Shown here: positions 1-64,000 of the stretch, piece by piece
Position numbering within the stretch: the first letter of the stretch is position 1
How the letters are laid out: each line of letters begins with the position of its first letter
From: Spiribacter vilamensis
GTDB lineage: Bacteria; Pseudomonadota; Gammaproteobacteria; Nitrococcales; Nitrococcaceae
Direction of reading: 5' to 3'
Assembly: GCF_004217415.1 (NCBI RefSeq)
Contig: NZ_SHLI01000001.1
Span: forward strand, 1-64,000
DNA: 64,000 bases
Made by a program: the position numbers and the translations under genes
The notes under the pieces: model-generated
Told to the model about the DNA's origin: nothing
Databases searched by the model: none
What the model saw: the letters and a program-made list of their open reading frames with translations, nothing else

Positions 1-91
1 GCCGATCGCGATGGAAGACGGCCTGCGCTTTGCCGTGCGCGAAGGCGGCCGCACCGTCGGTGCCGGCGTCGTCTCCAAGATCCTCGAGTAA
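1..91 (+). CDS. tuf: Elongation factor Tu, 3' end (partial)
   Basis: Only the last 29 codons and the TAA stop are inside the window. The reading frame (from base 2) gives PIAMEDGLRFAVREGGRTVG and ends VSKILE, which is the conserved end of the third beta-barrel domain of EF-Tu, the GTPase that delivers aminoacyl-tRNA to the ribosome. The stop is 6 bases before rpsJ, so the tuf-rpsJ linkage of the bacterial str/S10 region is kept and the two are probably co-transcribed. The GTPase domain lies outside the window. Confidence 0.95.
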   Translation, partial: PIAMEDGLRFAVREGGRTVGAGVVSKILE

Positions 92-97
92 TCGGCG

Positions 98-415
98 ATG
101 GCATCGAATAATCAGAAGATCCGGATCCGTCTGAAGGCGTTCGATCACCGGCTGATTGACCAATCGGCTCGTGAGATCGTCGAGACGGCCAAGCGTACCG
201 GGGCCCAGATCAAGGGCCCGGTCCCCTTGCCGACGAAGATGGAAAGGTATACGATTCTGATCTCGCCGCACGTCAACAAAGACGCGCGCGATCAGTACGA
301 AATTAGAACTCACAAGCGGTTGATGGACATCATCGACCCGACGGACAAGACGGTCGACGCGCTGATGAAGCTAGACCTCGCCGCCGGTGTCGACGTACAG
401 ATCAAGCTCTCCTGA
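98..415 (+). CDS. rpsJ: 30S ribosomal protein S10
   Basis: 105 residues, the usual length. It starts [20 protein letters not shown] and carries the conserved loop around [20 protein letters not shown] that reaches into the 30S head. S10 is a head protein of the small subunit and, as NusE, also a transcription antitermination partner of NusB. The gene follows tuf by 6 bases and begins the S10 ribosomal operon. It is followed by an unusually long 175-base gap before rplC. Confidence 0.98.
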
Positions 416-590
416 GTTTCGGGGAACTACTCCGGCACTGGTTTCAAACCAGCCCGCCGGAGCGGGCCTCTTTAGGCCGGCTAGTGTCGGCATCAATTCG
501 ACAGAAACAATTCGGTTGGTTAGCTCCTGGCAGGTGAGGTGTATCCGCATCTGCAGCGATCAGCTCAGCCGATAGAAGAGGATAGCGACG
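416..590 (+). promoter_or_regulatory. Structured rpsJ-rplC intergenic leader (candidate)
   Basis: This 175-base gap has no convincing ORF. It contains adjacent inverted repeats: CTGGTTT/AAACCAG (438-452), GCCCGC/GCGGGC (452-467, four-base loop) and an overlapping GGCC/GGCC (465-478, six-base loop) that shares bases with the second, so the two stems are mutually exclusive. A GCCG/CGGC pair (476-491) and a direct repeat CAATTCG (495-501, 510-516) follow. No clear sigma70 promoter is visible; rplC has a purine-rich RBS at about 574-582. I infer an r-protein-responsive leader or an internal promoter region, but function is unproven. Confidence 0.4.
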
Positions 591-1250
591 ATGGCAATCG
601 GAATCGTCGGCCGCAAACGCGGCATGACGCGGGTTTTTACGGATACGGGTGAGTCGATTCCCGTCACGGTGGTCGAGGCCACGCCGAACCGCGTCACGCA
701 GATCAAAGCGAAAGAGTCAGATGGCTACAGCGCTGTGCAGGTTACTGTCGGCGAGCGGCGTCCGAATCGCGTCAACCGGGCGATCGCCGGGCACGTGGCG
801 AAGGCGGGCGTCGAGATGGGCCGCGGACTCTGGGAATTCCGCCTGGAAAGCGGTGCTGATGCTGGTGTTGAGTCGGGTGGAGCGCTGACTGTTGAGCAGT
901 TCGAGGCCGGTGCATTCGTCGATGTGACGGGCACTTCCAAGGGCAAGGGCTTCGCAGGTACGGTCAAGCGCCACAACTTTCAGACGCAGGACAACTCGCA
1001 CGGCAACTCCGCGTCACATCGTGCGCCGGGTTCAATCGGGCAGGCGCAGGATCCGGGGCGTGTTTTCCCCGGCAAGAAGATGTCCGGGCAGATGGGTAAT
1101 GTTCGCGAGACGACGCAGAATCTGGAAGTGATTCGTGTCGACGTAGAGCGCAATCTGCTGCTGGTTCGAGGCGCGATCCCCGGTCCGGCCAATGCCGACG
1201 TCATCGTTCGGCCGGCTGTCAAGCAGCTCGCTGCGGCGGGAGGTAACTGA
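591..1250 (+). CDS. rplC: 50S ribosomal protein L3
   Basis: 219 residues. The N-terminus ([20 protein letters not shown]) and the conserved [17 protein letters not shown] segment around residues 115-131 identify L3, an early-assembly 23S rRNA-binding protein whose extended loop approaches the peptidyl transferase centre. The Gln methylated in E. coli by PrmB lies in the [12 protein letters not shown] region, and that stretch is conserved. The stop overlaps the rplD start by one base (TGATG), so translation of L3 and L4 is probably coupled. The 175-base leader precedes it. Confidence 0.98.
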
Positions 1251-1858
1251 TGCAGTTAACATTACAGGGCGATGGCTCGACCATTGAAGTTTCGGAGACC
1301 GTCCTCGGCGCCGATTTTCGCGAGCCGCTGGTCCATCAGGTCGTTGTGTCGTATCTCGCTGGTTCGCGTGCGGGAACGAAGGCACAGAAGACCCGTTCCG
1401 AAGTAAGCGGCGGTGGCGTTAAGCCTTGGCGACAGAAGGGCACGGGCCGGGCAAGAGCCGGTACGATCCGCAGTCCTATCTGGCGCAGCGGTGGGCAGAC
1501 GTTCGCAGCTAAACCGCGCGACCACTCGGTGAAAGTCAATCGAAAGATGTATCGCGGCGCGCTGCGCTCGATCCTTTCGGAGTTGCTGCGCCAAGAGCGG
1601 CTCCAGGTGGTTACGTCGTTCGACGTCGACGGGCCGCGAACGAAAGATGCGCTCGATAAGGTGCGTTCGGTCGTTGGCAGTGAGGATGTCCTGATCGTCA
1701 GTACCGAGGTCTCCGAGTCGCTCTACCTCGCGGTCCGCAATCTGCCGAAGGTGGATGTGCGGGACACGGTGGGCCTTGATCCGGTCACGCTGCTCGCCCA
1801 TGAGAACGTCGTCATGACAACGGATGCGCTTCGGCGTGTCGAGGAGTGGCTCGCATGA
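1250..1858 (+). CDS. rplD: 50S ribosomal protein L4
   Basis: 202 residues, close to the E. coli length. The conserved loop with [20 protein letters not shown] (about residues 45-64) and the following [14 protein letters not shown] line the exit tunnel and are typical of L4. In E. coli L4 also represses its own operon by binding the S10 leader; whether it does so here, perhaps through the rpsJ-rplC gap, is unknown. It overlaps rplC by one base and rplW by four (ATGA). Confidence 0.98.
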
Positions 1859-2154
1859 ACCAGGAACGGATGTACACGGTGCTGCGCGGTCCGCACGTCT
1901 CGGAAAAGAGCACGGTAATCGCGGACGAGGCCAATCAGGTTGCTTTCAAAGTGGCACGCGATGCGACCAAGCGCGAGATCAAGGCGGCCGTTGAGCAGCT
2001 GTTCGAGGTTGTGGTGCGTGATGTGCGCGTCGCGAATGTCAACGGCAAGCGAAAGAATTTCGGACGGATTCAGGGGCGCCGGCCCGATTGGAAGAAGGCT
2101 TATGTAGCGCTTGCAGAAGGCTATGAGCTGGACTTCGTCGGCGGCGTGGAATAA
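1855..2154 (+). CDS. rplW: 50S ribosomal protein L23
   Basis: 99 residues from the ATG at 1855. This start overlaps the rplD stop (ATGA) and has a GAGGAG Shine-Dalgarno 8 bases upstream; a GTG at 1846 in the same frame would add three residues but lacks the [23 protein letters not shown] and the end of the protein ([20 protein letters not shown]) match E. coli L23 throughout. L23 sits at the tunnel exit and is the docking point for trigger factor and SRP. Confidence 0.97.
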
Positions 2155-2174
2155 GCGAACAGGACTGAACGATC

Positions 2175-2999
2175 ATGGCAGTGCGTAAAGCAAAACCTAC
2201 TTCCCCCGGTCGGCGATTTGTCGCCCAGCCGGTGAAGAGCGGGCTGCATCGGGGTGAGCCCTATGCGCCCCTGGTCCGGAAGCTGAACAAGAGCGGTGGC
2301 CGGAACAACCAGGGTCGGATCACCACCCGCCATATCGGTGGTGGCCACAAGCGGCGTTACCGCGATATCGACTTCCGGCGCAACAAGGAAGATATTCCGG
2401 CGCGGGTCGAGCGGCTGGAATATGACCCGAACCGCAGCGCGAATATCGCCCTGCTGTTGTACCGGGACGGTGAACGCCGCTATATCATCGCACCCAAAAA
2501 CCTGAAGGTTGGCCAGGAAGTGCGTTCCGGCCAGGGTTCGCCGATCAAGCCGGGCAATACGATGCCGCTGCGCAATATCCCGCTCGGCACGCAGGTCCAT
2601 TGCATCGAGATGCGGCCGGGCAAGGGAGCGCAGATGGCGCGCTCGGCCGGAGCGGGCGTGCAGCTCGTGGCCCGTGATGGCGCCTACGCCACGCTGCGGC
2701 TTCGCTCGGGCGAGATGCGCAAAGTGCTCAGCGAGTGCCGCGCGACCATCGGCGAAGTGAGCAATTCGGAGCATTCGCTCCGGTCGCTGGGTAAGGCTGG
2801 CGCGACCCGGATCGCGGGTCGCCGTCCAACGGTTCGCGGTGTGGTCATGAACCCGGTCGACCATCCCCACGGTGGTGGTGAGGGTCGAACCTCGGGTGGT
2901 CGTCATCCGGTGACGCCCTGGGGTATCCCGACGAAGGGTCACAAGACCCGCAGCAATAAGCGCACCGATAATCTTATCGTGCGCCGTCGCAAACGCTAA
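2175..2999 (+). CDS. rplB: 50S ribosomal protein L2
   Basis: 274 residues, standard length. It contains the conserved C-terminal [18 protein letters not shown] with the histidine needed for peptidyl transferase activity, and the basic tail [19 protein letters not shown]2 is a primary 23S rRNA binder needed for subunit association. It lies between rplW and rpsS in the usual S10 order, with a 20-base gap upstream. Confidence 0.98.
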
Positions 3000-3019
3000 C
3001 GGAAAGGGGTGGATCAGAA

Positions 3020-3295
3020 GTGCCACGCTCGATTCGCAAAGGCCCGTTTATCGATACGCACCTCCTGAAAAAGGTTCAGGAGGCCGCGGAGGCCAACAGT
3101 AAGCGCCCGATCAAGACCTGGTCGCGGCGATCCATGGTAGTCCCGGAGATGGTCGGATTGACCATTGCGGTCCATAACGGTCGTCAGCATGTGCCGGTGC
3201 TCGTTAACGAGAACATGGTCGGTCACAAGCTCGGGGAGTTCGCGTCGACGCGGACATTCAAGGGCCATCAGGCCGACAAGAAGGCGAAGAGGTAA
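3020..3295 (+). CDS. rpsS: 30S ribosomal protein S19
   Basis: 91 residues, starting at a GTG codon. [20 protein letters not shown] and the later [16 protein letters not shown] are the family signatures. S19 forms a dimer with S13 in the 30S head and contacts the A-site tRNA and the inter-subunit bridge. The GTG is preceded by GGAAAGGGGTGG about 11-19 bases upstream, a somewhat distant RBS. It is followed by rplV after two bases. Confidence 0.97.
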
Positions 3296-3297
3296 GC

Positions 3298-3630
3298 ATG
3301 GAAACGGCGGCCAGGCTTCGATACGCGATTATTTCGCCGCAGAAAGTGCGGCTCCTCGCCGACCAGATCCGGGGGTTGCCGGTTTCGCGCGCCCTCGAGG
3401 TGCTTGAGTTCAGTCCCCGCAAGGCATCGGGGATTGTGCGCAAGGTGGTGGACTCGGCGATCGCCAACGCGGAACACAATAACGGGGCGGACATTGATGA
3501 GCTGCGCATTGCGCGCATCCAGGTCGATGAGGGCCCGATGTACAAGCGGATTCAGCCACGGGCCAAGGGGTCGGCGAATCGTATCCTGAAGCGGACGAGC
3601 CACATCACCGTGGCCGTTGCTGAGGACTAG
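3298..3630 (+). CDS. rplV: 50S ribosomal protein L22
   Basis: 110 residues, the E. coli length. The core [17 protein letters not shown] and the beta-hairpin region [20 protein letters not shown] are typical; this hairpin lines the exit tunnel near the macrolide site. L22 contacts all domains of 23S rRNA. The gene follows rpsS after two bases and precedes rpsC by nine, keeping the usual S10 operon order. Confidence 0.98.
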
Positions 3631-3639
3631 GGGTAAGGA

Positions 3640-4302
3640 ATGGGACACAAGGTTCATCCAACAGGGTTTCGGCTCGGTATCACGGAAGACTGGCGGTCGA
3701 TGTGGTATGCGAACAGCAACCGCTTCGGCGAGCAGCTGCATACCGATTACAAGATCCGCAAGTTCATCAACGAGCGGCTGTCGCATGCGTCGATCAGCAA
3801 GATCCGCATCGAGCGTCCGGCCAAGAACGCCCTGATCACGATTCATACGGCACGCCCGGGAATCGTCATCGGCAAGAAGGGCGAGGACATCGATCGCCTG
3901 CGCCGTCAGCTGACGGAGCGCATGGGTATCCCGGTCCACGTCAATATCGAAGAGATCCGCAAGCCGGAGCTTGACGCGCAGTTGGTGGCGGACAGCGTCG
4001 CGCAGCAGCTTGAGCGCCGGATCATGTTCCGTCGTGCGATGAAGCGTGCGGTCGGGAACGCCATGCGGCTCGGTGCGAAGGGCATCAAGGTGCAGGTCGG
4101 TGGGCGCCTCAACGGTTCCGAGATTGCGCGTAGCGAGTACTACCGCGAGGGCAGTGTTCCGCTGCACACGCTGCGGGCCGATATCGACTACGGGCTCGCC
4201 GAGGCGATGACGACTTACGGTGTGATCGGCGTCAAGGTCTGGGTGTTCAAGGGCGAAATCCTCGATACCGATACGGCGCCGAACCAGCGGGCCGCCGGCT
4301 AG
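3640..4302 (+). CDS. rpsC: 30S ribosomal protein S3
   Basis: 220 residues. It begins [18 protein letters not shown], has the type II KH domain with the GxxG-like loop in [18 protein letters not shown] (about residues 68-85), and ends with the S3 C-terminal domain containing [21 protein letters not shown]3 forms part of the mRNA entry channel and the ribosomal helicase with S4 and S5. The C-terminal tail is slightly shorter than in E. coli. Confidence 0.98.
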
Positions 4303-4323
4303 GGCGGTTAAAAGGAGTCAGTC

Positions 4324-4737
4324 ATGCTTCAGCCAAAGCGTACAAAGTTCAGGAAACAGCAAAAGGGTCGTAACAACGGCCTGGCGACCCGCGGTGACAA
4401 GGTCAACTTCGGGGAATTCGGGCTCAAGTCCACGACCCGCGGACCGGTGACGGCGCGGCAGATCGAGGCTGGCCGTCGGGCGATCAATCGCCACGTCCGT
4501 CGTGGCGGCAAGATCTGGATCCGGATCTTCCCGGATGCCCCGATCACGTCGAAGCCGCTCGAGGTCCGGCAGGGCAAGGGCAAGGGCAATGTCGATCACT
4601 GGGCCGCCAAGGTGCAGCCGGGCCGGGTGATCTATGAAATCGAGGGCGTGTCGGAAGAGGTCGCCCGCGAGGCGTTCCGCCGCGCGGCGGCGAAGCTGCC
4701 CGTGCACACCCGGTTCGTCGAACGGACGGTGATGTAA
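4324..4737 (+). CDS. rplP: 50S ribosomal protein L16
   Basis: 137 residues. [17 protein letters not shown] at the start and [20 protein letters not shown] are hallmark L16 segments. L16 binds near the A site and is needed for late 50S maturation. The arginine in the AARVQPG-type segment of E. coli L16 that YcfD hydroxylates is a lysine here (WAAKVQPG). A GGAG Shine-Dalgarno is present and the gene overlaps rpmC by one base. Confidence 0.98.
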
Positions 4738-4940
4738 TGAAGGCAAACCAGTTGCGAGACAAGACGGTCGAGGGCCTGGAAAAAGAACTCCTCGAGCGTC
4801 GCAAAGAGCAGTTCAATCTCCGGATGCAGCAGGCCACGGGCCAGCTCGCGCGTCCGGACCAGATGACACGGGTGCGCCGGGACATCGCGCGGATCAAGAC
4901 CGTGCTTAATGAGAAGACCAGGGGTGGCAGCGAGTCATGA
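4737..4940 (+). CDS. rpmC: 50S ribosomal protein L29
   Basis: 67 residues, the usual two-helix protein. [19 protein letters not shown] and [20 protein letters not shown] match the L29 core. L29 lies beside L23 at the polypeptide exit and helps SRP and trigger factor dock. The start ATG overlaps the rplP stop (TAATG) and the stop overlaps the rpsQ start (ATGA), so translation along rplP-rpmC-rpsQ is probably coupled. Confidence 0.97.
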
Positions 4941-5200
4941 GTAAGAGCGAAAGCGTCAAGCGCACGGTCAACGGTCGTGTGGTGAGCACGGCGATGGATA
5001 AGACGATTACCGTCGTGGTCGAGCGACTCGTCCCGCATCCGCTGTACGGCAAGTACATCCGGCGGACGACGAAGGTCCACGCGCATGACGAGGAAAACGT
5101 CTGCCAGAAGGGGGACTGGGTGTCGGTCGTGGAATGCCGTCCCGTCTCGAAACAGAAAACCTGGCAGCTTGTGGACGTGCTCGAACGGCCCGCCCAATAA
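4937..5200 (+). CDS. rpsQ: 30S ribosomal protein S17
   Basis: 87 residues. The OB-fold core [20 protein letters not shown] followed by [18 protein letters not shown] is diagnostic. S17 binds helices 7 and 11 of 16S rRNA in the 30S body and acts early in assembly. It overlaps rpmC by four bases and is followed by a 30-base gap before rplN, the spot where many gammaproteobacteria switch from the S10 to the spc operon; I see no strong promoter there. Confidence 0.97.
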
Positions 5201-5230
5201 GCAACGACCAATCATAGAGAGTCAATCGCC

Positions 5231-5599
5231 ATGATTCAGATGCAGACGCTGCTAGGCGCGGCGGATAACAGTGGGGCCCGGGAGGTACAGTGCGTGAAGG
5301 TACTGGGGGGTTCCAAGCGCCGTTACGCCGGCATCGGCGACATCATTAAAGTCAGTGTCAAGGACGCCATTCCCCGTGGTCGGGTGAAAAAGGGCGAGGT
5401 CTACGATGCTGTCGTGGTTCGCACGAAGCGCGGAGTGCGTCGTCCGGACGGGTCGTTGATCCGCTTCGACGGTAATGCGGCCGTGCTCCTGAACGCGAAC
5501 CGCCAGCCGGTCGGTACCCGCGTGTTCGGACCGGTGACGCGTGAGCTCCGCACGGAGCGTTTCATGCGAATCATCTCTCTGGCGCCGGAGGTGCTGTAA
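5231..5599 (+). CDS. rplN: 50S ribosomal protein L14
   Basis: 122 residues, exactly the family length. [20 protein letters not shown] and the C-terminal [19 protein letters not shown] are characteristic. L14 forms inter-subunit bridges with 16S rRNA and is the binding site of the silencing factor RsfS, whose gene is also in this window at 41.8 kb. In E. coli this gene opens the spc operon; here it continues the same strand with no visible terminator before it. Confidence 0.98.
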
Positions 5600-5601
5600 C
5601 G

Positions 5602-5919
5602 ATGCAGAAGATTAAGGCCGGTGACGAAGTCATGGTGATCGCGGGCAAGGACAAAGGGCGGCGCGGTCGCGTCATCCGTGTCGTGCCGGATCGGGATGGC
5701 GTCGTTGTCGAGAATGCGAACAAGGTGAAAAAGCACAAGAAGGCGAATCCCCAGGCCAATGATTCCGGCGGGATCATTGAGCAGGAGAAGCCGCTGCATC
5801 GCTCGAACGTAGCGATTTACAACCCGAGCACCGGTCAGCCTGATCGCGTCGGTGTTCGAGTGGGTGAAGACGGCCGCCGCGTGCGCTTCTTCAAGTCCGA
5901 CAACACGCTGATTGATTAG
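5602..5919 (+). CDS. rplX: 50S ribosomal protein L24
   Basis: 105 residues. The N-terminal KOW motif (AGDEVMVIAGKDKGRRGRVI) and the middle segment KVKKHKKANPQANDSGGIIE identify L24, an assembly initiator that binds the 5' end of 23S rRNA. It follows rplN by two bases and precedes rplE by nine, with a GGTATCGAG stretch ahead of the next start. Confidence 0.98.
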   Translation: MQKIKAGDEVMVIAGKDKGRRGRVIRVVPDRDGVVVENANKVKKHKKANPQANDSGGIIEQEKPLHRSNVAIYNPSTGQPDRVGVRVGEDGRRVRFFKSDNTLID

Positions 5920-5928
5920 GGTATCGAG

Positions 5929-6468
5929 ATGGCCAGATTGCGGGAGCAATACACAAGCAAGATCGTTGAGACGTTGTCGCAGCGATTCGAGTACGCCAAT
6001 CCGATGCAGGTGCCGCGGCTCGACAAGATCGTGGTAAATATCGGCCTCGGTGAGGCGACGCGCGACAAGAAGGTCGTGGACAATGCGTCAACGGATCTTT
6101 CGCTGATCACGGGCCAGAAGCCGATTGTGACCTACACGCGAAAGGCGGTGGCCGGGTTCAAGATTCGTGAGGGCTGGCCCATCGGCGTCAAAGTGACGCT
6201 GCGTCGCGACAGGATGTACGAATTCCTTGATCGGCTGGTCAACATCGCCGCGCCGCGCATCCGCGATTTCCGCGGATTCTCCCCGCGTTCGTTTGATGGT
6301 CGCGGCAATTACAACCTCGGGATCGGCGAGCAGCTGGTATTCCCGGAGCTTGAATTCGACAAAATCGATGCAGTCCGCGGTATGGATATCGCGATCGGCA
6401 CTACAGCAGTTAAGGACGAGGAAGCCATGGCCCTTCTGGAGGGCTTTGGATTCCCGTTCCGCAAGTAA
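5929..6468 (+). CDS. rplE: 50S ribosomal protein L5
   Basis: 179 residues, the family length. [20 protein letters not shown], the segment [19 protein letters not shown] and the end [14 protein letters not shown] are conserved. L5 binds 5S rRNA with L18 and contacts the P-site tRNA. In E. coli the S8 repressor site lies at the start of this gene's mRNA; I did not identify a matching fold by eye. Confidence 0.98.
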
Positions 6469-6480
6469 AGAGGGCAGGAA

Positions 6481-6786
6481 ATGGCCAAGGTTTCCATGGT
6501 CCAGCGAGAGCTCAAGCGTGAGCGGCTTCGCAATAAGCATTCGGCGAAACGCGCCGAGCTTAAGGAGATTATTCGCAGCCCTGCCTCCTCCGAGGAGGAG
6601 CGGGTGGCAGCCCAGGAGCAGCTACAGAACCTGCCCCGGAACGCCAGCCCGGTGCGGGGCCGCAACCGGTGCAATGTTTCCGGCCGGCCGCGCGGTTACT
6701 ACCGCAAGTTCGGTCTTTCCCGGAACATGCTCCGCCAGGCCGCAATGCGCGGTGAGATCCCCGGCCTGAAGCTGTCCAGCTGGTAA
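6481..6786 (+). CDS. rpsN: 30S ribosomal protein S14 (long, zinc-free type)
   Basis: 101 residues, the long form. It lacks the two CxxC zinc pairs of the short form and has a single cysteine in [20 protein letters not shown], the conserved C-terminal motif. The middle shows an acidic stretch ([16 protein letters not shown]) typical of gammaproteobacterial S14. S14 is a late-binding 30S head protein. A purine-rich AGGGCAGGAA precedes the ATG, and a 46-base gap without a clear signal separates it from rpsH. Confidence 0.98.
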
Positions 6787-6832
6787 GTGGCATGGGCAAT
6801 AGTAACCAGGCAAGGAACCAGGTGACGCGAAC

Positions 6833-7228
6833 ATGAGCATGACCGATCCCATCGCGGATATGCTGACCCGGATTCGTAACGGGCAGACCGCTGAGAAGCC
6901 GGAGGTCTCGATGCCCTCCTCGAAGTTGAAGCTGGCTATCGTCCGTGTGTTGAAGGACGAGGGCTATGTCCACGACTATCGGGTCGAGGGAACCGAGAAA
7001 AAGCCCACGCTGGCGGTAACGCTGAAGTACTACGAGGGCCGTCCGGTCATCGAGGAGATTCAGCGCGTGAGTCGGCCCGGCCTGCGGCGCTTTGAAGGGC
7101 GGGGGACGCTGCCCCGCGTGCGCGGCGGGCTGGGAACAGCCATCATTTCCACCTCGCAGGGTGTTATGACCGACCGGGCGGCGCGCGACGCCGGCCACGG
7201 CGGTGAAGTACTCTGCGTGGTGTTTTAA
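6833..7228 (+). CDS. rpsH: 30S ribosomal protein S8
   Basis: 131 residues. [18 protein letters not shown] and the C-terminal [20 protein letters not shown] and GGEVLCVVF are the family signatures. S8 organises the central domain of 16S rRNA by binding helix 21. In E. coli it is the translational repressor of the spc operon, and that role is likely but not shown here. The gene sits between rpsN and rplF in the usual order. Confidence 0.98.
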
Positions 7229-7245
7229 AGACGGGATAAACGGTC

Positions 7246-7782
7246 ATGTCGAGAGTAGCGAAGAGTCCGGTAACGATCCCGAGCGGCGTGGAAGTTCGGC
7301 TTGGCGACGATCGCCAGGTCACCGTCAAGGGTGCGAAGGGCGAGCTCCACCACACGATCCACGAATGGGTGGATGTGGCGGAGGAAGAGCAAACGCTTAC
7401 GTTTGCGCCCAATCGCAAGCGTCAGGCGGCGGTTGCGCTGGCAGGGACTACCCGGGCACTGCTGAACAACATGGTGCAGGGTGTCCACGAGGGCTTTGAG
7501 CGTCGTCTCAGGCTCGTGGGCGTCGGTTACCGGGCCCAGGCCAAGGGTGAGACGATCAACCTGACGCTCGGGTTTTCGCACCCGGTGGAGCACGCCGTGC
7601 CCGCCGGGGTAACAGTGGAGACACCGACGAATACCGAAATTGTGGTCCGTGGTGTGGATAAGCAGCAGGTCGGCCAAGTCGCTGCGGATATCCGGGCATA
7701 CCGGCCGCCGGAGCCCTACAAGGGCAAGGGTGTCCGCTACGCCGATGAACGGGTCATCATGAAAGAAGCCAAGAAGAAGTGA
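7246..7782 (+). CDS. rplF: 50S ribosomal protein L6
   Basis: 178 residues, two repeated L6 domains. [16 protein letters not shown] opens the protein and the C-terminal signature [20 protein letters not shown] is intact. L6 lies near the sarcin-ricin loop at the GTPase-associated region. The TGA stop is at 7780-7782 and touches the first possible rplR start. Confidence 0.98.
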
Positions 7783-7787
7783 TGGCG

Positions 7788-8141
7788 ATGGAAAAGAAGG
7801 CAGCAAGAGACCGCCGGGCCCGCAAGGCTCGTGCGAAGATGCGGCAGCTCGGGACAGTTCGGCTGACGATTCACCGGACGCCGCGACATACGTATGCGCA
7901 GATCATCTCGGCCGATGCATCGAGGACGCTCGCGTCCGCATCGACGCTCGAGAAAGACATGCGCGGGTCGCTGGCCAATGGTGGCAACGTCGAGGCAGCC
8001 AAGGCGGTTGGCCGGGCGATCGCCGAGCGCGCCACGGCAGCGGGTGTCACCGAGGTGGCCTTCGATCGCTCGGGCTTCAACTATCACGGCCGGGTGCAGG
8101 CAATCGCCGACGCAGCCCGTGAAGCCGGACTCAAATTCTGA
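7788..8141 (+). CDS. rplR: 50S ribosomal protein L18
   Basis: 117 residues from the ATG at 7788, which gives the same N-terminus and length as E. coli L18 ([20 protein letters not shown]) and has an AAGAAGAAG purine tract 8 bases upstream. An in-frame ATG at 7782, overlapping the rplF stop, is an alternative start two residues longer. The body ([20 protein letters not shown]) and the C-terminus ([20 protein letters not shown]) are conserved. L18 binds 5S rRNA together with L5 in the central protuberance. Confidence 0.95.
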
Positions 8142-8158
8142 ATAGGGGCAGGTAGGCG

Positions 8159-8659
8159 ATGGCGACGAACGATGTCAATGGTGAGGGCCTCCGCGAGAAG
8201 CTCATTACCATCAACCGCGTAGCGAAGGTCGTTAAGGGTGGCCGCCAGTTCGGCTTCACAGCCCTGACGGTTGTGGGTAACGGCGATGGCTCGGTGGGCT
8301 TCGGTTATGGCAAGGCGCGGGAAGTGCCGTTGGCCATTCAGAAGGCGATGGAGCGGGCGCGCTTCAACATGCGGGCAGTCAACCTTAACGGGCCGACGCT
8401 GCAGTACGCTATGACGGGGTATCACGGCTCGAGCAAGGTCTATATGCAGCCGGCTTCCGCGGGTACCGGGATCATCGCGGGTGGCCCGATGCGCGCCGTG
8501 TTCGAGGTCGTCGGGGTTAACGACGTGCTCGCAAAGGCGCTGGGCTCGCGCAACCCGATCAACGTTGTGCAGGCGACGGTCAACGCTCTGACCACCTATG
8601 ATTCTCCGGAGTACGTGGCGGCCAAGCGCGGCAAGACGGTAGAAGAGGTCCAGGGCTGA
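8159..8659 (+). CDS. rpsE: 30S ribosomal protein S5
   Basis: 166 residues. The S5 N-terminal double-stranded RNA-binding signature ([19 protein letters not shown], then [20 protein letters not shown]) and the C-terminal [20 protein letters not shown] are conserved. S5 guards the mRNA entry channel and affects decoding accuracy. The GGCAGG ahead of the ATG serves as RBS; rpmD follows after two bases. Confidence 0.98.
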
Positions 8660-8661
8660 TC

Positions 8662-8850
8662 ATGGCTAAGAGTAAGCAGCTTCGTGTCACGGTGGTTCGC
8701 AGCTTTGCCAATCGCGTGGCGAGACACAAGGCGTGTATCGCGGGTCTCGGCCTGCGCCGGATGCACCACAGCGTTGTGGTGGCGGATACGCCGGAGAACC
8801 GCGGGATGATCAATAAGGTCTCCTACATGCTCTCTGTCGAGGAGGTCTAG
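8662..8850 (+). CDS. rpmD: 50S ribosomal protein L30
   Basis: 62 residues, the short bacterial form. [20 protein letters not shown] and the hallmark [20 protein letters not shown] identify L30, a small ferredoxin-fold protein on the 50S. It is the smallest gene of the spc cluster, placed between rpsE and rplO in the usual order with 2- and 3-base gaps. Confidence 0.97.
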
Positions 8851-8853
8851 AAT

Positions 8854-9288
8854 ATGCGATTGAATACTTTACGTCCGGCACCGGGTTCGCGCCGGGACGC
8901 CGAGCGCGTCGGTCGTGGTGCCGGTTCCGGCATGGGCAAGACCGCGCGCCGGGGTCACAAGGGCCAGAAAGCGCGTAGCGGCGGCTTCACCAAGGTCGGC
9001 TTCGAGGGTGGTCAGATGCCGCTCCAGCGGCGGGTCCCGAAGGTCGGGTTCAGCTCGCACAAGGGTCAGTACGTCGCCGAGGTTCGGTTGCATGAGATCG
9101 GGCAGGTCGACGGCGACCTGGTTACGCTCGAGTCGCTGCAGGCGGCGGGGGTTGTACCCCGCAATGCCCGCGAGGCGAAGGTCGTGCTCTCCGGTGAAGT
9201 CTATCGTGCCGTGACCCTGCGTGGGGTTCGTGCGACGGCGGGCGCCCGGGCAGCGATCGAAAAAGCCGGCGGCAAGGTCGAGGTTTAA
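8854..9288 (+). CDS. rplO: 50S ribosomal protein L15
   Basis: 144 residues, usual length. It has the glycine- and arginine-rich N-terminus ([20 protein letters not shown], residues 23-42) that threads into 23S rRNA and the globular C-terminal domain ending [13 protein letters not shown]15 is a late assembly protein. Its TAA stop abuts the GTG start of secY with no gap, the conserved rplO-secY junction. Confidence 0.98.
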
Positions 9289-10635
9289 GTGGCCGGGCCA
9301 TCCGCCAACGCCGGTTCACTCGGGGGCGTGGGTCGCCTGACGGAGGTCCGTCAGCGGCTTACCTTCGTTGTGATCGCTCTGGTGATCTACCGGCTGGGTG
9401 CGCATATCACCATCCCGGGGATCGATCAGGGCGCGCTTGCGGACATGTTCGAGCAACAGTCGGGAACGATCCTCGACATGTTCAACATGTTCTCAGGCGG
9501 GGCGCTGGGCCGGCTCTCGATTTTCGCGCTGGGTGTGATGCCCTATATCTCGGCGTCAATCATCATGCAGTTGATGACCGCCGTGGTGCCCAAACTCAAG
9601 CAACTGCGCAGCGAGGGTGAGCAGGGCCGCCGGGCGATTACCAAGTACACGCGCTACGGCACGCTGGGCTTGGCGCTGTTCCAGGGAATCGGTATCACCG
9701 TTGCGCTGCAGAATCAGGGCGTCGTGCTCAACCCCGGGCCCATGTTCGTGTTTATCGGGACTACGACGCTGGTTACCGGGACGATGTTCCTGATGTGGCT
9801 GGGTGAGCAGATCACCGAGCGGGGCATCGGCAACGGCATCTCGCTAATCATTTTCGCAGGTATCGTCGCGGGGCTGCCGTCGGCACTCGGCGGCACGCTC
9901 GAGCTTACCCGGACGGGTGAGCTGGGTATTCCTACGGTTTTGCTCCTGCTCGTGCTCGCGGTGAGCGTTATCTGGTTCATCGTGTTCATGGAGCGCGGCC
10001 AGCGCCGGATAACGATCAACTATGCGCGCCGTCAGCAGGGGCGGAAGATGTACGCGGGTCAGACGAGTCATCTGCCGCTGAAAATCAATATGGCCGGCGT
10101 TATCCCGGCGATTTTCGCCTCGAGCATTATCCTGTTTCCGGCGACGATCGGGCAGTGGTTCGGCGAGATGGAAGGGTTTGCGTGGATGCAGCGTCTCGGG
10201 CAGACGCTCAGCCCCGGACAGCCGCTCTACATTACGTTCTATGCGGCGGCCATCATCTTCTTCTGCTTTTTCTACACCGCACTGGTGTTCAATTCGCGGG
10301 ATACTGCTGACAATCTCAAGCGCTCTGGCGCGTTCATTCCCGGCGTCCGTCCGGGTGAACAGACCTCGCGCTATATCGACAAGGTTATGACGCGACTCAC
10401 GCTGGTGGGCGCGGGATACATCACGGCGGTCTGTCTGCTCCCCGAGTTCCTCATCCTCTACCTCAACGTGCCGTTCTACTTCGGCGGAACCGCGTTGCTC
10501 ATTATCGTAGTAGTGGTGATGGACTTCATGTCGCAGCTTCAGGCCCATCTGGTTTCGCACCAGTACGAGCCGCTGATGAAGAAAGCCAATCTGCAGGCGC
10601 ACGGCCGTGGTGGCGGCAGCGGCCTGGCACGCTGA
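9289..10635 (+). CDS. secY: Sec translocase channel subunit SecY
   Basis: 448 residues with a GTG start directly after the rplO stop. It is an integral membrane protein with ten predicted helices, beginning with [20 protein letters not shown]. Family motifs include [21 protein letters not shown] (plug region), [20 protein letters not shown] and [20 protein letters not shown]. The C-terminus ([16 protein letters not shown]) carries the SecA- and ribosome-contacting tail. SecY with SecE and SecG forms the protein-conducting channel of the inner membrane. Its place inside the ribosomal cluster is conserved across bacteria. Confidence 0.98.
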
Positions 10636-10658
10636 ACAGGAAATTTGGAGACGGGACG

Positions 10659-10775
10659 ATGAAAGTACGTGCCTCAGTCAAGAAAATCTGCCGCAACTGC
10701 AAGGTAATCAAGCGGGGCGGCACGGTAAGGGTGATCTGCACCTCCGATGCCCGACACAAACAGCGTCAGGGCTGA
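10659..10775 (+). CDS. rpmJ: 50S ribosomal protein L36 (zinc-binding type)
   Basis: 38 residues, starting [21 protein letters not shown]11, C14, C27 and H33 form the zinc site, so this is the C+ form. The length is exact for L36. It sits between secY and rpsM as in E. coli, 23 bases after secY, and a promoter follows it in the gap before rpsM. A GGAG Shine-Dalgarno lies at 10647-10650. Confidence 0.96.
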
Positions 10776-10789
10776 CGAAGACGCATATC

Positions 10790-10819
10790 TTGAATGCAAA
10801 TGGGTGATCTGGTTATACT
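10790..10819 (+). promoter_or_regulatory. Sigma70-type promoter of the alpha operon
   Basis: TTGAAT (10790-10795) and TATACT (10814-10819) are separated by 18 bases, the best sigma70-like pair I saw in the window. It lies in the 86-base gap between rpmJ and rpsM. A start near 10826 would give a leader of about 36 bases before the rpsM ATG, with a GGAG RBS at 10849-10852. It would allow the rpsM-rpsK-rpsD-rpoA-rplQ genes to be transcribed separately from the spc genes. Confidence 0.7.
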
Positions 10820-10861
10820 GCCGGGTTTCCGAGTGAAAGAATAATCCTGGAGTAACGGCTC

Positions 10862-11218
10862 ATGGCCCGTATTGCTGGCGTCAACATTCCCGCCAACAAA
10901 CATACAGAGATCGCGCTGACCTCGATTTACGGCGTAGGCCGGACTCGTGCAGCGGCGATCTGCAAATCAGCAGACATCGCGCCGGATCGCAAGATCCGGG
11001 AGCTCACCGATGATGAGCTCGAGCGCCTTCGCGCTGTTATCAATGAATACGCCGTTGAGGGCGACTTGCGCCGTCAGGTGGCCATGGACATCAAGCGGTT
11101 GATGGACATGGGGTGCTATCGCGGCATTCGCCATCGGCGTGGCATGACGGTCCGCGGGCAAAGCACGCAGACCAACGCCCGGACTCGTAAGGGACCGCGT
11201 CGCTCCGTCACCCGTTAA
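10862..11218 (+). CDS. rpsM: 30S ribosomal protein S13
   Basis: 118 residues. [20 protein letters not shown], the helix-hairpin-helix segment [17 protein letters not shown] and the basic tail [20 protein letters not shown] are typical. S13 bridges the subunits and contacts the P-site tRNA. It is the first gene of the alpha operon, preceded by its own promoter and a short leader. Confidence 0.98.
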
Positions 11219-11241
11219 CGCAATAGCAGGACAGTTTTTAA

Positions 11242-11631
11242 ATGGCCAAGCCAACCACCCGCACCCGTAAGCGCGTCAAGCGCACGGTTGTCGATGGCAT
11301 CGCGCATATCAACGCGAGCTTCAACAACACGGTAATAACGATTACCGACCGTCAGGGCAATGCGCTCGCCTGGGCCAGTGCCGGCGGCAGCGGTTTCCGT
11401 GGATCACGGAAGAGCACGCCGTTTGCTGCGCAGGTCGCCTCTGAGCGTGCCGGCGAGTCCGCCAAGGATTATGGTCTCAAGAACCTCGAGGTGCGGGTAA
11501 AGGGGCCTGGCCCGGGTCGTGAGTCCGCTGCGCGTGCGCTCAACAATGTCGGTTACCGCATCACCAATATCGAAGACGTGACGCCGATTCCACACAACGG
11601 ATGCCGTCCGCCCAAGAAGCGTCGCGTCTGA
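11242..11631 (+). CDS. rpsK: 30S ribosomal protein S11
   Basis: 129 residues, the E. coli length. [40 protein letters not shown] and the C-terminal signature [16 protein letters not shown] are all present. S11 lies on the 30S platform and forms part of the E site and mRNA exit channel. The gene follows rpsM by 23 bases. Confidence 0.98.
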
Positions 11632-11647
11632 TCAGGGGACTATAAGA

Positions 11648-12268
11648 ATGGCACGTTACATCGGACCGACCTGTAAGCTCGCCCGCCGCGAGGGAACAGA
11701 CCTTTACCTGAAGAGCGGCGTTCGCTCACTCGACAGCAAGTGCAAGCTCGATACCCCGCCCGGCCAGCACGGTCAGCGTCGGGGGCGGATTTCGGACTAC
11801 GGGCTGCAGCTGCGGGAAAAGCAGAAGGTGCGCCGCATGTACGGTGTGCTCGAGAAGCAGTTCCGCAAGTATTACCGCGAGGCGGACCGTCGCAAGGGCA
11901 ACACGGGTGAAAACCTCCTCCAGCTGCTCGAAACTCGCCTCGATAACGTGGTCTACCGGCTTGGATTTGCCGCGACGCGCGCCGAGGCGCGGCAGCTGGT
12001 GGCGCACCGCGCGGTCATGCACAACGGCCGGACGACCAACGTCGCATCGGCCGAGGTGAAGCCGGGTGACGAGATCGCCATCCGCGAGCGGGCACAAAAG
12101 CAGCTGCGGGTGCAGGCGGCGCTCGAAATGGCCCAGCAGAACGGCGTGCCGGAGTGGCTCGAGGGCGACTCCAAGAATTTCAAGGGAACGTTGAAGCAGC
12201 GGCCGGAGCGCTCGGAGCTCGCTGCAGAGATCAACGAGTCTCTGATTGTCGAGCTTTATTCCAAGTAA
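11648..12268 (+). CDS. rpsD: 30S ribosomal protein S4
   Basis: 206 residues. [20 protein letters not shown] at the start, the middle [20 protein letters not shown], and the S4 RNA-binding domain ([20 protein letters not shown], about residues 92-111) are clear. Only C9 and C32 of the zinc-type cysteine set are present, so it is the zinc-free form. S4 nucleates 30S body assembly and, in E. coli, represses the alpha operon by binding an mRNA pseudoknot. The 36-base leader inferred here seems too short for that fold. Confidence 0.98.
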
Positions 12269-12307
12269 TGTCGCGAGCGGCGTCATTACCGATCAGGAGT
12301 GGTATTC

Positions 12308-13306
12308 ATGCAGGGTCAGTTTAAGGACTTCCTTAAACCCCGAGTGGTCGAGGTGGATGCGGTTAGCGATAGCCGCGCCCGCATCACGCTCGAGCCGCTT
12401 GAGCGCGGTTTCGGTCACACGTTGGGCAACGCGCTGCGGCGTGTCCTTCTTTCCTCCATGCCAGGGTTCGCAGTGACCGAAGTGGAAATCGACGGCGTAC
12501 TGCACGAGTACACGGCGATGGACGGGGTTCAGGAAGATGTCGTCGACATCCTGCTCAATCTCAAAGGGCTGGCGGTTCGGCTTTCCGGCCGGGAGACGGC
12601 CACACTTCGACTGAACAAGAAGGGTCCCGGTGCGGTGACGGCGGCGGACATCGCCGACGAGCAGCATATCGAGGTGAAAAACCCCGATCTGGTCATTTGC
12701 AATCTCACCAAGGCCGGCGAGATCAGCATGTCCATTACGGTAGCGAGCGGACGGGGTTACGAGCCGGCAACGGCCCGGGACCCTGAAGAAGAGCGCACCA
12801 TCGGCCGGCTCGCTGTCGATGCGACCTACAGCCCGGTGCGTCGCGTCTCGTACAACGTCGAAAGCGCGCGCGTCGAGCAGCGCACCGACCTCGACAAGCT
12901 CGTCATGGATGTCGAGACCAGCGGGGTTATGGAGCCGGAAGAGGCGGTGCGACTGGCCGCGGGTGTTCTCCGCGATCAGATGTCCGTGTTCGTCGATCTG
13001 GAAGGGGGCGAGGGCGCCTCCCAGCCCCGGCGCAAGGAGCCGGATGTGGATCCGGTACTGCTGCGGCCAATCGATGACCTCGAGCTGACGGTTCGCTCGG
13101 CGAACTGCCTCAAGGCGGAGAGCATTCATTACGTGGGTGATCTCGTCCAGCGCACCGAGGTCGAATTGCTGAAGACGCCCAATCTGGGTAAGAAGTCACT
13201 CAACGAAATCAAGGAAGTCCTGGCACAGAACGGGCTTCAGCTCGGCATGCGGCTCGAGAACTGGCCGCCGGCCAGTCTCGAAGACAGCAGCCGGGCCATG
13301 GGTTAA
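12308..13306 (+). CDS. rpoA: RNA polymerase alpha subunit
   Basis: 332 residues from the ATG at 12308, which has AGGAG 8 bases upstream and matches the E. coli start (MQG..FLKPR). An in-frame GTG at 12299 would add three residues but overlaps the RBS. The N-terminal dimerisation domain has [20 protein letters not shown] (residues about 28-47) and [20 protein letters not shown]; the C-terminal domain, ending near residue 320, has [20 protein letters not shown] and the helix-hairpin-helix [20 protein letters not shown]. The alpha dimer scaffolds the polymerase and its C-terminal domain binds UP elements and activators. Confidence 0.98.
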
Positions 13307-13318
13307 GGGGAATCACTG

Positions 13319-13714
13319 ATGCGTCATCGTAAAGCCGGACGAAAACTCAATCGGAACAGTTCCCACCGCCAGGCGATGTTCCGGAACATGTCGGCGTCGC
13401 TGTTCGAGCACGAGGCGATTCGGACCACGCTGCCGAAGGCCAAAGAGCTGCGGCGGGTCGCGGAGCCGTTGATCACGCTGGCGGGGAACGACACCACTGC
13501 CAACCGTCGGCTGGCGTTCTCGCGGTTGCGGAACAAGGCGATTGTCAGCAAGTTGTTTGACGAGCTCGGACCGCGTTACAACGAGCGTCCCGGCGGCTAT
13601 CTGCGGATCCTGAAGGCGGGCTACCGCGCCGGTGACAATGCGCCGATGGCGTTCGTCGAGCTGGTCGACCGTCCCGTCGTCGAGGAAGATGACGATCAGG
13701 AAGAGGTGGCCTAG
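13319..13714 (+). CDS. rplQ: 50S ribosomal protein L17
   Basis: 131 residues. [20 protein letters not shown] and the family signature segment [20 protein letters not shown] are unmistakable. The C-terminal tail is strongly acidic ([12 protein letters not shown]), consistent with a salt-adapted proteome. L17 lies near the tunnel exit. It is the last gene of the alpha operon and is followed by an intrinsic terminator 40 bases later. Confidence 0.98.
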
Positions 13715-13753
13715 GGCAACCGGCGGATTAACCGGCCCTCGGCCGGTACCGGC

Positions 13754-13779
13754 AAAAGCCGCCTTCGGGCGGCTTTTTT
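13754..13779 (+). terminator. Intrinsic terminator of the alpha operon
   Basis: AAAA, then GCCGCC (13758-13763), a TTCG tetraloop and GGCGGC (13768-13773), followed by TTTTTT (13774-13779). The stem is perfect, with a very stable UUCG loop and a full U tract, so this is a strong Rho-independent terminator ending the long ribosomal transcription unit. A second inverted repeat, ACCGGCC/GGCCGGT, lies just upstream. Confidence 0.95.
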
Positions 13780-13822
13780 GTGTCGGGCACCGATCCTCGT
13801 ACGGTCGGACGGCGTCTTCTGC

Positions 13823-13828
13823 TAGACT
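13823..13828 (+). promoter_or_regulatory. Candidate -10 element of mdh
   Basis: TAGACT (four of six positions as in TATAAT) lies 27 bases ahead of the mdh ATG and just after the ribosomal terminator, where a new promoter is required. No good -35 is visible 16-18 bases upstream. A GGAGG RBS (13845-13849) follows. The same hexamer occurs ahead of the gene at 35125. Confidence 0.4.
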
Positions 13829-13855
13829 TTCGGAAATTATTGATGGAGGAGTCCC

Positions 13856-14836
13856 ATGAAGACACCTGTACGTGTAGCGGTCACCGGCGCCGCCGGCCAG
13901 ATCGGTTATAGCCTTCTATTTCGCATTGCCTCGGGCGATATGCTCGGGTCCGATCAGCCGGTGATCCTGCAGCTCCTCGAAGTGCCGCCGGCCATGGACG
14001 CCGTGCAGGGTGTCATGATGGAACTTGACGACTGCGCGTTTCCGCTGGTCGCCGGCCTGCAGGCGAGTGACAAGCCCGAAGAGGCATTCAAAGACGCTGA
14101 CTATATCCTCCTGGTAGGCGCCAAGCCGCGCGGACCGGGCATGGAGCGGAAGGATCTCCTCGAGGCGAATGCGGCGATCTTCTCCGGCCAGGGGCAGGCC
14201 ATGAATGCGGTGGCCAGCCGTGACGTGCGCGTTCTCGCCGTGGGCAATCCCGCGAACACGAATGCCCTGATCGCCCGGCATAACGCGCCGGATCTTGATC
14301 CGCGGTCATTCACCGCGATGACCCGCCTCGATCACAACCGCGCGCTGGCCCAGCTCGCGAATCGCACGGGCAGTCATGTCACCGGTATCGAGCGGTTGAC
14401 GGTCTGGGGTAATCACTCCGCCACGCAATACCCGGACATTACCCACGCGGTAGTGGATGGTAAGGCGGCCACCGAGCTGGTCGATCAGGACTGGCTTGAA
14501 GAGAGCTTTATTCCCACGGTTCAGCAGCGTGGCGCCGCCATCATCAAGGCCCGAGGCCAGTCAAGCGCCGCCTCTGCCGCCAGCGCCGCCATTGATCACA
14601 TGCGTGACTGGACGCTGGGGACGACGGGTGATGACTGGGTCAGCATGGCCATCTCCTCGGATGGTAGCTACGGCATCACCGAGGGGCTGATCTACTCATT
14701 CCCGGTTCGCTGCGTTGACGGGCGTTACGAGATCGTTCAGGGGCTCGAGATCAATGATTTCTCCCGCGAGCGCATGAGCGCCACCGAGCAGGAGCTTGTC
14801 GAGGAGCGTGACGCAGTCAAGCATCTGCTCCCCTGA
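13856..14836 (+). CDS. mdh: Malate dehydrogenase (NAD-dependent)
   Basis: 326 residues, the length of the cytosolic-type malate dehydrogenases found in many proteobacteria and actinobacteria rather than the 312-residue E. coli type. The Rossmann motif [20 protein letters not shown] is at residues 10-29, the nucleotide-binding [11 protein letters not shown] near 123-133, and the catalytic histidine in [12 protein letters not shown]. It oxidises malate to oxaloacetate in the TCA cycle in the cytoplasm. Preceded by GGAGG and a candidate -10. Its last 20 bases overlap tail-to-tail with uvrA on the other strand. Confidence 0.96.
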
Positions 14837-17654
14837 GCAACGGGGCGAGATAGCGACCGGTATGCGATTGCGGCTCCGTCGCGACGCTCTCCGGCGTGCC
14901 GGTCGCGATGATGCGGCCACCGCCTCCGCCACCCTCGGGTCCCAGGTCGATCAGCCAGTCGCAGGTCTTGATCACATCGAGGTTATGCTCGATGACCACC
15001 AGCGTGTTGCCCTCGTCGCGTAGTCGGTGCAGGACCTCGAGCAGCTGGGCGATGTCATGGAAATGCAGACCGGTGGTGGGTTCGTCGAGGATATAGAGCG
15101 TCTGCCCGGTGCTCTGGCGGGACAGCTCGCGCGCCAGCTTGATTCGCTGCGCCTCGCCACCGGAGAGGGTGACGGCGTTCTGACCGAGCTTGACGTAGCC
15201 CAGCCCCACCTCGACCAGCGTGCGCAGCTTGCGGGCGAGCGCCGGGATGCTCGAAAAGATCTCCAGGGCCTCGCCAACGCTCATCTCGAGTACATCGGCA
15301 ATGGTATGGCCGCGATAGCGGATCTCGAGTGTCTCGCGGTTGTAGCGGGCGCCCCGACAGGTGTCGCAGGGGACGTAGACATCCGGCAGGAAGTGCATGG
15401 CGACCCGGATCACCCCATCGCCCTGGCATGCCTCGCAACGCCCGCCGCGGACGTTGAAGCTGAAGCGCCCGGCGCCGTAGCCCCGTGAGCGGGCCTCGGC
15501 CGTGGCGGCGAAGAGTTCGCGAATCGGCGTGAAAAGCCCGGTATAGGTGGCGGGGTTGGAGCGCGGTGTCTTGCCGATGGGGCTCTGGTCGATATCCACG
15601 ACCTTGTCGAAATGCTCGAGCCCGTCGATGGCCTCGCAGTCCGCCGGCGCTGCGTCGGCGCGATTGAGCGCGGCGGCCGCGGCCGGGTACAGCGTGCCGT
15701 TGATCAAGGTCGACTTGCCCGAACCGGAGACACCGGTAATGCCGATCATCAGCCCTGCCGGGAGGCTCGCATCCACCGACTGCAGGTTATGCCCGCGAGC
15801 GCGGCGGATATGGATCATGCGCGCCGGATCGGGGGCGTTACGCTGTACCGGCACGGCGATTTGACGGCGACCGGCCAGATAATCACCGGTCAGCGAGCCC
15901 GGAGTATCCATCAGCGTGGCGGCGGTGCCAGCGGCGATCACCGCGCCGCCCTCGTGACCCGCGCCGGGACCCATGTCAACAATATAATCGGCGGCACGGA
16001 TGGCGTCCTCATCGTGCTCGACGACGATCACCGTATTATCCAGATCACGCAGATGCCGGAGTGTATCCAGCAGGCGGTTGTTATCGCGCTGGTGCAGCCC
16101 GATCGAGGGTTCATCGAGGACATACATCACCCCGACCAGTCCCGCGCCGATCTGGCTCGCTAGCCGGATCCGCTGCGCCTCGCCGCCGGACAGGGTATCG
16201 GCGCTGCGCTCCAGGCTCAGGTAATCGAGCCCCACGTTCACAAGGAACCGCAGACGCTGACCGATCTCGCGGAGGATGCTCTCGGCAATGGTGGCGCGGG
16301 CACCGGTCAGGTCCAGTTCCGCCATGACCCGGGCCGCCTCGCCGATGGACAGCGCGTTGATCCCCGCCACGTCGTAATCGGCTACGGTGACATGGCGCGC
16401 AGCCGCATTGAGGCGACTGCCATTGCAGTCCGGGCAGGTGCGGCGGGTCAGATAACGGGCCAGCTCATCGCGGACGGCCGTGGATTCGGTCTCGCGATAG
16501 CGGCGGGTCATATTGTTCAGCACACCCTCGAACGGATGCTCGCTGATCTGGCCACGACCCCGGCGGGCCCCGGCGTAATGGAACCGGATGAGCGTCTCGC
16601 CACTGCCGTAGAGAAGGATCTGTTGAATGTTCTCGGGCAGCGACCGCCACGGCGTATCGACATCGAACCCGTAATGGCTCGCCAGGTCGTTGATTATCTG
16701 GCCGTAGTAGGCGTTGCGACGATCCCAGCCGCGGACCGCACCGGCTGCCAGGGATAGCTCGGGATGGGCGACGACGCGCGCCGGATCGAAGAATTGCTCC
16801 ACGCCCAGCCCGTCACAGGTCGGACAGGCGCCCTGGGGGTTGTTGAAGGAGAAAAGCCGTGGCTCCAGCTCGGCGATGGCGTAGCCGCACTCGGGGCAGG
16901 CATAGCGCGCCGAGAATACCAGCGGCGGGTGATCGGCATCGTCGATATCGGCGAGCTCCGCAACATCGTCACCAAGCGCTAGACAGGTCTCCACCGAATC
17001 CGCCAGCCGGATCGCCAGGTCGGGCCGGATCCGGAAGCGGTCGACCACCACATCGATGTCGTGGGGGGTGTTGGCGTCGAGCGCGGGCAGTTCGTCGAGA
17101 TCCACCACCCGGCCGTCCACCCGTGCCCGCACGAACCCCTGGTTGCGCAAATCGGCGAATACCTCGCGCTGCTCGCCCTTGCGGCCGCGGATGCGGGGTG
17201 CGAGCAGCATGTAGCGCCGATCGTCGGGCTGGGCGAGGATCTGATCGACCATTTCGCTTACCGTTTGCGCCTCGAGCGCATGGCCATGGGTGGGACAGTG
17301 CGGCGTGCCGGCGCGGGCAAACAAAAGCCGCAGGTAGTCGTGGATCTCGGTGGCCGTCCCCACGGTGGAGCGCGGGTTGTGGGAGGTGGACTTCTGCTCG
17401 ATGGCGATCGCCGGTGACAACCCCTCGATATGGTCGACGTCGGGTTTGTCCATCATCGACAGGAACTGACGGGCGTAGGCCGAGAGTGATTCGACATAAC
17501 GCCGCTGGCCCTCGGCGTAGAGGGTGTCGAAGGCGAGCGACGACTTGCCGGAACCGGACAGCCCGGTGATGACGATCAGCTTGCCACGCGGCAGTGTGAG
17601 GTGCAGGTCGCGCAGGTTATGGGTACGCGCGCCTTCAATGACGATTGAGTCCAT
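14817..17654 (-). CDS. uvrA: Excinuclease ABC subunit A
   Basis: 945 residues from the ATG at 17654 ([20 protein letters not shown]). Two ABC ATPase modules are visible: Walker [10 protein letters not shown] at about 31-39 and GVSGSGKST in the second half, each with an LSGGEAQR signature. Zinc-binding cysteine pairs are in [26 protein letters not shown] and [16 protein letters not shown]. UvrA recognises bulky DNA damage and loads UvrB in nucleotide excision repair. The frame remains open 47 codons further upstream, but that part has no family similarity. The 3' end overlaps mdh by 20 bases. Confidence 0.97.
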
Positions 17655-17680
17655 GGGCTTCCCGGATCGGACAATTTGAT

Positions 17681-17686
17681 AGTATA
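17681..17686 (-). promoter_or_regulatory. Candidate -10 element of uvrA
   Basis: On the minus strand this reads TATACT, about 27 bases ahead of the uvrA ATG. No convincing -35 is seen at the proper spacing. I looked for a LexA-type CTGT-N8-ACAG box in the 67-base gap between uvrA and the divergent transporter gene and saw none. Confidence 0.4.
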
Positions 17687-17721
17687 GCGCGCCAGTACTC
17701 ACTCGACCGACAGGGGAAAAT

Positions 17722-18957
17722 GTGCACGGCAAAGAGCCATCCAGCGCCGGGTCGATGAATTCGGCGGAACGTCGGGCCACGGCGGGCCTCGCCACGATCT
17801 TTGGCCTGCGGATGCTGGGATTGTTCCTGATCCTCCCGGTCTTCGCGATTTACGGCACCGAGCTGACCGGGGCGACACCGGCGTTGATCGGGCTCGCCGT
17901 CGGCGCCTACGGGCTCACACAGGCCCTTCTGCAGATCCCGTTCGGCATGCTCTCGGATCGCATCGGGCGTCGGCCGGTGATCGTGTTCGGGCTTTTGATC
18001 TTCGCGCTCGGCAGTGGCGTGGCCGCCGAGGCGCAGAGCATTCATGGCGTGATCCTGGGACGGGCGTTGCAGGGCTGCGGCGCGATTGCCGCCGCCGTCA
18101 TGGCACTCGCCGCCGATCTGACCCGCGATCGGCAGCGCACCAAGTCCATGGCGGTCATCGGCATCAGCGTCGGGGCCGCGTTCATGATCGCGCTGGTGGC
18201 AGGGCCGGCGATTGCCGCCCAGGCCGGACTGGCCGGAGTCTTCTGGGCGACCGCCGGACTGGCACTGGTGGCGGTGGCCCTGCTCTACGGCCTCGTGCCG
18301 GCGGGTGGCGAGGTCGCCTTCCGACCCGAGGTCAACGCCCGCGCCGGGGGGCTGCCGATCGTGCTGCGCAGCCCCGATCTGCTGCGCCTGGACCTGGGCG
18401 TGCTGGTCCTGCACCTGGTGCTCACGGCGAGTTTCGTGGTCCTGCCGGTGGTGCTCGAGTCGCGGCTGGGGTTCGCCGGCGGCGATCACTGGAAGATCTA
18501 CATCCCGGTACTGGCGCTGTCGGTGCTGGGCATGGGGGCGCTGATCGGTATCGGCGAGCGGCGCCGGATCCTGCATCGGCTGCTGGCGTTCGTCGCTGCG
18601 CTGGTCATCATCGCCGATCTGATCCTGGCCGGATTCAGCCAGTCCCTGCCGGCGGTGCTGCTGGGGTTGTGGCTGTTTTTCGTGGGCTTTAACACCCTCG
18701 AAGCGAGCCTGCCCTCGCTTTTGACTCGATTCGCACCGGACGGCCTGCGCGGGACGGCGCTGGGCGTCTATTCCACGGCGCAGTTCCTGGGTGCCTTTCT
18801 GGGTGGTGTTCTCGGCGGCGCCATCCAGGGCGCGTATGGCGTGGGCGGCGTATTCATCTTTTGCGCACTGGCGGCGGGGGTGTGGCTGCTGGCCGCCGTC
18901 GGCCTGAGTGCCCCGGCCTCGTACCAGGAAACAACAACTCAAGCGGAGACGACATGA
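17722..18957 (+). CDS. Major facilitator superfamily transporter (uvrA-ssb locus type)
   Basis: 411 residues, 12 predicted membrane helices, starting from a GTG at 17722 with AGGGG 5 bases upstream; an in-frame ATG at 17755 lacks an RBS. Motif A of the MFS reads [16 protein letters not shown] at about residues 74-89. There is no extra C-terminal domain such as the YAM domain of YajR. A transporter of this type lies between uvrA and ssb in Pseudomonas and relatives, so the locus is conserved even though the substrate is unknown. The stop overlaps the sat-cysC start by four bases (ATGA). It may be a drug or metabolite exporter; nothing here fixes the substrate. Confidence 0.9.
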
Positions 18958-20678
18958 CGGACCTGATCCCGCCCTACGGCGGCACACTCAAGGATCTGAG
19001 GCTGGACGAAGCGGCCGCGCAATCGGTCAAGGCCGACGCGGTGGACTATCCGAGCTGGGACCTGACCGAGCGCCAGCTCTGCGATCTGGAGCTCCTCGCC
19101 AACGGGGGCTTCTCGCCCCTCGAGGGCTTCATGAATCAGCGCGACTACGATCGCGTGGTCAGCGACATGCGGCTCGCCGACGGCACACTCTGGCCGGTGC
19201 CAATCACCCTCGACGTGAGCGAGGCGTTCGCGGCCGCGATCGACACCAGCGATCGGGTGGCCCTGCGCGATCCGGAGGGCGTCATCCTCGCGATCCTGAC
19301 CGTCTCTGATATCTGGCGGCCCGACCGCGAGCGCGAGGCCGAGCAGGTCTTCGGCACCCGCGATCCGGCGCATCCGGCGGTCACCTGGCTGCGCGATCAG
19401 AGCCATCCCGTCTATGTAGGCGGTCGGATCGAGGCGCTGGACCTGCCGGGGCACTACGATTTCACGCACCTGCGCCTGACCCCGGCCGAGCTGCGTGAGC
19501 GCTTCCGGCGCAATGGCTGGCGCCGCATCGTCGCGTTTCAGACCCGTAACCCCATGCACCGCGCCCATGTCGAGCTGACCTTCCTGGCCGCCCGCCAGGC
19601 CGAGGCCAATCTGCTGATCCACCCGGTGGTGGGTATGACCAAGCCCGGCGATGTCGATCACTACTCCCGCGTGCGCTGCTATGAGCATGTGCTGCACAAA
19701 TACCCCGAGCAGACCACGGCGCTGTCGCTGCTGCCGCTCGCAATGCGCATGGGTGGACCGCGGGAGGCGATCTGGCATGCGATTATCCGCCGCAACTACG
19801 GCTGTACCCATCTCATCGTCGGCCGTGACCATGCCGGCCCGGGCAAGGACAGCCACGGCGAGGAGATCTACGGCCCCTACGACGCTCAGGAGATGGTGAC
19901 CCGTTATGCCGACGAGCTGGGCATCCAGATGGTGCCGTTCCGGATGATGGTCTATGTGCAGGAGCGGGCCGGCTATGCGCCGATCGACGAGGTGGACGAG
20001 TCGACCGAGACGGTGATGAACATCTCCGGCACCGAATTCCGCCGGCGCATGCGCGAGGGCCTCGAGATCCCCGACTGGTTCGGTTACCCGGAGGTGGTCG
20101 AGGAGCTCCGCAAGACCTTCCCGCCGCGCGCGAAGCAGGGGCTGACGCTATTCTTTACCGGGTTATCCGGATCGGGGAAGTCGACCATCGCCAACGCGGT
20201 CATGGTCAAATTGATGGAGCGGGGCGGACGCCCGGTAACGCTGCTCGACGGCGACCGGGTCCGCAAGCATCTTTCCAGCGAACTGGGATTTTCCAAGGCC
20301 CATCGTGATCTCAATATTCGTCGCATCGGTTTTGTCGCGGCCGAGATCACTCGTAACGGTGGCGTGGCCATCTGCGCGCCCATCGCGCCCTACACCGCCA
20401 CCCGCAACGCCGTGCGCGAGATGGTCGAATCGGCGAACGGCGGGTTCCTCGAGATCCATGTCGCGACGCCGCTCGAGGAATGCGAACGACGCGACCGCAA
20501 GGGACTCTATGCCCAGGCGCGGGCCGGTCAGATCACCGGGTTTACCGGCATCGATGATCCCTACGAGGCGCCCGAGACACCGGAGCTGCGGATCGATACC
20601 ACCGACTGCACGGTGGAGGAGGCCGCCCAGCAGGTCCTGCTCAAGATCGAGGCCATGGGGTTCATGGACCTGCAGTGA
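18954..20678 (+). CDS. Bifunctional sulfate adenylyltransferase / APS kinase
   Basis: 574 residues from the ATG at 18954. Residues 1-385 are ATP sulfurylase (Sat type) with the nucleotide-binding QTRNPMHRAH (196-205) and GRDHAGPGKDSHG (290-302). Residues 395-574 are APS kinase (CysC) with Walker [10 protein letters not shown] (403-411) and DGDRVRKHLSSELGFSKAHR. The fusion makes PAPS from sulfate and ATP for assimilation or sulfation. It is unlike the heterodimeric CysDN plus CysC of E. coli. It overlaps the upstream MFS gene by four bases and sits between that gene and ssb, which are normally adjacent in related genomes. No cys genes are nearby. Confidence 0.95.
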   Translation: MTDLIPPYGGTLKDLRLDEAAAQSVKADAVDYPSWDLTERQLCDLELLANGGFSPLEGFMNQRDYDRVVSDMRLADGTLWPVPITLDVSEAFAAAIDTSDRVALRDPEGVILAILTVSDIWRPDREREAEQVFGTRDPAHPAVTWLRDQSHPVYVGGRIEALDLPGHYDFTHLRLTPAELRERFRRNGWRRIVAFQTRNPMHRAHVELTFLAARQAEANLLIHPVVGMTKPGDVDHYSRVRCYEHVLHKYPEQTTALSLLPLAMRMGGPREAIWHAIIRRNYGCTHLIVGRDHAGPGKDSHGEEIYGPYDAQEMVTRYADELGIQMVPFRMMVYVQERAGYAPIDEVDESTETVMNISGTEFRRRMREGLEIPDWFGYPEVVEELRKTFPPRAKQGLTLFFTGLSGSGKSTIANAVMVKLMERGGRPVTLLDGDRVRKHLSSELGFSKAHRDLNIRRIGFVAAEITRNGGVAICAPIAPYTATRNAVREMVESANGGFLEIHVATPLEECERRDRKGLYAQARAGQITGFTGIDDPYEAPETPELRIDTTDCTVEEAAQQVLLKIEAMGFMDLQ

Positions 20679-20697
20679 CCACCGGTCGGCCGGGCAT

Positions 20698-20725
20698 TTG
20701 GTCGGCGGTCGTGAACGGGTAGAGT
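20698..20725 (+). promoter_or_regulatory. Weak candidate promoter of ssb
   Basis: TTGGTC (20698-20703) and TAGAGT (20720-20725) with a 16-base spacer in the 105-base gap before ssb. Match to consensus is poor (three and four of six). The sat-cysC stop is just upstream and no terminator is seen, so read-through is also possible. Confidence 0.25.
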
Positions 20726-20783
20726 GGCAACACATGGCGGCGGTCACATCGACCCCGCCCCATCAGTCAACGGAGGCAGCGTC

Positions 20784-21263
20784 ATGGCACGTGGAGTCAA
20801 CAAGGTCATTCTTATCGGCAATCTCGGCGCCGATCCCGAGGTGCGCTATTCGGCGGCGGGAAGCGCCATTACCAACGCGCGACTCGCCACCACCGATCAG
20901 TGGAAGGACCGCCAGACCGGCGAGCAGCAGGAAAAGACGGAATGGCACCGGATCGTGTTCTTCGGTCGGCTGGCGGAGATCTCCGGTGAGTACCTGAAAA
21001 AGGGCTCGAAGATCTTCGTCGAGGGCCGGCTGCAGACCCGCAAGTGGCAGGGTCAGGACGGTACGGACAAGTTCACGACCGAGATCGTGGCGAACGACAT
21101 GCAGATGCTCGATGGCGCCGGTGGCGGCGGCATGGGTGGCGGAAGCATGGGCGGTGGCGCTGGCAGCGGCATGAAGCAGGGTGCCCCGGCACCGGCCGCC
21201 AGTCAGGAACCGGCTCCACAGACGGCGCCGGTGGATGATTTCGACGACGACATCCCGTTCTAG
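20784..21263 (+). CDS. ssb: Single-stranded DNA-binding protein
   Basis: 159 residues from the ATG at 20784, which has CGGAGG 7 bases upstream; an upstream in-frame ATG at 20724 has no homology. The OB fold covers about residues 1-110 ([20 protein letters not shown] at the start), then a glycine-rich linker, and the acidic tip DDFDDDIPF, the docking site for exonuclease I, RecO, PriA and other partners. SSB coats single-stranded DNA in replication and repair. The gene ends in an intrinsic terminator. Confidence 0.98.
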
Positions 21264-21298
21264 TCGCCACTTCATCCTCTTTTGTAGCAGATTCCTCC

Positions 21299-21327
21299 GA
21301 AGCCCCTGATGTCCCTGGGGCTTCTTT
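21299..21327 (+). terminator. Intrinsic terminator after ssb
   Basis: GAAGCCCC (21299-21306) pairs perfectly with GGGGCTTC (21317-21324) around a ten-base loop, followed by TTT. The U tract is short, but the 8-bp stem and the position 35 bases after the ssb stop support termination. Confidence 0.8.
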
Positions 21328-21339
21328 GCTTCCGGGACA

Positions 21340-22566
21340 ATGCGTCCAATGCTGACATCCAACCGCATCAAGGCCATCTGCGCCGCACGCATCCTATTGT
21401 TCGCGACCTTCATGACGGTGGCGGCCTGCATCCCCGTATTGATTGACGCCTGGGGGCTTAGTGGCGCTGCGGCCGGCGCCATCGTCTCCAGCTTTACGGC
21501 CGGCTATGCCGTGTCGCTATTTGTCTTCGGCTGGGCGGCGGATCATTTCGGCGCCCGTCGCATGGTTGAAATCTCCGCGGTGGCGGCCGCCATCACCAGT
21601 GCGGCCTTCGGATTCCTGGCGACGGACTGGTGGTCGGCGATGCTGCTGTACGGGGCAATCGGTCTGGCCCAGGGCGGCGTGTATACCCCCCTGATAATCG
21701 TGTTCTCCGACGAGGTGCCCACCGAACGTCGTGGCAAGGCGATGGGATGGCTGATTGCCTCTACCTCCGTGGGGTACGCCGTCTCGCTGGGTCTCTCGGC
21801 CGTGGGGATCGGCCTGGCGGGCTGGCAGGGGGCGTTTATGCTGACCGGCCTGTTACCGACGGCCGGCGCGGCGATCCTCGTCATCGCCCTGCGCGAATTA
21901 CCCAACCGGGTCCATGAGCGGCCCCCCCGTGCCCGACTGACCGAGGAGGTGGTGGGCAACCGCGGGGCGCGGCTGCTGATTACTGGCTACGTGGCCCATA
22001 ACTGGGAGCTGCTCGGCATGTGGGCATGGCTCCCGGCCTTCCTGGCTGCCGGCTTTGCCGTGAAGGGCGGCGAGCTGGCCGGGGCCAGCATCGCCGGTGC
22101 CTGGCTGGGCGGCGGGTTGCACCTGTTCGGCGCCACGGCCGCGCTCTCCATGGGGCATCTCTCGGATCGTACCGGGCAACGTCCCCTGCTGGTGGCGCTG
22201 GCGCTCCTTGGTGCGACGCTTTCGTTCACCATCGGATGGCTAGTGGTCGCCCCACCGATCCTGCTCGTCCCGCTGGCTCTGGCCTACGCCTTCGTCTGCC
22301 TGGGTGACTCGCCCATCCTCACCACGGCACTCGCCGAGCGTATCCGCCCCGGCTATCTCGGCGTCACTCTCGCTTGGCGCAGTCTGGCGGGTTTCAGCGC
22401 GGGGGCACTGGCGCCGGCCGCCTTCGGTGCAATGCTGGACCTGATCCGCTCCGCCGGCGGGGGCACAGTGATGGCCTGGGGTGGCAGTTTTCTACTACTG
22501 GGCCTCGGCGGCGCCATCGCCAGCGTCTGCGCCCTCCGCCTGCCTCCCGCCGGAGAGCAAAGATAA
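21340..22566 (+). CDS. Major facilitator superfamily transporter
   Basis: 408 residues with about 12 membrane helices. Motif A-like segment GWAADHFGARRMVEI lies between helices 2 and 3; the fourth-helix region has GAIGLAQGGVYTPLIIVFSD. Substrate unknown; the general look is of a small-molecule or cyanate/nitrate-type MFS carrier, but I cannot assign it. The ATG at 21340 is only 12 bases after the ssb terminator and lacks a good RBS; ATG 21349 is an alternative. The last 23 codons lie in a 69-base direct repeat whose second copy sits 439 bases downstream beyond the higA-like gene. Confidence 0.85.
   Translation: MRPMLTSNRIKAICAARILLFATFMTVAACIPVLIDAWGLSGAAAGAIVSSFTAGYAVSLFVFGWAADHFGARRMVEISAVAAAITSAAFGFLATDWWSAMLLYGAIGLAQGGVYTPLIIVFSDEVPTERRGKAMGWLIASTSVGYAVSLGLSAVGIGLAGWQGAFMLTGLLPTAGAAILVIALRELPNRVHERPPRARLTEEVVGNRGARLLITGYVAHNWELLGMWAWLPAFLAAGFAVKGGELAGASIAGAWLGGGLHLFGATAALSMGHLSDRTGQRPLLVALALLGATLSFTIGWLVVAPPILLVPLALAYAFVCLGDSPILTTALAERIRPGYLGVTLAWRSLAGFSAGALAPAAFGAMLDLIRSAGGGTVMAWGGSFLLLGLGGAIASVCALRLPPAGEQR
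22483..22551 (+). repeat. Direct repeat, copy 1 (3' end of MFS gene)
   Basis: Bases 22483-22551 match 22922-22990 at 61 of 69 positions by eye, with an uninterrupted 39-base identity at 22504-22542. The offset is exactly 439 bases with no gap. Here the repeat encodes the end of the MFS transporter (LGGAIASVCALRL). Confidence 0.9.
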
Positions 22567-22595
22567 GCTCGTCGATTACCATTAGGGAGTACCCC

Positions 22596-22910
22596 ATGCG
22601 CGAGATTGATCCGGTAACCCCGGGCGAGTTGCTGAAGGAGGAATTCCTCGACCCTATGGGGCTCTCTCAGTTTCGCCTCGCCAGGGAAATCGGCGTGCCG
22701 GCGCAGCGTATCGGGCAGATCATTGCGGGAAAACGCTCCGTAACGGCCGACACCGATTTGCGACTGTGTCGGTTCTTCGGGTTGAGCAATGGTTACTGGC
22801 TCCGGGCGCAGGCGGCGTACGACACTGAAGTGACGGAGGAAGCGCTGGCCGATCAGCTGAGCCGTATCCGGCCCTGGAACACAGACTTACCCAGGGACCA
22901 CGGGGCATAG
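22596..22910 (+). CDS. HigA-family antitoxin, apparently without its toxin
   Basis: 104 residues from the ATG at 22596 with a GGGAG RBS. It starts MREIDPVTPGELLKEEFLDP and has an XRE helix-turn-helix at about residues 22-50 (GLSQFRLAREIGVPAQRIGQ, then IIAGKRSVTADT), then RFFGLSNGYWLRAQAAYDTE, the full signature of HigA/VapI-type antitoxins that bind the higBA promoter and the HigB RNase. Only 29 bases separate it from the MFS gene, so there is no room for higB upstream, and nothing toxin-like follows. Function is inferred: an orphan antitoxin or a regulator. It lies between the two copies of the direct repeat. Confidence 0.88.
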   Translation: MREIDPVTPGELLKEEFLDPMGLSQFRLAREIGVPAQRIGQIIAGKRSVTADTDLRLCRFFGLSNGYWLRAQAAYDTEVTEEALADQLSRIRPWNTDLPRDHGA

Positions 22911-22921
22911 TCTACCAAGAC

Positions 22922-23002
22922 GGTAGCTCTCCACTACTGCGTCTCGGCGGCGCCATCGCCAGCGTCTGCGCCCTCCGCCTGACTTCCGCCAACCGGGTCT
23001 GA
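22922..23002 (+). pseudogene. 3' fragment of an MFS transporter gene (repeat copy 2)
   Basis: Read on the plus strand this stretch encodes GSSPLLRLGGAIASVCALRL followed by TSANRV and a TGA stop at 23000-23002, against GSFLLLGLGGAIASVCALRL in the intact transporter 439 bases upstream. It has no start codon and no upstream coding, so it is a remnant. Bases 22922-22990 are copy 2 of the direct repeat. On the minus strand most of it encodes the C-terminus of the acyl ligase. Confidence 0.6.
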
Positions 23003-25636
23003 CGCCGTAGTGCTCGGCCCCAGTGCCGCCATTGCCTGACTGACCGAGTCAACGATCACCCGGCTGTCCTCGCCGTAATCCTCGGGTAACAGCGGCTCGC
23101 CGATGCGAATTCGGATGGTGCCCCGCTGCGGGATGAGCTGACCGACGGGCAGCACCGAGTCCGTCCCGTCGATCCAGACCGGCACCACTGGGACGGGATG
23201 CGCCGCGAGCAGGAGGCCGATGCCCGGGCGCAGGGGTTGTAGCTCGCCATCCCGGCCGCGCTGTCCCTCCGGGAACCAGACCAGGGAATGGCCGCGTTGC
23301 AGCGTCGCGGTGGCCAGCGCCAGGCTCCGTTGCGGTGCTGCCCCCGGATCGATGGGCAGAATCCGCGCGATATGGCTGAAGCCCCGGCGCAGGGCCGACG
23401 AAAACAACAGCCCCGTCCACCCGGCCCAGAACAGCGGCTCGATCTGGCGGCGGGTCAGGCTGTCGGTGAGGGCGACGGGGTCGTAGGCGCTGATATGCCG
23501 GGGCGTGATGAGGAACGGACCGTTCTGCGGCCACTCCCCCTCGACCTCGATATGCGCGAAGCGCCGATTGATGGCCCGGCAGCCACCCAGGGCCAGCCTG
23601 GCCGTAGCGTAGCGGAACGGGCCGCGGGGCGTCAGCAGTTGCTTTGATGACTCATCGAGCAGTGCCTCCGGTGCGGCCAGCTGCTCGATCAGCGTTGTCG
23701 GTCCCTCCCCGGTACCCGCGATCGCGGCGGGGTCGGCCTGAATCACCTCCTGGAGGAGGTCACGCACGGTCTCCACCCGGCCGATGGCGGCATCGTCGAG
23801 CTCGATCCCGGCCTGATCGCGCAGTCCCAGGCCCAGATCCATCCAGCCGAGGGAGTCGAGCCCCAGGTCCTGATGGAGTCGGCTGTCCGGAGTGAGCCGT
23901 TTGTTCGCGAAACGCTCGGCAAGATACTCCCAGGTGGCCAGGGCCGCCTCGTCGGCCAGCAGGGCCTGGTCCTCCGGCGCCATGGCTTCGGCGTCGATCG
24001 GTGCCTGGAGTGTCTCTGGCTGCTCTTCGCCGAGGCTGTCGAAAAGCGTCGCCAGGTGGGGACGGCGCAGTTTGCCAAGGCGGGTCCGGGGCAGGGGATC
24101 GACGCTCAGCCGGATCTCGCCCACCGCGTGATGGGCCGGGAGATCGGCCCGGGCGGCACGGAGCGCGGCATTGACTCGCTCTTGCCGTGCGTCCGGCGAA
24201 TCATCCGTGTCGGCGGCCACGATCACGGCGGCGAGCCGACCGTCGCGCGCCAGGACCCCCGCCTCGCGGATGGCCGGCTGGGCGTTCAACACCCGCTCGA
24301 TACGTTCCGGGTCGATGTTCTCACCGCCCGAGAGCACGACGGTGGATGAGAGTCGACCGCTGAGATGCAGGTAACCGTCATCGTCGATCTGGCCACCATC
24401 CCCGGTGCGGAACCAGCCCTCGGCGTCGAAGATTTCGTCGTTGGGTACAACGCTATGCCGGTAACCGGTGAAGACGTTCGGGCCCCGGGCACGAACCTCG
24501 CCATCGACAATGCGCAGCGACACGCCGGGCAGCGGGCGACCCGCGGTCTCGAGTCGTCCATCGCCCGGGGCGTTGAGGGTGAGGATCGGTGCCGTCTCGG
24601 TCAGGCCGTAGCCACTCGCGAGCCTCCAGCCCAGGCCCTGAAGACGTCGGGCAATGGTCGGATCCAGTGCCGCACCGCCGTTCACCGCCAGGCGCAACGA
24701 GGGTGCGAGGCGCTTCATGACCGGTCGGAACAGCCAACGCCCGATCGGCCAGCCGAGACGTGCCTGGAGCCGCTGGCAGGTGTCGACGCTGGCATGGAAG
24801 AGCCGTTGCCGCCAGGGCTGCTGGCCGCCCAGGCGTGCCTCGAGCCGACTCCACAGCGCTTCGTAGAGCCGCGGGACGCCGAGCAGGATGGTCGCGCGGC
24901 CCGCCCGCAGGGCCTCGGCGATGCGCGGGCCCACCAGTGAGCGCGGCAGGATCAGCGTCGCGCCAGTGCCCATCACCGTGAGTAGCCCGACGCTGAACGG
25001 ATAGACGTGATGCAGCGGCAGGGGTAACAGCACCCGGTCTTCCGGCCCGGCGATACGCTCTTCGAGCAGGGCGCGAACGTTGCTGACCAGATTGGCGTGG
25101 GTGAGCGGCACGCCCTTCGGTGGGCCGGTTGTCCCCGAGGTGTAGAACAGGGTGGCAATGTCGGCGGCATCGGGGTCGTCGCGCGGCGCCGAGTCGGCAG
25201 GCTCATCGTCCGTCACTGTCAGCGACAGTGAGTCGATCTCGATGACGGGCGCCGTGGGCGATGGTTCCGGCAGGGCGGCGCGCAGCGCCCGGGTGATGTA
25301 GATCCGTGCCGGATCGGCGTCGGCGATGACGTGGGCGAGGTCTTCGCGGCCCATCTGGGCGTCCACCGGGACCAGGACGGCCCCGTGCATCAGGGTGGCG
25401 AGGGCGATGACGATCCACTCGACGCCGTTGGGCGCCTGAATCAGCACCCGGTCGCCGCGACCGATCCCGGCATCGCCCAGGGTCTGTGCATGGGCCTCGG
25501 CCATGGCCAGCAGGCGCTGCCGCTCAAGGGTCACCGGCCCTTTGGCCGTATAAGCGATCAAAGCGGCCTTCTGCGCGCTCCCCGGTGCCGTTCGGAGGAG
25601 GGCGGGGATTGTCAGGCGCTCGGCGTCGGCCGCCAT
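22934..25636 (-). CDS. AMP-dependent acyl ligase - acyl carrier - acyltransferase fusion
   Basis: 900 residues. Residues 1-530 are an ANL adenylating enzyme: FYTSGTTGPPKG (164-175), YGLTET (343-348), RTGD (410-413) and a catalytic-type lysine in TRLGK (522). Residues 555-640 are a carrier domain with the phosphopantetheine serine in GLDSL (S595). Residues 690-870 are a PlsC-type acyltransferase with the HX4D motif HISAYD (714-719) and FPEGQRG (788-794). It should activate a fatty acid, hold it on its own carrier and pass it to a lysophospholipid or other acceptor; the acceptor is unknown. It resembles Aas in content but has the acyltransferase at the C-terminus. It starts one base after the HAD gene. 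The last 19 codons are in repeat copy 2. Confidence 0.9.
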   Translation of the reverse strand: MAADAERLTIPALLRTAPGSAQKAALIAYTAKGPVTLERQRLLAMAEAHAQTLGDAGIGRGDRVLIQAPNGVEWIVIALATLMHGAVLVPVDAQMGREDLAHVIADADPARIYITRALRAALPEPSPTAPVIEIDSLSLTVTDDEPADSAPRDDPDAADIATLFYTSGTTGPPKGVPLTHANLVSNVRALLEERIAGPEDRVLLPLPLHHVYPFSVGLLTVMGTGATLILPRSLVGPRIAEALRAGRATILLGVPRLYEALWSRLEARLGGQQPWRQRLFHASVDTCQRLQARLGWPIGRWLFRPVMKRLAPSLRLAVNGGAALDPTIARRLQGLGWRLASGYGLTETAPILTLNAPGDGRLETAGRPLPGVSLRIVDGEVRARGPNVFTGYRHSVVPNDEIFDAEGWFRTGDGGQIDDDGYLHLSGRLSSTVVLSGGENIDPERIERVLNAQPAIREAGVLARDGRLAAVIVAADTDDSPDARQERVNAALRAARADLPAHHAVGEIRLSVDPLPRTRLGKLRRPHLATLFDSLGEEQPETLQAPIDAEAMAPEDQALLADEAALATWEYLAERFANKRLTPDSRLHQDLGLDSLGWMDLGLGLRDQAGIELDDAAIGRVETVRDLLQEVIQADPAAIAGTGEGPTTLIEQLAAPEALLDESSKQLLTPRGPFRYATARLALGGCRAINRRFAHIEVEGEWPQNGPFLITPRHISAYDPVALTDSLTRRQIEPLFWAGWTGLLFSSALRRGFSHIARILPIDPGAAPQRSLALATATLQRGHSLVWFPEGQRGRDGELQPLRPGIGLLLAAHPVPVVPVWIDGTDSVLPVGQLIPQRGTIRIRIGEPLLPEDYGEDSRVIVDSVSQAMAALGPSTTASDPVGGSQAEGADAGDGAAETQ

Positions 25637-25637
25637 C

Positions 25638-26237
25638 TCAGCGCAGTCCCCGGTAGGTTGCGTGATCGGCCAGTGCCAGCATCTCGGTGTCCCCCGCGGT
25701 GTCGCCGTAGGCATAGATCGGATGATACTCGGCGGGGTCGAGCAATGCCCGCAGGCGCTCGACTTTCTCCGGGCCGCGACAGTTGCGGCCCGCCAGATCG
25801 CCGGTGAGCCGACCGTTGCGGCGCTCCATGTGTGTTGCCAGCAGCTCGATGCCGAGGGAGTCGGTCCAGGGCCGCAGCCATTCGCTGATGGATGCCGATA
25901 TGACCACCACCCGATGGCCGGCCTGGCGGTGCCAGTCGAGTCGCTCCCGGGCCAGGGGTCGGAGTAGCGAATCGAGGTGATTGAGCGCGTAGTCCCGGCC
26001 GATGGCCCGGAACGTCTCGTCCGCCATCCCGCCGAAGAAGTGGCGTAGCAGATGGACTTTGGCGTGATCGCGATGGACGGCGCCCACCGGCACGCCCAGC
26101 AGCGACGGGGCAAGACTCACACTCGCGGCGAGGCAGCGCGTGACACCGAACTGCCTGAGCAACAGGTCGCTGAGCGTATCCCGTCGAGTCAGCGTTCCAT
26201 CCATATCAAACAGGGCCAGAGGGCCGGAATCGGGCAT
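25638..26237 (-). CDS. HAD-IB family phosphatase
   Basis: 199 residues from the ATG at 26237, preceded by AGGGAG. Motif I is FDMDGTLT (D11, D13), motif II the serine in VVISAS, and motif III the lysine/aspartates around YAYGDTAGDTEM near the end, so the catalytic set of a SerB-like (subfamily IB) hydrolase is complete. The FGV..CLAASVSLAPSLLGVPVG segment is the helical cap. Substrate is unknown; phosphoserine, lysophosphatidate or another phosphomonoester are possible. It is the first gene of a two-gene unit with the acyl ligase, one base apart, which suggests a role in lipid phosphate metabolism. Confidence 0.9.
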   Translation of the reverse strand: MPDSGPLALFDMDGTLTRRDTLSDLLLRQFGVTRCLAASVSLAPSLLGVPVGAVHRDHAKVHLLRHFFGGMADETFRAIGRDYALNHLDSLLRPLARERLDWHRQAGHRVVVISASISEWLRPWTDSLGIELLATHMERRNGRLTGDLAGRNCRGPEKVERLRALLDPAEYHPIYAYGDTAGDTEMLALADHATYRGLR

Positions 26238-26283
26238 GATGGGCTCCCTGTAAATCAACCCGCATTCTGCCGCGACTGCGACC

Positions 26284-26297
26284 TGAATGTACATTCA
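26284..26297. promoter_or_regulatory. Perfect 14-base palindrome, candidate operator
   Basis: TGAATGTACATTCA is a perfect palindrome in the 146-base gap between the divergent HAD and deoD genes, 47 bases from the HAD start and 87 from the deoD start. Such a site fits a dimeric repressor or activator, but no regulator is known. Confidence 0.4.
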
Positions 26298-26383
26298 CCG
26301 GCGCTAATGGCTGGCCAGTCGCCGGCGGGGTGGGTACAGTTTCAAGGTTTTAATATTCACGCAATCGCAAAGGAGCGAACCCC

Positions 26384-27097
26384 ATGGCGACCCCGCATAT
26401 CAGTGCCGAGCCAGGCGATTTTGCCGACACCGTCCTCATGCCGGGTGATCCCCTGCGCGCGAAGGTCATCGCCGACAACTACCTCGACGATGTCCGCGAA
26501 GTCACCAACACCCGCAACATGCTTGGCTACACGGGACGCTATGGCGATACGCCGGTCTCGGTCATGGGCTCGGGGATGGGCATTCCGTCGATGTCGATCT
26601 ACGCCTTCGAGCTCTACACCCAGTACGAGGTGGAGAAGATTATCCGTGTCGGGACCTGCGGTGGTATCAGCCCGGCGGTGAAGGTGCGGGACATCATTGT
26701 GGCGATGGGCGCGTCCACTGACTCGAGCGTCAATCGCACCCGCCTGGATGGCGACGATTTCGCGGCGATCGCCGACTACGGCCTGCTCGAGGCGACAGTC
26801 AATGCGGCGCGTGCCGCCGGCGCCACGCCTCGCGTCGGTAATGTCTTTTCTTCGGAGCTCTTCTACAACCCGCGGGCGAACTTCTTCGACACGCTGAAGG
26901 CCCACGGCATCCTTGCCGTGGAGATGGAGGCCGCCGGGCTCTATGGTGTAGCGGCCGAAACCGGCAAGCGGGCGGTCAGCGTGCTGACGGTCAGCGATCA
27001 TGTCGTGACCGGGGCATCCACCAGTGCCGATGAGCGCCAGAACAGCTTCCAGGAAATGATGCAGGTGGCTCTGGAAGCCGCCGCGCACACCAACTGA
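26384..27097 (+). CDS. deoD: Purine-nucleoside phosphorylase, DeoD type
   Basis: 237 residues, the hexameric bacterial form. [20 protein letters not shown] with the phosphate-binding GDP(L)RAK, the [20 protein letters not shown] segment, [11 protein letters not shown] and the catalytic aspartate in TVSDHVVTG are present. It cleaves purine (deoxy)nucleosides with phosphate in salvage. AAAGGAG is a good RBS. No other deo gene is nearby; ugd follows after 16 bases on the same strand. Confidence 0.96.
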
Positions 27098-27113
27098 TCA
27101 CGCGGAGGCAGGG

Positions 27114-28469
27114 ATGCGAGTCAGTATTTTCGGCACCGGCTATGTCGGCCTCGTCACCGGGGCCTGTTTCGCCGAGGTGGGCAATGACGTGATCTGTGTC
27201 GACGTCGACGCCGACAAGATCGAACAACTCAACCGTGGCGAGATGCCCATCTTCGAGCCGGGCCTCGAGGCCATGGTCATCCGCAATCGCGATGCCGGGC
27301 GCCTGCGTTTTACCACCGATGCCGCGATGGCGGTCGAGCATGGCGATTTTCAGTTTATCGCCGTGGGGACGCCGTCCGACGAGGATGGATCGGCCGATCT
27401 GCGCCATGTGCTTACGGTGGCGGACACGATCGCGACATCAATGGAGAGCCACCGGATCATCGTCGACAAATCCACTGTTCCGGTGGGCACGGCAGACCGT
27501 GTCCGCGAGGCGGTGGATCGCCGGCTGCAGCAGCGCGGCGTCACCACCTCCTACTCGGTGGTTTCCAACCCCGAGTTCCTCAAGGAGGGGGCGGCGATCA
27601 ACGACTTCATGAAACCCGAGCGGGTCATCGTGGGTTGTGACGACGCCTATTCGCGCGAACAGCTCCATGCCCTCTATGCGCCGTTCAACCGCAATCACGA
27701 CCGGTTGATCAGCATGGATGTGCGTTCGGCGGAGCTGACCAAGTACGCCGCCAACGCCATGCTCGCGACCAAGATCAGTTTCATGAACGAGCTCGCCAAT
27801 ATCGCCGATCGCGTCGGCGCAGACATCGAGCGCGTGCGCATCGGCATCGGTGCCGATCCTCGGATTGGCTATCACTTTATCTATCCCGGCGCCGGCTACG
27901 GCGGCTCGTGTTTCCCCAAGGACGTCAAGGCCCTGGCGCGGACCGCGCACGATGTCGACTACGTCCCGCAGCTGCTGCAGGCGGTGGAGGAGGTCAACGA
28001 CCGCCAGAAGCATTACCTTTTCAACCGTATTCGCGAGCATTACCGGGGCGATCTGGCCGGCCGGCGTTTCGCGCTCTGGGGCCTGTCGTTCAAGCCCAAC
28101 ACCGATGACATGCGTGAGGCCGCCAGTCGGCGCCTGATGGAGTCGCTCTGGGAGGCCGGTGCCTCCGTGCAGGCGTTCGATCCGAAGGCGATGGACGAGA
28201 CGCGGCGGCTGTATGGCGATCGTGCCGGCCTGACCCTGTGCGACAGCCCGGAAGCCGCCCTTGAGGGCTGCGATGCGCTGGTGGTCATGACCGAGTGGAA
28301 TCTGTTCCGCAGTCCCGACTTCGAGTTGATCCGCAGTCACCTTGCCGACGCCGTGATCTTCGATGGCCGCAATATCTATGACCCGGCGGTGCTGGCGCGC
28401 CTCGGGTTCCAGTACCACGCCATCGGCCGTCCGCCGGTAACGCCGGGCGAGGCGGGAGCGAAGGCATGA
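27114..28469 (+). CDS. ugd: UDP-glucose 6-dehydrogenase family protein
   Basis: 451 residues. N-terminal Rossmann motif [11 protein letters not shown] (about residues 6-16), the central dimerisation domain with [16 protein letters not shown] (K210), catalytic C266 in [10 protein letters not shown], and the C-terminal UDP-binding domain with [14 protein letters not shown]. It converts UDP-glucose to UDP-glucuronate in two NAD-dependent steps for exopolysaccharide or lipid sugar synthesis. A GDP-mannose dehydrogenase cannot be fully excluded from motifs alone. The stop overlaps the next gene by four bases, so the pair acts as one unit. Confidence 0.92.
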
Positions 28470-29902
28470 GCGAACCGACCGCCGAACTGCCCGTTCTCCC
28501 GGTCATCCTCTCCGGTGGCATCGGTTCGCGTCTCTGGCCGCTGTCGCGCGAGACCTATCCCAAGCAGTTCCTGGACGTGGCCGCCGGCGGCCGGACGCTG
28601 GTGCAGCAGACGCTCGAGCGCCTTGAGGGCATCCCCGGTCTGGGTTCGCCGATGGTGATCTGTAACCAGTCGCATCGTTTCCTGGTCGCCGAGCAGCTTC
28701 GGGACAATCCGCTCGGTAGCGCGCAGATCCTGCTCGAGCCAGTGGGCCGCAACACGGCTCCGGCCGTGGCCGTGGCGGCACTACAGGCGCTGCGCGCATC
28801 GTCGGATGCGATCCTGGCGGTATTCCCGGCCGATCACCTGGTAGGCCAGCCGGCGCACCTGCGCGCGGCCGTGGTCGACGCGATCGAGGCCGCCCGGGAC
28901 GGTGGACTGGTCACCTTCGGCGTGGTCCCCACCTGTCCCGAGACCGGTTACGGCTATATCGAGGCGGGCGAGCCGGTGAACGGCGGGCCGGCGCGCCGGG
29001 TGCGGCGCTTTGTCGAAAAGCCCGATGCCGAGACCGCACGGACGTATGTGGACAGCGGCCGGTTCTACTGGAACTCGGGGATGTTCGTGATGCGTGCCTC
29101 GCGTTATCTCGACGCCCTCAAGCGCCATGCGCCGGCTATCCTCGAGGCCTGCGAGGCGGCGATCGGGGCGGCCGAGCAGGACATGGACTTCGTGCGCCTG
29201 AACGAGGCCGCCTTCGAGCGCTGTCCAGCGGATTCCATCGACTACGCGGTCATGGAGCAGACCGACGCGGCCGTGACCCTGCCGCTCGATGCCGACTGGA
29301 ACGACCTGGGATCGTGGGCAACGCTGATGGACGCCGTCGAGCGCGATGCCGCCGGGAATGTGCTGCTCGGTGACGTTATGGCCGAGGACAGCCACAACAA
29401 CTATGTGCGCGCCGAGAGTCGGCTGGTCGCGACGGTGGGGCTCGAAGATCACGTGGTGGTCGAGACCGCCGACTCGGTGCTGGTGGCCCCTCGCGATCAG
29501 GTCCACTCGGTCAAGCAGATCGTTCGGCGATTGCAGGATGATGGCCGACCCGAGGCACTCGAGCACCGTCAGGTTCATCGTCCGTGGGGCAGCTACGAGG
29601 GCCTGGTGCGCTCGGAGCGATTCCAGGTCAAGCGCATAGTCGTCACGCCGGGATCCCGCCTCTCGCTGCAGATGCACCACCACCGCGCCGAGCACTGGGT
29701 AGTGGTTCGTGGCACCGCCCGCGTGACCCGTGGCGACGAGGTCTTCCTGCTTGGTGAGGATCAGTCCACCTACATCCCGCTAGGCACCGTTCACCGGCTT
29801 GAAAACCCCGGCATGATCCCCCTGGAGCTGGTGGAGGTGCAGTCCGGCAGCTATCTGGGTGAAGACGATATCGTGCGCATTGAGGATCACTATGGGCGAT
29901 AG
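28466..29902 (+). CDS. manC: Mannose-1-phosphate guanylyltransferase / mannose-6-phosphate isomerase
   Basis: 478 residues, the type II bifunctional form. The N-terminal pyrophosphorylase signature is [20 protein letters not shown] (about residues 13-32), with [10 protein letters not shown] and NSGMFVMRA further on. The C-terminal cupin phosphomannose isomerase domain has [29 protein letters not shown] and the final [20 protein letters not shown]. It makes GDP-mannose for surface polysaccharides. Overlaps ugd by ATGA. Confidence 0.94.
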
Positions 29903-29914
29903 TATTCTGACCCC

Positions 29915-31282
29915 ATGACACAGAGAGTTTATGTGCGCACCCACGGCTGCCAGATGAACGAGTATGACTCGATCAAGATGGTGGATATTCTCGCGGCCGA
30001 GGGGGACTACGAGCGGGTGAAAACGCCGGAAGCGGCGGACATCATCCTTCTTAACACCTGCTCGATCCGCGAAAAGGCGCAGGAAAAGGTGTTCTCCGAG
30101 TTGGGCCGGTGGCGGGCACTCAAAGAGGACCATCCGGATCTTCTGATCGGCGTCGGGGGGTGCGTGGCCAGCCAGGAGGGGGCGGCCATCGTCGAGCGGG
30201 CGCCGTTCGTGGACCTGGTCTTCGGCCCACAGACACTGCATCGTCTGCCGGATATGGTGACCCGGGCGCGTGATACCGGGCGCGCGGTGGTGGATGTCAG
30301 CTTCCCCGAGATCGAGAAGTTCGACCGGCTGCCGGAGGCGCGCGCCGAGGGGCCGACGGCCTTTGTCTCGATCATGGAGGGCTGCAGCAAGTACTGCAGT
30401 TTCTGCGTGGTGCCCTACACCCGCGGCGAGGAGATCAGCCGCCCGTTCGAGGACGTTCTCGCGGAATGCGCCGAGCTCGCCGAACAGGGGGTGCGCGAGG
30501 TGACGCTGCTGGGGCAGAACGTCAACGGCTATGCCGCCGAGGGTCCGGAAGGCGAGGCCGCGGATCTGGCGCTGCTGATCCACTATGTTGCCGCCATTGA
30601 CGGCATCGACCGCATCCGCTTTACCACCTCCCACCCGCTTGACTTCAACCAGGCCCTGGTCGATGCCTATGCACAGGTCCCGGAGCTGGTGAACCACCTG
30701 CATCTGCCCGTCCAGAGCGGATCGGACAATGTTCTCGCGCTGATGAAGCGCAACCACGGCCGGGATCACTTCCTCGACCTGGTGGCACGTCTGAAGACGG
30801 CGCGCCCGGATATTACGCTGTCGTCGGATTTCATTATCGGCTTTCCCGGCGAGATGGATCGCGATTTCGAGGCCACCATGGATCTGGTCGAGCAGGTGGG
30901 CTTTGATCAGTCGTTCAGCTTCATCTTCTCGCGGCGGCCGGGCACGCCGGCGGCGCAGCTGCCCGATGCGACCTCGGCGGAGGCCAAAAAGGCCCGACTG
31001 CAGCGCCTCCAGGCAAAGCTCGACGACAACGCGCAGGCGATTAGCGCGTCGATGGTCGGACGGGTCGAGTCGGTGCTCGTCGACGGCGTTTCACGCAAGA
31101 GTGACGACGAACTCAAGGGCCGGACGCAGAATAACCGGGTGGTTAACTTCCCCGGCAATCGCCGGCTCATCGGCCGGTTTGTGAACGTTCGCATCACCGA
31201 GGCGCTGGCGCACTCACTGCGCGGCGAGTTGATCGACCTCGACACCCGCCTGGAGCCGGAGCTGGCGGTGGCATCCGCTTGA
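29915..31282 (+). CDS. miaB: tRNA-2-methylthio-N6-dimethylallyladenosine synthase MiaB
   Basis: 455 residues. The UPF0004 domain provides C12, C49 and C83; the radical-SAM cluster is C157, C161, C164 in [16 protein letters not shown]; a TRAM domain closes the protein ([15 protein letters not shown] onward). It carries two iron-sulfur clusters and adds a methylthio group to i6A37 of tRNAs reading UNN codons. It begins the miaB-phoH-ybeY-corC-lnt series conserved in gammaproteobacteria. A GATAGTATTCT stretch just upstream might be a weak -10. Confidence 0.97.
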
Positions 31283-31305
31283 ACGGGCGAGGAGCGGCCG
31301 AGACG

Positions 31306-32280
31306 GTGGATTTCACGCTGGCCCCGGCGGATAACGAGCGCCTGGCCAACCTTTGTGGCCAGTTCGACGAGAATCTGCGGCAGCTGGAACGTCGGCTGGG
31401 TGTGGAGATCGAGAACCGCGGCCACCGTTTCCGCATCACTGGTGATGAGGCGGCGACGGATGTGGCCCGCGATGTCGTTCGGGCCCTGTATCGGCAGACA
31501 CCCCGGGAGGCGATCGGGGCCGAGCAGGTGCATCTGCAGCTGCGCACTGCCGAGGCGGAGGCCGAGGCCGAGGACGACGATGCCGGCGGCAGTCCGGCGG
31601 GCGATGACGACGTCTCGATCCCCACCCGGAAGGGACTGATCCGCGGTCGTGGCCCCAACCAGCGCGGCTACCTGTCCGCCATCCAGCGCTGCGACCTGAC
31701 CTTCGGCATTGGCCCGGCCGGAACCGGCAAGACCTATCTGGCGGTGGCCTGCGCGGTGGAGGCGCTCCAGCAGGATCGTGTCGAGCGCCTCGTGCTGGTG
31801 CGCCCTGCGGTCGAGGCCGGCGAGCGTCTCGGGTTTCTGCCCGGTGACCTGGCGCAAAAGGTCGACCCCTATCTCCGCCCCCTCTATGACGCGCTCTTCG
31901 AGATGCTCGGCTTCGAGCGCGTCAACAAGCTTATCGAGCGCAACGTCATCGAGGTGGCCCCCCTTGCCTATATGCGGGGCCGGACTCTCAACGGGGCGTT
32001 CATCATTCTCGACGAGGCGCAGAACACCACCGTCGAGCAGATGAAAATGTTCCTGACCCGTCTCGGTTTCGGATCCACGGCCGTGGTCACCGGCGACGTC
32101 ACGCAGATCGATCTGCCCGCCGGCAAGACATCCGGACTGCGCGATGCGATCGACGTGCTCCACGAGGTCAGCGGCGTCAGTTTTACCTTCTTCAGCGCCC
32201 GGGATGTCGTTCGCCACGACCTGGTTCAACGTATCGTTCGCGCCTACGATCGCCATGCCGGCGATTCCCGAAGCGACTGA
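31306..32280 (+). CDS. PhoH-like ATPase (YbeZ type)
   Basis: 324 residues from a GTG at 31306 with GGAG 11 bases upstream. A TTG at 31279 that overlaps the miaB stop is the alternative start and would add nine residues. The N-terminal KH-like part has LAPADNERLANLCGQFDENL; the ATPase has Walker A GPAGTGKTYLAVACAV and Walker B FIILDEAQNTTVEQMKMFLT. Between them lies an acidic linker (AEAEAEDDDAGG). YbeZ works with YbeY in rRNA and ribosome quality processes in E. coli. The gene is 6 bases before ybeY. Confidence 0.93.
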   Translation: MDFTLAPADNERLANLCGQFDENLRQLERRLGVEIENRGHRFRITGDEAATDVARDVVRALYRQTPREAIGAEQVHLQLRTAEAEAEAEDDDAGGSPAGDDDVSIPTRKGLIRGRGPNQRGYLSAIQRCDLTFGIGPAGTGKTYLAVACAVEALQQDRVERLVLVRPAVEAGERLGFLPGDLAQKVDPYLRPLYDALFEMLGFERVNKLIERNVIEVAPLAYMRGRTLNGAFIILDEAQNTTVEQMKMFLTRLGFGSTAVVTGDVTQIDLPAGKTSGLRDAIDVLHEVSGVSFTFFSARDVVRHDLVQRIVRAYDRHAGDSRSD

Positions 32281-32286
32281 ACCGAC

Positions 32287-32748
32287 ATGGGCGATCTCGA
32301 CCTCCAGTGCGTCACCGACGAATGGGTGCCGGATGACCGGGCCTTCGAACACTGGGTCGCCACGGCGCTGGCGGGGCGGCGTGACGACTGGGAGGTGGCG
32401 ATCCGTCTGATCGACGCGCCGGAGAGCCAGACCCTCAACCGCGACTATCGGGGTCGCGATCAGCCGACCAACGTGCTGTCTTTTCCCGCGGCGCTGCCGG
32501 TTGGCGTGACACTGCCATTGCTCGGTGACCTGGCGATCTGTGCGCCGGTTGTCCATCGCGAGGCCCGGGAGCAGGGTAAGACGGCCGAGGCCCACTGGGC
32601 GCATCTCACCATTCACGGAGTGCTTCACTTGCTTGGCTTCGATCACATGGATAGCGTAGAAGCGGAAGCAATGGAGGCGGAAGAGCGCGGCATCATGGCG
32701 CAGTTGGGTTACGACGACCCCTATCAGACAGAGCAACCGCTGGCATGA
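32287..32748 (+). CDS. ybeY: Endoribonuclease YbeY
   Basis: 153 residues. The zinc site HGVLHLLGFDH (about residues 115-125) and LNRDYRGRDQPTNVLSFPA are the family signatures. YbeY is a metal-dependent RNase needed for 16S rRNA 3' maturation and 70S quality control. It follows phoH and overlaps corC by four bases (ATGA). Confidence 0.97.
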   Translation: MGDLDLQCVTDEWVPDDRAFEHWVATALAGRRDDWEVAIRLIDAPESQTLNRDYRGRDQPTNVLSFPAALPVGVTLPLLGDLAICAPVVHREAREQGKTAEAHWAHLTIHGVLHLLGFDHMDSVEAEAMEAEERGIMAQLGYDDPYQTEQPLA

Positions 32749-33602
32749 GCGACGAACAGGCCGGAAATACGGGGCAGGACACCTGGCTGATGCGCATCGG
32801 TCGTGCACTCGGCGGGCAGGAGCCGCACGACCGCGAGAGCCTGGTGACGATGCTCCGGTCCGCTCAGCAGCGGGCCATTCTCGATGCCGATGCCCTGTCG
32901 ATGTGCGAGGGCGTTCTGCATGTCGCCGAATTGCAGGTTCGCGACGTAATGATCCCGCGCTCCAAGGTCTCGCTGCTGCGACGCTCGGAGTCGGTCTGGG
33001 AGCTGCTACCGGCGATCATCGACAGCGGCCACTCGCGCTTCCCGGTCACCGGTGACAATCGCGACGATGTGATCGGCATTCTGATCGCCAAAGACCTGCT
33101 GCCCTATCTCGATCCACAGCACCAGCGGGAGTTCCAGCTCCGCGAGCTGCTTCGCCCCGCGCTCTTCGTCCCCGAGAGTAAGCGCCTCGATGCGCTGCTG
33201 AAGCTCTTCCAGGAAAGCCGTAACCATCTCGCGATCGTGGTCGATGAATACGGCGGACTCGCGGGGATTGTCACCATCGAGGACGTCATCGAGCAGATCG
33301 TCGGCGAGATCGATGACGAGCACGATCTGGATGACGATGCCTGGATCCTCAACCGCACCGACGATGGCCAGACCGTGGTCAAGGCGCTGACTCCCATCGA
33401 TGCGTTCAACGAACATTTTCGCACCGATTTCAGTGACGAGGAATTCGATACCATCGGTGGCGTAGTGGCGAACGCCTTCGGTCATGTCCCGCAGCGCGGC
33501 GAGAATCTCGTGATTGAGGGCCTGCGCTTCGATGTCGTGCGGGCTGACAGCCGCCGTCTGCATCTACTGATGGTGACCCCCGACGCGGCATGCGCCGACT
33601 GA
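32745..33602 (+). CDS. corC: CorC/HlyC-type CBS-domain protein
   Basis: 285 residues. Two CBS domains span about residues 65-190 (VRDVMIPRSKVSLLRR, then ESRNHLAIVVDEYGGLAGIV), followed by the CorC_HlyC FAD-like domain (FSDEEFDTIGGVVANAFGHV). There is no DUF21 membrane part, so it is the soluble form linked in Salmonella to CorA-dependent Mg/Co efflux. It overlaps lnt by 13 bases, which implies co-translation with it. Confidence 0.94.
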   Translation: MSDEQAGNTGQDTWLMRIGRALGGQEPHDRESLVTMLRSAQQRAILDADALSMCEGVLHVAELQVRDVMIPRSKVSLLRRSESVWELLPAIIDSGHSRFPVTGDNRDDVIGILIAKDLLPYLDPQHQREFQLRELLRPALFVPESKRLDALLKLFQESRNHLAIVVDEYGGLAGIVTIEDVIEQIVGEIDDEHDLDDDAWILNRTDDGQTVVKALTPIDAFNEHFRTDFSDEEFDTIGGVVANAFGHVPQRGENLVIEGLRFDVVRADSRRLHLLMVTPDAACAD

Positions 33603-35077
33603 TCAACCTGCCGCTGGCCCTGGTGGCAGGGGCCCTGCTGGCGCTCGGGTTTGCCCCCTTTGGCCAGGCCCTGGCACCCGTCGCCGCCCTCGCCATCATC
33701 TTCAGCCGCCTCACGACCATCGGTACGCTCCGCGGCGCGCTGGCGACCGGTTACGTCTTCGGTCTTGGCTACGCCGGCGCCGGTGTCTACTGGATCTATC
33801 ACAGCATTGCCGATTACGGCGGCGGTCCGCTTGCGGGGGTGGTGGCCACCGCCGTGCTGGTCGCCTTGTTTGCCTTGATCCCCATGATTGCCCTCGTCTC
33901 CGGCTGGTGGGTCGGTGGCGGCAACCGGCTGCGTACGCCGCTGCTGGCCCTGCCGCTTGCCTGGATCGGGGTCGAATGGATTCGCAGCTGGCTTGCGACC
34001 GGCGCCACCTGGCTGAGCCTCGGGTATACCCAGATCGATACTCCGCTGGCCCATCTGGCGCCGGTGTTCGGGGTGGTTGGCGTGAGTCTCGCCGTTGTGA
34101 TGACCGCGGGCGCGATTGCCGCCTGGCTGGCGCAGCCGGGGACCCGACGGTTCGCGCTGGCGCTCGGCATCGCGCTTGCCACGGTGTCGGTCGGGCTCGC
34201 CCTCGACCGTGACTGGACGGTGCCGATCGACGAACCGCTTTCGGTCTCCATCCTCCAGGGCAACATCGGCCAGGCGCGCAAGTGGGACCCGGACGAGCGC
34301 GGCGCCATCCTGGGCGAATACCTGCAGATGACCCGCGACCGGTTCGGTGATGACCTGATCGTCTGGCCGGAGACGGCACTGCCGGTGTTCTACCAGCAGG
34401 CCACGCGGTGGATTGATCCGCTTGCCCGCGAGGCCGCGGATGCCGGCAGCAGCCTAGTGATTGGTGCCCCCGTGGCCCGTGACGAGAACCGTTACAACGC
34501 CGTGGTGGTGCCGGGTGACCCGCCGCAGTTCTACGAGAAACGCCATCTCGTGCCATTTGGGGAGTATGTGCCGTTCCGCGATATCGCCGGCGGTGTTCTG
34601 GATTTCGTCGGCACGCCGCTGGGTGACTTCAGTGCCGGACAGTCCGCCGCGCCACTGCGGGCGGCGGGGCATGACCTCGGCGTGAGTATCTGCTACGAGG
34701 TGACCTTCGGCGCCGAGGTGGCGGATACACTGCCCGCGGCCGATCTTCTGCTCAATGTCAGCAACGATGCCTGGTTCGGCGCCTCGACAGCGCCCTGGCA
34801 GCATCTCCAGATGGCGCGGATGCGGGCGCTCGAGACCGGTCGGGAGATGATCCGCGCGACCAACACCGGGGTATCGGCGTTTATCGACTCGCGCGGCGCA
34901 GTCCGTCAGGCCGGCCCCCTGTTCGAATCCGCCATTCTCTCCGCCACGGTTCAGCCCCGTGCGGGTACGACGCCGTACGTACGCTGGCGTGACTGGCCGA
35001 TGGCGGCGCTGTCGATGATCGGCATCGCTGGCCTGTGGCTGACCGGGGGCTGGCGGCGACCGGGTCGCGGCGGGTGA
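33590..35077 (+). CDS. lnt: Apolipoprotein N-acyltransferase
   Basis: 495 residues. Six N-terminal membrane helices, then a nitrilase-fold periplasmic domain with the catalytic triad E261 (VWPETALP), K317 (YEKRHLVPFGEYVP) and C368 (SICYEVTF), and one C-terminal helix. It adds the third acyl chain to the N-terminal cysteine of lipoproteins such as the LptE and RlpA encoded in this window. It is the last gene of the miaB series; a 47-base gap follows. Confidence 0.97.
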   Translation: MRRLINLPLALVAGALLALGFAPFGQALAPVAALAIIFSRLTTIGTLRGALATGYVFGLGYAGAGVYWIYHSIADYGGGPLAGVVATAVLVALFALIPMIALVSGWWVGGGNRLRTPLLALPLAWIGVEWIRSWLATGATWLSLGYTQIDTPLAHLAPVFGVVGVSLAVVMTAGAIAAWLAQPGTRRFALALGIALATVSVGLALDRDWTVPIDEPLSVSILQGNIGQARKWDPDERGAILGEYLQMTRDRFGDDLIVWPETALPVFYQQATRWIDPLAREAADAGSSLVIGAPVARDENRYNAVVVPGDPPQFYEKRHLVPFGEYVPFRDIAGGVLDFVGTPLGDFSAGQSAAPLRAAGHDLGVSICYEVTFGAEVADTLPAADLLLNVSNDAWFGASTAPWQHLQMARMRALETGREMIRATNTGVSAFIDSRGAVRQAGPLFESAILSATVQPRAGTTPYVRWRDWPMAALSMIGIAGLWLTGGWRRPGRGG

Positions 35078-35088
35078 TGACAAGGCGG

Positions 35089-35094
35089 TAGACT
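35089..35094 (+). promoter_or_regulatory. Candidate -10 element ahead of the zinc-ribbon gene
   Basis: TAGACT, identical to the hexamer ahead of mdh, in the 47-base gap between lnt and the next gene and 30 bases before its ATG. No good -35 is visible, so support is limited to position and similarity. Confidence 0.3.
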
Positions 35095-35124
35095 GAACGA
35101 AAACGCCAGCGGGGAGTGAGGGCA

Positions 35125-35652
35125 ATGACCGATAACGAGCAACAGCGTGAACACGAGGTCCACGGCTACGAGCGTATGCTCGAGCGCCTTCGCGAGCGCA
35201 TGGAGACCACCGGCGAGGCGGTGGAGCAGGGTTTCCACGAGGCGCTGGATGCCGTGCGCGAGCGCAGCGTCGCGCTGGGGGAGCTGAGCCGCGACGAGGC
35301 CGACCGGGTAGCCGGCTGGCTGCAGCGCGACCTCGAGGATGCGGCGGAGTACGTCGACAAGGCGCGCGGAAACTACTCCGACTGGCTGTACATGGATCTG
35401 CAGCTGGTAGAGAACTGGATCTGGGATCGTTTCGCATCGGTGGCCGACCGGACGCGGCTGCAGTGGCAGACCCTTGACCGCGAACTGCAGGCGGCACGGC
35501 GTTATCACACCGGCGAGGTGACCGGGCCCGGAGCGCTTGTCTGTCGTGACTGCGGCGAGGTCCTGCATTTCAAGCGCAGCGGTCATATCCCGCCGTGTCC
35601 GAAGTGCCACGGCAGCCGTTTCGAGCGTGCCGCGCGCCAGTCGGGTCGCTAA
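35125..35652 (+). CDS. DUF1451 zinc-ribbon protein (YbeL-like)
   Basis: 175 residues from the ATG at 35125 with GGGGAG 8 bases upstream. The N-terminal 130 residues are helical and highly charged, likely coiled coil (YERMLERLRERMETTGEAVE). The C-terminus is a zinc ribbon with CRDCGEVLHF and CPKCHGSRF pairs. The family is conserved next to leuS in gammaproteobacteria but its role is not known. It lies between lnt and leuS and leaves a 44-base gap to leuS. Confidence 0.85.
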   Translation: MTDNEQQREHEVHGYERMLERLRERMETTGEAVEQGFHEALDAVRERSVALGELSRDEADRVAGWLQRDLEDAAEYVDKARGNYSDWLYMDLQLVENWIWDRFASVADRTRLQWQTLDRELQAARRYHTGEVTGPGALVCRDCGEVLHFKRSGHIPPCPKCHGSRFERAARQSGR

Positions 35653-35696
35653 CGGCAGGTGCAATTCCACCCGGCGGCGGGGTATCCTGCCGCCCT

Positions 35697-38288
35697 ATGG
35701 AAAAGCAATACAATCCCGCCCGCCTAGAGGCCGACGCGCAGGCCTACTGGGACAACGAAGGCTGTTTCCGGGTCGTGGAAGACCCGTCGCGCGAGACCTT
35801 CTACTGCCTGTCGATGCTGCCGTACCCGAGCGGGCGGCTGCACATGGGGCATGTCCGCAACTACACCATCGGTGACGTTATCAGTCGCTACCAGCGCATG
35901 CAGGGGCGCAACGTGCTCCAGCCGATGGGGTGGGACGCGTTCGGTCTGCCGGCCGAGAATGCCGCCATCAAGCATGGCGTGCCGCCGGCGGAGTGGACCT
36001 ATCAGAATATTGACCACATGCGCCGGCAGTTGCAGCGCATGGGCTATGGCTATGACTGGACGCGGGAGGTCACCACCTGCGATCCGTCCTACTACCGCTG
36101 GGAACAGCAGATGTTCACCCGGCTGCTCGACAGGAACCTGGTGTACCGGGCCAGCGCGGTGGTGAACTGGGATCCGGTGGATCAGACCGTACTGGCCAAC
36201 GAACAGGTCGTGGACGGCCGTGGCTGGCGGTCCGGAGCCATTGTCGAGCGCCGCGAGATCCCGCAGTGGTTCCTGCGCATCACCGATTACGCCGATGAGC
36301 TGCTGGATGGCCTCGATGCCCTCCCGGGCTGGCCGGATGCCGTCAAGACCATGCAGCGCAACTGGATCGGCCGCTCGCAGGGCGTCGAGCTGGATTTCGC
36401 CCTCGCCCGGGGCGGCGATCCGCTACGGGTGTACACCACCCGTCCGGACACCCTTTACGCCGTGACGTACATGGCGGTGGCCGCCGATCACCCGCTGGCG
36501 CTCGAGGCCGGTCGGCAGGATGCGGCGGTTGCCACCTTCCTCGAGGAGATTCGCCAGGGAGCGGTCACCGAAGAGGCCATGGAGAAGCTCCAGAAAAAGG
36601 GCATGCCGCTGGGCGTCGAGGCGATCAATCCGCTCTCCGGCGAACGCATCCCGGTCTGGGTCGCCAATTTCGTTCTCATGGGCTACGGCACCGGCGCGAT
36701 CATGGCGGTGCCGGGGCACGACGGCCGCGACCACGAATTCGCGACGCGCTTCGGCTTGCCGATTCGCCAGGCCGTGGGGCCCGCCGATGGCAGTGACGTC
36801 GATGTGCAGGCCGAGCCCTGGACGGTAAAGGACGATCTGATCACCGTTGATGCCGGTGCTTACACCGGCATGGATTTCGACACCGCCTTCGAGGCCATCG
36901 CCGCGCATCTCGAGGCACAGGGCATCGGCCGGCGCACCACCAATTACCGGCTGCGTGACTGGGGTGTCTCACGGCAGCGTTACTGGGGATGCCCTATCCC
37001 CGTCATCCACTGCCCGGACTGCGGCGCCGTTCCGGTACCGGAGGATGATCTGCCGGTGACACTCCCGGAAAACGTCGCCTTTACCGGGGTGCAGTCGCCG
37101 CTCCGAACGGATGCCGACTGGCGCCAGGTCGCCTGCCCGCGCTGCGGCGGGGCGGCCGAGCGCGAGACCGATACCTTCGATACGTTCGTCGAGTCGTCCT
37201 GGTACTACGCCCGCTACTGCAGCCCCGATGCCGAGGCGATGCTCGATGAGCGCGCCGACTACTGGCTGCCGGTCAACCAGTACATCGGTGGCATCGAGCA
37301 TGCCGTGATGCACCTGCTGTATTTCCGTTTCTGGCACAAGCTGATGCGCGACCTCGGCTATATCGGCAGCGACGAGCCTGCGACCAACCTGCTCTGCCAG
37401 GGCATGGTGCTCGCAGAGGCGTTCTATCACGACAGCGAAGCGGGCGGTCGCGAGTGGGTCGCCCCGGGCGAGGTCGATGTCGAGCGCGATGGCAAGGGGC
37501 GAATTCTGCGGGCCACTCGCCGCAGCGACGGTGCTGATCTGGTCTCCACCGGCTGGACGACCATGTCCAAGTCGAAGAACAACGGCGAGGATCCGGAAAG
37601 CCTCGTCCAGCGCTTTGGCGCCGACACGCTGCGGCTTTTCACCATGTTCGCCGCGCCGCCCGACCAGGCGCTGGAGTGGCAGGACACGGGAGTCGAGGGC
37701 GCCGCCCGGTTCCTGCGTCGACTGCACGGTATGGTCTACGACCATGTCGGTGCCGGGTCGGTCCCCGTGCCCCGCACTGAGGGGCTCGACGATGAGGGCG
37801 TGGCACTGCGTCGCAAGCTCCACGAAACCATCGCCAAGGTGGGTGACGACATGGGTCGTCGCTACACCTTCAATACCGCCATCGCCGCGATCATGGAGCT
37901 CTGCAATGCCCTCGGGCGTTATACAACGCAAGGCGCGGTAGCCCGGGGTGTTCGTCAGGAGGTGCTCGAGGCGGTGGTGCTGATGCTGCAGCCCGTTACG
38001 CCGCATCTCAGCCACGCCCTGTGGAGCGATCTTGGCCGTGACGGGGCGGCGGTTGATCAGCCCTGGCCGGCGATCGACGAGTCCGCCCGGGTCCGTAACG
38101 AGGTCGAACTCGTCATTCAGGTCAACGGCAAGCTCCGCGGCCGCATCGCGGTCTCGACAAACGCGGATGAGGCGACGATTCGCGAGCAGGCGATGGCCGA
38201 TGAGAACGTGCAGCGTTTCATTGACGGGCTGACGGTGCGCAAGGTCATCGTCGTGCCGGGTCGCCTGGTGAACGTGGTCGCCGGGTAA
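35697..38288 (+). CDS. leuS: Leucyl-tRNA synthetase
   Basis: 863 residues from the ATG at 35697 (MEKQYNPARLEADAQAYWDN). The HIGH-type motif is HMGH at 49-52 within YPSGRLHMGHVRNYTIGD, the CP1 editing domain contains the region TRPDTLYAVTYMAVAADHPL, and the KMSKS-type motif is MSKSKNN at 623-629. A zinc pair CPRCGG is also visible. It charges tRNA-Leu and edits norvaline and isoleucine. The frame is open further upstream, but the homology starts here. It is followed by lptE with a one-base overlap. Confidence 0.98.
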   Translation: MEKQYNPARLEADAQAYWDNEGCFRVVEDPSRETFYCLSMLPYPSGRLHMGHVRNYTIGDVISRYQRMQGRNVLQPMGWDAFGLPAENAAIKHGVPPAEWTYQNIDHMRRQLQRMGYGYDWTREVTTCDPSYYRWEQQMFTRLLDRNLVYRASAVVNWDPVDQTVLANEQVVDGRGWRSGAIVERREIPQWFLRITDYADELLDGLDALPGWPDAVKTMQRNWIGRSQGVELDFALARGGDPLRVYTTRPDTLYAVTYMAVAADHPLALEAGRQDAAVATFLEEIRQGAVTEEAMEKLQKKGMPLGVEAINPLSGERIPVWVANFVLMGYGTGAIMAVPGHDGRDHEFATRFGLPIRQAVGPADGSDVDVQAEPWTVKDDLITVDAGAYTGMDFDTAFEAIAAHLEAQGIGRRTTNYRLRDWGVSRQRYWGCPIPVIHCPDCGAVPVPEDDLPVTLPENVAFTGVQSPLRTDADWRQVACPRCGGAAERETDTFDTFVESSWYYARYCSPDAEAMLDERADYWLPVNQYIGGIEHAVMHLLYFRFWHKLMRDLGYIGSDEPATNLLCQGMVLAEAFYHDSEAGGREWVAPGEVDVERDGKGRILRATRRSDGADLVSTGWTTMSKSKNNGEDPESLVQRFGADTLRLFTMFAAPPDQALEWQDTGVEGAARFLRRLHGMVYDHVGAGSVPVPRTEGLDDEGVALRRKLHETIAKVGDDMGRRYTFNTAIAAIMELCNALGRYTTQGAVARGVRQEVLEAVVLMLQPVTPHLSHALWSDLGRDGAAVDQPWPAIDESARVRNEVELVIQVNGKLRGRIAVSTNADEATIREQAMADENVQRFIDGLTVRKVIVVPGRLVNVVAG

Positions 38289-38785
38289 TGTCGCTGGTCC
38301 GTGTCGTCTTCGTGGCTGCACTGGCGCTCGGCATTGCCGCCTGTGGCTGGCAGCTGCGAGGTGCCGGGGGCGGCGGCTTCGAGGGCGTTCCGGTGGCGAT
38401 CGAGGGGGATGTCGGCAATCGCTTCCGCGATCGGCTTGCCGAGCGGCTGCGGGACCTGGACGCGGTTGTGGTCAACGATGCGATCGATGCCCGGGCGGTG
38501 ATCAACATCATGGCGGTGTCGAGTCGTCGACGGACGGTCGCCACCGATGCCGACGGTCTGGCCAGTGAGTACGAGCTGCGCTATCGCATTCGCTTCAGCC
38601 TGGAGGCCGGCGGTAAGGCCGGTCCCGAGCAGGCAACCCTGGCCCGTCAGACCGTACGCAGCTCCGCGAGCTTTGCGGCCAACGATGACCTCCAGGGTCG
38701 GGATGCCGAAGAGGAGAGCCTGCGTCGAGATCTGCAGGACGATGCCCTGCAGCTGTTGCTCTCCCGGATCGGGCGGCGTTTGTAG
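38288..38785 (+). CDS. lptE: LPS assembly lipoprotein LptE
   Basis: 165 residues. A signal peptide ends in the lipobox GIAAC (C19), followed by GWQLRGAGG, the characteristic LptE start. The rest matches the family's low-conservation fold with RRDLQDDALQLLLSRI at the end. LptE plugs the LptD barrel in the outer membrane; lptD itself is at 53.2 kb. The leuS-lptE-holA order is standard for gammaproteobacteria. Confidence 0.94.
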   Translation: MSLVRVVFVAALALGIAACGWQLRGAGGGGFEGVPVAIEGDVGNRFRDRLAERLRDLDAVVVNDAIDARAVINIMAVSSRRRTVATDADGLASEYELRYRIRFSLEAGGKAGPEQATLARQTVRSSASFAANDDLQGRDAEEESLRRDLQDDALQLLLSRIGRRL

Positions 38786-38797
38786 GCGAGTGTAGCC

Positions 38798-39838
38798 ATG
38801 CCCGAGGTCCGCTTCGACGAACTCCCCGGCCGTATCGATCGCGATCTCGCCCCGATTTACCTGATCGCGGGCGAGGAGCCGTTACTCATTGAGGAGGCGC
38901 TCGATCGTCTCCGCCGGCGCGCCCGGCAGTCGGGATTCGACGAGCGGGAGGTGCTGCACGTTGACCAGGGTTTCGACTGGCAGCGACTGGCCGCCGCCAC
39001 GGACAATCTGTCGCTATTCACCGAGCGTCGCCTCATCGAGCTGCGCCTGCCGGGTGGCAAGCCGGGTCGTGACGGCAGCGCTGCGCTAAAGGCGCGTGCC
39101 AACGCGCCTGATCCCGGGCATATCCTCATCGTGGTCACCGGTCGCCTTGAGACCGCCCAGCGCCAGTCAGCGTGGGCGAAGGCGATCGCCAGTGCCGGTG
39201 TGATGGCCTACGCCTGGCCGCTGCGGCGCAGCGAACTCGGTGGCTGGGCCCGGCGCCGCGCGCGCGAGCACGGAATGCAGCTGGATGCCGAGACTGCGGC
39301 GGTGATGGCCGAGCGCAACGAGGGCAATCTGCTGGCACTGGCCCAGGAGATCGAGAAGCTCGCCCTGCTCGCCGATGGCGGTCCGATCAGCGAGGAGATG
39401 GCGCGGGATGCTGTCAGCGACAGCGCCCGGTTCGCCGTTTTTGATTTGCCCGAGGCGATGCTGGCGGGGGATCCGGTGCGCACGCTGCGTATTCTCCGTC
39501 GTCTGCGCACCGAAGGAGAGGAACCGGTGCTGGTACTCTGGGGTGTCGCCCGGGATATTCGCGTGCTGGCCGATCTGCAGGCCTCCATGGCGGGGGGTGA
39601 GCGCGCCGCCGCGGTAATGGGCCGGCACCGGATCTGGAAAAACCGCCAGGGCCGCCTGCAGACGGTCGCTCGCGCCACGCCGGCGGGTGTCTGGGCGCGA
39701 TTGCTCGGCCGGGCGGCGCGGGTCGATCGGGTGATCAAGGGCGCGGAGCCGGGACGGCCCTGGGACGAACTGCTGGAATTATCGACCGTTGCGGCGCGTC
39801 GCGTCGCAACCGCGGATCGCAAAGAGAGACATGGATGA
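38798..39838 (+). CDS. holA: DNA polymerase III delta subunit
   Basis: 346 residues. The N-terminal AAA-like domain has [20 protein letters not shown] (residues about 16-35); like other delta subunits it has no usable Walker A. The [17 protein letters not shown] segment and the C-terminal collar domain follow. Delta opens the beta clamp during clamp loading. The stop overlaps the proA start by four bases. Confidence 0.95.
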
Positions 39839-41118
39839 GCGCGGAAAGCCATAGCCCTGACAACGATATCAATGCCTATATGCACGGCCTCGGTCGCGCC
39901 GCCCGTGCCGCCGGCCGACGCCTGGCGGCGAGTGACGGCGGCGCGCGCAATACGGCGCTCCATGCCATCGCGGCGCGCCTGCGCCACGAGCGCGACGCGC
40001 TGCGCACGGCCAACGAGGTGGACCTGGCGGCCGGTCGCGAAAGCGGTCTCGATGCGGCGCTGCTCGATCGGCTGACGCTGACCGACGCGCGCATCGAGTC
40101 GATGGCCGCCGGTCTGGAACAGATCGCCGCACTGCCGGATCCGGTCGGCGCGGTCAGTCATCTCGATCCCATGCCCAGTGGTATCCGGGTGGGGCGTATG
40201 CGCGTGCCGCTCGGCGTGGTCGGCATCATCTACGAGTCGCGCCCCAACGTGACCGCTGATGCCGCGGCACTCTGCCTTAAATCGGGGAACGCCTGCGTGC
40301 TGCGGGGCGGCTCCGAGGCACTCCACTCCAACCGGGCGATCGCCGACTGCATTGCCGCGGGGCTGGCCGAGGCGGGGCTGCCGGAGACCGCCGTCCAGGT
40401 TGTCGGCACCACCGATCGCGCCGCTGTGGGCGCGCTGATCACCCTCGACGCGTTCATCGACGTGCTGGTCCCGCGCGGGGGCAAGGGGCTGATCGAGCGC
40501 ATCATGCGGGAAGCGACGGTACCGATGATCAAGCACCTCCACGGGGTCTGTCACTGCTTTGTCGATGCCGGCGCCGATGCGGACATGGCCGAGCGGGTGG
40601 TGGTCAATGCCAAGACCCAGCGCTACGGGACCTGTAACACCCTCGAGACACTGCTGGTCGACGCCGCTACCGCGCCGGCCCTGCTGCCGCGACTCAAGAC
40701 CGTGTTCGACGGCCATGGCGTGGAGCTGCGGGGCTGCGAGCGCAGCCGTGCGATCGTCGACGGGATCACTCCGGCGCAGGCCGATGACTGGGATGCCGAG
40801 TATCTGGCGCCGATCCTCTCGGTGGCGGTGGTCGACGGCATTGATGCCGCCCTTGAGCATATCGATCGCCACAGCTCTCGGCACACCGAGGCCATCATTA
40901 CCCGTGATCATGCCCGTGCGCAGCGCTTTCTGCGCGAGGTCGATTCAAGCTCGGTCATGGTCAATGCCTCGACGCGGTTTGCCGATGGTTTCGAGTACGG
41001 CCTGGGGGCCGAGATCGGCATCAGTACCGATAAGCTCCATGCCCGCGGACCGGTCGGTCTCGAGGGACTGACGACGCAGAAATACATCGTCCTCGGCGAG
41101 GGGCATATCCGCGAATGA
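39835..41118 (+). CDS. proA: Glutamate-5-semialdehyde dehydrogenase
   Basis: 427 residues. An ALDH-superfamily enzyme with the catalytic cysteine in [16 protein letters not shown] (about residue 264), [20 protein letters not shown] and [10 protein letters not shown] as family signatures. It reduces glutamyl-5-phosphate to the semialdehyde in proline synthesis, which in a halophile may also serve osmoprotection. proB is not in the window. It overlaps holA and nadD by four bases each. Confidence 0.96.
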
Positions 41119-41819
41119 ATAACGCGCGGGGCGCGCCGGTCGCGCTGCTGGGCGGTACCTTCGACCCGGTGCACTACGGTCACCTGCGACCGGCGATCGA
41201 GCTGCTCGAGGCGCTCAATCTGTCCGAGATTCGCCTGGTGCCGGGTCACGTCCCCCCGCATCGGCCCCAGCCCCGTCTCGGCGCCCGGGCAAGGGCCGAT
41301 CTGCTTGATACCGCCGTCGCCGGGATTCCCGGGCTGGTGGTGGATCGATGCGAGCTGGATCGACCCGGACCGTCCTACACGGTGGACACCCTCCACCACC
41401 TGCGTCGCGCGCTGGGCGATCGCCGGCCGCTCTGCTTCATGATGGGGCAGGACGCATTCCGGGGGCTGATGCGCTGGCACGAGTGGCGGCGGCTCGCGTC
41501 GCTGGCGCACCTGGTGGTGGTGACCCGGGGCGGAGACACTGCGGCGGTGGCGCCGGCACTCGATGAGTGGATGCGCCCGCGTCGGGTCGTCGATCCCGCC
41601 GCTCTGCGCGTGGCGCCGTCCGGATACGTGCTGTTCCATGCGGTGTCGCGGCTGGAGATCTCCGCTACCGCGATCCGTCGCTGCCTCGCGCTCGGTCACT
41701 CGGCCCAGGGGCTGATGCCCGATGCCGTCTGGCACGAACTGGCTTTAAGTGGATGCTATGGTTATCCCCAGGTATCAAGGGCAATCACGCCCGGGAGGTT
41801 GAACCCCCATCATGTCTGA
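41115..41819 (+). CDS. nadD: Nicotinate-nucleotide adenylyltransferase
   Basis: 234 residues. The nucleotidyltransferase motif [15 protein letters not shown] includes HYGH, and the C-terminal signature ISATAIRR is present. [15 protein letters not shown]-type residues (here [15 protein letters not shown]) are also typical. It makes deamido-NAD from NaMN in NAD synthesis. The stop overlaps the rsfS start by eight bases. Confidence 0.96.
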
Positions 41820-42162
41820 AACCGCTGTCCGACCCCAGGCCCTGCGCGATTGCGTGGTTACGGCACTGGATGACCTGAAGGCCGTTGATCCGCGCATCAT
41901 TGATGTCAGCGGGCGTACGCCGATTACCGATTTCATGGCTTTCGCCACTGGCAATTCCCGGCGCCATGTCCGCTCGATCGCCGAGGCGGTGGTGGATGCG
42001 GCCCGGGAGCAGGGCCTGCGGCCCGGCGGCATCGAGGGTCTCGATGACAGCGAGTGGGTGCTGGTCGATCTGGGGGATGTGGTCGCCCACGTCATGCTCG
42101 AAGATGTTCGCGATTTCTATCGTCTCGAGCGAATCTGGACGGTGGACGAGTCGGAGAACTGA
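41812..42162 (+). CDS. rsfS: Ribosomal silencing factor RsfS
   Basis: 116 residues. The Iojap-family signature VLVDLGDVVAHVMLEDVRDF and the nearby YRLERIW are conserved. RsfS binds L14 and blocks subunit joining when nutrients are short. The nadD-rsfS-rlmH order is standard. Confidence 0.96.
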   Translation: MSETAVRPQALRDCVVTALDDLKAVDPRIIDVSGRTPITDFMAFATGNSRRHVRSIAEAVVDAAREQGLRPGGIEGLDDSEWVLVDLGDVVAHVMLEDVRDFYRLERIWTVDESEN

Positions 42163-42167
42163 TCGCG

Positions 42168-42635
42168 ATGCGCCTGAACATGGTCGCGGTCGGGCAGCGC
42201 CCGCCGGCATGGATTCGGACCGGTGTCGAGGAGTTTGCCCAGCGAATGCCCCGTCATCTGCCGCTGACGGTCAAGGCCGTGAATGCCGGCGACGCCCGGC
42301 GCAGCGGCGATGTCGAGCGGGCGCGGGGCCAGGAAGCGGATGCGCTGCTGGCCTCCGCGGGCAAGGCGCGGGTGATCGCGCTCGATGAACGTGGCCGGTC
42401 ATGGCGAACGCCGGACCTGGCCGAGTACCTCGATGCCGCCACCCACGACGGCCGCGATCTCGCCTTTATCATCGGCGGCGCCGACGGGCTCCACGATCGC
42501 TGCCTTGCCGCTGCCGAGCGAAGCTGGTCGCTCTCGGCCCTGACCCTGCCGCATATGCTGGTCCGCGTCATTGTCGCGGAACAGCTCTACCGGGCGTGGA
42601 CGCTCCTTGCCGGGCATCCCTACCACCGCGCCTGA
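42168..42635 (+). CDS. rlmH: 23S rRNA pseudouridine-1915 N3-methyltransferase
   Basis: 155 residues from the ATG at 42168, which is five bases after rsfS. The SPOUT fold shows FIIGGADGLHDRC and the C-terminal LTLPHMLVRVIVAEQLYRAW, followed by HPYHRA. RlmH methylates pseudouridine 1915 in helix 69 of assembled 70S ribosomes. Earlier in-frame starts lie inside rsfS and have no homology. Confidence 0.96.
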   Translation: MRLNMVAVGQRPPAWIRTGVEEFAQRMPRHLPLTVKAVNAGDARRSGDVERARGQEADALLASAGKARVIALDERGRSWRTPDLAEYLDAATHDGRDLAFIIGGADGLHDRCLAAAERSWSLSALTLPHMLVRVIVAEQLYRAWTLLAGHPYHRA

Positions 42636-42660
42636 TCAACGTCCGTCGCTGGAGGTTCAA

Positions 42661-43287
42661 ATGACTGACGCGCAACACCCGGATTACTCCCCCGACCTCT
42701 ATCTGGCATCGGCCTCGCCGCGTCGAGCGGAGATTCTCGAGCGCATGGGAGTGCGGTTCCAGTGCATTCCGCAGGCGATCGACGAGCAGGTTCAGAGCGG
42801 CGAGAGCCCGGAGGTGCTCGTGTTCCGCCTGGCGCTGGAGAAGGCCCGGGCGGGTCTTGCGGCGCTCAAGCCCGGGACCGGCATGCCGGTGCTGGGTGCG
42901 GATACAGCCGTGGTGATCGACGACGATATTCTCGGTAAGCCCGATAATCGAGACGATGCAATGGCGATGCTCGAGCGGTTATCGGGCCGTACCCACCGGG
43001 TGCTCACCGGCATCGCCATGGTGGACGGCCAGCGTGAGCTGACTCGGCTCTCCCTGAGCATGGTGACCCTGCGCTCGATAGGCGCTACTGAACAGGTAGC
43101 CTACTGGCAGAGCGGCGAGCCGCTCGACAAGGCCGGCGCCTACGCGATCCAGGGGCGGGGCGGAGTGTTCGTCGAGCAGCTCGAGGGCAGCTATAGCGGC
43201 GTGATGGGCCTGCCGATGGTGGAAACACACAGTCTGCTTGTCGAGTTCGGTATCGATTACCAGTTGCGCTGGCCGGCGGGGCAGTGA
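42661..43287 (+). CDS. Maf-type nucleoside triphosphate pyrophosphatase (YhdE type)
   Basis: 208 residues from the ATG at 42661 with GGAGG five bases upstream. The Maf motifs LASASPRRAEILERMG, VLGADTAVVIDD and YAIQGRGGVFVEQLEGSYSG are present. The place upstream of rng and yhdP matches E. coli yhdE, a dTTP/UTP pyrophosphatase. It hydrolyses modified or canonical NTPs to monophosphates. The stop overlaps the rng start by four bases (GTGA). Confidence 0.93.
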   Translation: MTDAQHPDYSPDLYLASASPRRAEILERMGVRFQCIPQAIDEQVQSGESPEVLVFRLALEKARAGLAALKPGTGMPVLGADTAVVIDDDILGKPDNRDDAMAMLERLSGRTHRVLTGIAMVDGQRELTRLSLSMVTLRSIGATEQVAYWQSGEPLDKAGAYAIQGRGGVFVEQLEGSYSGVMGLPMVETHSLLVEFGIDYQLRWPAGQ

Positions 43288-44750
43288 CACACGAGCTGCT
43301 GGTCAACATTACTCCCCAGGAGACGCGGGTCGCCGTCCTCGATAATGGCAGTGTCCAGGAGATCCACATCGAGCGGTCCCGCAGTCGCGGACTGGTGGGG
43401 AATATCTACCTCGGCGAGGTCTCGCGGATCCTGCCGGGGATGCAGGCGGCGTTTATCGACGCCGGGCTGCAGCGCACGGCCTTCCTCCACGCCTCCGATA
43501 TCCATGCGAGCCAGGCGCTGGTAGATCCGCCGACCATCGAGCCGCGCAGCATCCAGCACCTGCTCCGCGAGCAGCAGCGCATCCTGGTGCAGGTGGTCAA
43601 GGATCCGATCGGGGGCAAGGGCGCGCGCCTGACCACTCAGATCGCGATCCCGTCACGCTACCTGGTCCTGCTCGTTGACAATCCCGGTGTCGGTATCTCG
43701 GCCCGCATCGAGTCCTCCGCGGAGCGCGAGCGGCTGCGCGGGATCGGGACATCGCTGCTTGCCGGGGACCCTGGCAGCGGCTGTATCTTCCGCACCGCCG
43801 CCGAGGGCGCCTCGGAGCCTGCACTGACCCGTGACTGGCAGTTCCTGCAGCGCGTCTGGGCATCGATCCATGAGCGCTCGCGAAGCGCGCAGCCAAGGAC
43901 GTTGCTGCATGAAGACCTGCCATTGATGCTGCGTGTCCTGCGCGATTCGGTCGGAGAGGACATGGAACGGATCCGTATCGACTCGCGTGAGTGGTACGAG
44001 CGCATGCTCGCGTTTAGCGAGACCTTTCTTCCCGACGCCCGGTCGCGGCTCGAACACTATCCCGGCGAACGGCCGATCTTTGATCTGTACGGCGTGGAAG
44101 ACGAGATCCAGCGGGCATTGCAGCGACGGGTCATGCTCAAGTCCGGCGGTTACCTGATTATCGATCAGACCGAGGCGCTCACCACCATCGACGTCAACAC
44201 CGGTGGTTATGTCGGCCATCGCACCCTTGAGGAGACGATTTTCAAGACCAACCTCGAGGCCGCCCAGGCGATCGTGAGACAGCTGCGGCTGCGTAATCTC
44301 GGCGGCATCATCATTATCGACTTCATCGATATGGCGACCGCCGAGCATCGCCGCCAGGTGATGCGCTCGCTCGCCAAGGGGCTGGAGCACGATCAGGCGC
44401 GAACGCAGATTAGCGAGGTCTCGGCCCTGGGGCTGGTGGAAATGACCCGTAAACGCATTCGCGAGTCACTCCAGAATCAGCTGTGTGTGCCCTGTCCCAC
44501 CTGCGGTGGCCGGGGCCATCTGAAAAGCGCCGAGACGGTCATCCACGAGATTACCCGGGAGATCCTGCGCGAGGCGCGGCAGTTCGAAATCACTCGCCTG
44601 ATGGTGCTCGCCGCGCAGGACGTGGTGGATCGAGCGATGGAAGAGGAAAGCGATAATCTGGCTCAGCTGGAGGCGTTCATCGGCAAGCCCATCGCGTTCC
44701 AGGCCGAGCCGCTCTACAACCCCGAGCAGTTCGATGTGGTGCTGATGTAG
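43284..44750 (+). CDS. rng: Ribonuclease G
   Basis: 488 residues with a GTG start overlapping the maf stop. The S1 domain starts with the segment GLVGNIYLGEVSRILPGMQA, the catalytic core has IDVNTGGYVG and IIIIDFIDM with metal-binding aspartates, and the zinc link CVPCPTCGGRG is present. It lacks the long C-terminal scaffold of RNase E. RNase G matures the 5' end of 16S rRNA and degrades some mRNAs. Confidence 0.97.
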   Translation: MTHELLVNITPQETRVAVLDNGSVQEIHIERSRSRGLVGNIYLGEVSRILPGMQAAFIDAGLQRTAFLHASDIHASQALVDPPTIEPRSIQHLLREQQRILVQVVKDPIGGKGARLTTQIAIPSRYLVLLVDNPGVGISARIESSAERERLRGIGTSLLAGDPGSGCIFRTAAEGASEPALTRDWQFLQRVWASIHERSRSAQPRTLLHEDLPLMLRVLRDSVGEDMERIRIDSREWYERMLAFSETFLPDARSRLEHYPGERPIFDLYGVEDEIQRALQRRVMLKSGGYLIIDQTEALTTIDVNTGGYVGHRTLEETIFKTNLEAAQAIVRQLRLRNLGGIIIIDFIDMATAEHRRQVMRSLAKGLEHDQARTQISEVSALGLVEMTRKRIRESLQNQLCVPCPTCGGRGHLKSAETVIHEITREILREARQFEITRLMVLAAQDVVDRAMEEESDNLAQLEAFIGKPIAFQAEPLYNPEQFDVVLM

Positions 44751-44752
44751 GC

Positions 44753-47700
44753 ATGAACGTGGGCACGGTTATCGCTCAGAGGCTGCATCGCTGGATCTGG
44801 CCCCAACGTGAAGAGCGCCTCAAGGCGGTGCTGCTCTACACGCTGGTAACACTGCTGGTCTCGGCGGCGATCCTGCTCACCGGTGTGCGGCTTGTCTTTG
44901 CCGCGGCGCCGGCACTGACGGCACCCGTTGGGGCCCTTGTCTCCGATCAGCTGGGGGTGCCGGTTGCGATCGGCGGTCTCGATGCGCGGCTCGATCGTCT
45001 GCGCCCGGGGTTGGTGCTGCGCGACGTGAGGGTTGGGGATGCGGATGAAACCCGACCGCTCGCGCTGTCGACGATGACGCTCGCCATCGCTCCCTGGCGA
45101 TCGCTGCGTGCCGGCGAGCTCCGGCTCCATGCGCTCAGTGCCGAGGGACTCGATGTCACGCTTCGGCAACAGCCCTCCGGTAACTGGCGTATCGCCGGAC
45201 TGCTGCCGGGCGCCTCGCCGATCGCCCCTGAATCCTTTCTCGAGGCCCTGCAGGGCCTGCCTGTGGATCGTTTACTGATCCGCGATTCGCGGCTTTCACT
45301 GGTGGATCGCAATGATGAGGCCCGGCCGGGATTCGAGTCGGTGGCGCTGCGCTGGCGCCGTGAACCCGGTGGTCAGTGGCGCTTTGCGCTCGATGCCCGC
45401 CAGGGAGACGAACGGGTTCAGGGCCGCATGCGACTGGATTCGAGCGAGATGTCCAGCGCCCGCGCGGTGGTCGACCTCGAGGGGCTGAGCGGTAAGCGCA
45501 TCGGCCCCTGGCTCCCGGCCGGTGCGATGCGGCCGGATGGTGCCGCAACGCTGTCCGGTCGGCTCTGGATCAGTCTCCCGCAGACTGGGGGGATTCGGGT
45601 CAGCGCCGACCTGTCGGGGGAGGCGCTGGGGTGGCTTGACGGCGAGGTCCAGTCACTGCGAGTGCTTGCCCGGGCACGGCATCGAGATGGCGACTGGCAG
45701 GGGCAGGTTCAGCCACAACGCCTGGTGCTGGCGGACGGTCCCGTACCAGCGCCGGGTCCGATCGCATTCGCCCGCAGTGCCGATCGCCAATGGCGGGTTG
45801 CCCTCAGCGATGCCCCACTCGCCCCGATGGCCTCCCTGCTGGGGGACCGTCTGGACAGACCGGTCGAGGTTGCCGGTCGGGCCGAGCGCGCGACACTGGT
45901 CTGGCGGGAGCCCTCGAACTGGCGTCTCTCCGCCGATCTGAGCGCGGCGGGTCTGACGGATGTGAGCACCGGCCCCGACATCGACGGTGCGTCGCTGCGC
46001 GTCGAGGCGGGACCGCGGGGCGGGCGTGTCGAGGTGGATCGACTGCGGATGCGCTGGCGGGGTGATCCCGCCGATCCAATGATCCGCCAGCCACCGGCAA
46101 TCGATGGCATCGCCACGACGCTCCAGTGGTGGCGATCGCCGCAGGGGCGTTGGCGACTCGAACTCGTCGACGGGCAGGGACAGGCCGGCGGTACACCGAT
46201 CCGGTTCGATGGCCGGATGGATGTCGGTGCCGGAGAGCCGCCGTTTGTCGATCTCAACGCGGCGGTGGGGCGGGTCGACGCCGCCCGGGCTCTGCAGTGG
46301 CTGCCCGTTGGCATCATGGACGAGCGCCTCGTCGACTGGCTCGATCGAGCGGTTGAATCGGGTGCGATGCGTGCGGCGAGCCTGCGCTGGTTCGGGCGCC
46401 CGGATCGCTTTCCCGGGAATGATGGCGGATCGCTTTTCGATCTGCGCGCCCGTGTCGACGATGTGGAGTTCCGCTTCCAGCGTGACTGGCCACGATTCGA
46501 GGCACTGGGCGGCGAGCTGCGGTTCCGTAACCGCAGCATGCAGATAAGCGTCGATAGCGGGCGTATCGGTTCCACCGCGTTGCAGCAGGCAACGGCACGT
46601 ATCGATGATCTGGCCAGTCCCCGCCTGCGTATCAACGGGCGGCTGGCGGGACCGCTCGCCGGAATGCAGGCGGTGCTCCAGCGCTCCCCCCTGATGCCCT
46701 CGCAGCAACGCCTCGAGCGGCTGCAGTGGCGGGGCGACGGTGATCTCGCCCTCGACCTCCTGTTTCCGTTCGAGGGTCGGCCCATGACCCTTGAAGGGCG
46801 CCTGCGGCTGACCGGGGCCGACCTGTCGGTGACCGATCCGGCGCTCGCGCTCGATGACATAAGGGGCGAGGTGACGTTCGATCGGCAGGGGGTGGCATCA
46901 TCCGGGGTGCGAGCGCGCCTCGCGGACCGGCCGATCGTGGCCACCGCCGAGACGCGGGGCGAGGGTGATGAGGCGCGTATCCGGGTTTCGGCGAATACCC
47001 GGCTGGCGCTTGCCGACTGGCCCGGAATGGCGCCGGTGGCAGGTCGTGCCGATGGCGTCGCCGCCTGGCAGCTCCGCTGGGAGCAGCCCGGTTTTGTGGC
47101 GATGGAGCGGCAGACGACGGGGGAACGGCGCCTGACCGTTCGATCGAGCCTCGAGGGCATTGCCTTGAGACTGCCCGCGGGGCTTGCAAAACAGGCCGAC
47201 GCGCTCGCGCCGCTGCGTCTGGAGTGGTCGGATACCGGCACGTCGCAGTGGCGACTGGACTACGATGACCGTCTGCAGGCGGTGATGCAGCAGGACCGAG
47301 CCGCGCTGCATTTCGGTGATACGCCACCGTCGCTGCCCGAGCGCCCGTCGACCCGGCTGAGTGGCGCCCTCCCGGTGGTCGATCTCACCGAGCTTGCCGG
47401 CGCGGCAGGCGGGCAGACGCAGGGCATCGGGCTGCCGACACCCATTCGCGTCGATCTGGCGCTTGCAGGTCTCGATGTCAGTCGCTGGCGGGTCGGGGCG
47501 ATGAACCTGGCCGGGTGGCTGCGTCCCGATGACTGGTCGCTGGCGGCGACCGGCGCGGCGCAGGGTATGATCCAGCGCCCGGGGCCGCAGGCCCCCTGGG
47601 TATTGCGCCTGGATCGCCTGGATGTCCGGCCGCGCTCCACCGAGGCATCGGCCGAGGCGACGTCGCACGGATCGTCCGGATCTGCCCCTCCACTACCTGC

Positions 47701-48520
47701 CACCGATATTGATCTGGTGGCCGAGCAGCTCCATGTTGCCGGTGAGCGGCTCGGTCGCCTGCAGCTCAGCCAGGTCAACGCCGATGCGGCAGCCGGGCGA
47801 GCGCGCCTGCGACTGGATGGTGAATGGGTGGATCTGCAGGCGCAGGTGGACCGAACACCGGACGGTGTGGCCGACAGCGAGCTGCGCTTCGATTTGTATA
47901 CCCGCGATGCCGGCCAGCTGCTACGGGCGTTGGGCCTGCCCGGGGCGATGGAGCGCGGTGACGGGACGCTGAGTGGCGATCTGCGCTGGCAGGGGGCGAT
48001 GTTGCAGCCAGCGATACCGTCTCTTGCCGGTAATCTGCAAATCGATCTGCGCAACGGCAGTCTACCGGCAGTCGATCCCGGTGCCGGTCGTGCGCTGGGG
48101 CTGTTCAGCCTGTCGGTGCTCCCCCGCCGTCTGGGTCTCGATTTCTCCGACGTGGTGGGCGAGGGGCTCAGTTACGATCGGCTGCAGGGGACCTGGCAGG
48201 TCGATGCCGGTCGCATGTACACCGACGATCTGTCGCTCACCGGGCCATCGATGGATCTGTCGGTGCGCGGCGAGACAGACCTGGTCCGACGGCGCTACGA
48301 TCAGCGGGTCACGGTCACGCCGCAACTGTCATCGGCACTGGCCTTTATCGGTGGACTGGCCGGTGGGCCGGCCGCCGCGGCGCTGTTGTTCGTGACGCGG
48401 GGAATGCTGGAATCGGGCGTCGAGCAACTGACCGATTTTACGTACCACATCGGTGGGACCTGGGAGGCGCCCGAGTTCGACCTTGTTTCACCGAATCTGA
48501 CGGGTGGCAACGATGAGTGA
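44753..48520 (+). CDS. yhdP: YhdP family AsmA-like envelope protein
   Basis: 1255 residues. A single N-terminal membrane helix (about residues 24-52, LKAVLLYTLVTLLVSAAILL) anchors a long beta-rich periplasmic part, and the C-terminus has the AsmA/YhdP segment GLFSLSVLPRRLGLDFSDVV and DLSVRGETDLVRRRYDQRVT. Family members form bridge-like channels thought to carry phospholipids to the outer membrane. It follows rng after two bases and overlaps the nitrilase gene by eight, as in other gammaproteobacteria. Confidence 0.93.
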   Translation: MNVGTVIAQRLHRWIWPQREERLKAVLLYTLVTLLVSAAILLTGVRLVFAAAPALTAPVGALVSDQLGVPVAIGGLDARLDRLRPGLVLRDVRVGDADETRPLALSTMTLAIAPWRSLRAGELRLHALSAEGLDVTLRQQPSGNWRIAGLLPGASPIAPESFLEALQGLPVDRLLIRDSRLSLVDRNDEARPGFESVALRWRREPGGQWRFALDARQGDERVQGRMRLDSSEMSSARAVVDLEGLSGKRIGPWLPAGAMRPDGAATLSGRLWISLPQTGGIRVSADLSGEALGWLDGEVQSLRVLARARHRDGDWQGQVQPQRLVLADGPVPAPGPIAFARSADRQWRVALSDAPLAPMASLLGDRLDRPVEVAGRAERATLVWREPSNWRLSADLSAAGLTDVSTGPDIDGASLRVEAGPRGGRVEVDRLRMRWRGDPADPMIRQPPAIDGIATTLQWWRSPQGRWRLELVDGQGQAGGTPIRFDGRMDVGAGEPPFVDLNAAVGRVDAARALQWLPVGIMDERLVDWLDRAVESGAMRAASLRWFGRPDRFPGNDGGSLFDLRARVDDVEFRFQRDWPRFEALGGELRFRNRSMQISVDSGRIGSTALQQATARIDDLASPRLRINGRLAGPLAGMQAVLQRSPLMPSQQRLERLQWRGDGDLALDLLFPFEGRPMTLEGRLRLTGADLSVTDPALALDDIRGEVTFDRQGVASSGVRARLADRPIVATAETRGEGDEARIRVSANTRLALADWPGMAPVAGRADGVAAWQLRWEQPGFVAMERQTTGERRLTVRSSLEGIALRLPAGLAKQADALAPLRLEWSDTGTSQWRLDYDDRLQAVMQQDRAALHFGDTPPSLPERPSTRLSGALPVVDLTELAGAAGGQTQGIGLPTPIRVDLALAGLDVSRWRVGAMNLAGWLRPDDWSLAATGAAQGMIQRPGPQAPWVLRLDRLDVRPRSTEASAEATSHGSSGSAPPLPATDIDLVAEQLHVAGERLGRLQLSQVNADAAAGRARLRLDGEWVDLQAQVDRTPDGVADSELRFDLYTRDAGQLLRALGLPGAMERGDGTLSGDLRWQGAMLQPAIPSLAGNLQIDLRNGSLPAVDPGAGRALGLFSLSVLPRRLGLDFSDVVGEGLSYDRLQGTWQVDAGRMYTDDLSLTGPSMDLSVRGETDLVRRRYDQRVTVTPQLSSALAFIGGLAGGPAAAALLFVTRGMLESGVEQLTDFTYHIGGTWEAPEFDLVSPNLTGGNDE

Positions 48521-49349
48521 TACAAGCCTGGAGCGGTCCACCCGGGCCGCCGTGGTGCAGATGGTCTCGGGAATGGATGTGGCGACCAACCTCGCCGATG
48601 CCGGTGATCTCATCGACTCGGCCGTGGCGCAGGGCGCCGAACTGGTGGTCCTCCCGGAGAATTTTGCGTTCCTCGGCCGCCATCAGCGTGACACGCTGAC
48701 AGTGGCGGAGGCCGACGGCGAGGGGCCCATCCAGGCCTTCCTGGCCGACACGGCCTGTCGCCATGGCATCACCCTCGTGGGCGGGAGCCTGCCGCTGCAC
48801 GGGAGCGAGGCGGACCGCGTCCGCGCGACCTGCCTGGTCTATGGCCCCACCGGTGGCCGGATCGCACGCTATGATAAGCGGCATCTCTTCGATGTGTCGC
48901 TACCCGGCGGCGAGACCTATCGCGAGTCGGCGACGTTCGCTCCCGGCGAGTCGGTAGTGGTCGCGCCGACACCGGCCGGCCGGCTGGGACTGTCGATCTG
49001 TTACGACCTGCGTTTCCCCGAGCACTACCGGGCACTGGTGGATGCCGGTGCCACTATCCTGCTGGCGCCGTCCGCGTTCACTGCCACCACGGGTGCCGCG
49101 CACTGGTCGGTGCTGGTGCGGGCGCGGGCGATCGAGAACGGCTGCTACATGCTGGCCCCGGATCAGGGCGGCCGCCATGCCAACGATCGCGCCACCCATG
49201 GCGAGAGTCTGATTGTCGATCCCTGGGGCGAGTGCATCGCGAGCGCCGGGATCGGCACCGGCCCGGCCATCGCCCTGGCCGATCTTGATCCGGGTTATCA
49301 GTGCGCCGTTCGCGAGCGACTGCCCGCCCTCGATCATCGCCGGGGCTGA
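48513..49349 (+). CDS. Carbon-nitrogen hydrolase (Nit family)
   Basis: 278 residues. The Glu-Lys-Cys triad is E49 (VLPEN), K122 (RYDKRHLFDV) and C163 (SICYDLRFPEHYRAL). Sequence and place after yhdP fit the deaminated-glutathione amidase or omega-amidase (Nit1/Nit2) group. It is usually followed by tldD in this neighbourhood; here apaH comes next on the other strand after 12 bases. A GCCCG/CGGGC inverted repeat (49356-49371) at the junction has no U tract. Confidence 0.88.
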   Translation: MSDTSLERSTRAAVVQMVSGMDVATNLADAGDLIDSAVAQGAELVVLPENFAFLGRHQRDTLTVAEADGEGPIQAFLADTACRHGITLVGGSLPLHGSEADRVRATCLVYGPTGGRIARYDKRHLFDVSLPGGETYRESATFAPGESVVVAPTPAGRLGLSICYDLRFPEHYRALVDAGATILLAPSAFTATTGAAHWSVLVRARAIENGCYMLAPDQGGRHANDRATHGESLIVDPWGECIASAGIGTGPAIALADLDPGYQCAVRERLPALDHRRG

Positions 49350-49361
49350 TCAACGGCCCGC

Positions 49362-50198
49362 CTAGCCGGGCGGCTGCTGGGTGGGGCAATCCCGATGCGT
49401 GAACACTGCCGGCGTTGTATCGAGCCGCACCGCGGTCAGCTGGCCACCCCACAGGCAGCCTGTATCCAGCGTCACGTAGCCCGGGCCCTGTCGGCAGCCG
49501 AGTCGGGACCAGTGACCGCTGATCACGGTGGTCGTGTTCGGGCCGACCTGCCGATCGGGCGCCTCGTACCAGGCATAAAGCCCGTCCGGCGCCGACTCCG
49601 GCGGGCCGTTGGCGCTGAAGTCGAGGCGCCCGTCGGCCTTGCAGAAGCGCATCCGCGTGAAGGCGTTGATGATGAATCGTAGGCGGTCCCAGCCGGCCAG
49701 GTCGTTCGACCAGCGATCGGGGTCGTCGCCATAGAGGTTGGCCATCAGCGAAGCCGGGTCGGCACTCCGAAGCGCGGCCTCGGCCTCGGCGGCGCAATGC
49801 GCGGCGGTGGCCAGGTCCCACTGCGGGGCGATGCCGGCATGGGTGAGCGTGTAGGGGAGGTCGGGCAAATCGATCAGCAGCGGCTGGTGGCGCAGCCAGT
49901 CGATGAGATCATCGCGATCCGGGGCCTCGAGGAGCGGTTCGAGCCGATCGCTGGCGCGCTTTTTGCCCTCGCCGATGGCAACTGCTAGGCAGTGGATGTC
50001 GTGGTTGCCGAGCACGGTGTGGGCGGCATCGCCGAGGTCGCGTACCGCCCGCAGCGTCTCGACCGGCTGCGGTCCACGCCCGACCAGATCGCCGGTCAGC
50101 CAGAGCCGGTCATGGGTGGAGTCGAATTCGAGTTGTTCGAGCAGTGCCTGGAAAGGCTCGTAGCAGGCGTGGATATCACCGATGGCATAGTCCGCCAT
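49362..50198 (-). CDS. apaH: Bis(5'-nucleosyl)-tetraphosphatase, symmetrical
   Basis: 278 residues from the ATG at 50198 with AGGAG upstream; the E. coli protein is 280. Metallophosphatase motifs AIGDIHACYEPF (D8, H10), LTGDLVGRGPQP and VLGNHDIH are intact, and ISGHW follows later. ApaH splits Ap4A into two ADP and removes Np4 caps from RNA. It follows ksgA after eight bases; the apaG gene usually found between them is missing. Confidence 0.96.
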   Translation of the reverse strand: MADYAIGDIHACYEPFQALLEQLEFDSTHDRLWLTGDLVGRGPQPVETLRAVRDLGDAAHTVLGNHDIHCLAVAIGEGKKRASDRLEPLLEAPDRDDLIDWLRHQPLLIDLPDLPYTLTHAGIAPQWDLATAAHCAAEAEAALRSADPASLMANLYGDDPDRWSNDLAGWDRLRFIINAFTRMRFCKADGRLDFSANGPPESAPDGLYAWYEAPDRQVGPNTTTVISGHWSRLGCRQGPGYVTLDTGCLWGGQLTAVRLDTTPAVFTHRDCPTQQPPG

Positions 50199-50206
50199 AA
50201 AAACTC

Positions 50207-51004
50207 CTATTGCGTTGTCCGCTGTCTGTGCAGCGTGTCCGCCAGGCGGCCGTAGCCGGCCAGGTCGACCTGTTCGGCACGGGTCGTCGGATCGACATCG
50301 GCGTCGCGGATCGCCGTCGCGTCGAGCAGACCGCCGAGTGCATTGCGCAGGGTCTTGCGGCGCTGGGCAAACGCCGCGGCTACAACCCGGGCGAGGCATT
50401 CGTTGTCGGTTTCACCCAGCGGGGGAAAGGCATGGGGGGTCAGCCTGACGAATCGGGAAGTGACCTTCGGCGGCGGCGAGAAGGCCCCCGGCAGGACCTC
50501 GAACAGTGGCTCGATCGCGCAGCGGGCCTGGATCATGACGGACAGGCGGCCATAGATCCGTGATCCCGGTCCGGCGGCCATTCGGTCGACGACCTCGCGC
50601 TGCAGCAGCAGGTGCAGGTCCCCGATCCCGTGGGTAGGGGCGGTGAGATGGAAGAGCAGAGGGGTGGAGAGGTTATAGGGCAGATTGCCCACGATACGCA
50701 GGGGCTGTCCCGCCGCCTCGATCAACGGCTCGACCGGTTCCGATAGCGCATCCGCCTCGATGACCCGCAGCCGCCCGCTTCCGGCCGCATCCCATTGGCG
50801 CAGCCGGGCGGCCAGGTCACGGTCGACCTCGATGGCGGCGAGGCTGCCGACATGATCGAGGAGTGGTCGGGTCAGGGCCCCCGGGCCGGGACCGACCTCG
50901 AGGAACGCTTCCCCCGCCCGCGGCGCGATTGCCATGACCATCTGCTGGATGATCTGGCGATCGTGGAGGAAGTTCTGGCCGAAACGCCGTCGGGCGCGAT
51001 GCAT
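50207..51004 (-). CDS. ksgA: 16S rRNA dimethyladenosine transferase KsgA
   Basis: 265 residues. RRRFGQNFLHD at the start, the SAM-binding EVGPGPGALTRPLLD and the catalytic NLPYNLSTPLLF are conserved. It dimethylates A1518 and A1519 near the 3' end of 16S rRNA, a checkpoint in 30S assembly. It follows pdxA after three bases in the lptD-surA-pdxA-ksgA unit. Confidence 0.97.
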   Translation of the reverse strand: MHRARRRFGQNFLHDRQIIQQMVMAIAPRAGEAFLEVGPGPGALTRPLLDHVGSLAAIEVDRDLAARLRQWDAAGSGRLRVIEADALSEPVEPLIEAAGQPLRIVGNLPYNLSTPLLFHLTAPTHGIGDLHLLLQREVVDRMAAGPGSRIYGRLSVMIQARCAIEPLFEVLPGAFSPPPKVTSRFVRLTPHAFPPLGETDNECLARVVAAAFAQRRKTLRNALGGLLDATAIRDADVDPTTRAEQVDLAGYGRLADTLHRQRTTQ

Positions 51005-51007
51005 GGA

Positions 51008-51925
51008 TCAGCGACCCGTCCGGCCCATGGCGATCGCCTCCTCGATGGCGGCTCGCATGCTGCCGGTATCGGCAATACCGCGCCCCGCGATATCGAGTGC
51101 AGTGCCATGATCCACCGAGGTGCGGATGATGGGCAGCCCGAGGGTGATGTTCACGGCACGACCGAAGCCGACATGCTTGAGCACCGGCAGGCCCTGGTCG
51201 TGGTACATGGCGAGCACGGCATCCGCTCCGTCCAGCCGACCGGGCGTGAACAGGGTATCCGCCGGCAGCGGACCGGTGAGGTCGAGCCCGGCGTCACGTA
51301 GCCGCTCGATCACCGGCGTTATGGTCTCGATTTCCTCCCGACCCATGTGGCCGGATTCACCGGCATGCGGATTGAGACCGGCCACCAGGATGCGGGGCTG
51401 TTCGATGGCATAGAAGCGGCGCAGATCGTGGTCGAGGATCCGCAGAATCGTCTCCAGACGCTCGGCCGTGACGGCATCGGCGACGTCCCGAAGCGGTAGA
51501 TGGGTGGTGACCAGCGCTACCCGCAGTGAACCGGCGGCAAGCATCATGACCGGCATCGGTGCGCCGGTCAGCGCGGCGAGGTACTCGGTGTGGCCGCTGA
51601 ACGGATGGCCGGCCTCGTTGATCACGCCCTTGTGGACCGGGCCGGTGACCATAGCCTGGAAGGTCCCGTCCTGGCAGCCGCTGACTGCCGTGCGCAGGGT
51701 CTCGAGGACGTACGCCGCATTGCGCGGGTCGAGGACACCGGGCGTCACGGGTGCCGCTGTCTTCACCGCCATGATTTCCAGATGATCGGTGGCCGGCAGC
51801 AGAGCGGGGTCGCCGATCGCCACGAGCCGGGCCTGCGGAAAGGCATCGCCAAGCCGTGCGACCAGCTCCGGGCCGATGCCGGCAGGCTCCCCCGGAGTGA
51901 TTGCAATTCGCGGCCGATCGGTCAT
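51008..51925 (-). CDS. pdxA: 4-hydroxythreonine-4-phosphate dehydrogenase
   Basis: 305 residues. [42 protein letters not shown] (split here as [13 protein letters not shown] and [13 protein letters not shown]) and [20 protein letters not shown] carry the substrate and metal-binding histidines. It acts in pyridoxal phosphate synthesis. The ATG overlaps the surA stop by one base (TGATG). Confidence 0.96.
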
Positions 51926-53199
51926 CAGCCGTTGCCGAGCCGCTTTTCGATGTAGGCCTCTTCGCGCAGTTCACGCAGCCAGAGCTCGGTTTCCTCCTCG
52001 CTTTTACGCTGCCTGATGGCCTGTTCCGCCTCCTCGCGGGCGATGGTCTCACTGGTGTCCCGCTCGCGACGCTCGAGCACCTCGGCGATATGCCAGCCGC
52101 CCCGCGTTCGGAAAATCTCGCTGATCTCGCCCGGCTCGAGCCGGGTGACGGCGGTGCGGAACGCATCGGGCAGGCTGCCGGGGTCGACCCAGCCCAGTTC
52201 GCCGCCATCGCCGGCCGAGGTGGGATCGTCGGAATTGGCGCGCGCCAGATCGGCGAAATCACCGCCGCCCTGGAGGCGGCTGCGCAACGATTGCAGACGC
52301 AGTCGGGCGTCTTCATTGCTGACTACCTCGTTGGGCTGGATGAGGATATGCCGTAAGCGGGCCTGTTCGACCATCTCCTGGCCACTGCCGCGCGTCTCCT
52401 CGAGTCGGTAGATCTGGAATCCGGCCGGGGTGCGCAGTGGCGCCGTTCGCTCGCCCGGCTCGAGCTCCCGGATCGCATCGGCGGCGGCCGTCGGCAGCTG
52501 CGAGGCGGGAACCCAGCCAAGATCGCCGCCCTCGAGGGCATTACGCGCGTCAGAGGCGGCCGTCGCAACGCGAGCGAATGATTCCCCGTCCTCGAGACGC
52601 TCAATGACCGTCTGCGCCTCGTTGCGCGCCGCCTCGATGGCATCTGCCGAGGCCGCCTCGGGCAGGCTGACGAGGATCTGCGAGAGGCGGTAATCCCGGT
52701 CGAGGCTGCGGTTGCGCTCGATAAACTGCTGGATCTCCTGCTCGGTGACATCCACCCGCTGGTTCATGACCTGGCGGCGCAGCCGCTGCGTGACGATGTC
52801 GCGGCGCAGCTGGTCCCGGAATGCCGCCATGTCCATGCCGCGCTCGGAGAGGGCGTCACGAAGCTGGGTCAGTGACAGGCGGTTACGATCCGCAACCCGC
52901 CGCACGGCGGCGTCCAGCGTTGCCGAATCGATGCGGACACCCCGCCGCTCAGCGACATTCAGTTGCAGGGTCTGGACGATCAGACGGTCCAGCACCTGCT
53001 GGCGGAGCTCGGAGGCCGGCGGCATGTCTACATTTCGCTGTTCGAGGTTTTGTCGCACCGAGGCGAGTTCGGCCTCGAACTCGGAGCTGAGCACGACATC
53101 GTCGTTGACCAGCGCGACGATGCGCTCGAGCAGTACCTCTTCCGCCTGGGCGGTCTGTACGAACACCAGCAGCAGAGTGGCAAGCAGCGTTCTCATCAT
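51925..53199 (-). CDS. surA: Periplasmic chaperone and peptidyl-prolyl isomerase SurA
   Basis: 424 residues. A signal peptide ([19 protein letters not shown]) precedes the SurA N domain ([20 protein letters not shown]). Two parvulin domains follow, about 165-265 ([20 protein letters not shown]) and 275-375 ([20 protein letters not shown]). SurA escorts outer-membrane proteins, including LptD, to the BAM complex. It follows lptD after five bases. Confidence 0.97.
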
Positions 53200-53204
53200 T
53201 GATT

Positions 53205-55403
53205 TCAGCGCCTTGGGTTGTAGCCGTCGATCTCGGCGTCAAGGAAAGCCCGGATTCTATCACCGATGCCGCCCAGACCCTTGAGCTCGAGCTCCAGCAT
53301 GATTTCCTGATCCAGCGAGGGTTGCCCCGGGCTCGCATCGCGCAGGCGCTCCTCGCTCACGACAAAGCGGACGGAATGGCAACAGCCCGATTGCTCAACG
53401 CCGAAGAAGCTCTCCAGTGTCTGTCGCTCCTCGAGATCCTCCCGTGTCCCCGCGAAGGCCCGCCATGCCGGGGTAACAGGGACGGCCAGGGAGGCGGTGA
53501 CCTGGTTCTGCTCCGTGATGCCGTCTTCTTTTTTGCGTCTCAGGGATAGATTGACCGCTGCCTGACGATCCCCGCGCCACCGGAGCAGTGTCCGCAGTTT
53601 GTTGGTACGGGTGTTTTCCGGATCCCAGCGATAGTCGGCGTCTATCTCGAAGCCGCGCGGCAGCGACAGGCGCAGTTCAGTGATGTAATCCGACCGGTCC
53701 TGCTCCGCGCTGTCATGAAAGAAGAACGTCTGGCCAAAGGACGCGCGCAGGTACTCCCGGCCCGTGCGATCGTCGACGTATCGGGTCGTGACACCCACGC
53801 TGGCCTGCTCGGTGTGGTCGTTGTTGAATGCTGTCGCCCGGAAAAGCCGCGAGAAATTGCCGTCTGTCGAGGCGCTTCCGAAATCCGGAAGCTCGTCCTG
53901 GTCACGATCGGGCACATTGCGGTACAGGATGCGCGGCTCGAGCGTCTGGTAGACGCCCTGGAAGAGCGTGTCCGGTCGCTCGAAGAACAACCGGGCATCA
54001 GCAGTGTAGATCGGTACCGATGCACTCGGCGAATCGTCATCGCCAACGGGGTTGGTCAGATCATAACCTGAATGCTGAAACGCCACGGCGGGCTCGAAGC
54101 GGTAGGCGAGCTCGTTGACGGGCATCGAAACGCGCGGGGCGATGTTGTACTCGACACCCTGTTCTCGCGTGGCATCGTCGTTGTAGAAATCGGTCCACTC
54201 CGAGGCGATATCGAACTGGAACGGCCCCACGCCCTCGATGGGATCGTAGCCAAGCTGCACCCGCGGTCGACGCGCATAGGGGGCTCGGCGTTCGTCATCG
54301 ACGCGCTGCCATGTCTGGGCGTCGATCGAGGCCAGGAATCCCCGGTCGGCCCAGGAGAGTTCCGCACGGCTCTCCATGAAGGCCGCCGAGCGGTAGTTGA
54401 AGTCGTTCCCGAAGTCGTCGTTGAACGCCATGTCACTGGTGCGTTGCTGCCGGAGTTCGCCGCGGACGGAGCGGCCGAGGCGAAGTTCATGCGTCTGATC
54501 GATGGCCCAGCGATCGTCGCCGTAGACATCGTCCGAAGGGAGGTAACTCCCGCTGATCTCGCCCTCGACCCAGTCGGAGAGATAGCGGTACTCGGTATCG
54601 AGGAGCACGCCGCGTTTCCAGTAGGAAGTGGGCGTGATGGTCGCGTCCTGATTCGGAGCGATGTTCCAGTACCAGGGCAGGGAGACCGTTGTGCCGTTGC
54701 TGTCGGAATGCCCGATCGTAGGAGCGAGCAGTCCGGTCAGCCGCTCGTCGCCCACCGGGAACTGGAGATACGGGGTGTAGAAAACCGGCAGTCGGCCGAT
54801 CGAGAGTACCGCGTTGCGGGCGCGTCCCTGCCGCGTCTCGCGATTGATCTCGGCGCTGCTTGCGCTCAGGGTCCAGAACGGTTGTTCCGGCATGCAGGTA
54901 CTCAGGGTGACGCCCTGGTAGCGGCTGCGGGTGGGGCCTTCGCGGATAATGCGCTCGGCACTGCCCTGGAGATGCCCGGCGGCGATACGGTAATCGCTGA
55001 CTCCCTCGAACTGGCCGCGCTCCGAGGTCAGCCAGTAGCGCGCCCGCTCGGCACTGATCAGGACACCGGGGTGGCGTAACCGGATGCCGCCATCGCCCTG
55101 CACGTCGCCCACGCCCGTGTCGTAGCGCAGCCGCTCACCGCGCACGCGCTGATCGCCTTCCTGTACGCGGACATCACCACTGAATTCGTAGACTGGCGGC
55201 GAGCCGGAGACCCGCGCCTCATCGGCGCTGACGTTGATCATGCCGTTATCCGTCGATGCGGTACCGGAGGCATCGGTCATGGGCGCCAGTAGCGGCGCGC
55301 TGCACAGGGACCAGCGGCCGTCGGCCGCCGTCGCGGTCCTGGTCCAGATCAGTGCCGTTACCAGGGCGACGGCGATGAAGGGCACGGGGTGTAGTCGCGG
55401 CAC
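53205..55403 (-). CDS. lptD: LPS assembly outer-membrane protein LptD
   Basis: 732 residues from a GTG at 55403, the only start that leaves a good signal peptide at the N-terminus (PRLHPVPFIAVALVTALIWT, ending about ATAADG). The OstA-like jellyroll starts near NVSADEARVSGSPPVYEFSG and the barrel domain ends in FLDAEIDGYNPRR. The paired cysteines CSAPLL and CMPEQPFW, plus GCCHS near the end, could form the disulfides that E. coli LptD uses. It inserts LPS into the outer leaflet with LptE. The RBS is weak; upstream lies the divergent amgK. Confidence 0.94.
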   Translation of the reverse strand: MPRLHPVPFIAVALVTALIWTRTATAADGRWSLCSAPLLAPMTDASGTASTDNGMINVSADEARVSGSPPVYEFSGDVRVQEGDQRVRGERLRYDTGVGDVQGDGGIRLRHPGVLISAERARYWLTSERGQFEGVSDYRIAAGHLQGSAERIIREGPTRSRYQGVTLSTCMPEQPFWTLSASSAEINRETRQGRARNAVLSIGRLPVFYTPYLQFPVGDERLTGLLAPTIGHSDSNGTTVSLPWYWNIAPNQDATITPTSYWKRGVLLDTEYRYLSDWVEGEISGSYLPSDDVYGDDRWAIDQTHELRLGRSVRGELRQQRTSDMAFNDDFGNDFNYRSAAFMESRAELSWADRGFLASIDAQTWQRVDDERRAPYARRPRVQLGYDPIEGVGPFQFDIASEWTDFYNDDATREQGVEYNIAPRVSMPVNELAYRFEPAVAFQHSGYDLTNPVGDDDSPSASVPIYTADARLFFERPDTLFQGVYQTLEPRILYRNVPDRDQDELPDFGSASTDGNFSRLFRATAFNNDHTEQASVGVTTRYVDDRTGREYLRASFGQTFFFHDSAEQDRSDYITELRLSLPRGFEIDADYRWDPENTRTNKLRTLLRWRGDRQAAVNLSLRRKKEDGITEQNQVTASLAVPVTPAWRAFAGTREDLEERQTLESFFGVEQSGCCHSVRFVVSEERLRDASPGQPSLDQEIMLELELKGLGGIGDRIRAFLDAEIDGYNPRR

Positions 55404-55455
55404 GGAATCGGTTGTCCCAGTCGGTTGATAGAGCGCTTTGGAGATAGGAGCGTAC

Positions 55456-55461
55456 CTTATA
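55456..55461 (-). promoter_or_regulatory. Candidate -10 element of lptD
   Basis: The minus strand reads TATAAG about 50 bases ahead of the lptD GTG within the 83-base gap shared with amgK. No good -35 and no sigma-E-type GGAACTT were found, so support is weak. Confidence 0.3.
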
Positions 55462-55486
55462 GACTTCAGGATATTCACGGTGGGGG

Positions 55487-56491
55487 GTGCCGGCAATCGT
55501 GGCAATCGAGCGGTTCGATCCGCGCGGCGAGCGGATGATCGAGTGGTTACGGGCGCAGGGGGTCGCGCCGATGGCTATTCATTCAATGGGGGGTGATGCC
55601 AGTAATCGCCGCTATTTCCGGTTGGATACGCCCCGCGGTACCCGCGTGGTGATGGACGCGCCGGATCAGTTCGCCGTCTGCGAGGCGTTCCGTCATGTCC
55701 GCCGGGTGATGGCGGACGCCGAACTGCATGTGCCGATTATCCACGCCGCCGATAGTGCCGCCGGTTTCATGCTCCTCGAGGATCTCGGCGACCGCGATTA
55801 TCTCGGCGCCCTGCGGGACGAACCGAGGGAATCGCTGTTGACCGACGCCATTGATGCGCTGGTCCGTTTGCAGCGCCGGGCACCACCGGACTGGCTGCCG
55901 CGCTTCGATGCGTCGCGGATCGCCGGCGAGCTCGCGCTCTTCCCCGACTGGTATGTGCGCCGCCACCTGGGTATCGAGCCCGATGCCCGGTGGTGGTCGC
56001 GCTGGCACGCGGGTACCGCGGTACTCGTCGAGGAAATGGCCCGACAGTCCCGGGTCGTGGTGCATCGCGACTACATGGTGCGCAACTTGATGGTGGCCAC
56101 TCCGAACCCCGGCATCATCGACTTCCAGGATGCGCTGGTGGGGCCGGTCGTCTATGACCTGGCAAGCCTGCTGCGGGATGCCTTTTTCAGTCTGGACCCG
56201 GCCGAGGAGTCGGTCTGGATCGACTACTATCGGGATCAGGCGAGGGCCGCAGAGATCATGTTGCCGGACAACCTCTCGCGGGCGATCGACCGAACGGCGG
56301 CCCAGCGACACCTCAAGGTCCTGGGGATTTTCGCCAGGCTATGCCACCGCGACCACAAACCGGGCTATATCGCCGATGCGGCCCGTTTTCTGGGTTATCT
56401 GCAGCGTGAGCTCGGGGATGATCCGCGTTGTCGTGACCTTGCGCGGCTGATTGCGGATCTGCCCTCGCCGGACGGCGGTGCCCCGGCATGA
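55487..56491 (+). CDS. amgK: N-acetylmuramate/N-acetylglucosamine kinase AmgK
   Basis: 334 residues from a GTG at 55487; a second GTG at 55499 is possible. It has an aminoglycoside-phosphotransferase fold with the catalytic loop VVHRDYMVRNLMV and the metal-binding GIIDFQDALVGPV. Next to murU it fits the anhydro-MurNAc recycling kinase that makes MurNAc 1-phosphate, by-passing de novo UDP-MurNAc synthesis and giving fosfomycin tolerance. Overlaps murU by four bases. The same pair lies divergent from lptD in Pseudomonas. Confidence 0.92.
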   Translation: MPAIVAIERFDPRGERMIEWLRAQGVAPMAIHSMGGDASNRRYFRLDTPRGTRVVMDAPDQFAVCEAFRHVRRVMADAELHVPIIHAADSAAGFMLLEDLGDRDYLGALRDEPRESLLTDAIDALVRLQRRAPPDWLPRFDASRIAGELALFPDWYVRRHLGIEPDARWWSRWHAGTAVLVEEMARQSRVVVHRDYMVRNLMVATPNPGIIDFQDALVGPVVYDLASLLRDAFFSLDPAEESVWIDYYRDQARAAEIMLPDNLSRAIDRTAAQRHLKVLGIFARLCHRDHKPGYIADAARFLGYLQRELGDDPRCRDLARLIADLPSPDGGAPA

Positions 56492-57159
56492 ATGCAATGA
56501 TCCTGGCCGCGGGGCGGGGCGAGCGTATGCGCCCGCTTAGCGATCACTGCCCGAAACCGTTGCTGAGTGTCGGCGGGCGGACGCTGCTCGACTGGCATCT
56601 CGCGCGGCTTGCCGCCAGTGGCTTCGAGCGGGTGGTCATCAATACGGCCTGGTTGGGGGATGCGATCCGTGACCACGTCGCCCGGCATGCCCCGGAGGGC
56701 CTCGAAGTCCGGCTCTCCGACGAGGGGGATCGGGCGCTCGAGACCGCCGGCGGGATTGTCCGCGCGCTGCCGTTGCTGGGATCGGATCCGTTCGTGGTGA
56801 TCAACGGCGATGTCTGGAGCGACTTTGATCCGGCGATGCTGCCGACCCGGCCCGAGGGACTGGGCCACCTGGTGCTGGTGGATAACCCCGAGCATCACCC
56901 CGACGGTGATTTCCGGTTCGATGGCTATGCGGTGGTCTCCGAGGGTGGTGATGCGCCGCGGTACACCTTCGCCGGCATCGCCTGTTATCGCCCGGAGCTG
57001 TTCGCCGGTGTGCTCCCCGGTGTTGCACCGTTGGCGCCCATCCTCCATCGCGCCTGCGAGCGGCGTCAGCTGACCGGTCATCATCACGCGGGGCAATGGT
57101 GCGACGTCGGGACGCCGGCGCGCCTCGCCACCCTGGATGCCCGCCTCAGCCGGCGCTGA
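56488..57159 (+). CDS. murU: N-acetylmuramate 1-phosphate uridylyltransferase MurU
   Basis: 223 residues. The nucleotidyltransferase signature is ILAAGRGERMRPLSDHCPKP, followed by TAGGIVRALPLLG, NGDVWSDFDP and WCDVGTPARL at the end. MurU makes UDP-MurNAc from the AmgK product in cell-wall recycling. It is coupled to amgK by ATGA. Its last 14 bases overlap tail-to-tail with lipB. Confidence 0.94.
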   Translation: MNAMILAAGRGERMRPLSDHCPKPLLSVGGRTLLDWHLARLAASGFERVVINTAWLGDAIRDHVARHAPEGLEVRLSDEGDRALETAGGIVRALPLLGSDPFVVINGDVWSDFDPAMLPTRPEGLGHLVLVDNPEHHPDGDFRFDGYAVVSEGGDAPRYTFAGIACYRPELFAGVLPGVAPLAPILHRACERRQLTGHHHAGQWCDVGTPARLATLDARLSRR

Positions 57160-57763
57160 GCCGCGCCAGCAGCTGGTCGGTGAGGGCTTCTCCGGCGTTG
57201 GTCAGCGAGCAGTCGACGCCCAGCGAGGCCAGGTCGGTGACCGCCATGCCGGCATAACCGCAGGGGTTGATGCGCTGGAACGGCGACAGATCCATGGCGA
57301 TGTTGACGGCAAGCCCGTGATAACTGCACCCGTGCCGGACCCGCAGGCCGAGTGCCGCGATCTTTGCGTCATCGACATAGACACCCGGTGCATCGGCGCG
57401 CGGCGCGGCGGTGATTCCCCGGCTGGCGAGCCAGTCGACGACGGTCTGCTCGAGCCGGGTGACCAGTGCCCGGGCACCCAACCGTCGGCGGCGCAGGTCG
57501 AGGAGGGGATAGAGAATGACCTGTCCCGGACCATGGTAAGTGACCTGGCCCCCGCGATCGGTCTGTACGAGGGGGATGTCACCGCGATCGAGGACATGCT
57601 CGTGGCGGCCGGCCTGCCCCAGCGTGAATACCGCCGGATGCTCGACCCGCCAGAGCTCATCCGTGGTGTCAGCGTCGCGCGTGTCCGTGAAGCGTCGCAT
57701 CGCCGCCCAGACCGTCTCGTAGTCGCACCGGCCCCAGTCGCGGATCGCGATCGGCGCGTCCAT
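57146..57763 (-). CDS. lipB: Octanoyl-[acyl-carrier-protein]-protein N-octanoyltransferase
   Basis: 205 residues. The catalytic pair is the cysteine in NPCGYAGMAVTDL and the lysine in AKIAALGLRV, with the lipoyl-binding TDRGGQVTYHGPGQVILYPL. LipB moves octanoate from ACP to lipoyl domains of 2-oxoacid dehydrogenases. The start overlaps the ybeD stop by one base and the 3' end overlaps murU by 14 bases. Confidence 0.97.
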   Translation of the reverse strand: MDAPIAIRDWGRCDYETVWAAMRRFTDTRDADTTDELWRVEHPAVFTLGQAGRHEHVLDRGDIPLVQTDRGGQVTYHGPGQVILYPLLDLRRRRLGARALVTRLEQTVVDWLASRGITAAPRADAPGVYVDDAKIAALGLRVRHGCSYHGLAVNIAMDLSPFQRINPCGYAGMAVTDLASLGVDCSLTNAGEALTDQLLARLSAG

Positions 57764-58038
57764 CAGAGCGTGGCGAGCACGCTGTCGTGGGCCTTCAGCT
57801 CCCCGTAGATCGCATCGAGCTGGGCCCGGCTGCTGGCGGTAATGGTGGCGGTCACCGAGATGAAACGCCCGCCCCGGCTTTCGGCGGTGGTCAGGGTGTC
57901 GGCCGATAGCTCGGGGGCATGGCGCTGGACGATCTCGAGCACTGTCTGACGGAGTTCGTCACTGTTCCGGCCCATGGCCTTGATCGGGAAGCTGCAGGGA
58001 AAGGTCAATCCCTCGGGAGACGCTTTCAATTGATCCAT
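57763..58038 (-). CDS. ybeD: YbeD family (DUF493) protein
   Basis: 91 residues. TFPCSFPIKAMGRNSDELRQ and GRFISVTATITASSRAQLDA are the family core, an ACT-like fold. The gene links dacA and lipB in gammaproteobacteria; the role is not established. It overlaps dacA by 13 bases and lipB by one. Confidence 0.93.
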   Translation of the reverse strand: MDQLKASPEGLTFPCSFPIKAMGRNSDELRQTVLEIVQRHAPELSADTLTTAESRGGRFISVTATITASSRAQLDAIYGELKAHDSVLATL

Positions 58039-59171
58039 AACCGCACACTATCGATGGTCCGACCCACAAAGCCGGCCTCCGGCACGGCCTCGAGGGCGAT
58101 GACGGGCCGTTCCCTGACCGTTTCGCCATCGATCGAGACGGTCAGGCGGCCGATGCTGTCGCCCTTGGCGACGGGGGCCTCAAGCGGGTCGTTCAATGTG
58201 ATTTGCGCATCCAGCCGGTCGTAGGTGTCGGCCGGCAGGGTGATGTAGATATCCTCGCTCACGCCCACCGGCAGCGTGTCTGCGGTCCCCTTCCACAGAC
58301 GTGGGGTATCGACGGTTTCCTCGGCCCCGTAGAGGCGGTGAGTCTCGAAGAAGCGGTAGCCGTAGTTGAGCAGGGACCTTGACTGCTCGACGCGTTTTCC
58401 GGGTGTCTCCGCGCCCATCACGACTGAAATCAGCCGCATGCCATCGCGCTTGGCAGAGGTCGCCAGGCAATACTGCGCGGCCTGGGTGTAGCCGGTCTTG
58501 ACGCCATCGACTGACTGATCCTGCCAGAGCATGCGATTGCGGTTGCGCTGGGTGATGTCGTTCCAGGTGAACTTGCGCTCGGAATAGAAGCGGTAGTAGT
58601 CCGGGAACTGGCTGATCAGGGCGCGTACCAGGGTCGCCGTATCCGCCGCCGACGAGTAGTGATCGTCGCCGGGCAGCCCGGTGGCATTGGTGTAGTGCGT
58701 GTTGGTCATGCCCAGCTGAGCGGCATACTGGTTCATCAGTGCGGCGAAGTTCGCCTCGCTGCCGGCGATGTGCTCGGCCAGTGCGACGCTCGCATCGTTG
58801 CCGGACTGGATGATCATGCCGCGCACCAGGTCCTCGACCGCGATCCGATTACCCACCTCGATGAACATCCGCGAGCCGGTGGCCCGCCAGGCCTTTTCGC
58901 TGACCAGGACCTGTTCGTCCATGGAGAGATCGCCCGAGCGCAGCTCGTTGAATACCACGAAGGCCGTCATCACCTTGGTAATGCTGGCCGGGTCGCGTCG
59001 GACATCGCTCTGCTCACTGGCCAGTACCCGGCCACTGTGAAAGTCCATCAACATATGCCCCTTGGCGCCCAGCTGCGGTGGATCCGGCACCGGTACCGGC
59101 TGGGACTGCGCGGCGGCGTGTCCGCCGAGCAGGAGGGTGATGACCAGAATGGCGAGTCTGAACGGCGTCAT
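58026..59171 (-). CDS. dacA: D-alanyl-D-alanine carboxypeptidase (PBP5/6 type)
   Basis: 381 residues. A signal peptide ends near AAAQSQP. The penicillin-binding motifs are SITK (S63, K66), SGN (123-125) and KTG (225-227). The C-terminal domain ends GRTIDSVRLWIN, shorter in the amphipathic anchor than E. coli PBP5. It trims the terminal D-Ala of peptidoglycan stems. It follows rlpA after 11 bases. I name it dacA by position; PBP6-like dacC cannot be excluded. Confidence 0.94.
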   Translation of the reverse strand: MTPFRLAILVITLLLGGHAAAQSQPVPVPDPPQLGAKGHMLMDFHSGRVLASEQSDVRRDPASITKVMTAFVVFNELRSGDLSMDEQVLVSEKAWRATGSRMFIEVGNRIAVEDLVRGMIIQSGNDASVALAEHIAGSEANFAALMNQYAAQLGMTNTHYTNATGLPGDDHYSSAADTATLVRALISQFPDYYRFYSERKFTWNDITQRNRNRMLWQDQSVDGVKTGYTQAAQYCLATSAKRDGMRLISVVMGAETPGKRVEQSRSLLNYGYRFFETHRLYGAEETVDTPRLWKGTADTLPVGVSEDIYITLPADTYDRLDAQITLNDPLEAPVAKGDSIGRLTVSIDGETVRERPVIALEAVPEAGFVGRTIDSVRLWIN

Positions 59172-59182
59172 GGTGGGTGTTC

Positions 59183-59977
59183 TCAGTCCGATTGGCTTGG
59201 TTTGTCGGGAATGATGACATGCCCGGCGGGAAAACGGGCGCTATCGAGCTCGGCGCTGAGCCGATCGACGCTGTCGGCGTCCGGCAGGGGGCCGAGACGG
59301 ACACGATGCAATCCATCCTCACCCTGTCGGATCGTGGGCGTCGCGGATAGCTCTGCGGCTCGAAGCCGCTTGGCGAGACGCTCGGCGTTGCCGGCGCTGC
59401 GGAACGCGGCCAGCTGGATCCAGTAATCGCTCTCGTTGCCGTCAGCGGGTTCCTCGGCCGGCTCGGAGGCCTCGCCGGCTGTCACCGTGCGGATCGCCAC
59501 CGGTGCCGTGCCCGTGTCGAGCATCCCGAGTTTCGCCGCCGCGGCGTATGACAGATCGATGATGCGGTTGTCGGCAAACGGCCCCCGATCGTTGACCTTG
59601 ACCACGATCGATCGATTGTTGTCCAAGTGCCGAACTTCTACCCAGGTGGGCAGGGGCAGGTGTTTGTGCGCAGCGGTCATGGCGTACATATCGTAGGGTT
59701 CGCCGCTCGAGGTCCGCCGGCCCTGGAACTTGCGGCCATACCATGACGCAATGCCCCGCTCGCGGTGGTCATCGGCACTGTCCATGACCCGGTAGGTGCG
59801 GCCGAAAACCTCGTAGCGTTCCGGGTTGCCATACTGGCTGAGGGGCATGTCCTGCGGCTCCGCATCGGGGATCGCCATCGGATCATCGATCACCCGCCCG
59901 GGACCGTCCTGCGGTTCGGGGGCCAGACCACTGCAGCCGGCAATCAGGAGGGTTACCAACAGGATAGGGATCCGCAT
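59183..59977 (-). CDS. rlpA: Septal ring lytic transglycosylase RlpA
   Basis: 264 residues from the ATG at 59977; a longer open frame upstream lies inside mltB. The lipoprotein signal peptide ends at IAGC (C15). The double-psi beta-barrel has RGIASWYGRKFQGRRTSSGE and NDRGPFADNRIIDLSYAAA with the catalytic-type aspartate, and the C-terminal SPOR domain (SDYWIQLAAFRSAGNAERLA) binds denuded septal glycans. It lies one base after mltB. Confidence 0.95.
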   Translation of the reverse strand: MRIPILLVTLLIAGCSGLAPEPQDGPGRVIDDPMAIPDAEPQDMPLSQYGNPERYEVFGRTYRVMDSADDHRERGIASWYGRKFQGRRTSSGEPYDMYAMTAAHKHLPLPTWVEVRHLDNNRSIVVKVNDRGPFADNRIIDLSYAAAAKLGMLDTGTAPVAIRTVTAGEASEPAEEPADGNESDYWIQLAAFRSAGNAERLAKRLRAAELSATPTIRQGEDGLHRVRLGPLPDADSVDRLSAELDSARFPAGHVIIPDKPSQSD

Positions 59978-59978
59978 C

Positions 59979-60983
59979 TCAGGAACCGGCTTCGCGGATG
60001 GCGTCGGCGAGCTGATGCACCGCCATGGCATACAGCGAGCTGTGATTATACCGGGTGATCGCATAGAAGTTGCGCAGCGTGACCCAGTGCCTTGCGCCGG
60101 TTTCGGCCTGCAGCTCGAGTAATCGCGCATCGAGCCCGGCGGCCAGGGGACGCTCGGGGCTCACGCCCGCCGATGCCAGCGTGGCGACCGTATCGACCGG
60201 CTCGAGTGACGGCCGCAACCGCGAGCGCCATCCGCTGCCGTCCAGCTCGGCGGGAACGGCGATGGGGGCGCCGGCCTGCCAGCCGTGGCGGGACAGGTAA
60301 TGACCGACGCTGCCGATGGCGTCCGCCGGCTCCGAGAACAGGTCGCGACGGCCGTTGTCGTTGAAGTCGATGGCATAGGCGCGATAGCTGCTGCTGATGA
60401 ACTGCGGGACGCCCATGGCGCCGGCGTAAGAACCGAGCGGGGTGGTCGGGTCTATGTCCTCCTCCCGGGTGAGGACGAGGAACGCCTCGAGTTCATCCCG
60501 AAAGAATTCGCCGCGCGCCGGGTAGCCGAATCCCAGCGTTCGCAGCGCATCGATCACACGATAATCCCCGGTATAGCGGCCGTAGAACGTCTCGACGCCA
60601 ATGATCGCCACCACGATCTCGGCCGGCACACCGTACTGCGTTTCAACGGCCTCGAGCCATTGCTGGTGGCGCCGCCGGAATTCAAGCCCGCCGGCGATCC
60701 GTGCCTCGGTGAGGAAGATGTCGCGGTAGCGGTGCCAGGGCAATGCCTCTGCCGGACGGTTGATGGCCTCGATGATTGCCGGCTCGTACCTGGCCTCGTC
60801 GCTGATCAGTCGCTCGATCGCGTCGGCGCTCAGATCGTGGCGTTTGGCGACCCGCTCGCTGAAGGCGCGGATCGCCGTTGACTCGGCCGGATCAGCGGGT
60901 TCAGCGGCGATCCCCGGTATCGCAAGCAAAAGGCTGAGCGCAGTGGCTGATACGAGACGCAGACAGTGATGAGGCGTTTTCAC
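59979..60983 (-). CDS. mltB: Lytic murein transglycosylase B
   Basis: 334 residues from a GTG at 60983 that overlaps the rodA stop (GTGA); a GTG at 60992 would add three residues. The signal peptide ends near GIAAEP. The catalytic glutamate is E131 in IIGVETFYGRYTGDYR, followed by GAMGVPQFISSSYRAYAIDF and a peptidoglycan-binding region. There is no lipobox, so it is likely soluble in the periplasm. It cuts glycan strands forming 1,6-anhydro-MurNAc, the substrate of the recycling route to AmgK and MurU. Confidence 0.94.
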   Translation of the reverse strand: MKTPHHCLRLVSATALSLLLAIPGIAAEPADPAESTAIRAFSERVAKRHDLSADAIERLISDEARYEPAIIEAINRPAEALPWHRYRDIFLTEARIAGGLEFRRRHQQWLEAVETQYGVPAEIVVAIIGVETFYGRYTGDYRVIDALRTLGFGYPARGEFFRDELEAFLVLTREEDIDPTTPLGSYAGAMGVPQFISSSYRAYAIDFNDNGRRDLFSEPADAIGSVGHYLSRHGWQAGAPIAVPAELDGSGWRSRLRPSLEPVDTVATLASAGVSPERPLAAGLDARLLELQAETGARHWVTLRNFYAITRYNHSSLYAMAVHQLADAIREAGS

Positions 60984-62119
60984 GATGACCACATCCGCCG
61001 GTGGGTATGAATGGACATGAGAATACCGAAGCCTGTCAGAAGCGTCACCATGGCTGATCCACCGTAGCTGAGCAGGGGCAGCGGCAGTCCCACCACCGGA
61101 AGCACACCGGAGACCATGCCGACATTGACGAAGCAGTAGACAAAGAAGGTCAGCGACAGGCCGCCCGCGAGCAGGCGCGAGAAATTATCCTGCGCCTCGT
61201 AGGCGATCCACAGACCCCGGGCCGTGATCGCGAGGTAGAGGGCGAGTAGCGACACAACGCCGACGAAACCGAACTCCTCGGCCATTACGGCAAAGACGAA
61301 ATCGGTGTGCCGCTCGGGGATGAATTCCAGATGGGCCTGGGTGCCATTCAGCCAGCCCTTGCCGTTGATGCCGCCGGATCCGATCGCGATCTGCGACTGG
61401 ATGATGTTGTAGCCGGCACCGAGCGGCTCGCGTGACGGATCAAGGAAAGTCAGTACCCGCTCGCGCTGGTAGTCCTGCATGCCGAACTGCCAGAGCAGCG
61501 GCACGGCGGCGGAGGCGAGCAGCGCCAGCGCAGTGATGATCCGCCAGCGCAGCCCGCCGAGGAACAGGACGCTGGCGCCGGCGGCGCCCACGAGCACGGC
61601 GGTCCCGAGGTCGGGCTGAGCGCCGATCAGGCCGACAGGCAGGGCAATAATCAGAAGCACGATGGCGGACCGACCCAATGTGATCGGGAGGGGGGATCGC
61701 GCGATCATCCAGGCCACCAAGATGGGCAGGGCGAGCTTCATGAGCTCCGAGGGCTGAAAACCGACGATGCCCAGGTCCAGCCAGCGACGGGCCCCGCCGC
61801 CCAGCTGGCCGGCGACCAGAACGGCGATCAGTAACACGACCCCCAGAACGAAAAGCCCGGGGCCGATGCGTGCCAGTTGCCAGGGCGGGATTTGTGCGAC
61901 GATCACCATCGCCGCAGCGCCGATGCCGAGCCGGATGAGGTGTCCCTGGACCGGTTCGATTCTACCGCCAAAGGCGCTGTAGAGGACGATCAGGCCGAAT
62001 CCCGACAGCAGCGCAAGCAGGACCAGTAGCACGCCGTCGAGGTGCAGGGCACGCTGGAGCAGGCCTCCTGTCGCCCGGCGGGCGACCGCATTAACGCCAC
62101 CGTCGGGCCAGTTCACCAC
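60980..62119 (-). CDS. rodA: Rod-shape peptidoglycan polymerase RodA
   Basis: 379 residues with ten predicted helices. SEDS-family hallmarks are the AQPDLGTAVLVGAAG segment, the FIPERHTDFVFAVMAEEFGF loop with the catalytic-type aspartate, and GLPLPLLSYGGSAMVTLLTG at the end. It polymerises lateral-wall glycan with PBP2. Starts at a GTG pair (62119/62116) and overlaps mrdA by 29 bases; a later start is possible. Confidence 0.97.
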   Translation of the reverse strand: MVNWPDGGVNAVARRATGGLLQRALHLDGVLLVLLALLSGFGLIVLYSAFGGRIEPVQGHLIRLGIGAAAMVIVAQIPPWQLARIGPGLFVLGVVLLIAVLVAGQLGGGARRWLDLGIVGFQPSELMKLALPILVAWMIARSPLPITLGRSAIVLLIIALPVGLIGAQPDLGTAVLVGAAGASVLFLGGLRWRIITALALLASAAVPLLWQFGMQDYQRERVLTFLDPSREPLGAGYNIIQSQIAIGSGGINGKGWLNGTQAHLEFIPERHTDFVFAVMAEEFGFVGVVSLLALYLAITARGLWIAYEAQDNFSRLLAGGLSLTFFVYCFVNVGMVSGVLPVVGLPLPLLSYGGSAMVTLLTGFGILMSIHTHRRMWSS

Positions 62120-63947
62120 CTGTCTCCTGTTGTTGTCTCCACGCGTCCATGACCTCGCGAGCGACGGGTGCCGCCGTACCGCCGCCGCTGCCGCCGTTTT
62201 CGACGAGAACGGTCACCACGAGCCCGGGCGAGGTGACGGGTGTGAAGGCCGTGAACATGGCGTGATCGCGAAAGCGTTGCTCAATCTCGTCCTCGTCGTA
62301 TTCCTCGCCTTGCGGGATGTTGATTACCTGTGACGTGCCGGTTTTACCGGCGATCCGGTAATCGAGTCCTTCGTTGATGCCACGTGCCGTCCCGGAATCG
62401 CCGTGAACAACGTCCACCATGCCGTTGATCGTTGTCTGCCACAGCGTCTCGTCTTCAAGCATCAACGGCCGTGTTTTTACCGGGGAGGGTGCGGATTCAT
62501 CGCCCGTATCGATCAGGTGCGGTCGGATCGGTGCGCCGCGGTTGGCGAGCATCGCGGTGGAAGTGGCCAGCTGGATCGGTGTCGCCAGCATGAATCCCTG
62601 CCCGATGCCCGTGTTGAGCGTCTCGCCCTGATACCACGGCTCTCCCAGGGTCTCGGTTTTCCACTCACGGGAGGGCATGATGCCCTGGCGTTCCCCCGGC
62701 AGATCAACGCCGCTTTCGAGGCCGAAACCGAATCGGGTCATCCAGTCGTGCATGGCGTCGATCCCCATGCGCCGGGCGAGCTCGTAATAGTAGCTATCAA
62801 CGGATTCGACGATTGCCTTTTCGAGGTCGACCTCGCCATGCCCCCCCCGCTTCCAGTCACGCCACACACGGGAGACGTTGGGAAGGCGGTATGTCCCGTC
62901 ACTGTAGATTTCCTCGTCGACATCGACGGCACCGGAGGCAACGCCGGCAATCCCGAGGAAGGGCTTGACCAGTGAGCCGGGCGGATAGCGCCCGGCGATC
63001 GCCCGATTGAAAAGCGGCTGATCCACATCACTTTGCAGCGCCTGGAAAGTCGCCCGGTCCAGTCCCTGACTGATCTGGTTGGGGTCGAAAGACGGCTGAC
63101 TGGCAAGGGCCCGGATAGCGCCTGTTCGTGGATCGAGCGCGACAACGGCGCCGCGGCGTTCCCCCAGGGCCTGCTCGGCGACCCGCTGCAGGTCGATGTC
63201 CAGGGTAAGGGTCAGGTCTTCGCCGGGGACCGGCGGATCGCGCTCGATGACATTGATGGGACGGCCGAGGGCATTGGTCTCGATGCGCTCGGACCCCATC
63301 TCGCCACGAAGCCGGTCTTCATAGGCCTTCTCCACACCAGTCTTGCCGAGCACACTGCTACCCCGGTACCGGCGACGGTCGCGCTCGCGGAGCTCGGATT
63401 CGTTGATCCGGCCAACATAGCCCACGGCATGGGCGCCGATTGGTCCGTAGGGGTAGTGGCGGACAAGATGCGGCTGGACTTCGACACCGGGGAAACGGTG
63501 GCGATTGACTGCGATACGAGCCACGGCCCTGTCACTCAGTTGCAGCTTGAGTGGGACTGCCTGGAACCCCCGGCCGCGTCGACGGGCGTCGTTGAAGGCG
63601 TCCCGCTCCGCATCACTCACCCCGATCAACGCATCGATCTCGTCAATCAGCGCGGCGAGGTCATCAGTCCGCTCCGGCACGATCGTCAGGCGGAACGCCG
63701 GCTGGTTTTCGGCGAGGATGTGGCCGCGGTGGTCCCGGATCAGTCCGCGGGTCGGGGCAACGGCGGCGATACGGACGCGGTTGTTCTGCGACTGGGCGGC
63801 GAAATGGTCGTATTGAACCGTCTGCAGCCAGGCGATCCGGCCTGCGAGCAGCAGAAACAGGAGCGTCCCGATCACTCCGGCGGTGAGCAAGCGACCGCGG
63901 ATAATCCGGCGTTCGCGGGGTTTGTCGCGCAGTGTGCCCAGGTCCAT
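62091..63947 (-). CDS. mrdA: Penicillin-binding protein 2
   Basis: 618 residues. One N-terminal helix (about residues 19-43), a pedestal domain, and a transpeptidase domain with SLVK (S325, K328) in RYPPGSLVKPF, SVD (382-384) in the SxN position, and KTG (535-537) in AGKTGTSQV. PBP2 cross-links the lateral wall and activates RodA. It follows mreD after one base. Confidence 0.97.
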   Translation of the reverse strand: MDLGTLRDKPRERRIIRGRLLTAGVIGTLLFLLLAGRIAWLQTVQYDHFAAQSQNNRVRIAAVAPTRGLIRDHRGHILAENQPAFRLTIVPERTDDLAALIDEIDALIGVSDAERDAFNDARRRGRGFQAVPLKLQLSDRAVARIAVNRHRFPGVEVQPHLVRHYPYGPIGAHAVGYVGRINESELRERDRRRYRGSSVLGKTGVEKAYEDRLRGEMGSERIETNALGRPINVIERDPPVPGEDLTLTLDIDLQRVAEQALGERRGAVVALDPRTGAIRALASQPSFDPNQISQGLDRATFQALQSDVDQPLFNRAIAGRYPPGSLVKPFLGIAGVASGAVDVDEEIYSDGTYRLPNVSRVWRDWKRGGHGEVDLEKAIVESVDSYYYELARRMGIDAMHDWMTRFGFGLESGVDLPGERQGIMPSREWKTETLGEPWYQGETLNTGIGQGFMLATPIQLATSTAMLANRGAPIRPHLIDTGDESAPSPVKTRPLMLEDETLWQTTINGMVDVVHGDSGTARGINEGLDYRIAGKTGTSQVINIPQGEEYDEDEIEQRFRDHAMFTAFTPVTSPGLVVTVLVENGGSGGGTAAPVAREVMDAWRQQQETGGELARRWR

Positions 63948-63948
63948 A

Positions 63949-64000
63949 TCAGTTGACCTGAAAGCTCCGGCGCAGGAATCGCAACAGCACGAACACCGCG
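63949..64000 (-). CDS. mreD: Rod shape-determining protein MreD, 3' end (partial)
   Basis: Only the last 16 codons and the TGA stop are inside the window, reading AVFVLLRFLRRSFQVN. The hydrophobic then basic end and the position one base before mrdA fit MreD, the elongasome membrane protein encoded between mreC and mrdA. Identity rests mostly on synteny. Confidence 0.75.
   Translation of the reverse strand, partial: AVFVLLRFLRRSFQVN

Follow-up and report, generated by a model that had tools for sequence, protein, structure and literature searches.

An orphan higA between two copies of a transporter gene end in Spiribacter vilamensis, read as a two-step insertion scar

How could an antitoxin gene come to lie between two copies of the 3' end of a transporter gene, at a site where a convergent ligase gene also ends, and leave both neighbors intact? 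This layout occurs in the first 64,000 nucleotides of contig NZ_SHLI01000001.1 of Spiribacter vilamensis, the stretch of DNA analyzed here and called the window below. A direct repeat on the forward strand, at 22483 to 22551 (copy 1) and 22922 to 22990 (copy 2), has 61 identical bases out of 69 in an ungapped alignment, 39 of them forming an uninterrupted core (22504 to 22542). The eight mismatches fall at offsets 2, 5, 7, 10, 18, 20, 60, and 63, and the segment between the copies is 370 bases long. In a blastn self-comparison of the window this was the strongest repeat (E value of 5e-17), the sole other self-match listed at an E value of 0.01 or below lying inside an open reading frame at 14817 to 17795 (E value of 0.001).

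Copy 1 lies inside the 3' end of a major facilitator superfamily (MFS) transporter gene (21340 to 22566, forward strand, PF07690) and encodes the C terminus of the protein, with the TAA stop codon at 22564 to 22566. In the same frame, copy 2 encodes a matching fragment that ends at a TGA at 23000 to 23002, while on the opposite strand it carries the last codons of an AMP-binding/acyltransferase ligase gene (22934 to 25648, reverse strand; PF00501, PF00550, and PF01553), whose stop codon at 22934 to 22936 falls within the repeat. The stretch from 22934 to 23002 is read in both directions, as the MFS remnant frame on the forward strand and the ligase tail on the reverse strand. The gene between the copies, on the forward strand at 22596 to 22910, matches the HigA family model TIGR02607 with 94.5 bits against a cutoff of 47.7. 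A sequence-only reading of this DNA had reported the same repeat coordinates and identity, a higA-like gene between the copies, and the same assignment of each copy to the MFS and ligase ends, all of which were reproduced.

Comparison with related genomes placed this arrangement at a junction that is simpler elsewhere. The left neighbor of the MFS gene is ssb (20781 to 21263, forward strand, PF00436), and a terminator-like stem lies between the two at 21304 to 21320, one such site being about what shuffled sequence gives. In all 13 congeners ssb and the ligase gene are convergent on one contig, and in none of them does MFS or higA lie in between. The two stop codons are −4 to +10 bases apart in eight of the 13, overlapping by 4 bases in G001, G005, G006, G007, and G011 (the four-base overlap is seen at loci L122, L125, L126, L129, and L130) and standing 7 to 10 bases apart in G003, G004, and G013; the other five have a different insert. 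Stop-to-stop distance, measured in 12 of the 13 congeners (for G002 only the ssb end is on the contig and the stop was not located), reached 807 bases in G012 and 2.5 to 2.6 kb in G008, G009, and G010. The G012 insert is a toxin-antitoxin pair of the HI1419/HI1420 type (L121, 199 to 837), and a P-type ATPase gene occupies the junction in G002, G008, G009, and G010, its stop codon overlapping that of ssb in G008 (L124, 755 to 3406; the gene is seen also at loci L123, L128, and L132). Such inserts in five of 13 congeners indicate that the ssb/ligase junction takes up genes repeatedly, which favors an insertion at this site in S. vilamensis as well.

Nucleotide homology to the three nearest congeners (G001, G013, and G012) stops at 21263 and resumes at 23012 to 23019, delimiting a block of about 1.75 kb (21264 to 23012, the right edge being approximate) that holds the MFS gene, higA, and a second, drifted copy of the 3' end of that MFS gene. 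The block is absent from all 13 congeners and represents either a gain in the lineage of S. vilamensis or a loss in all 13 others. No close MFS homolog was found in any of the 13; four of them have weak MFS matches at other genomic sites, and HigA homologs of the congeners sit at places other than the ssb/ligase junction. The earlier proposal of an insertion scar, in which copy 2 is a leftover MFS 3' end, is supported.

Which of the two copies is closer to the original could be judged from a close MFS homolog (78%), found in one of 22 other family genomes searched (G017) and located at a different place. At the eight differences between the copies, copy 1 has the base shared with this homolog at six, copy 2 at one, and neither copy at the remaining one. 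Copy 2 also carries nonconservative changes, probably within the last membrane helix predicted for the transporter. The shared bases in copy 1 and the nonconservative changes in copy 2 suggest that copy 2 is the decayed copy. This polarity speaks against replacement by a whole allele, which the sequence-only reading had offered as an alternative; the differences look like decay of copy 2, and allele replacement is not favored.

A broader form of that alternative is that MFS, the higB tail described below, higA, and the MFS remnant were assembled elsewhere and entered in one piece by homologous or illegitimate recombination. No piece of the block is present at the junction in any of the 13 congeners, so a single event would be enough. 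However, no donor with such a layout was found: no HigA was seen among the open reading frames of the 4.2-kb MFS locus of G017, which was read by eye, and the further relatives compared are at most 61% identical. In addition, a mere 10 bases or so separate the stop codon of the MFS remnant from the point where ligase homology begins, as expected had the MFS end already abutted the ligase gene. We consider such a ready-made import rather unlikely.

The reverse strand of the repeat bears on what the junction looked like before higA arrived. Both copies carry the ligase stop triplet, at 22495 to 22497 and 22934 to 22936, and the antisense (ligase) frame is open through both, so that in the pre-insertion state the ligase frame would have terminated inside the MFS 3' end. 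The tail-to-tail overlap of MFS and ligase genes postulated in the sequence-only reading is thus supported for the state preceding higA, but the older partner of the ligase gene is ssb, not MFS. Homology of the ligase protein to its congeners ends at residue 876 to 883 of 904, from which roughly the last 25 codons are new; they appear to come from the gained block, supplied by the second copy of the MFS 3' end.

A second line of evidence concerns the origin of the insert itself. Just upstream of higA, in a different frame, the forward strand encodes four codons and a stop (VDYH-stop, 22571 to 22585), separated from the higA start by 10 bases. DNA homology with locus L136 starts exactly at 22571, and in L136, L164, and L172, where higB is intact, the gene ends in VDYH or IDYH with an equal 10-base spacing to higA. 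On the basis of this shared ending and spacing, and of the L136 homology beginning there, we take VDYH-stop to be the tail of a lost higB. This remnant is a new point of the present analysis, and it ties the insert to a toxin-antitoxin module; a higB tail at the canonical distance is also in keeping with an insertion. A HigBA system has higB directly upstream of higA, and here only the four codons and the stop are left. A PF05015 search found no HigB-like toxin in the genome, the same search being positive in 4 of 14 control genomes. The genome holds a second weak HigA-like stretch (L045, C1:1191215-1191439), 36% identical and with an internal stop codon.

The edges of the homology help to separate insertion from rearrangement in place. 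Across the segment with the higB tail and higA the repeat scored 46, whereas the best of 30 shuffles reached 13, and the homology between the copies ends at 22551 and 22990, just short of that segment, as an insert predicts. Duplications and deletions are common events, and an alternative is that the gene end was duplicated locally in tandem and then trimmed by deletions, higA having come in with MFS as a bystander. Under that history the homology has no reason to halt near the start of the higB tail instead of running into it, and several separate deletions would be required; we regard it as very unlikely. Copy 1 and the higB tail are separated by 19 bases to which no source is assigned, which counts against the insertion scar.

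Whether higB was lost before or after arrival is a separate matter. The best HigA relative among the genomes searched, at L135, is 85% identical, and its higA (1501 to 1815) has no higB directly upstream, a pair of the HI1419/HI1420 type being there instead; likewise L137 (higA at 1501 to 1815) has a CopG-type antitoxin there, and L173 has no higB end upstream of higA. That these close relatives also lack higB weighs against the insertion scar as we draw it, since it allows higB to have been lost before arrival. Between the higA of the window and that of L135, 45 differing codons are synonymous and 16 nonsynonymous, indicating that higA was constrained for most of its history, which does not imply present use here. 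The orphan HigA probably persists as a predicted DNA-binding protein without a local toxin. Other HigA relatives occur on plasmid and viral DNA: L164 is a 1,983-base Marinobacter plasmid with a 77% identical higA, a higB end upstream, a YoeB/YefM-type pair, and a cupin gene, and L165 is a viral contig with a 56% identical HigA. As for an integron-cassette origin, marked by an attC-type imperfect inverted repeat behind the gene, no hairpin following higA was present among the 25 inverted-repeat pairs listed out of 44. After the higA of L164 there is a stretch that resembles the attC consensus, but its predicted folding is just modestly better than that of shuffles, with a z score of −1.73 and 11 of 200 shuffles equally good.

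The explanation that we find best, with somewhat better than even confidence, is an insertion scar formed in two steps. First, an MFS gene would have been gained at the tight ssb/ligase junction, after which the ligase frame extended antisense through the MFS 3' end. A higBA-bearing segment would then have inserted into the MFS/ligase overlap, so that 69 or more bases of target came to lie on each side of it. All but the last few codons of the MFS frame would have been kept in copy 1, and the complete ligase 3' end in copy 2, duplication of the overlap thereby leaving both genes intact. Later, higB may have been deleted down to its final codons, and copy 2, freed from being read as MFS, may have drifted. 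The order of the steps, the origin of the duplication with the insertion, and the loss of higB after rather than before arrival are what we infer from these observations. Flanking of the unit by a direct repeat of target DNA agrees with such a history, the word "target" resting on the position of copy 1 in the coding end of MFS. The convergent ssb and ligase genes that lack MFS and higA in 13 of 13 congeners, and the ancestral-like state of copy 1 at six of the eight differences against one for copy 2, also favor it. The pre-insertion state, MFS with a single copy of the repeat, was not found among the 13 congeners, all of which lack MFS.

Distribution of the mismatches counts against this history in its simplest form. 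All of them lie outside the 39-base core, and clustering this strong arises in 0.8% of random placements; the core has been spared more than random drift would spare it, which duplication followed by drift leaves unexplained. Such clustering argues against plain drift; gene conversion between the copies or a collapsed integrative element might account for it. Att sites are commonly found at gene 3' ends, and in a collapsed element site-specific integration at the MFS 3' end would have produced att-like copies on each side, with everything from the left end of the element into higB lost later, so that higA and the two copies were left. A clean core with differences outside it resembles att sites, and higB is truncated from its upstream side. 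No integrase was noticed, however, when the open reading frames at 17 to 29 kb were read by eye, and at the two differences beyond the right edge of the core it is again copy 1 that has the ancestral-like base, although a crossover between att sites in the core would leave copy 2 with the native end. We judge a collapsed element unlikely. For the mechanism, a long target duplication, a collapsed element, and a ready-made import are the candidates that we infer, and the insertion scar remains the reading followed here.

A 439-base unit had also been suggested to be a small mobile cassette. A 621-base query around the repeat found a single place in the 2.08-Mb genome, which gives no support to a cassette that is currently mobile. 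Flanking direct repeats were scored at other HigA loci as well. Eight of 40 had one that outscored all 30 of their own shuffles, four by one point (L035, L046, L138, and L147) and four clearly (L135, L139, L144, and L160); loci L141, L143, and L148 were left out as too short, and L042 and L045 were not entered. At a score of 20 or more, a comparison from which L161 was also left out as too short, 4 of 39 HigA loci qualified versus 0 of 81 control loci (28 MFS, 28 ligase, and 25 ssb). On these counts the HigA loci do exceed the controls. The L139 repeat is dispersed, with six places in its genome; those of L135 and L160 resemble short repetitive elements, and that of L144 resembles paralogous antitoxin coding sequence, as judged from their bases. 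A general tendency of higA toward flanking target duplication was rejected, no second case being counted, and the scar stands as a single well-resolved case.

Most likely the locus is the scar of an old insertion, a neat but fairly ordinary instance of gene traffic. It illustrates that tail-to-tail overlapping genes can admit foreign DNA with neither gene lost, and that decay of a toxin-antitoxin module can leave an orphan antitoxin beside a recognizable stub of its toxin.

Three known situations resemble this locus. Integrative elements insert at the 3' ends of genes, and as with them a coding 3' end is duplicated, the gene is kept in frame, and a displaced remnant lies on the far side; in contrast, no recombinase was noticed nearby by eye, and only 370 bases separate the copies. 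In the deep-sea set for which PMC12654330 gives counts, orphan HigA-1 is the most abundant orphan antitoxin (163 of 526). The chromosomal orphans in that account share with ours a HigA without a neighboring HigB, but in our case one can still see what is left of higB, together with the surrounding repeats. The closest known process, by analogy, appears to be insertion with long target duplication, a route put forward for restriction-modification systems (Nobusato 2000 and Furuta 2010, as cited in PMC3031569 and PMC3874152). As these citing papers outline it, the likeness is a small addiction-type unit with directly repeated target DNA on either side and no transposase seen; what differs here is that the unit is a toxin-antitoxin remnant without its toxin, that the repeat sits where two gene ends overlap, and that no empty-site relative was found among the congeners. 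Our literature search found no paper that combines toxin-antitoxin, target duplication, direct repeats, and higBA, whereas long target duplication and toxin-antitoxin occur together in five. A bolder reading by the same analogy, which we consider unlikely, is that small modules such as higBA can move as self-contained units with long target duplications and so enter overlapping gene ends without breaking them. If that route were shown for toxin-antitoxin modules generally, their spread would be linked to that of restriction-modification systems.
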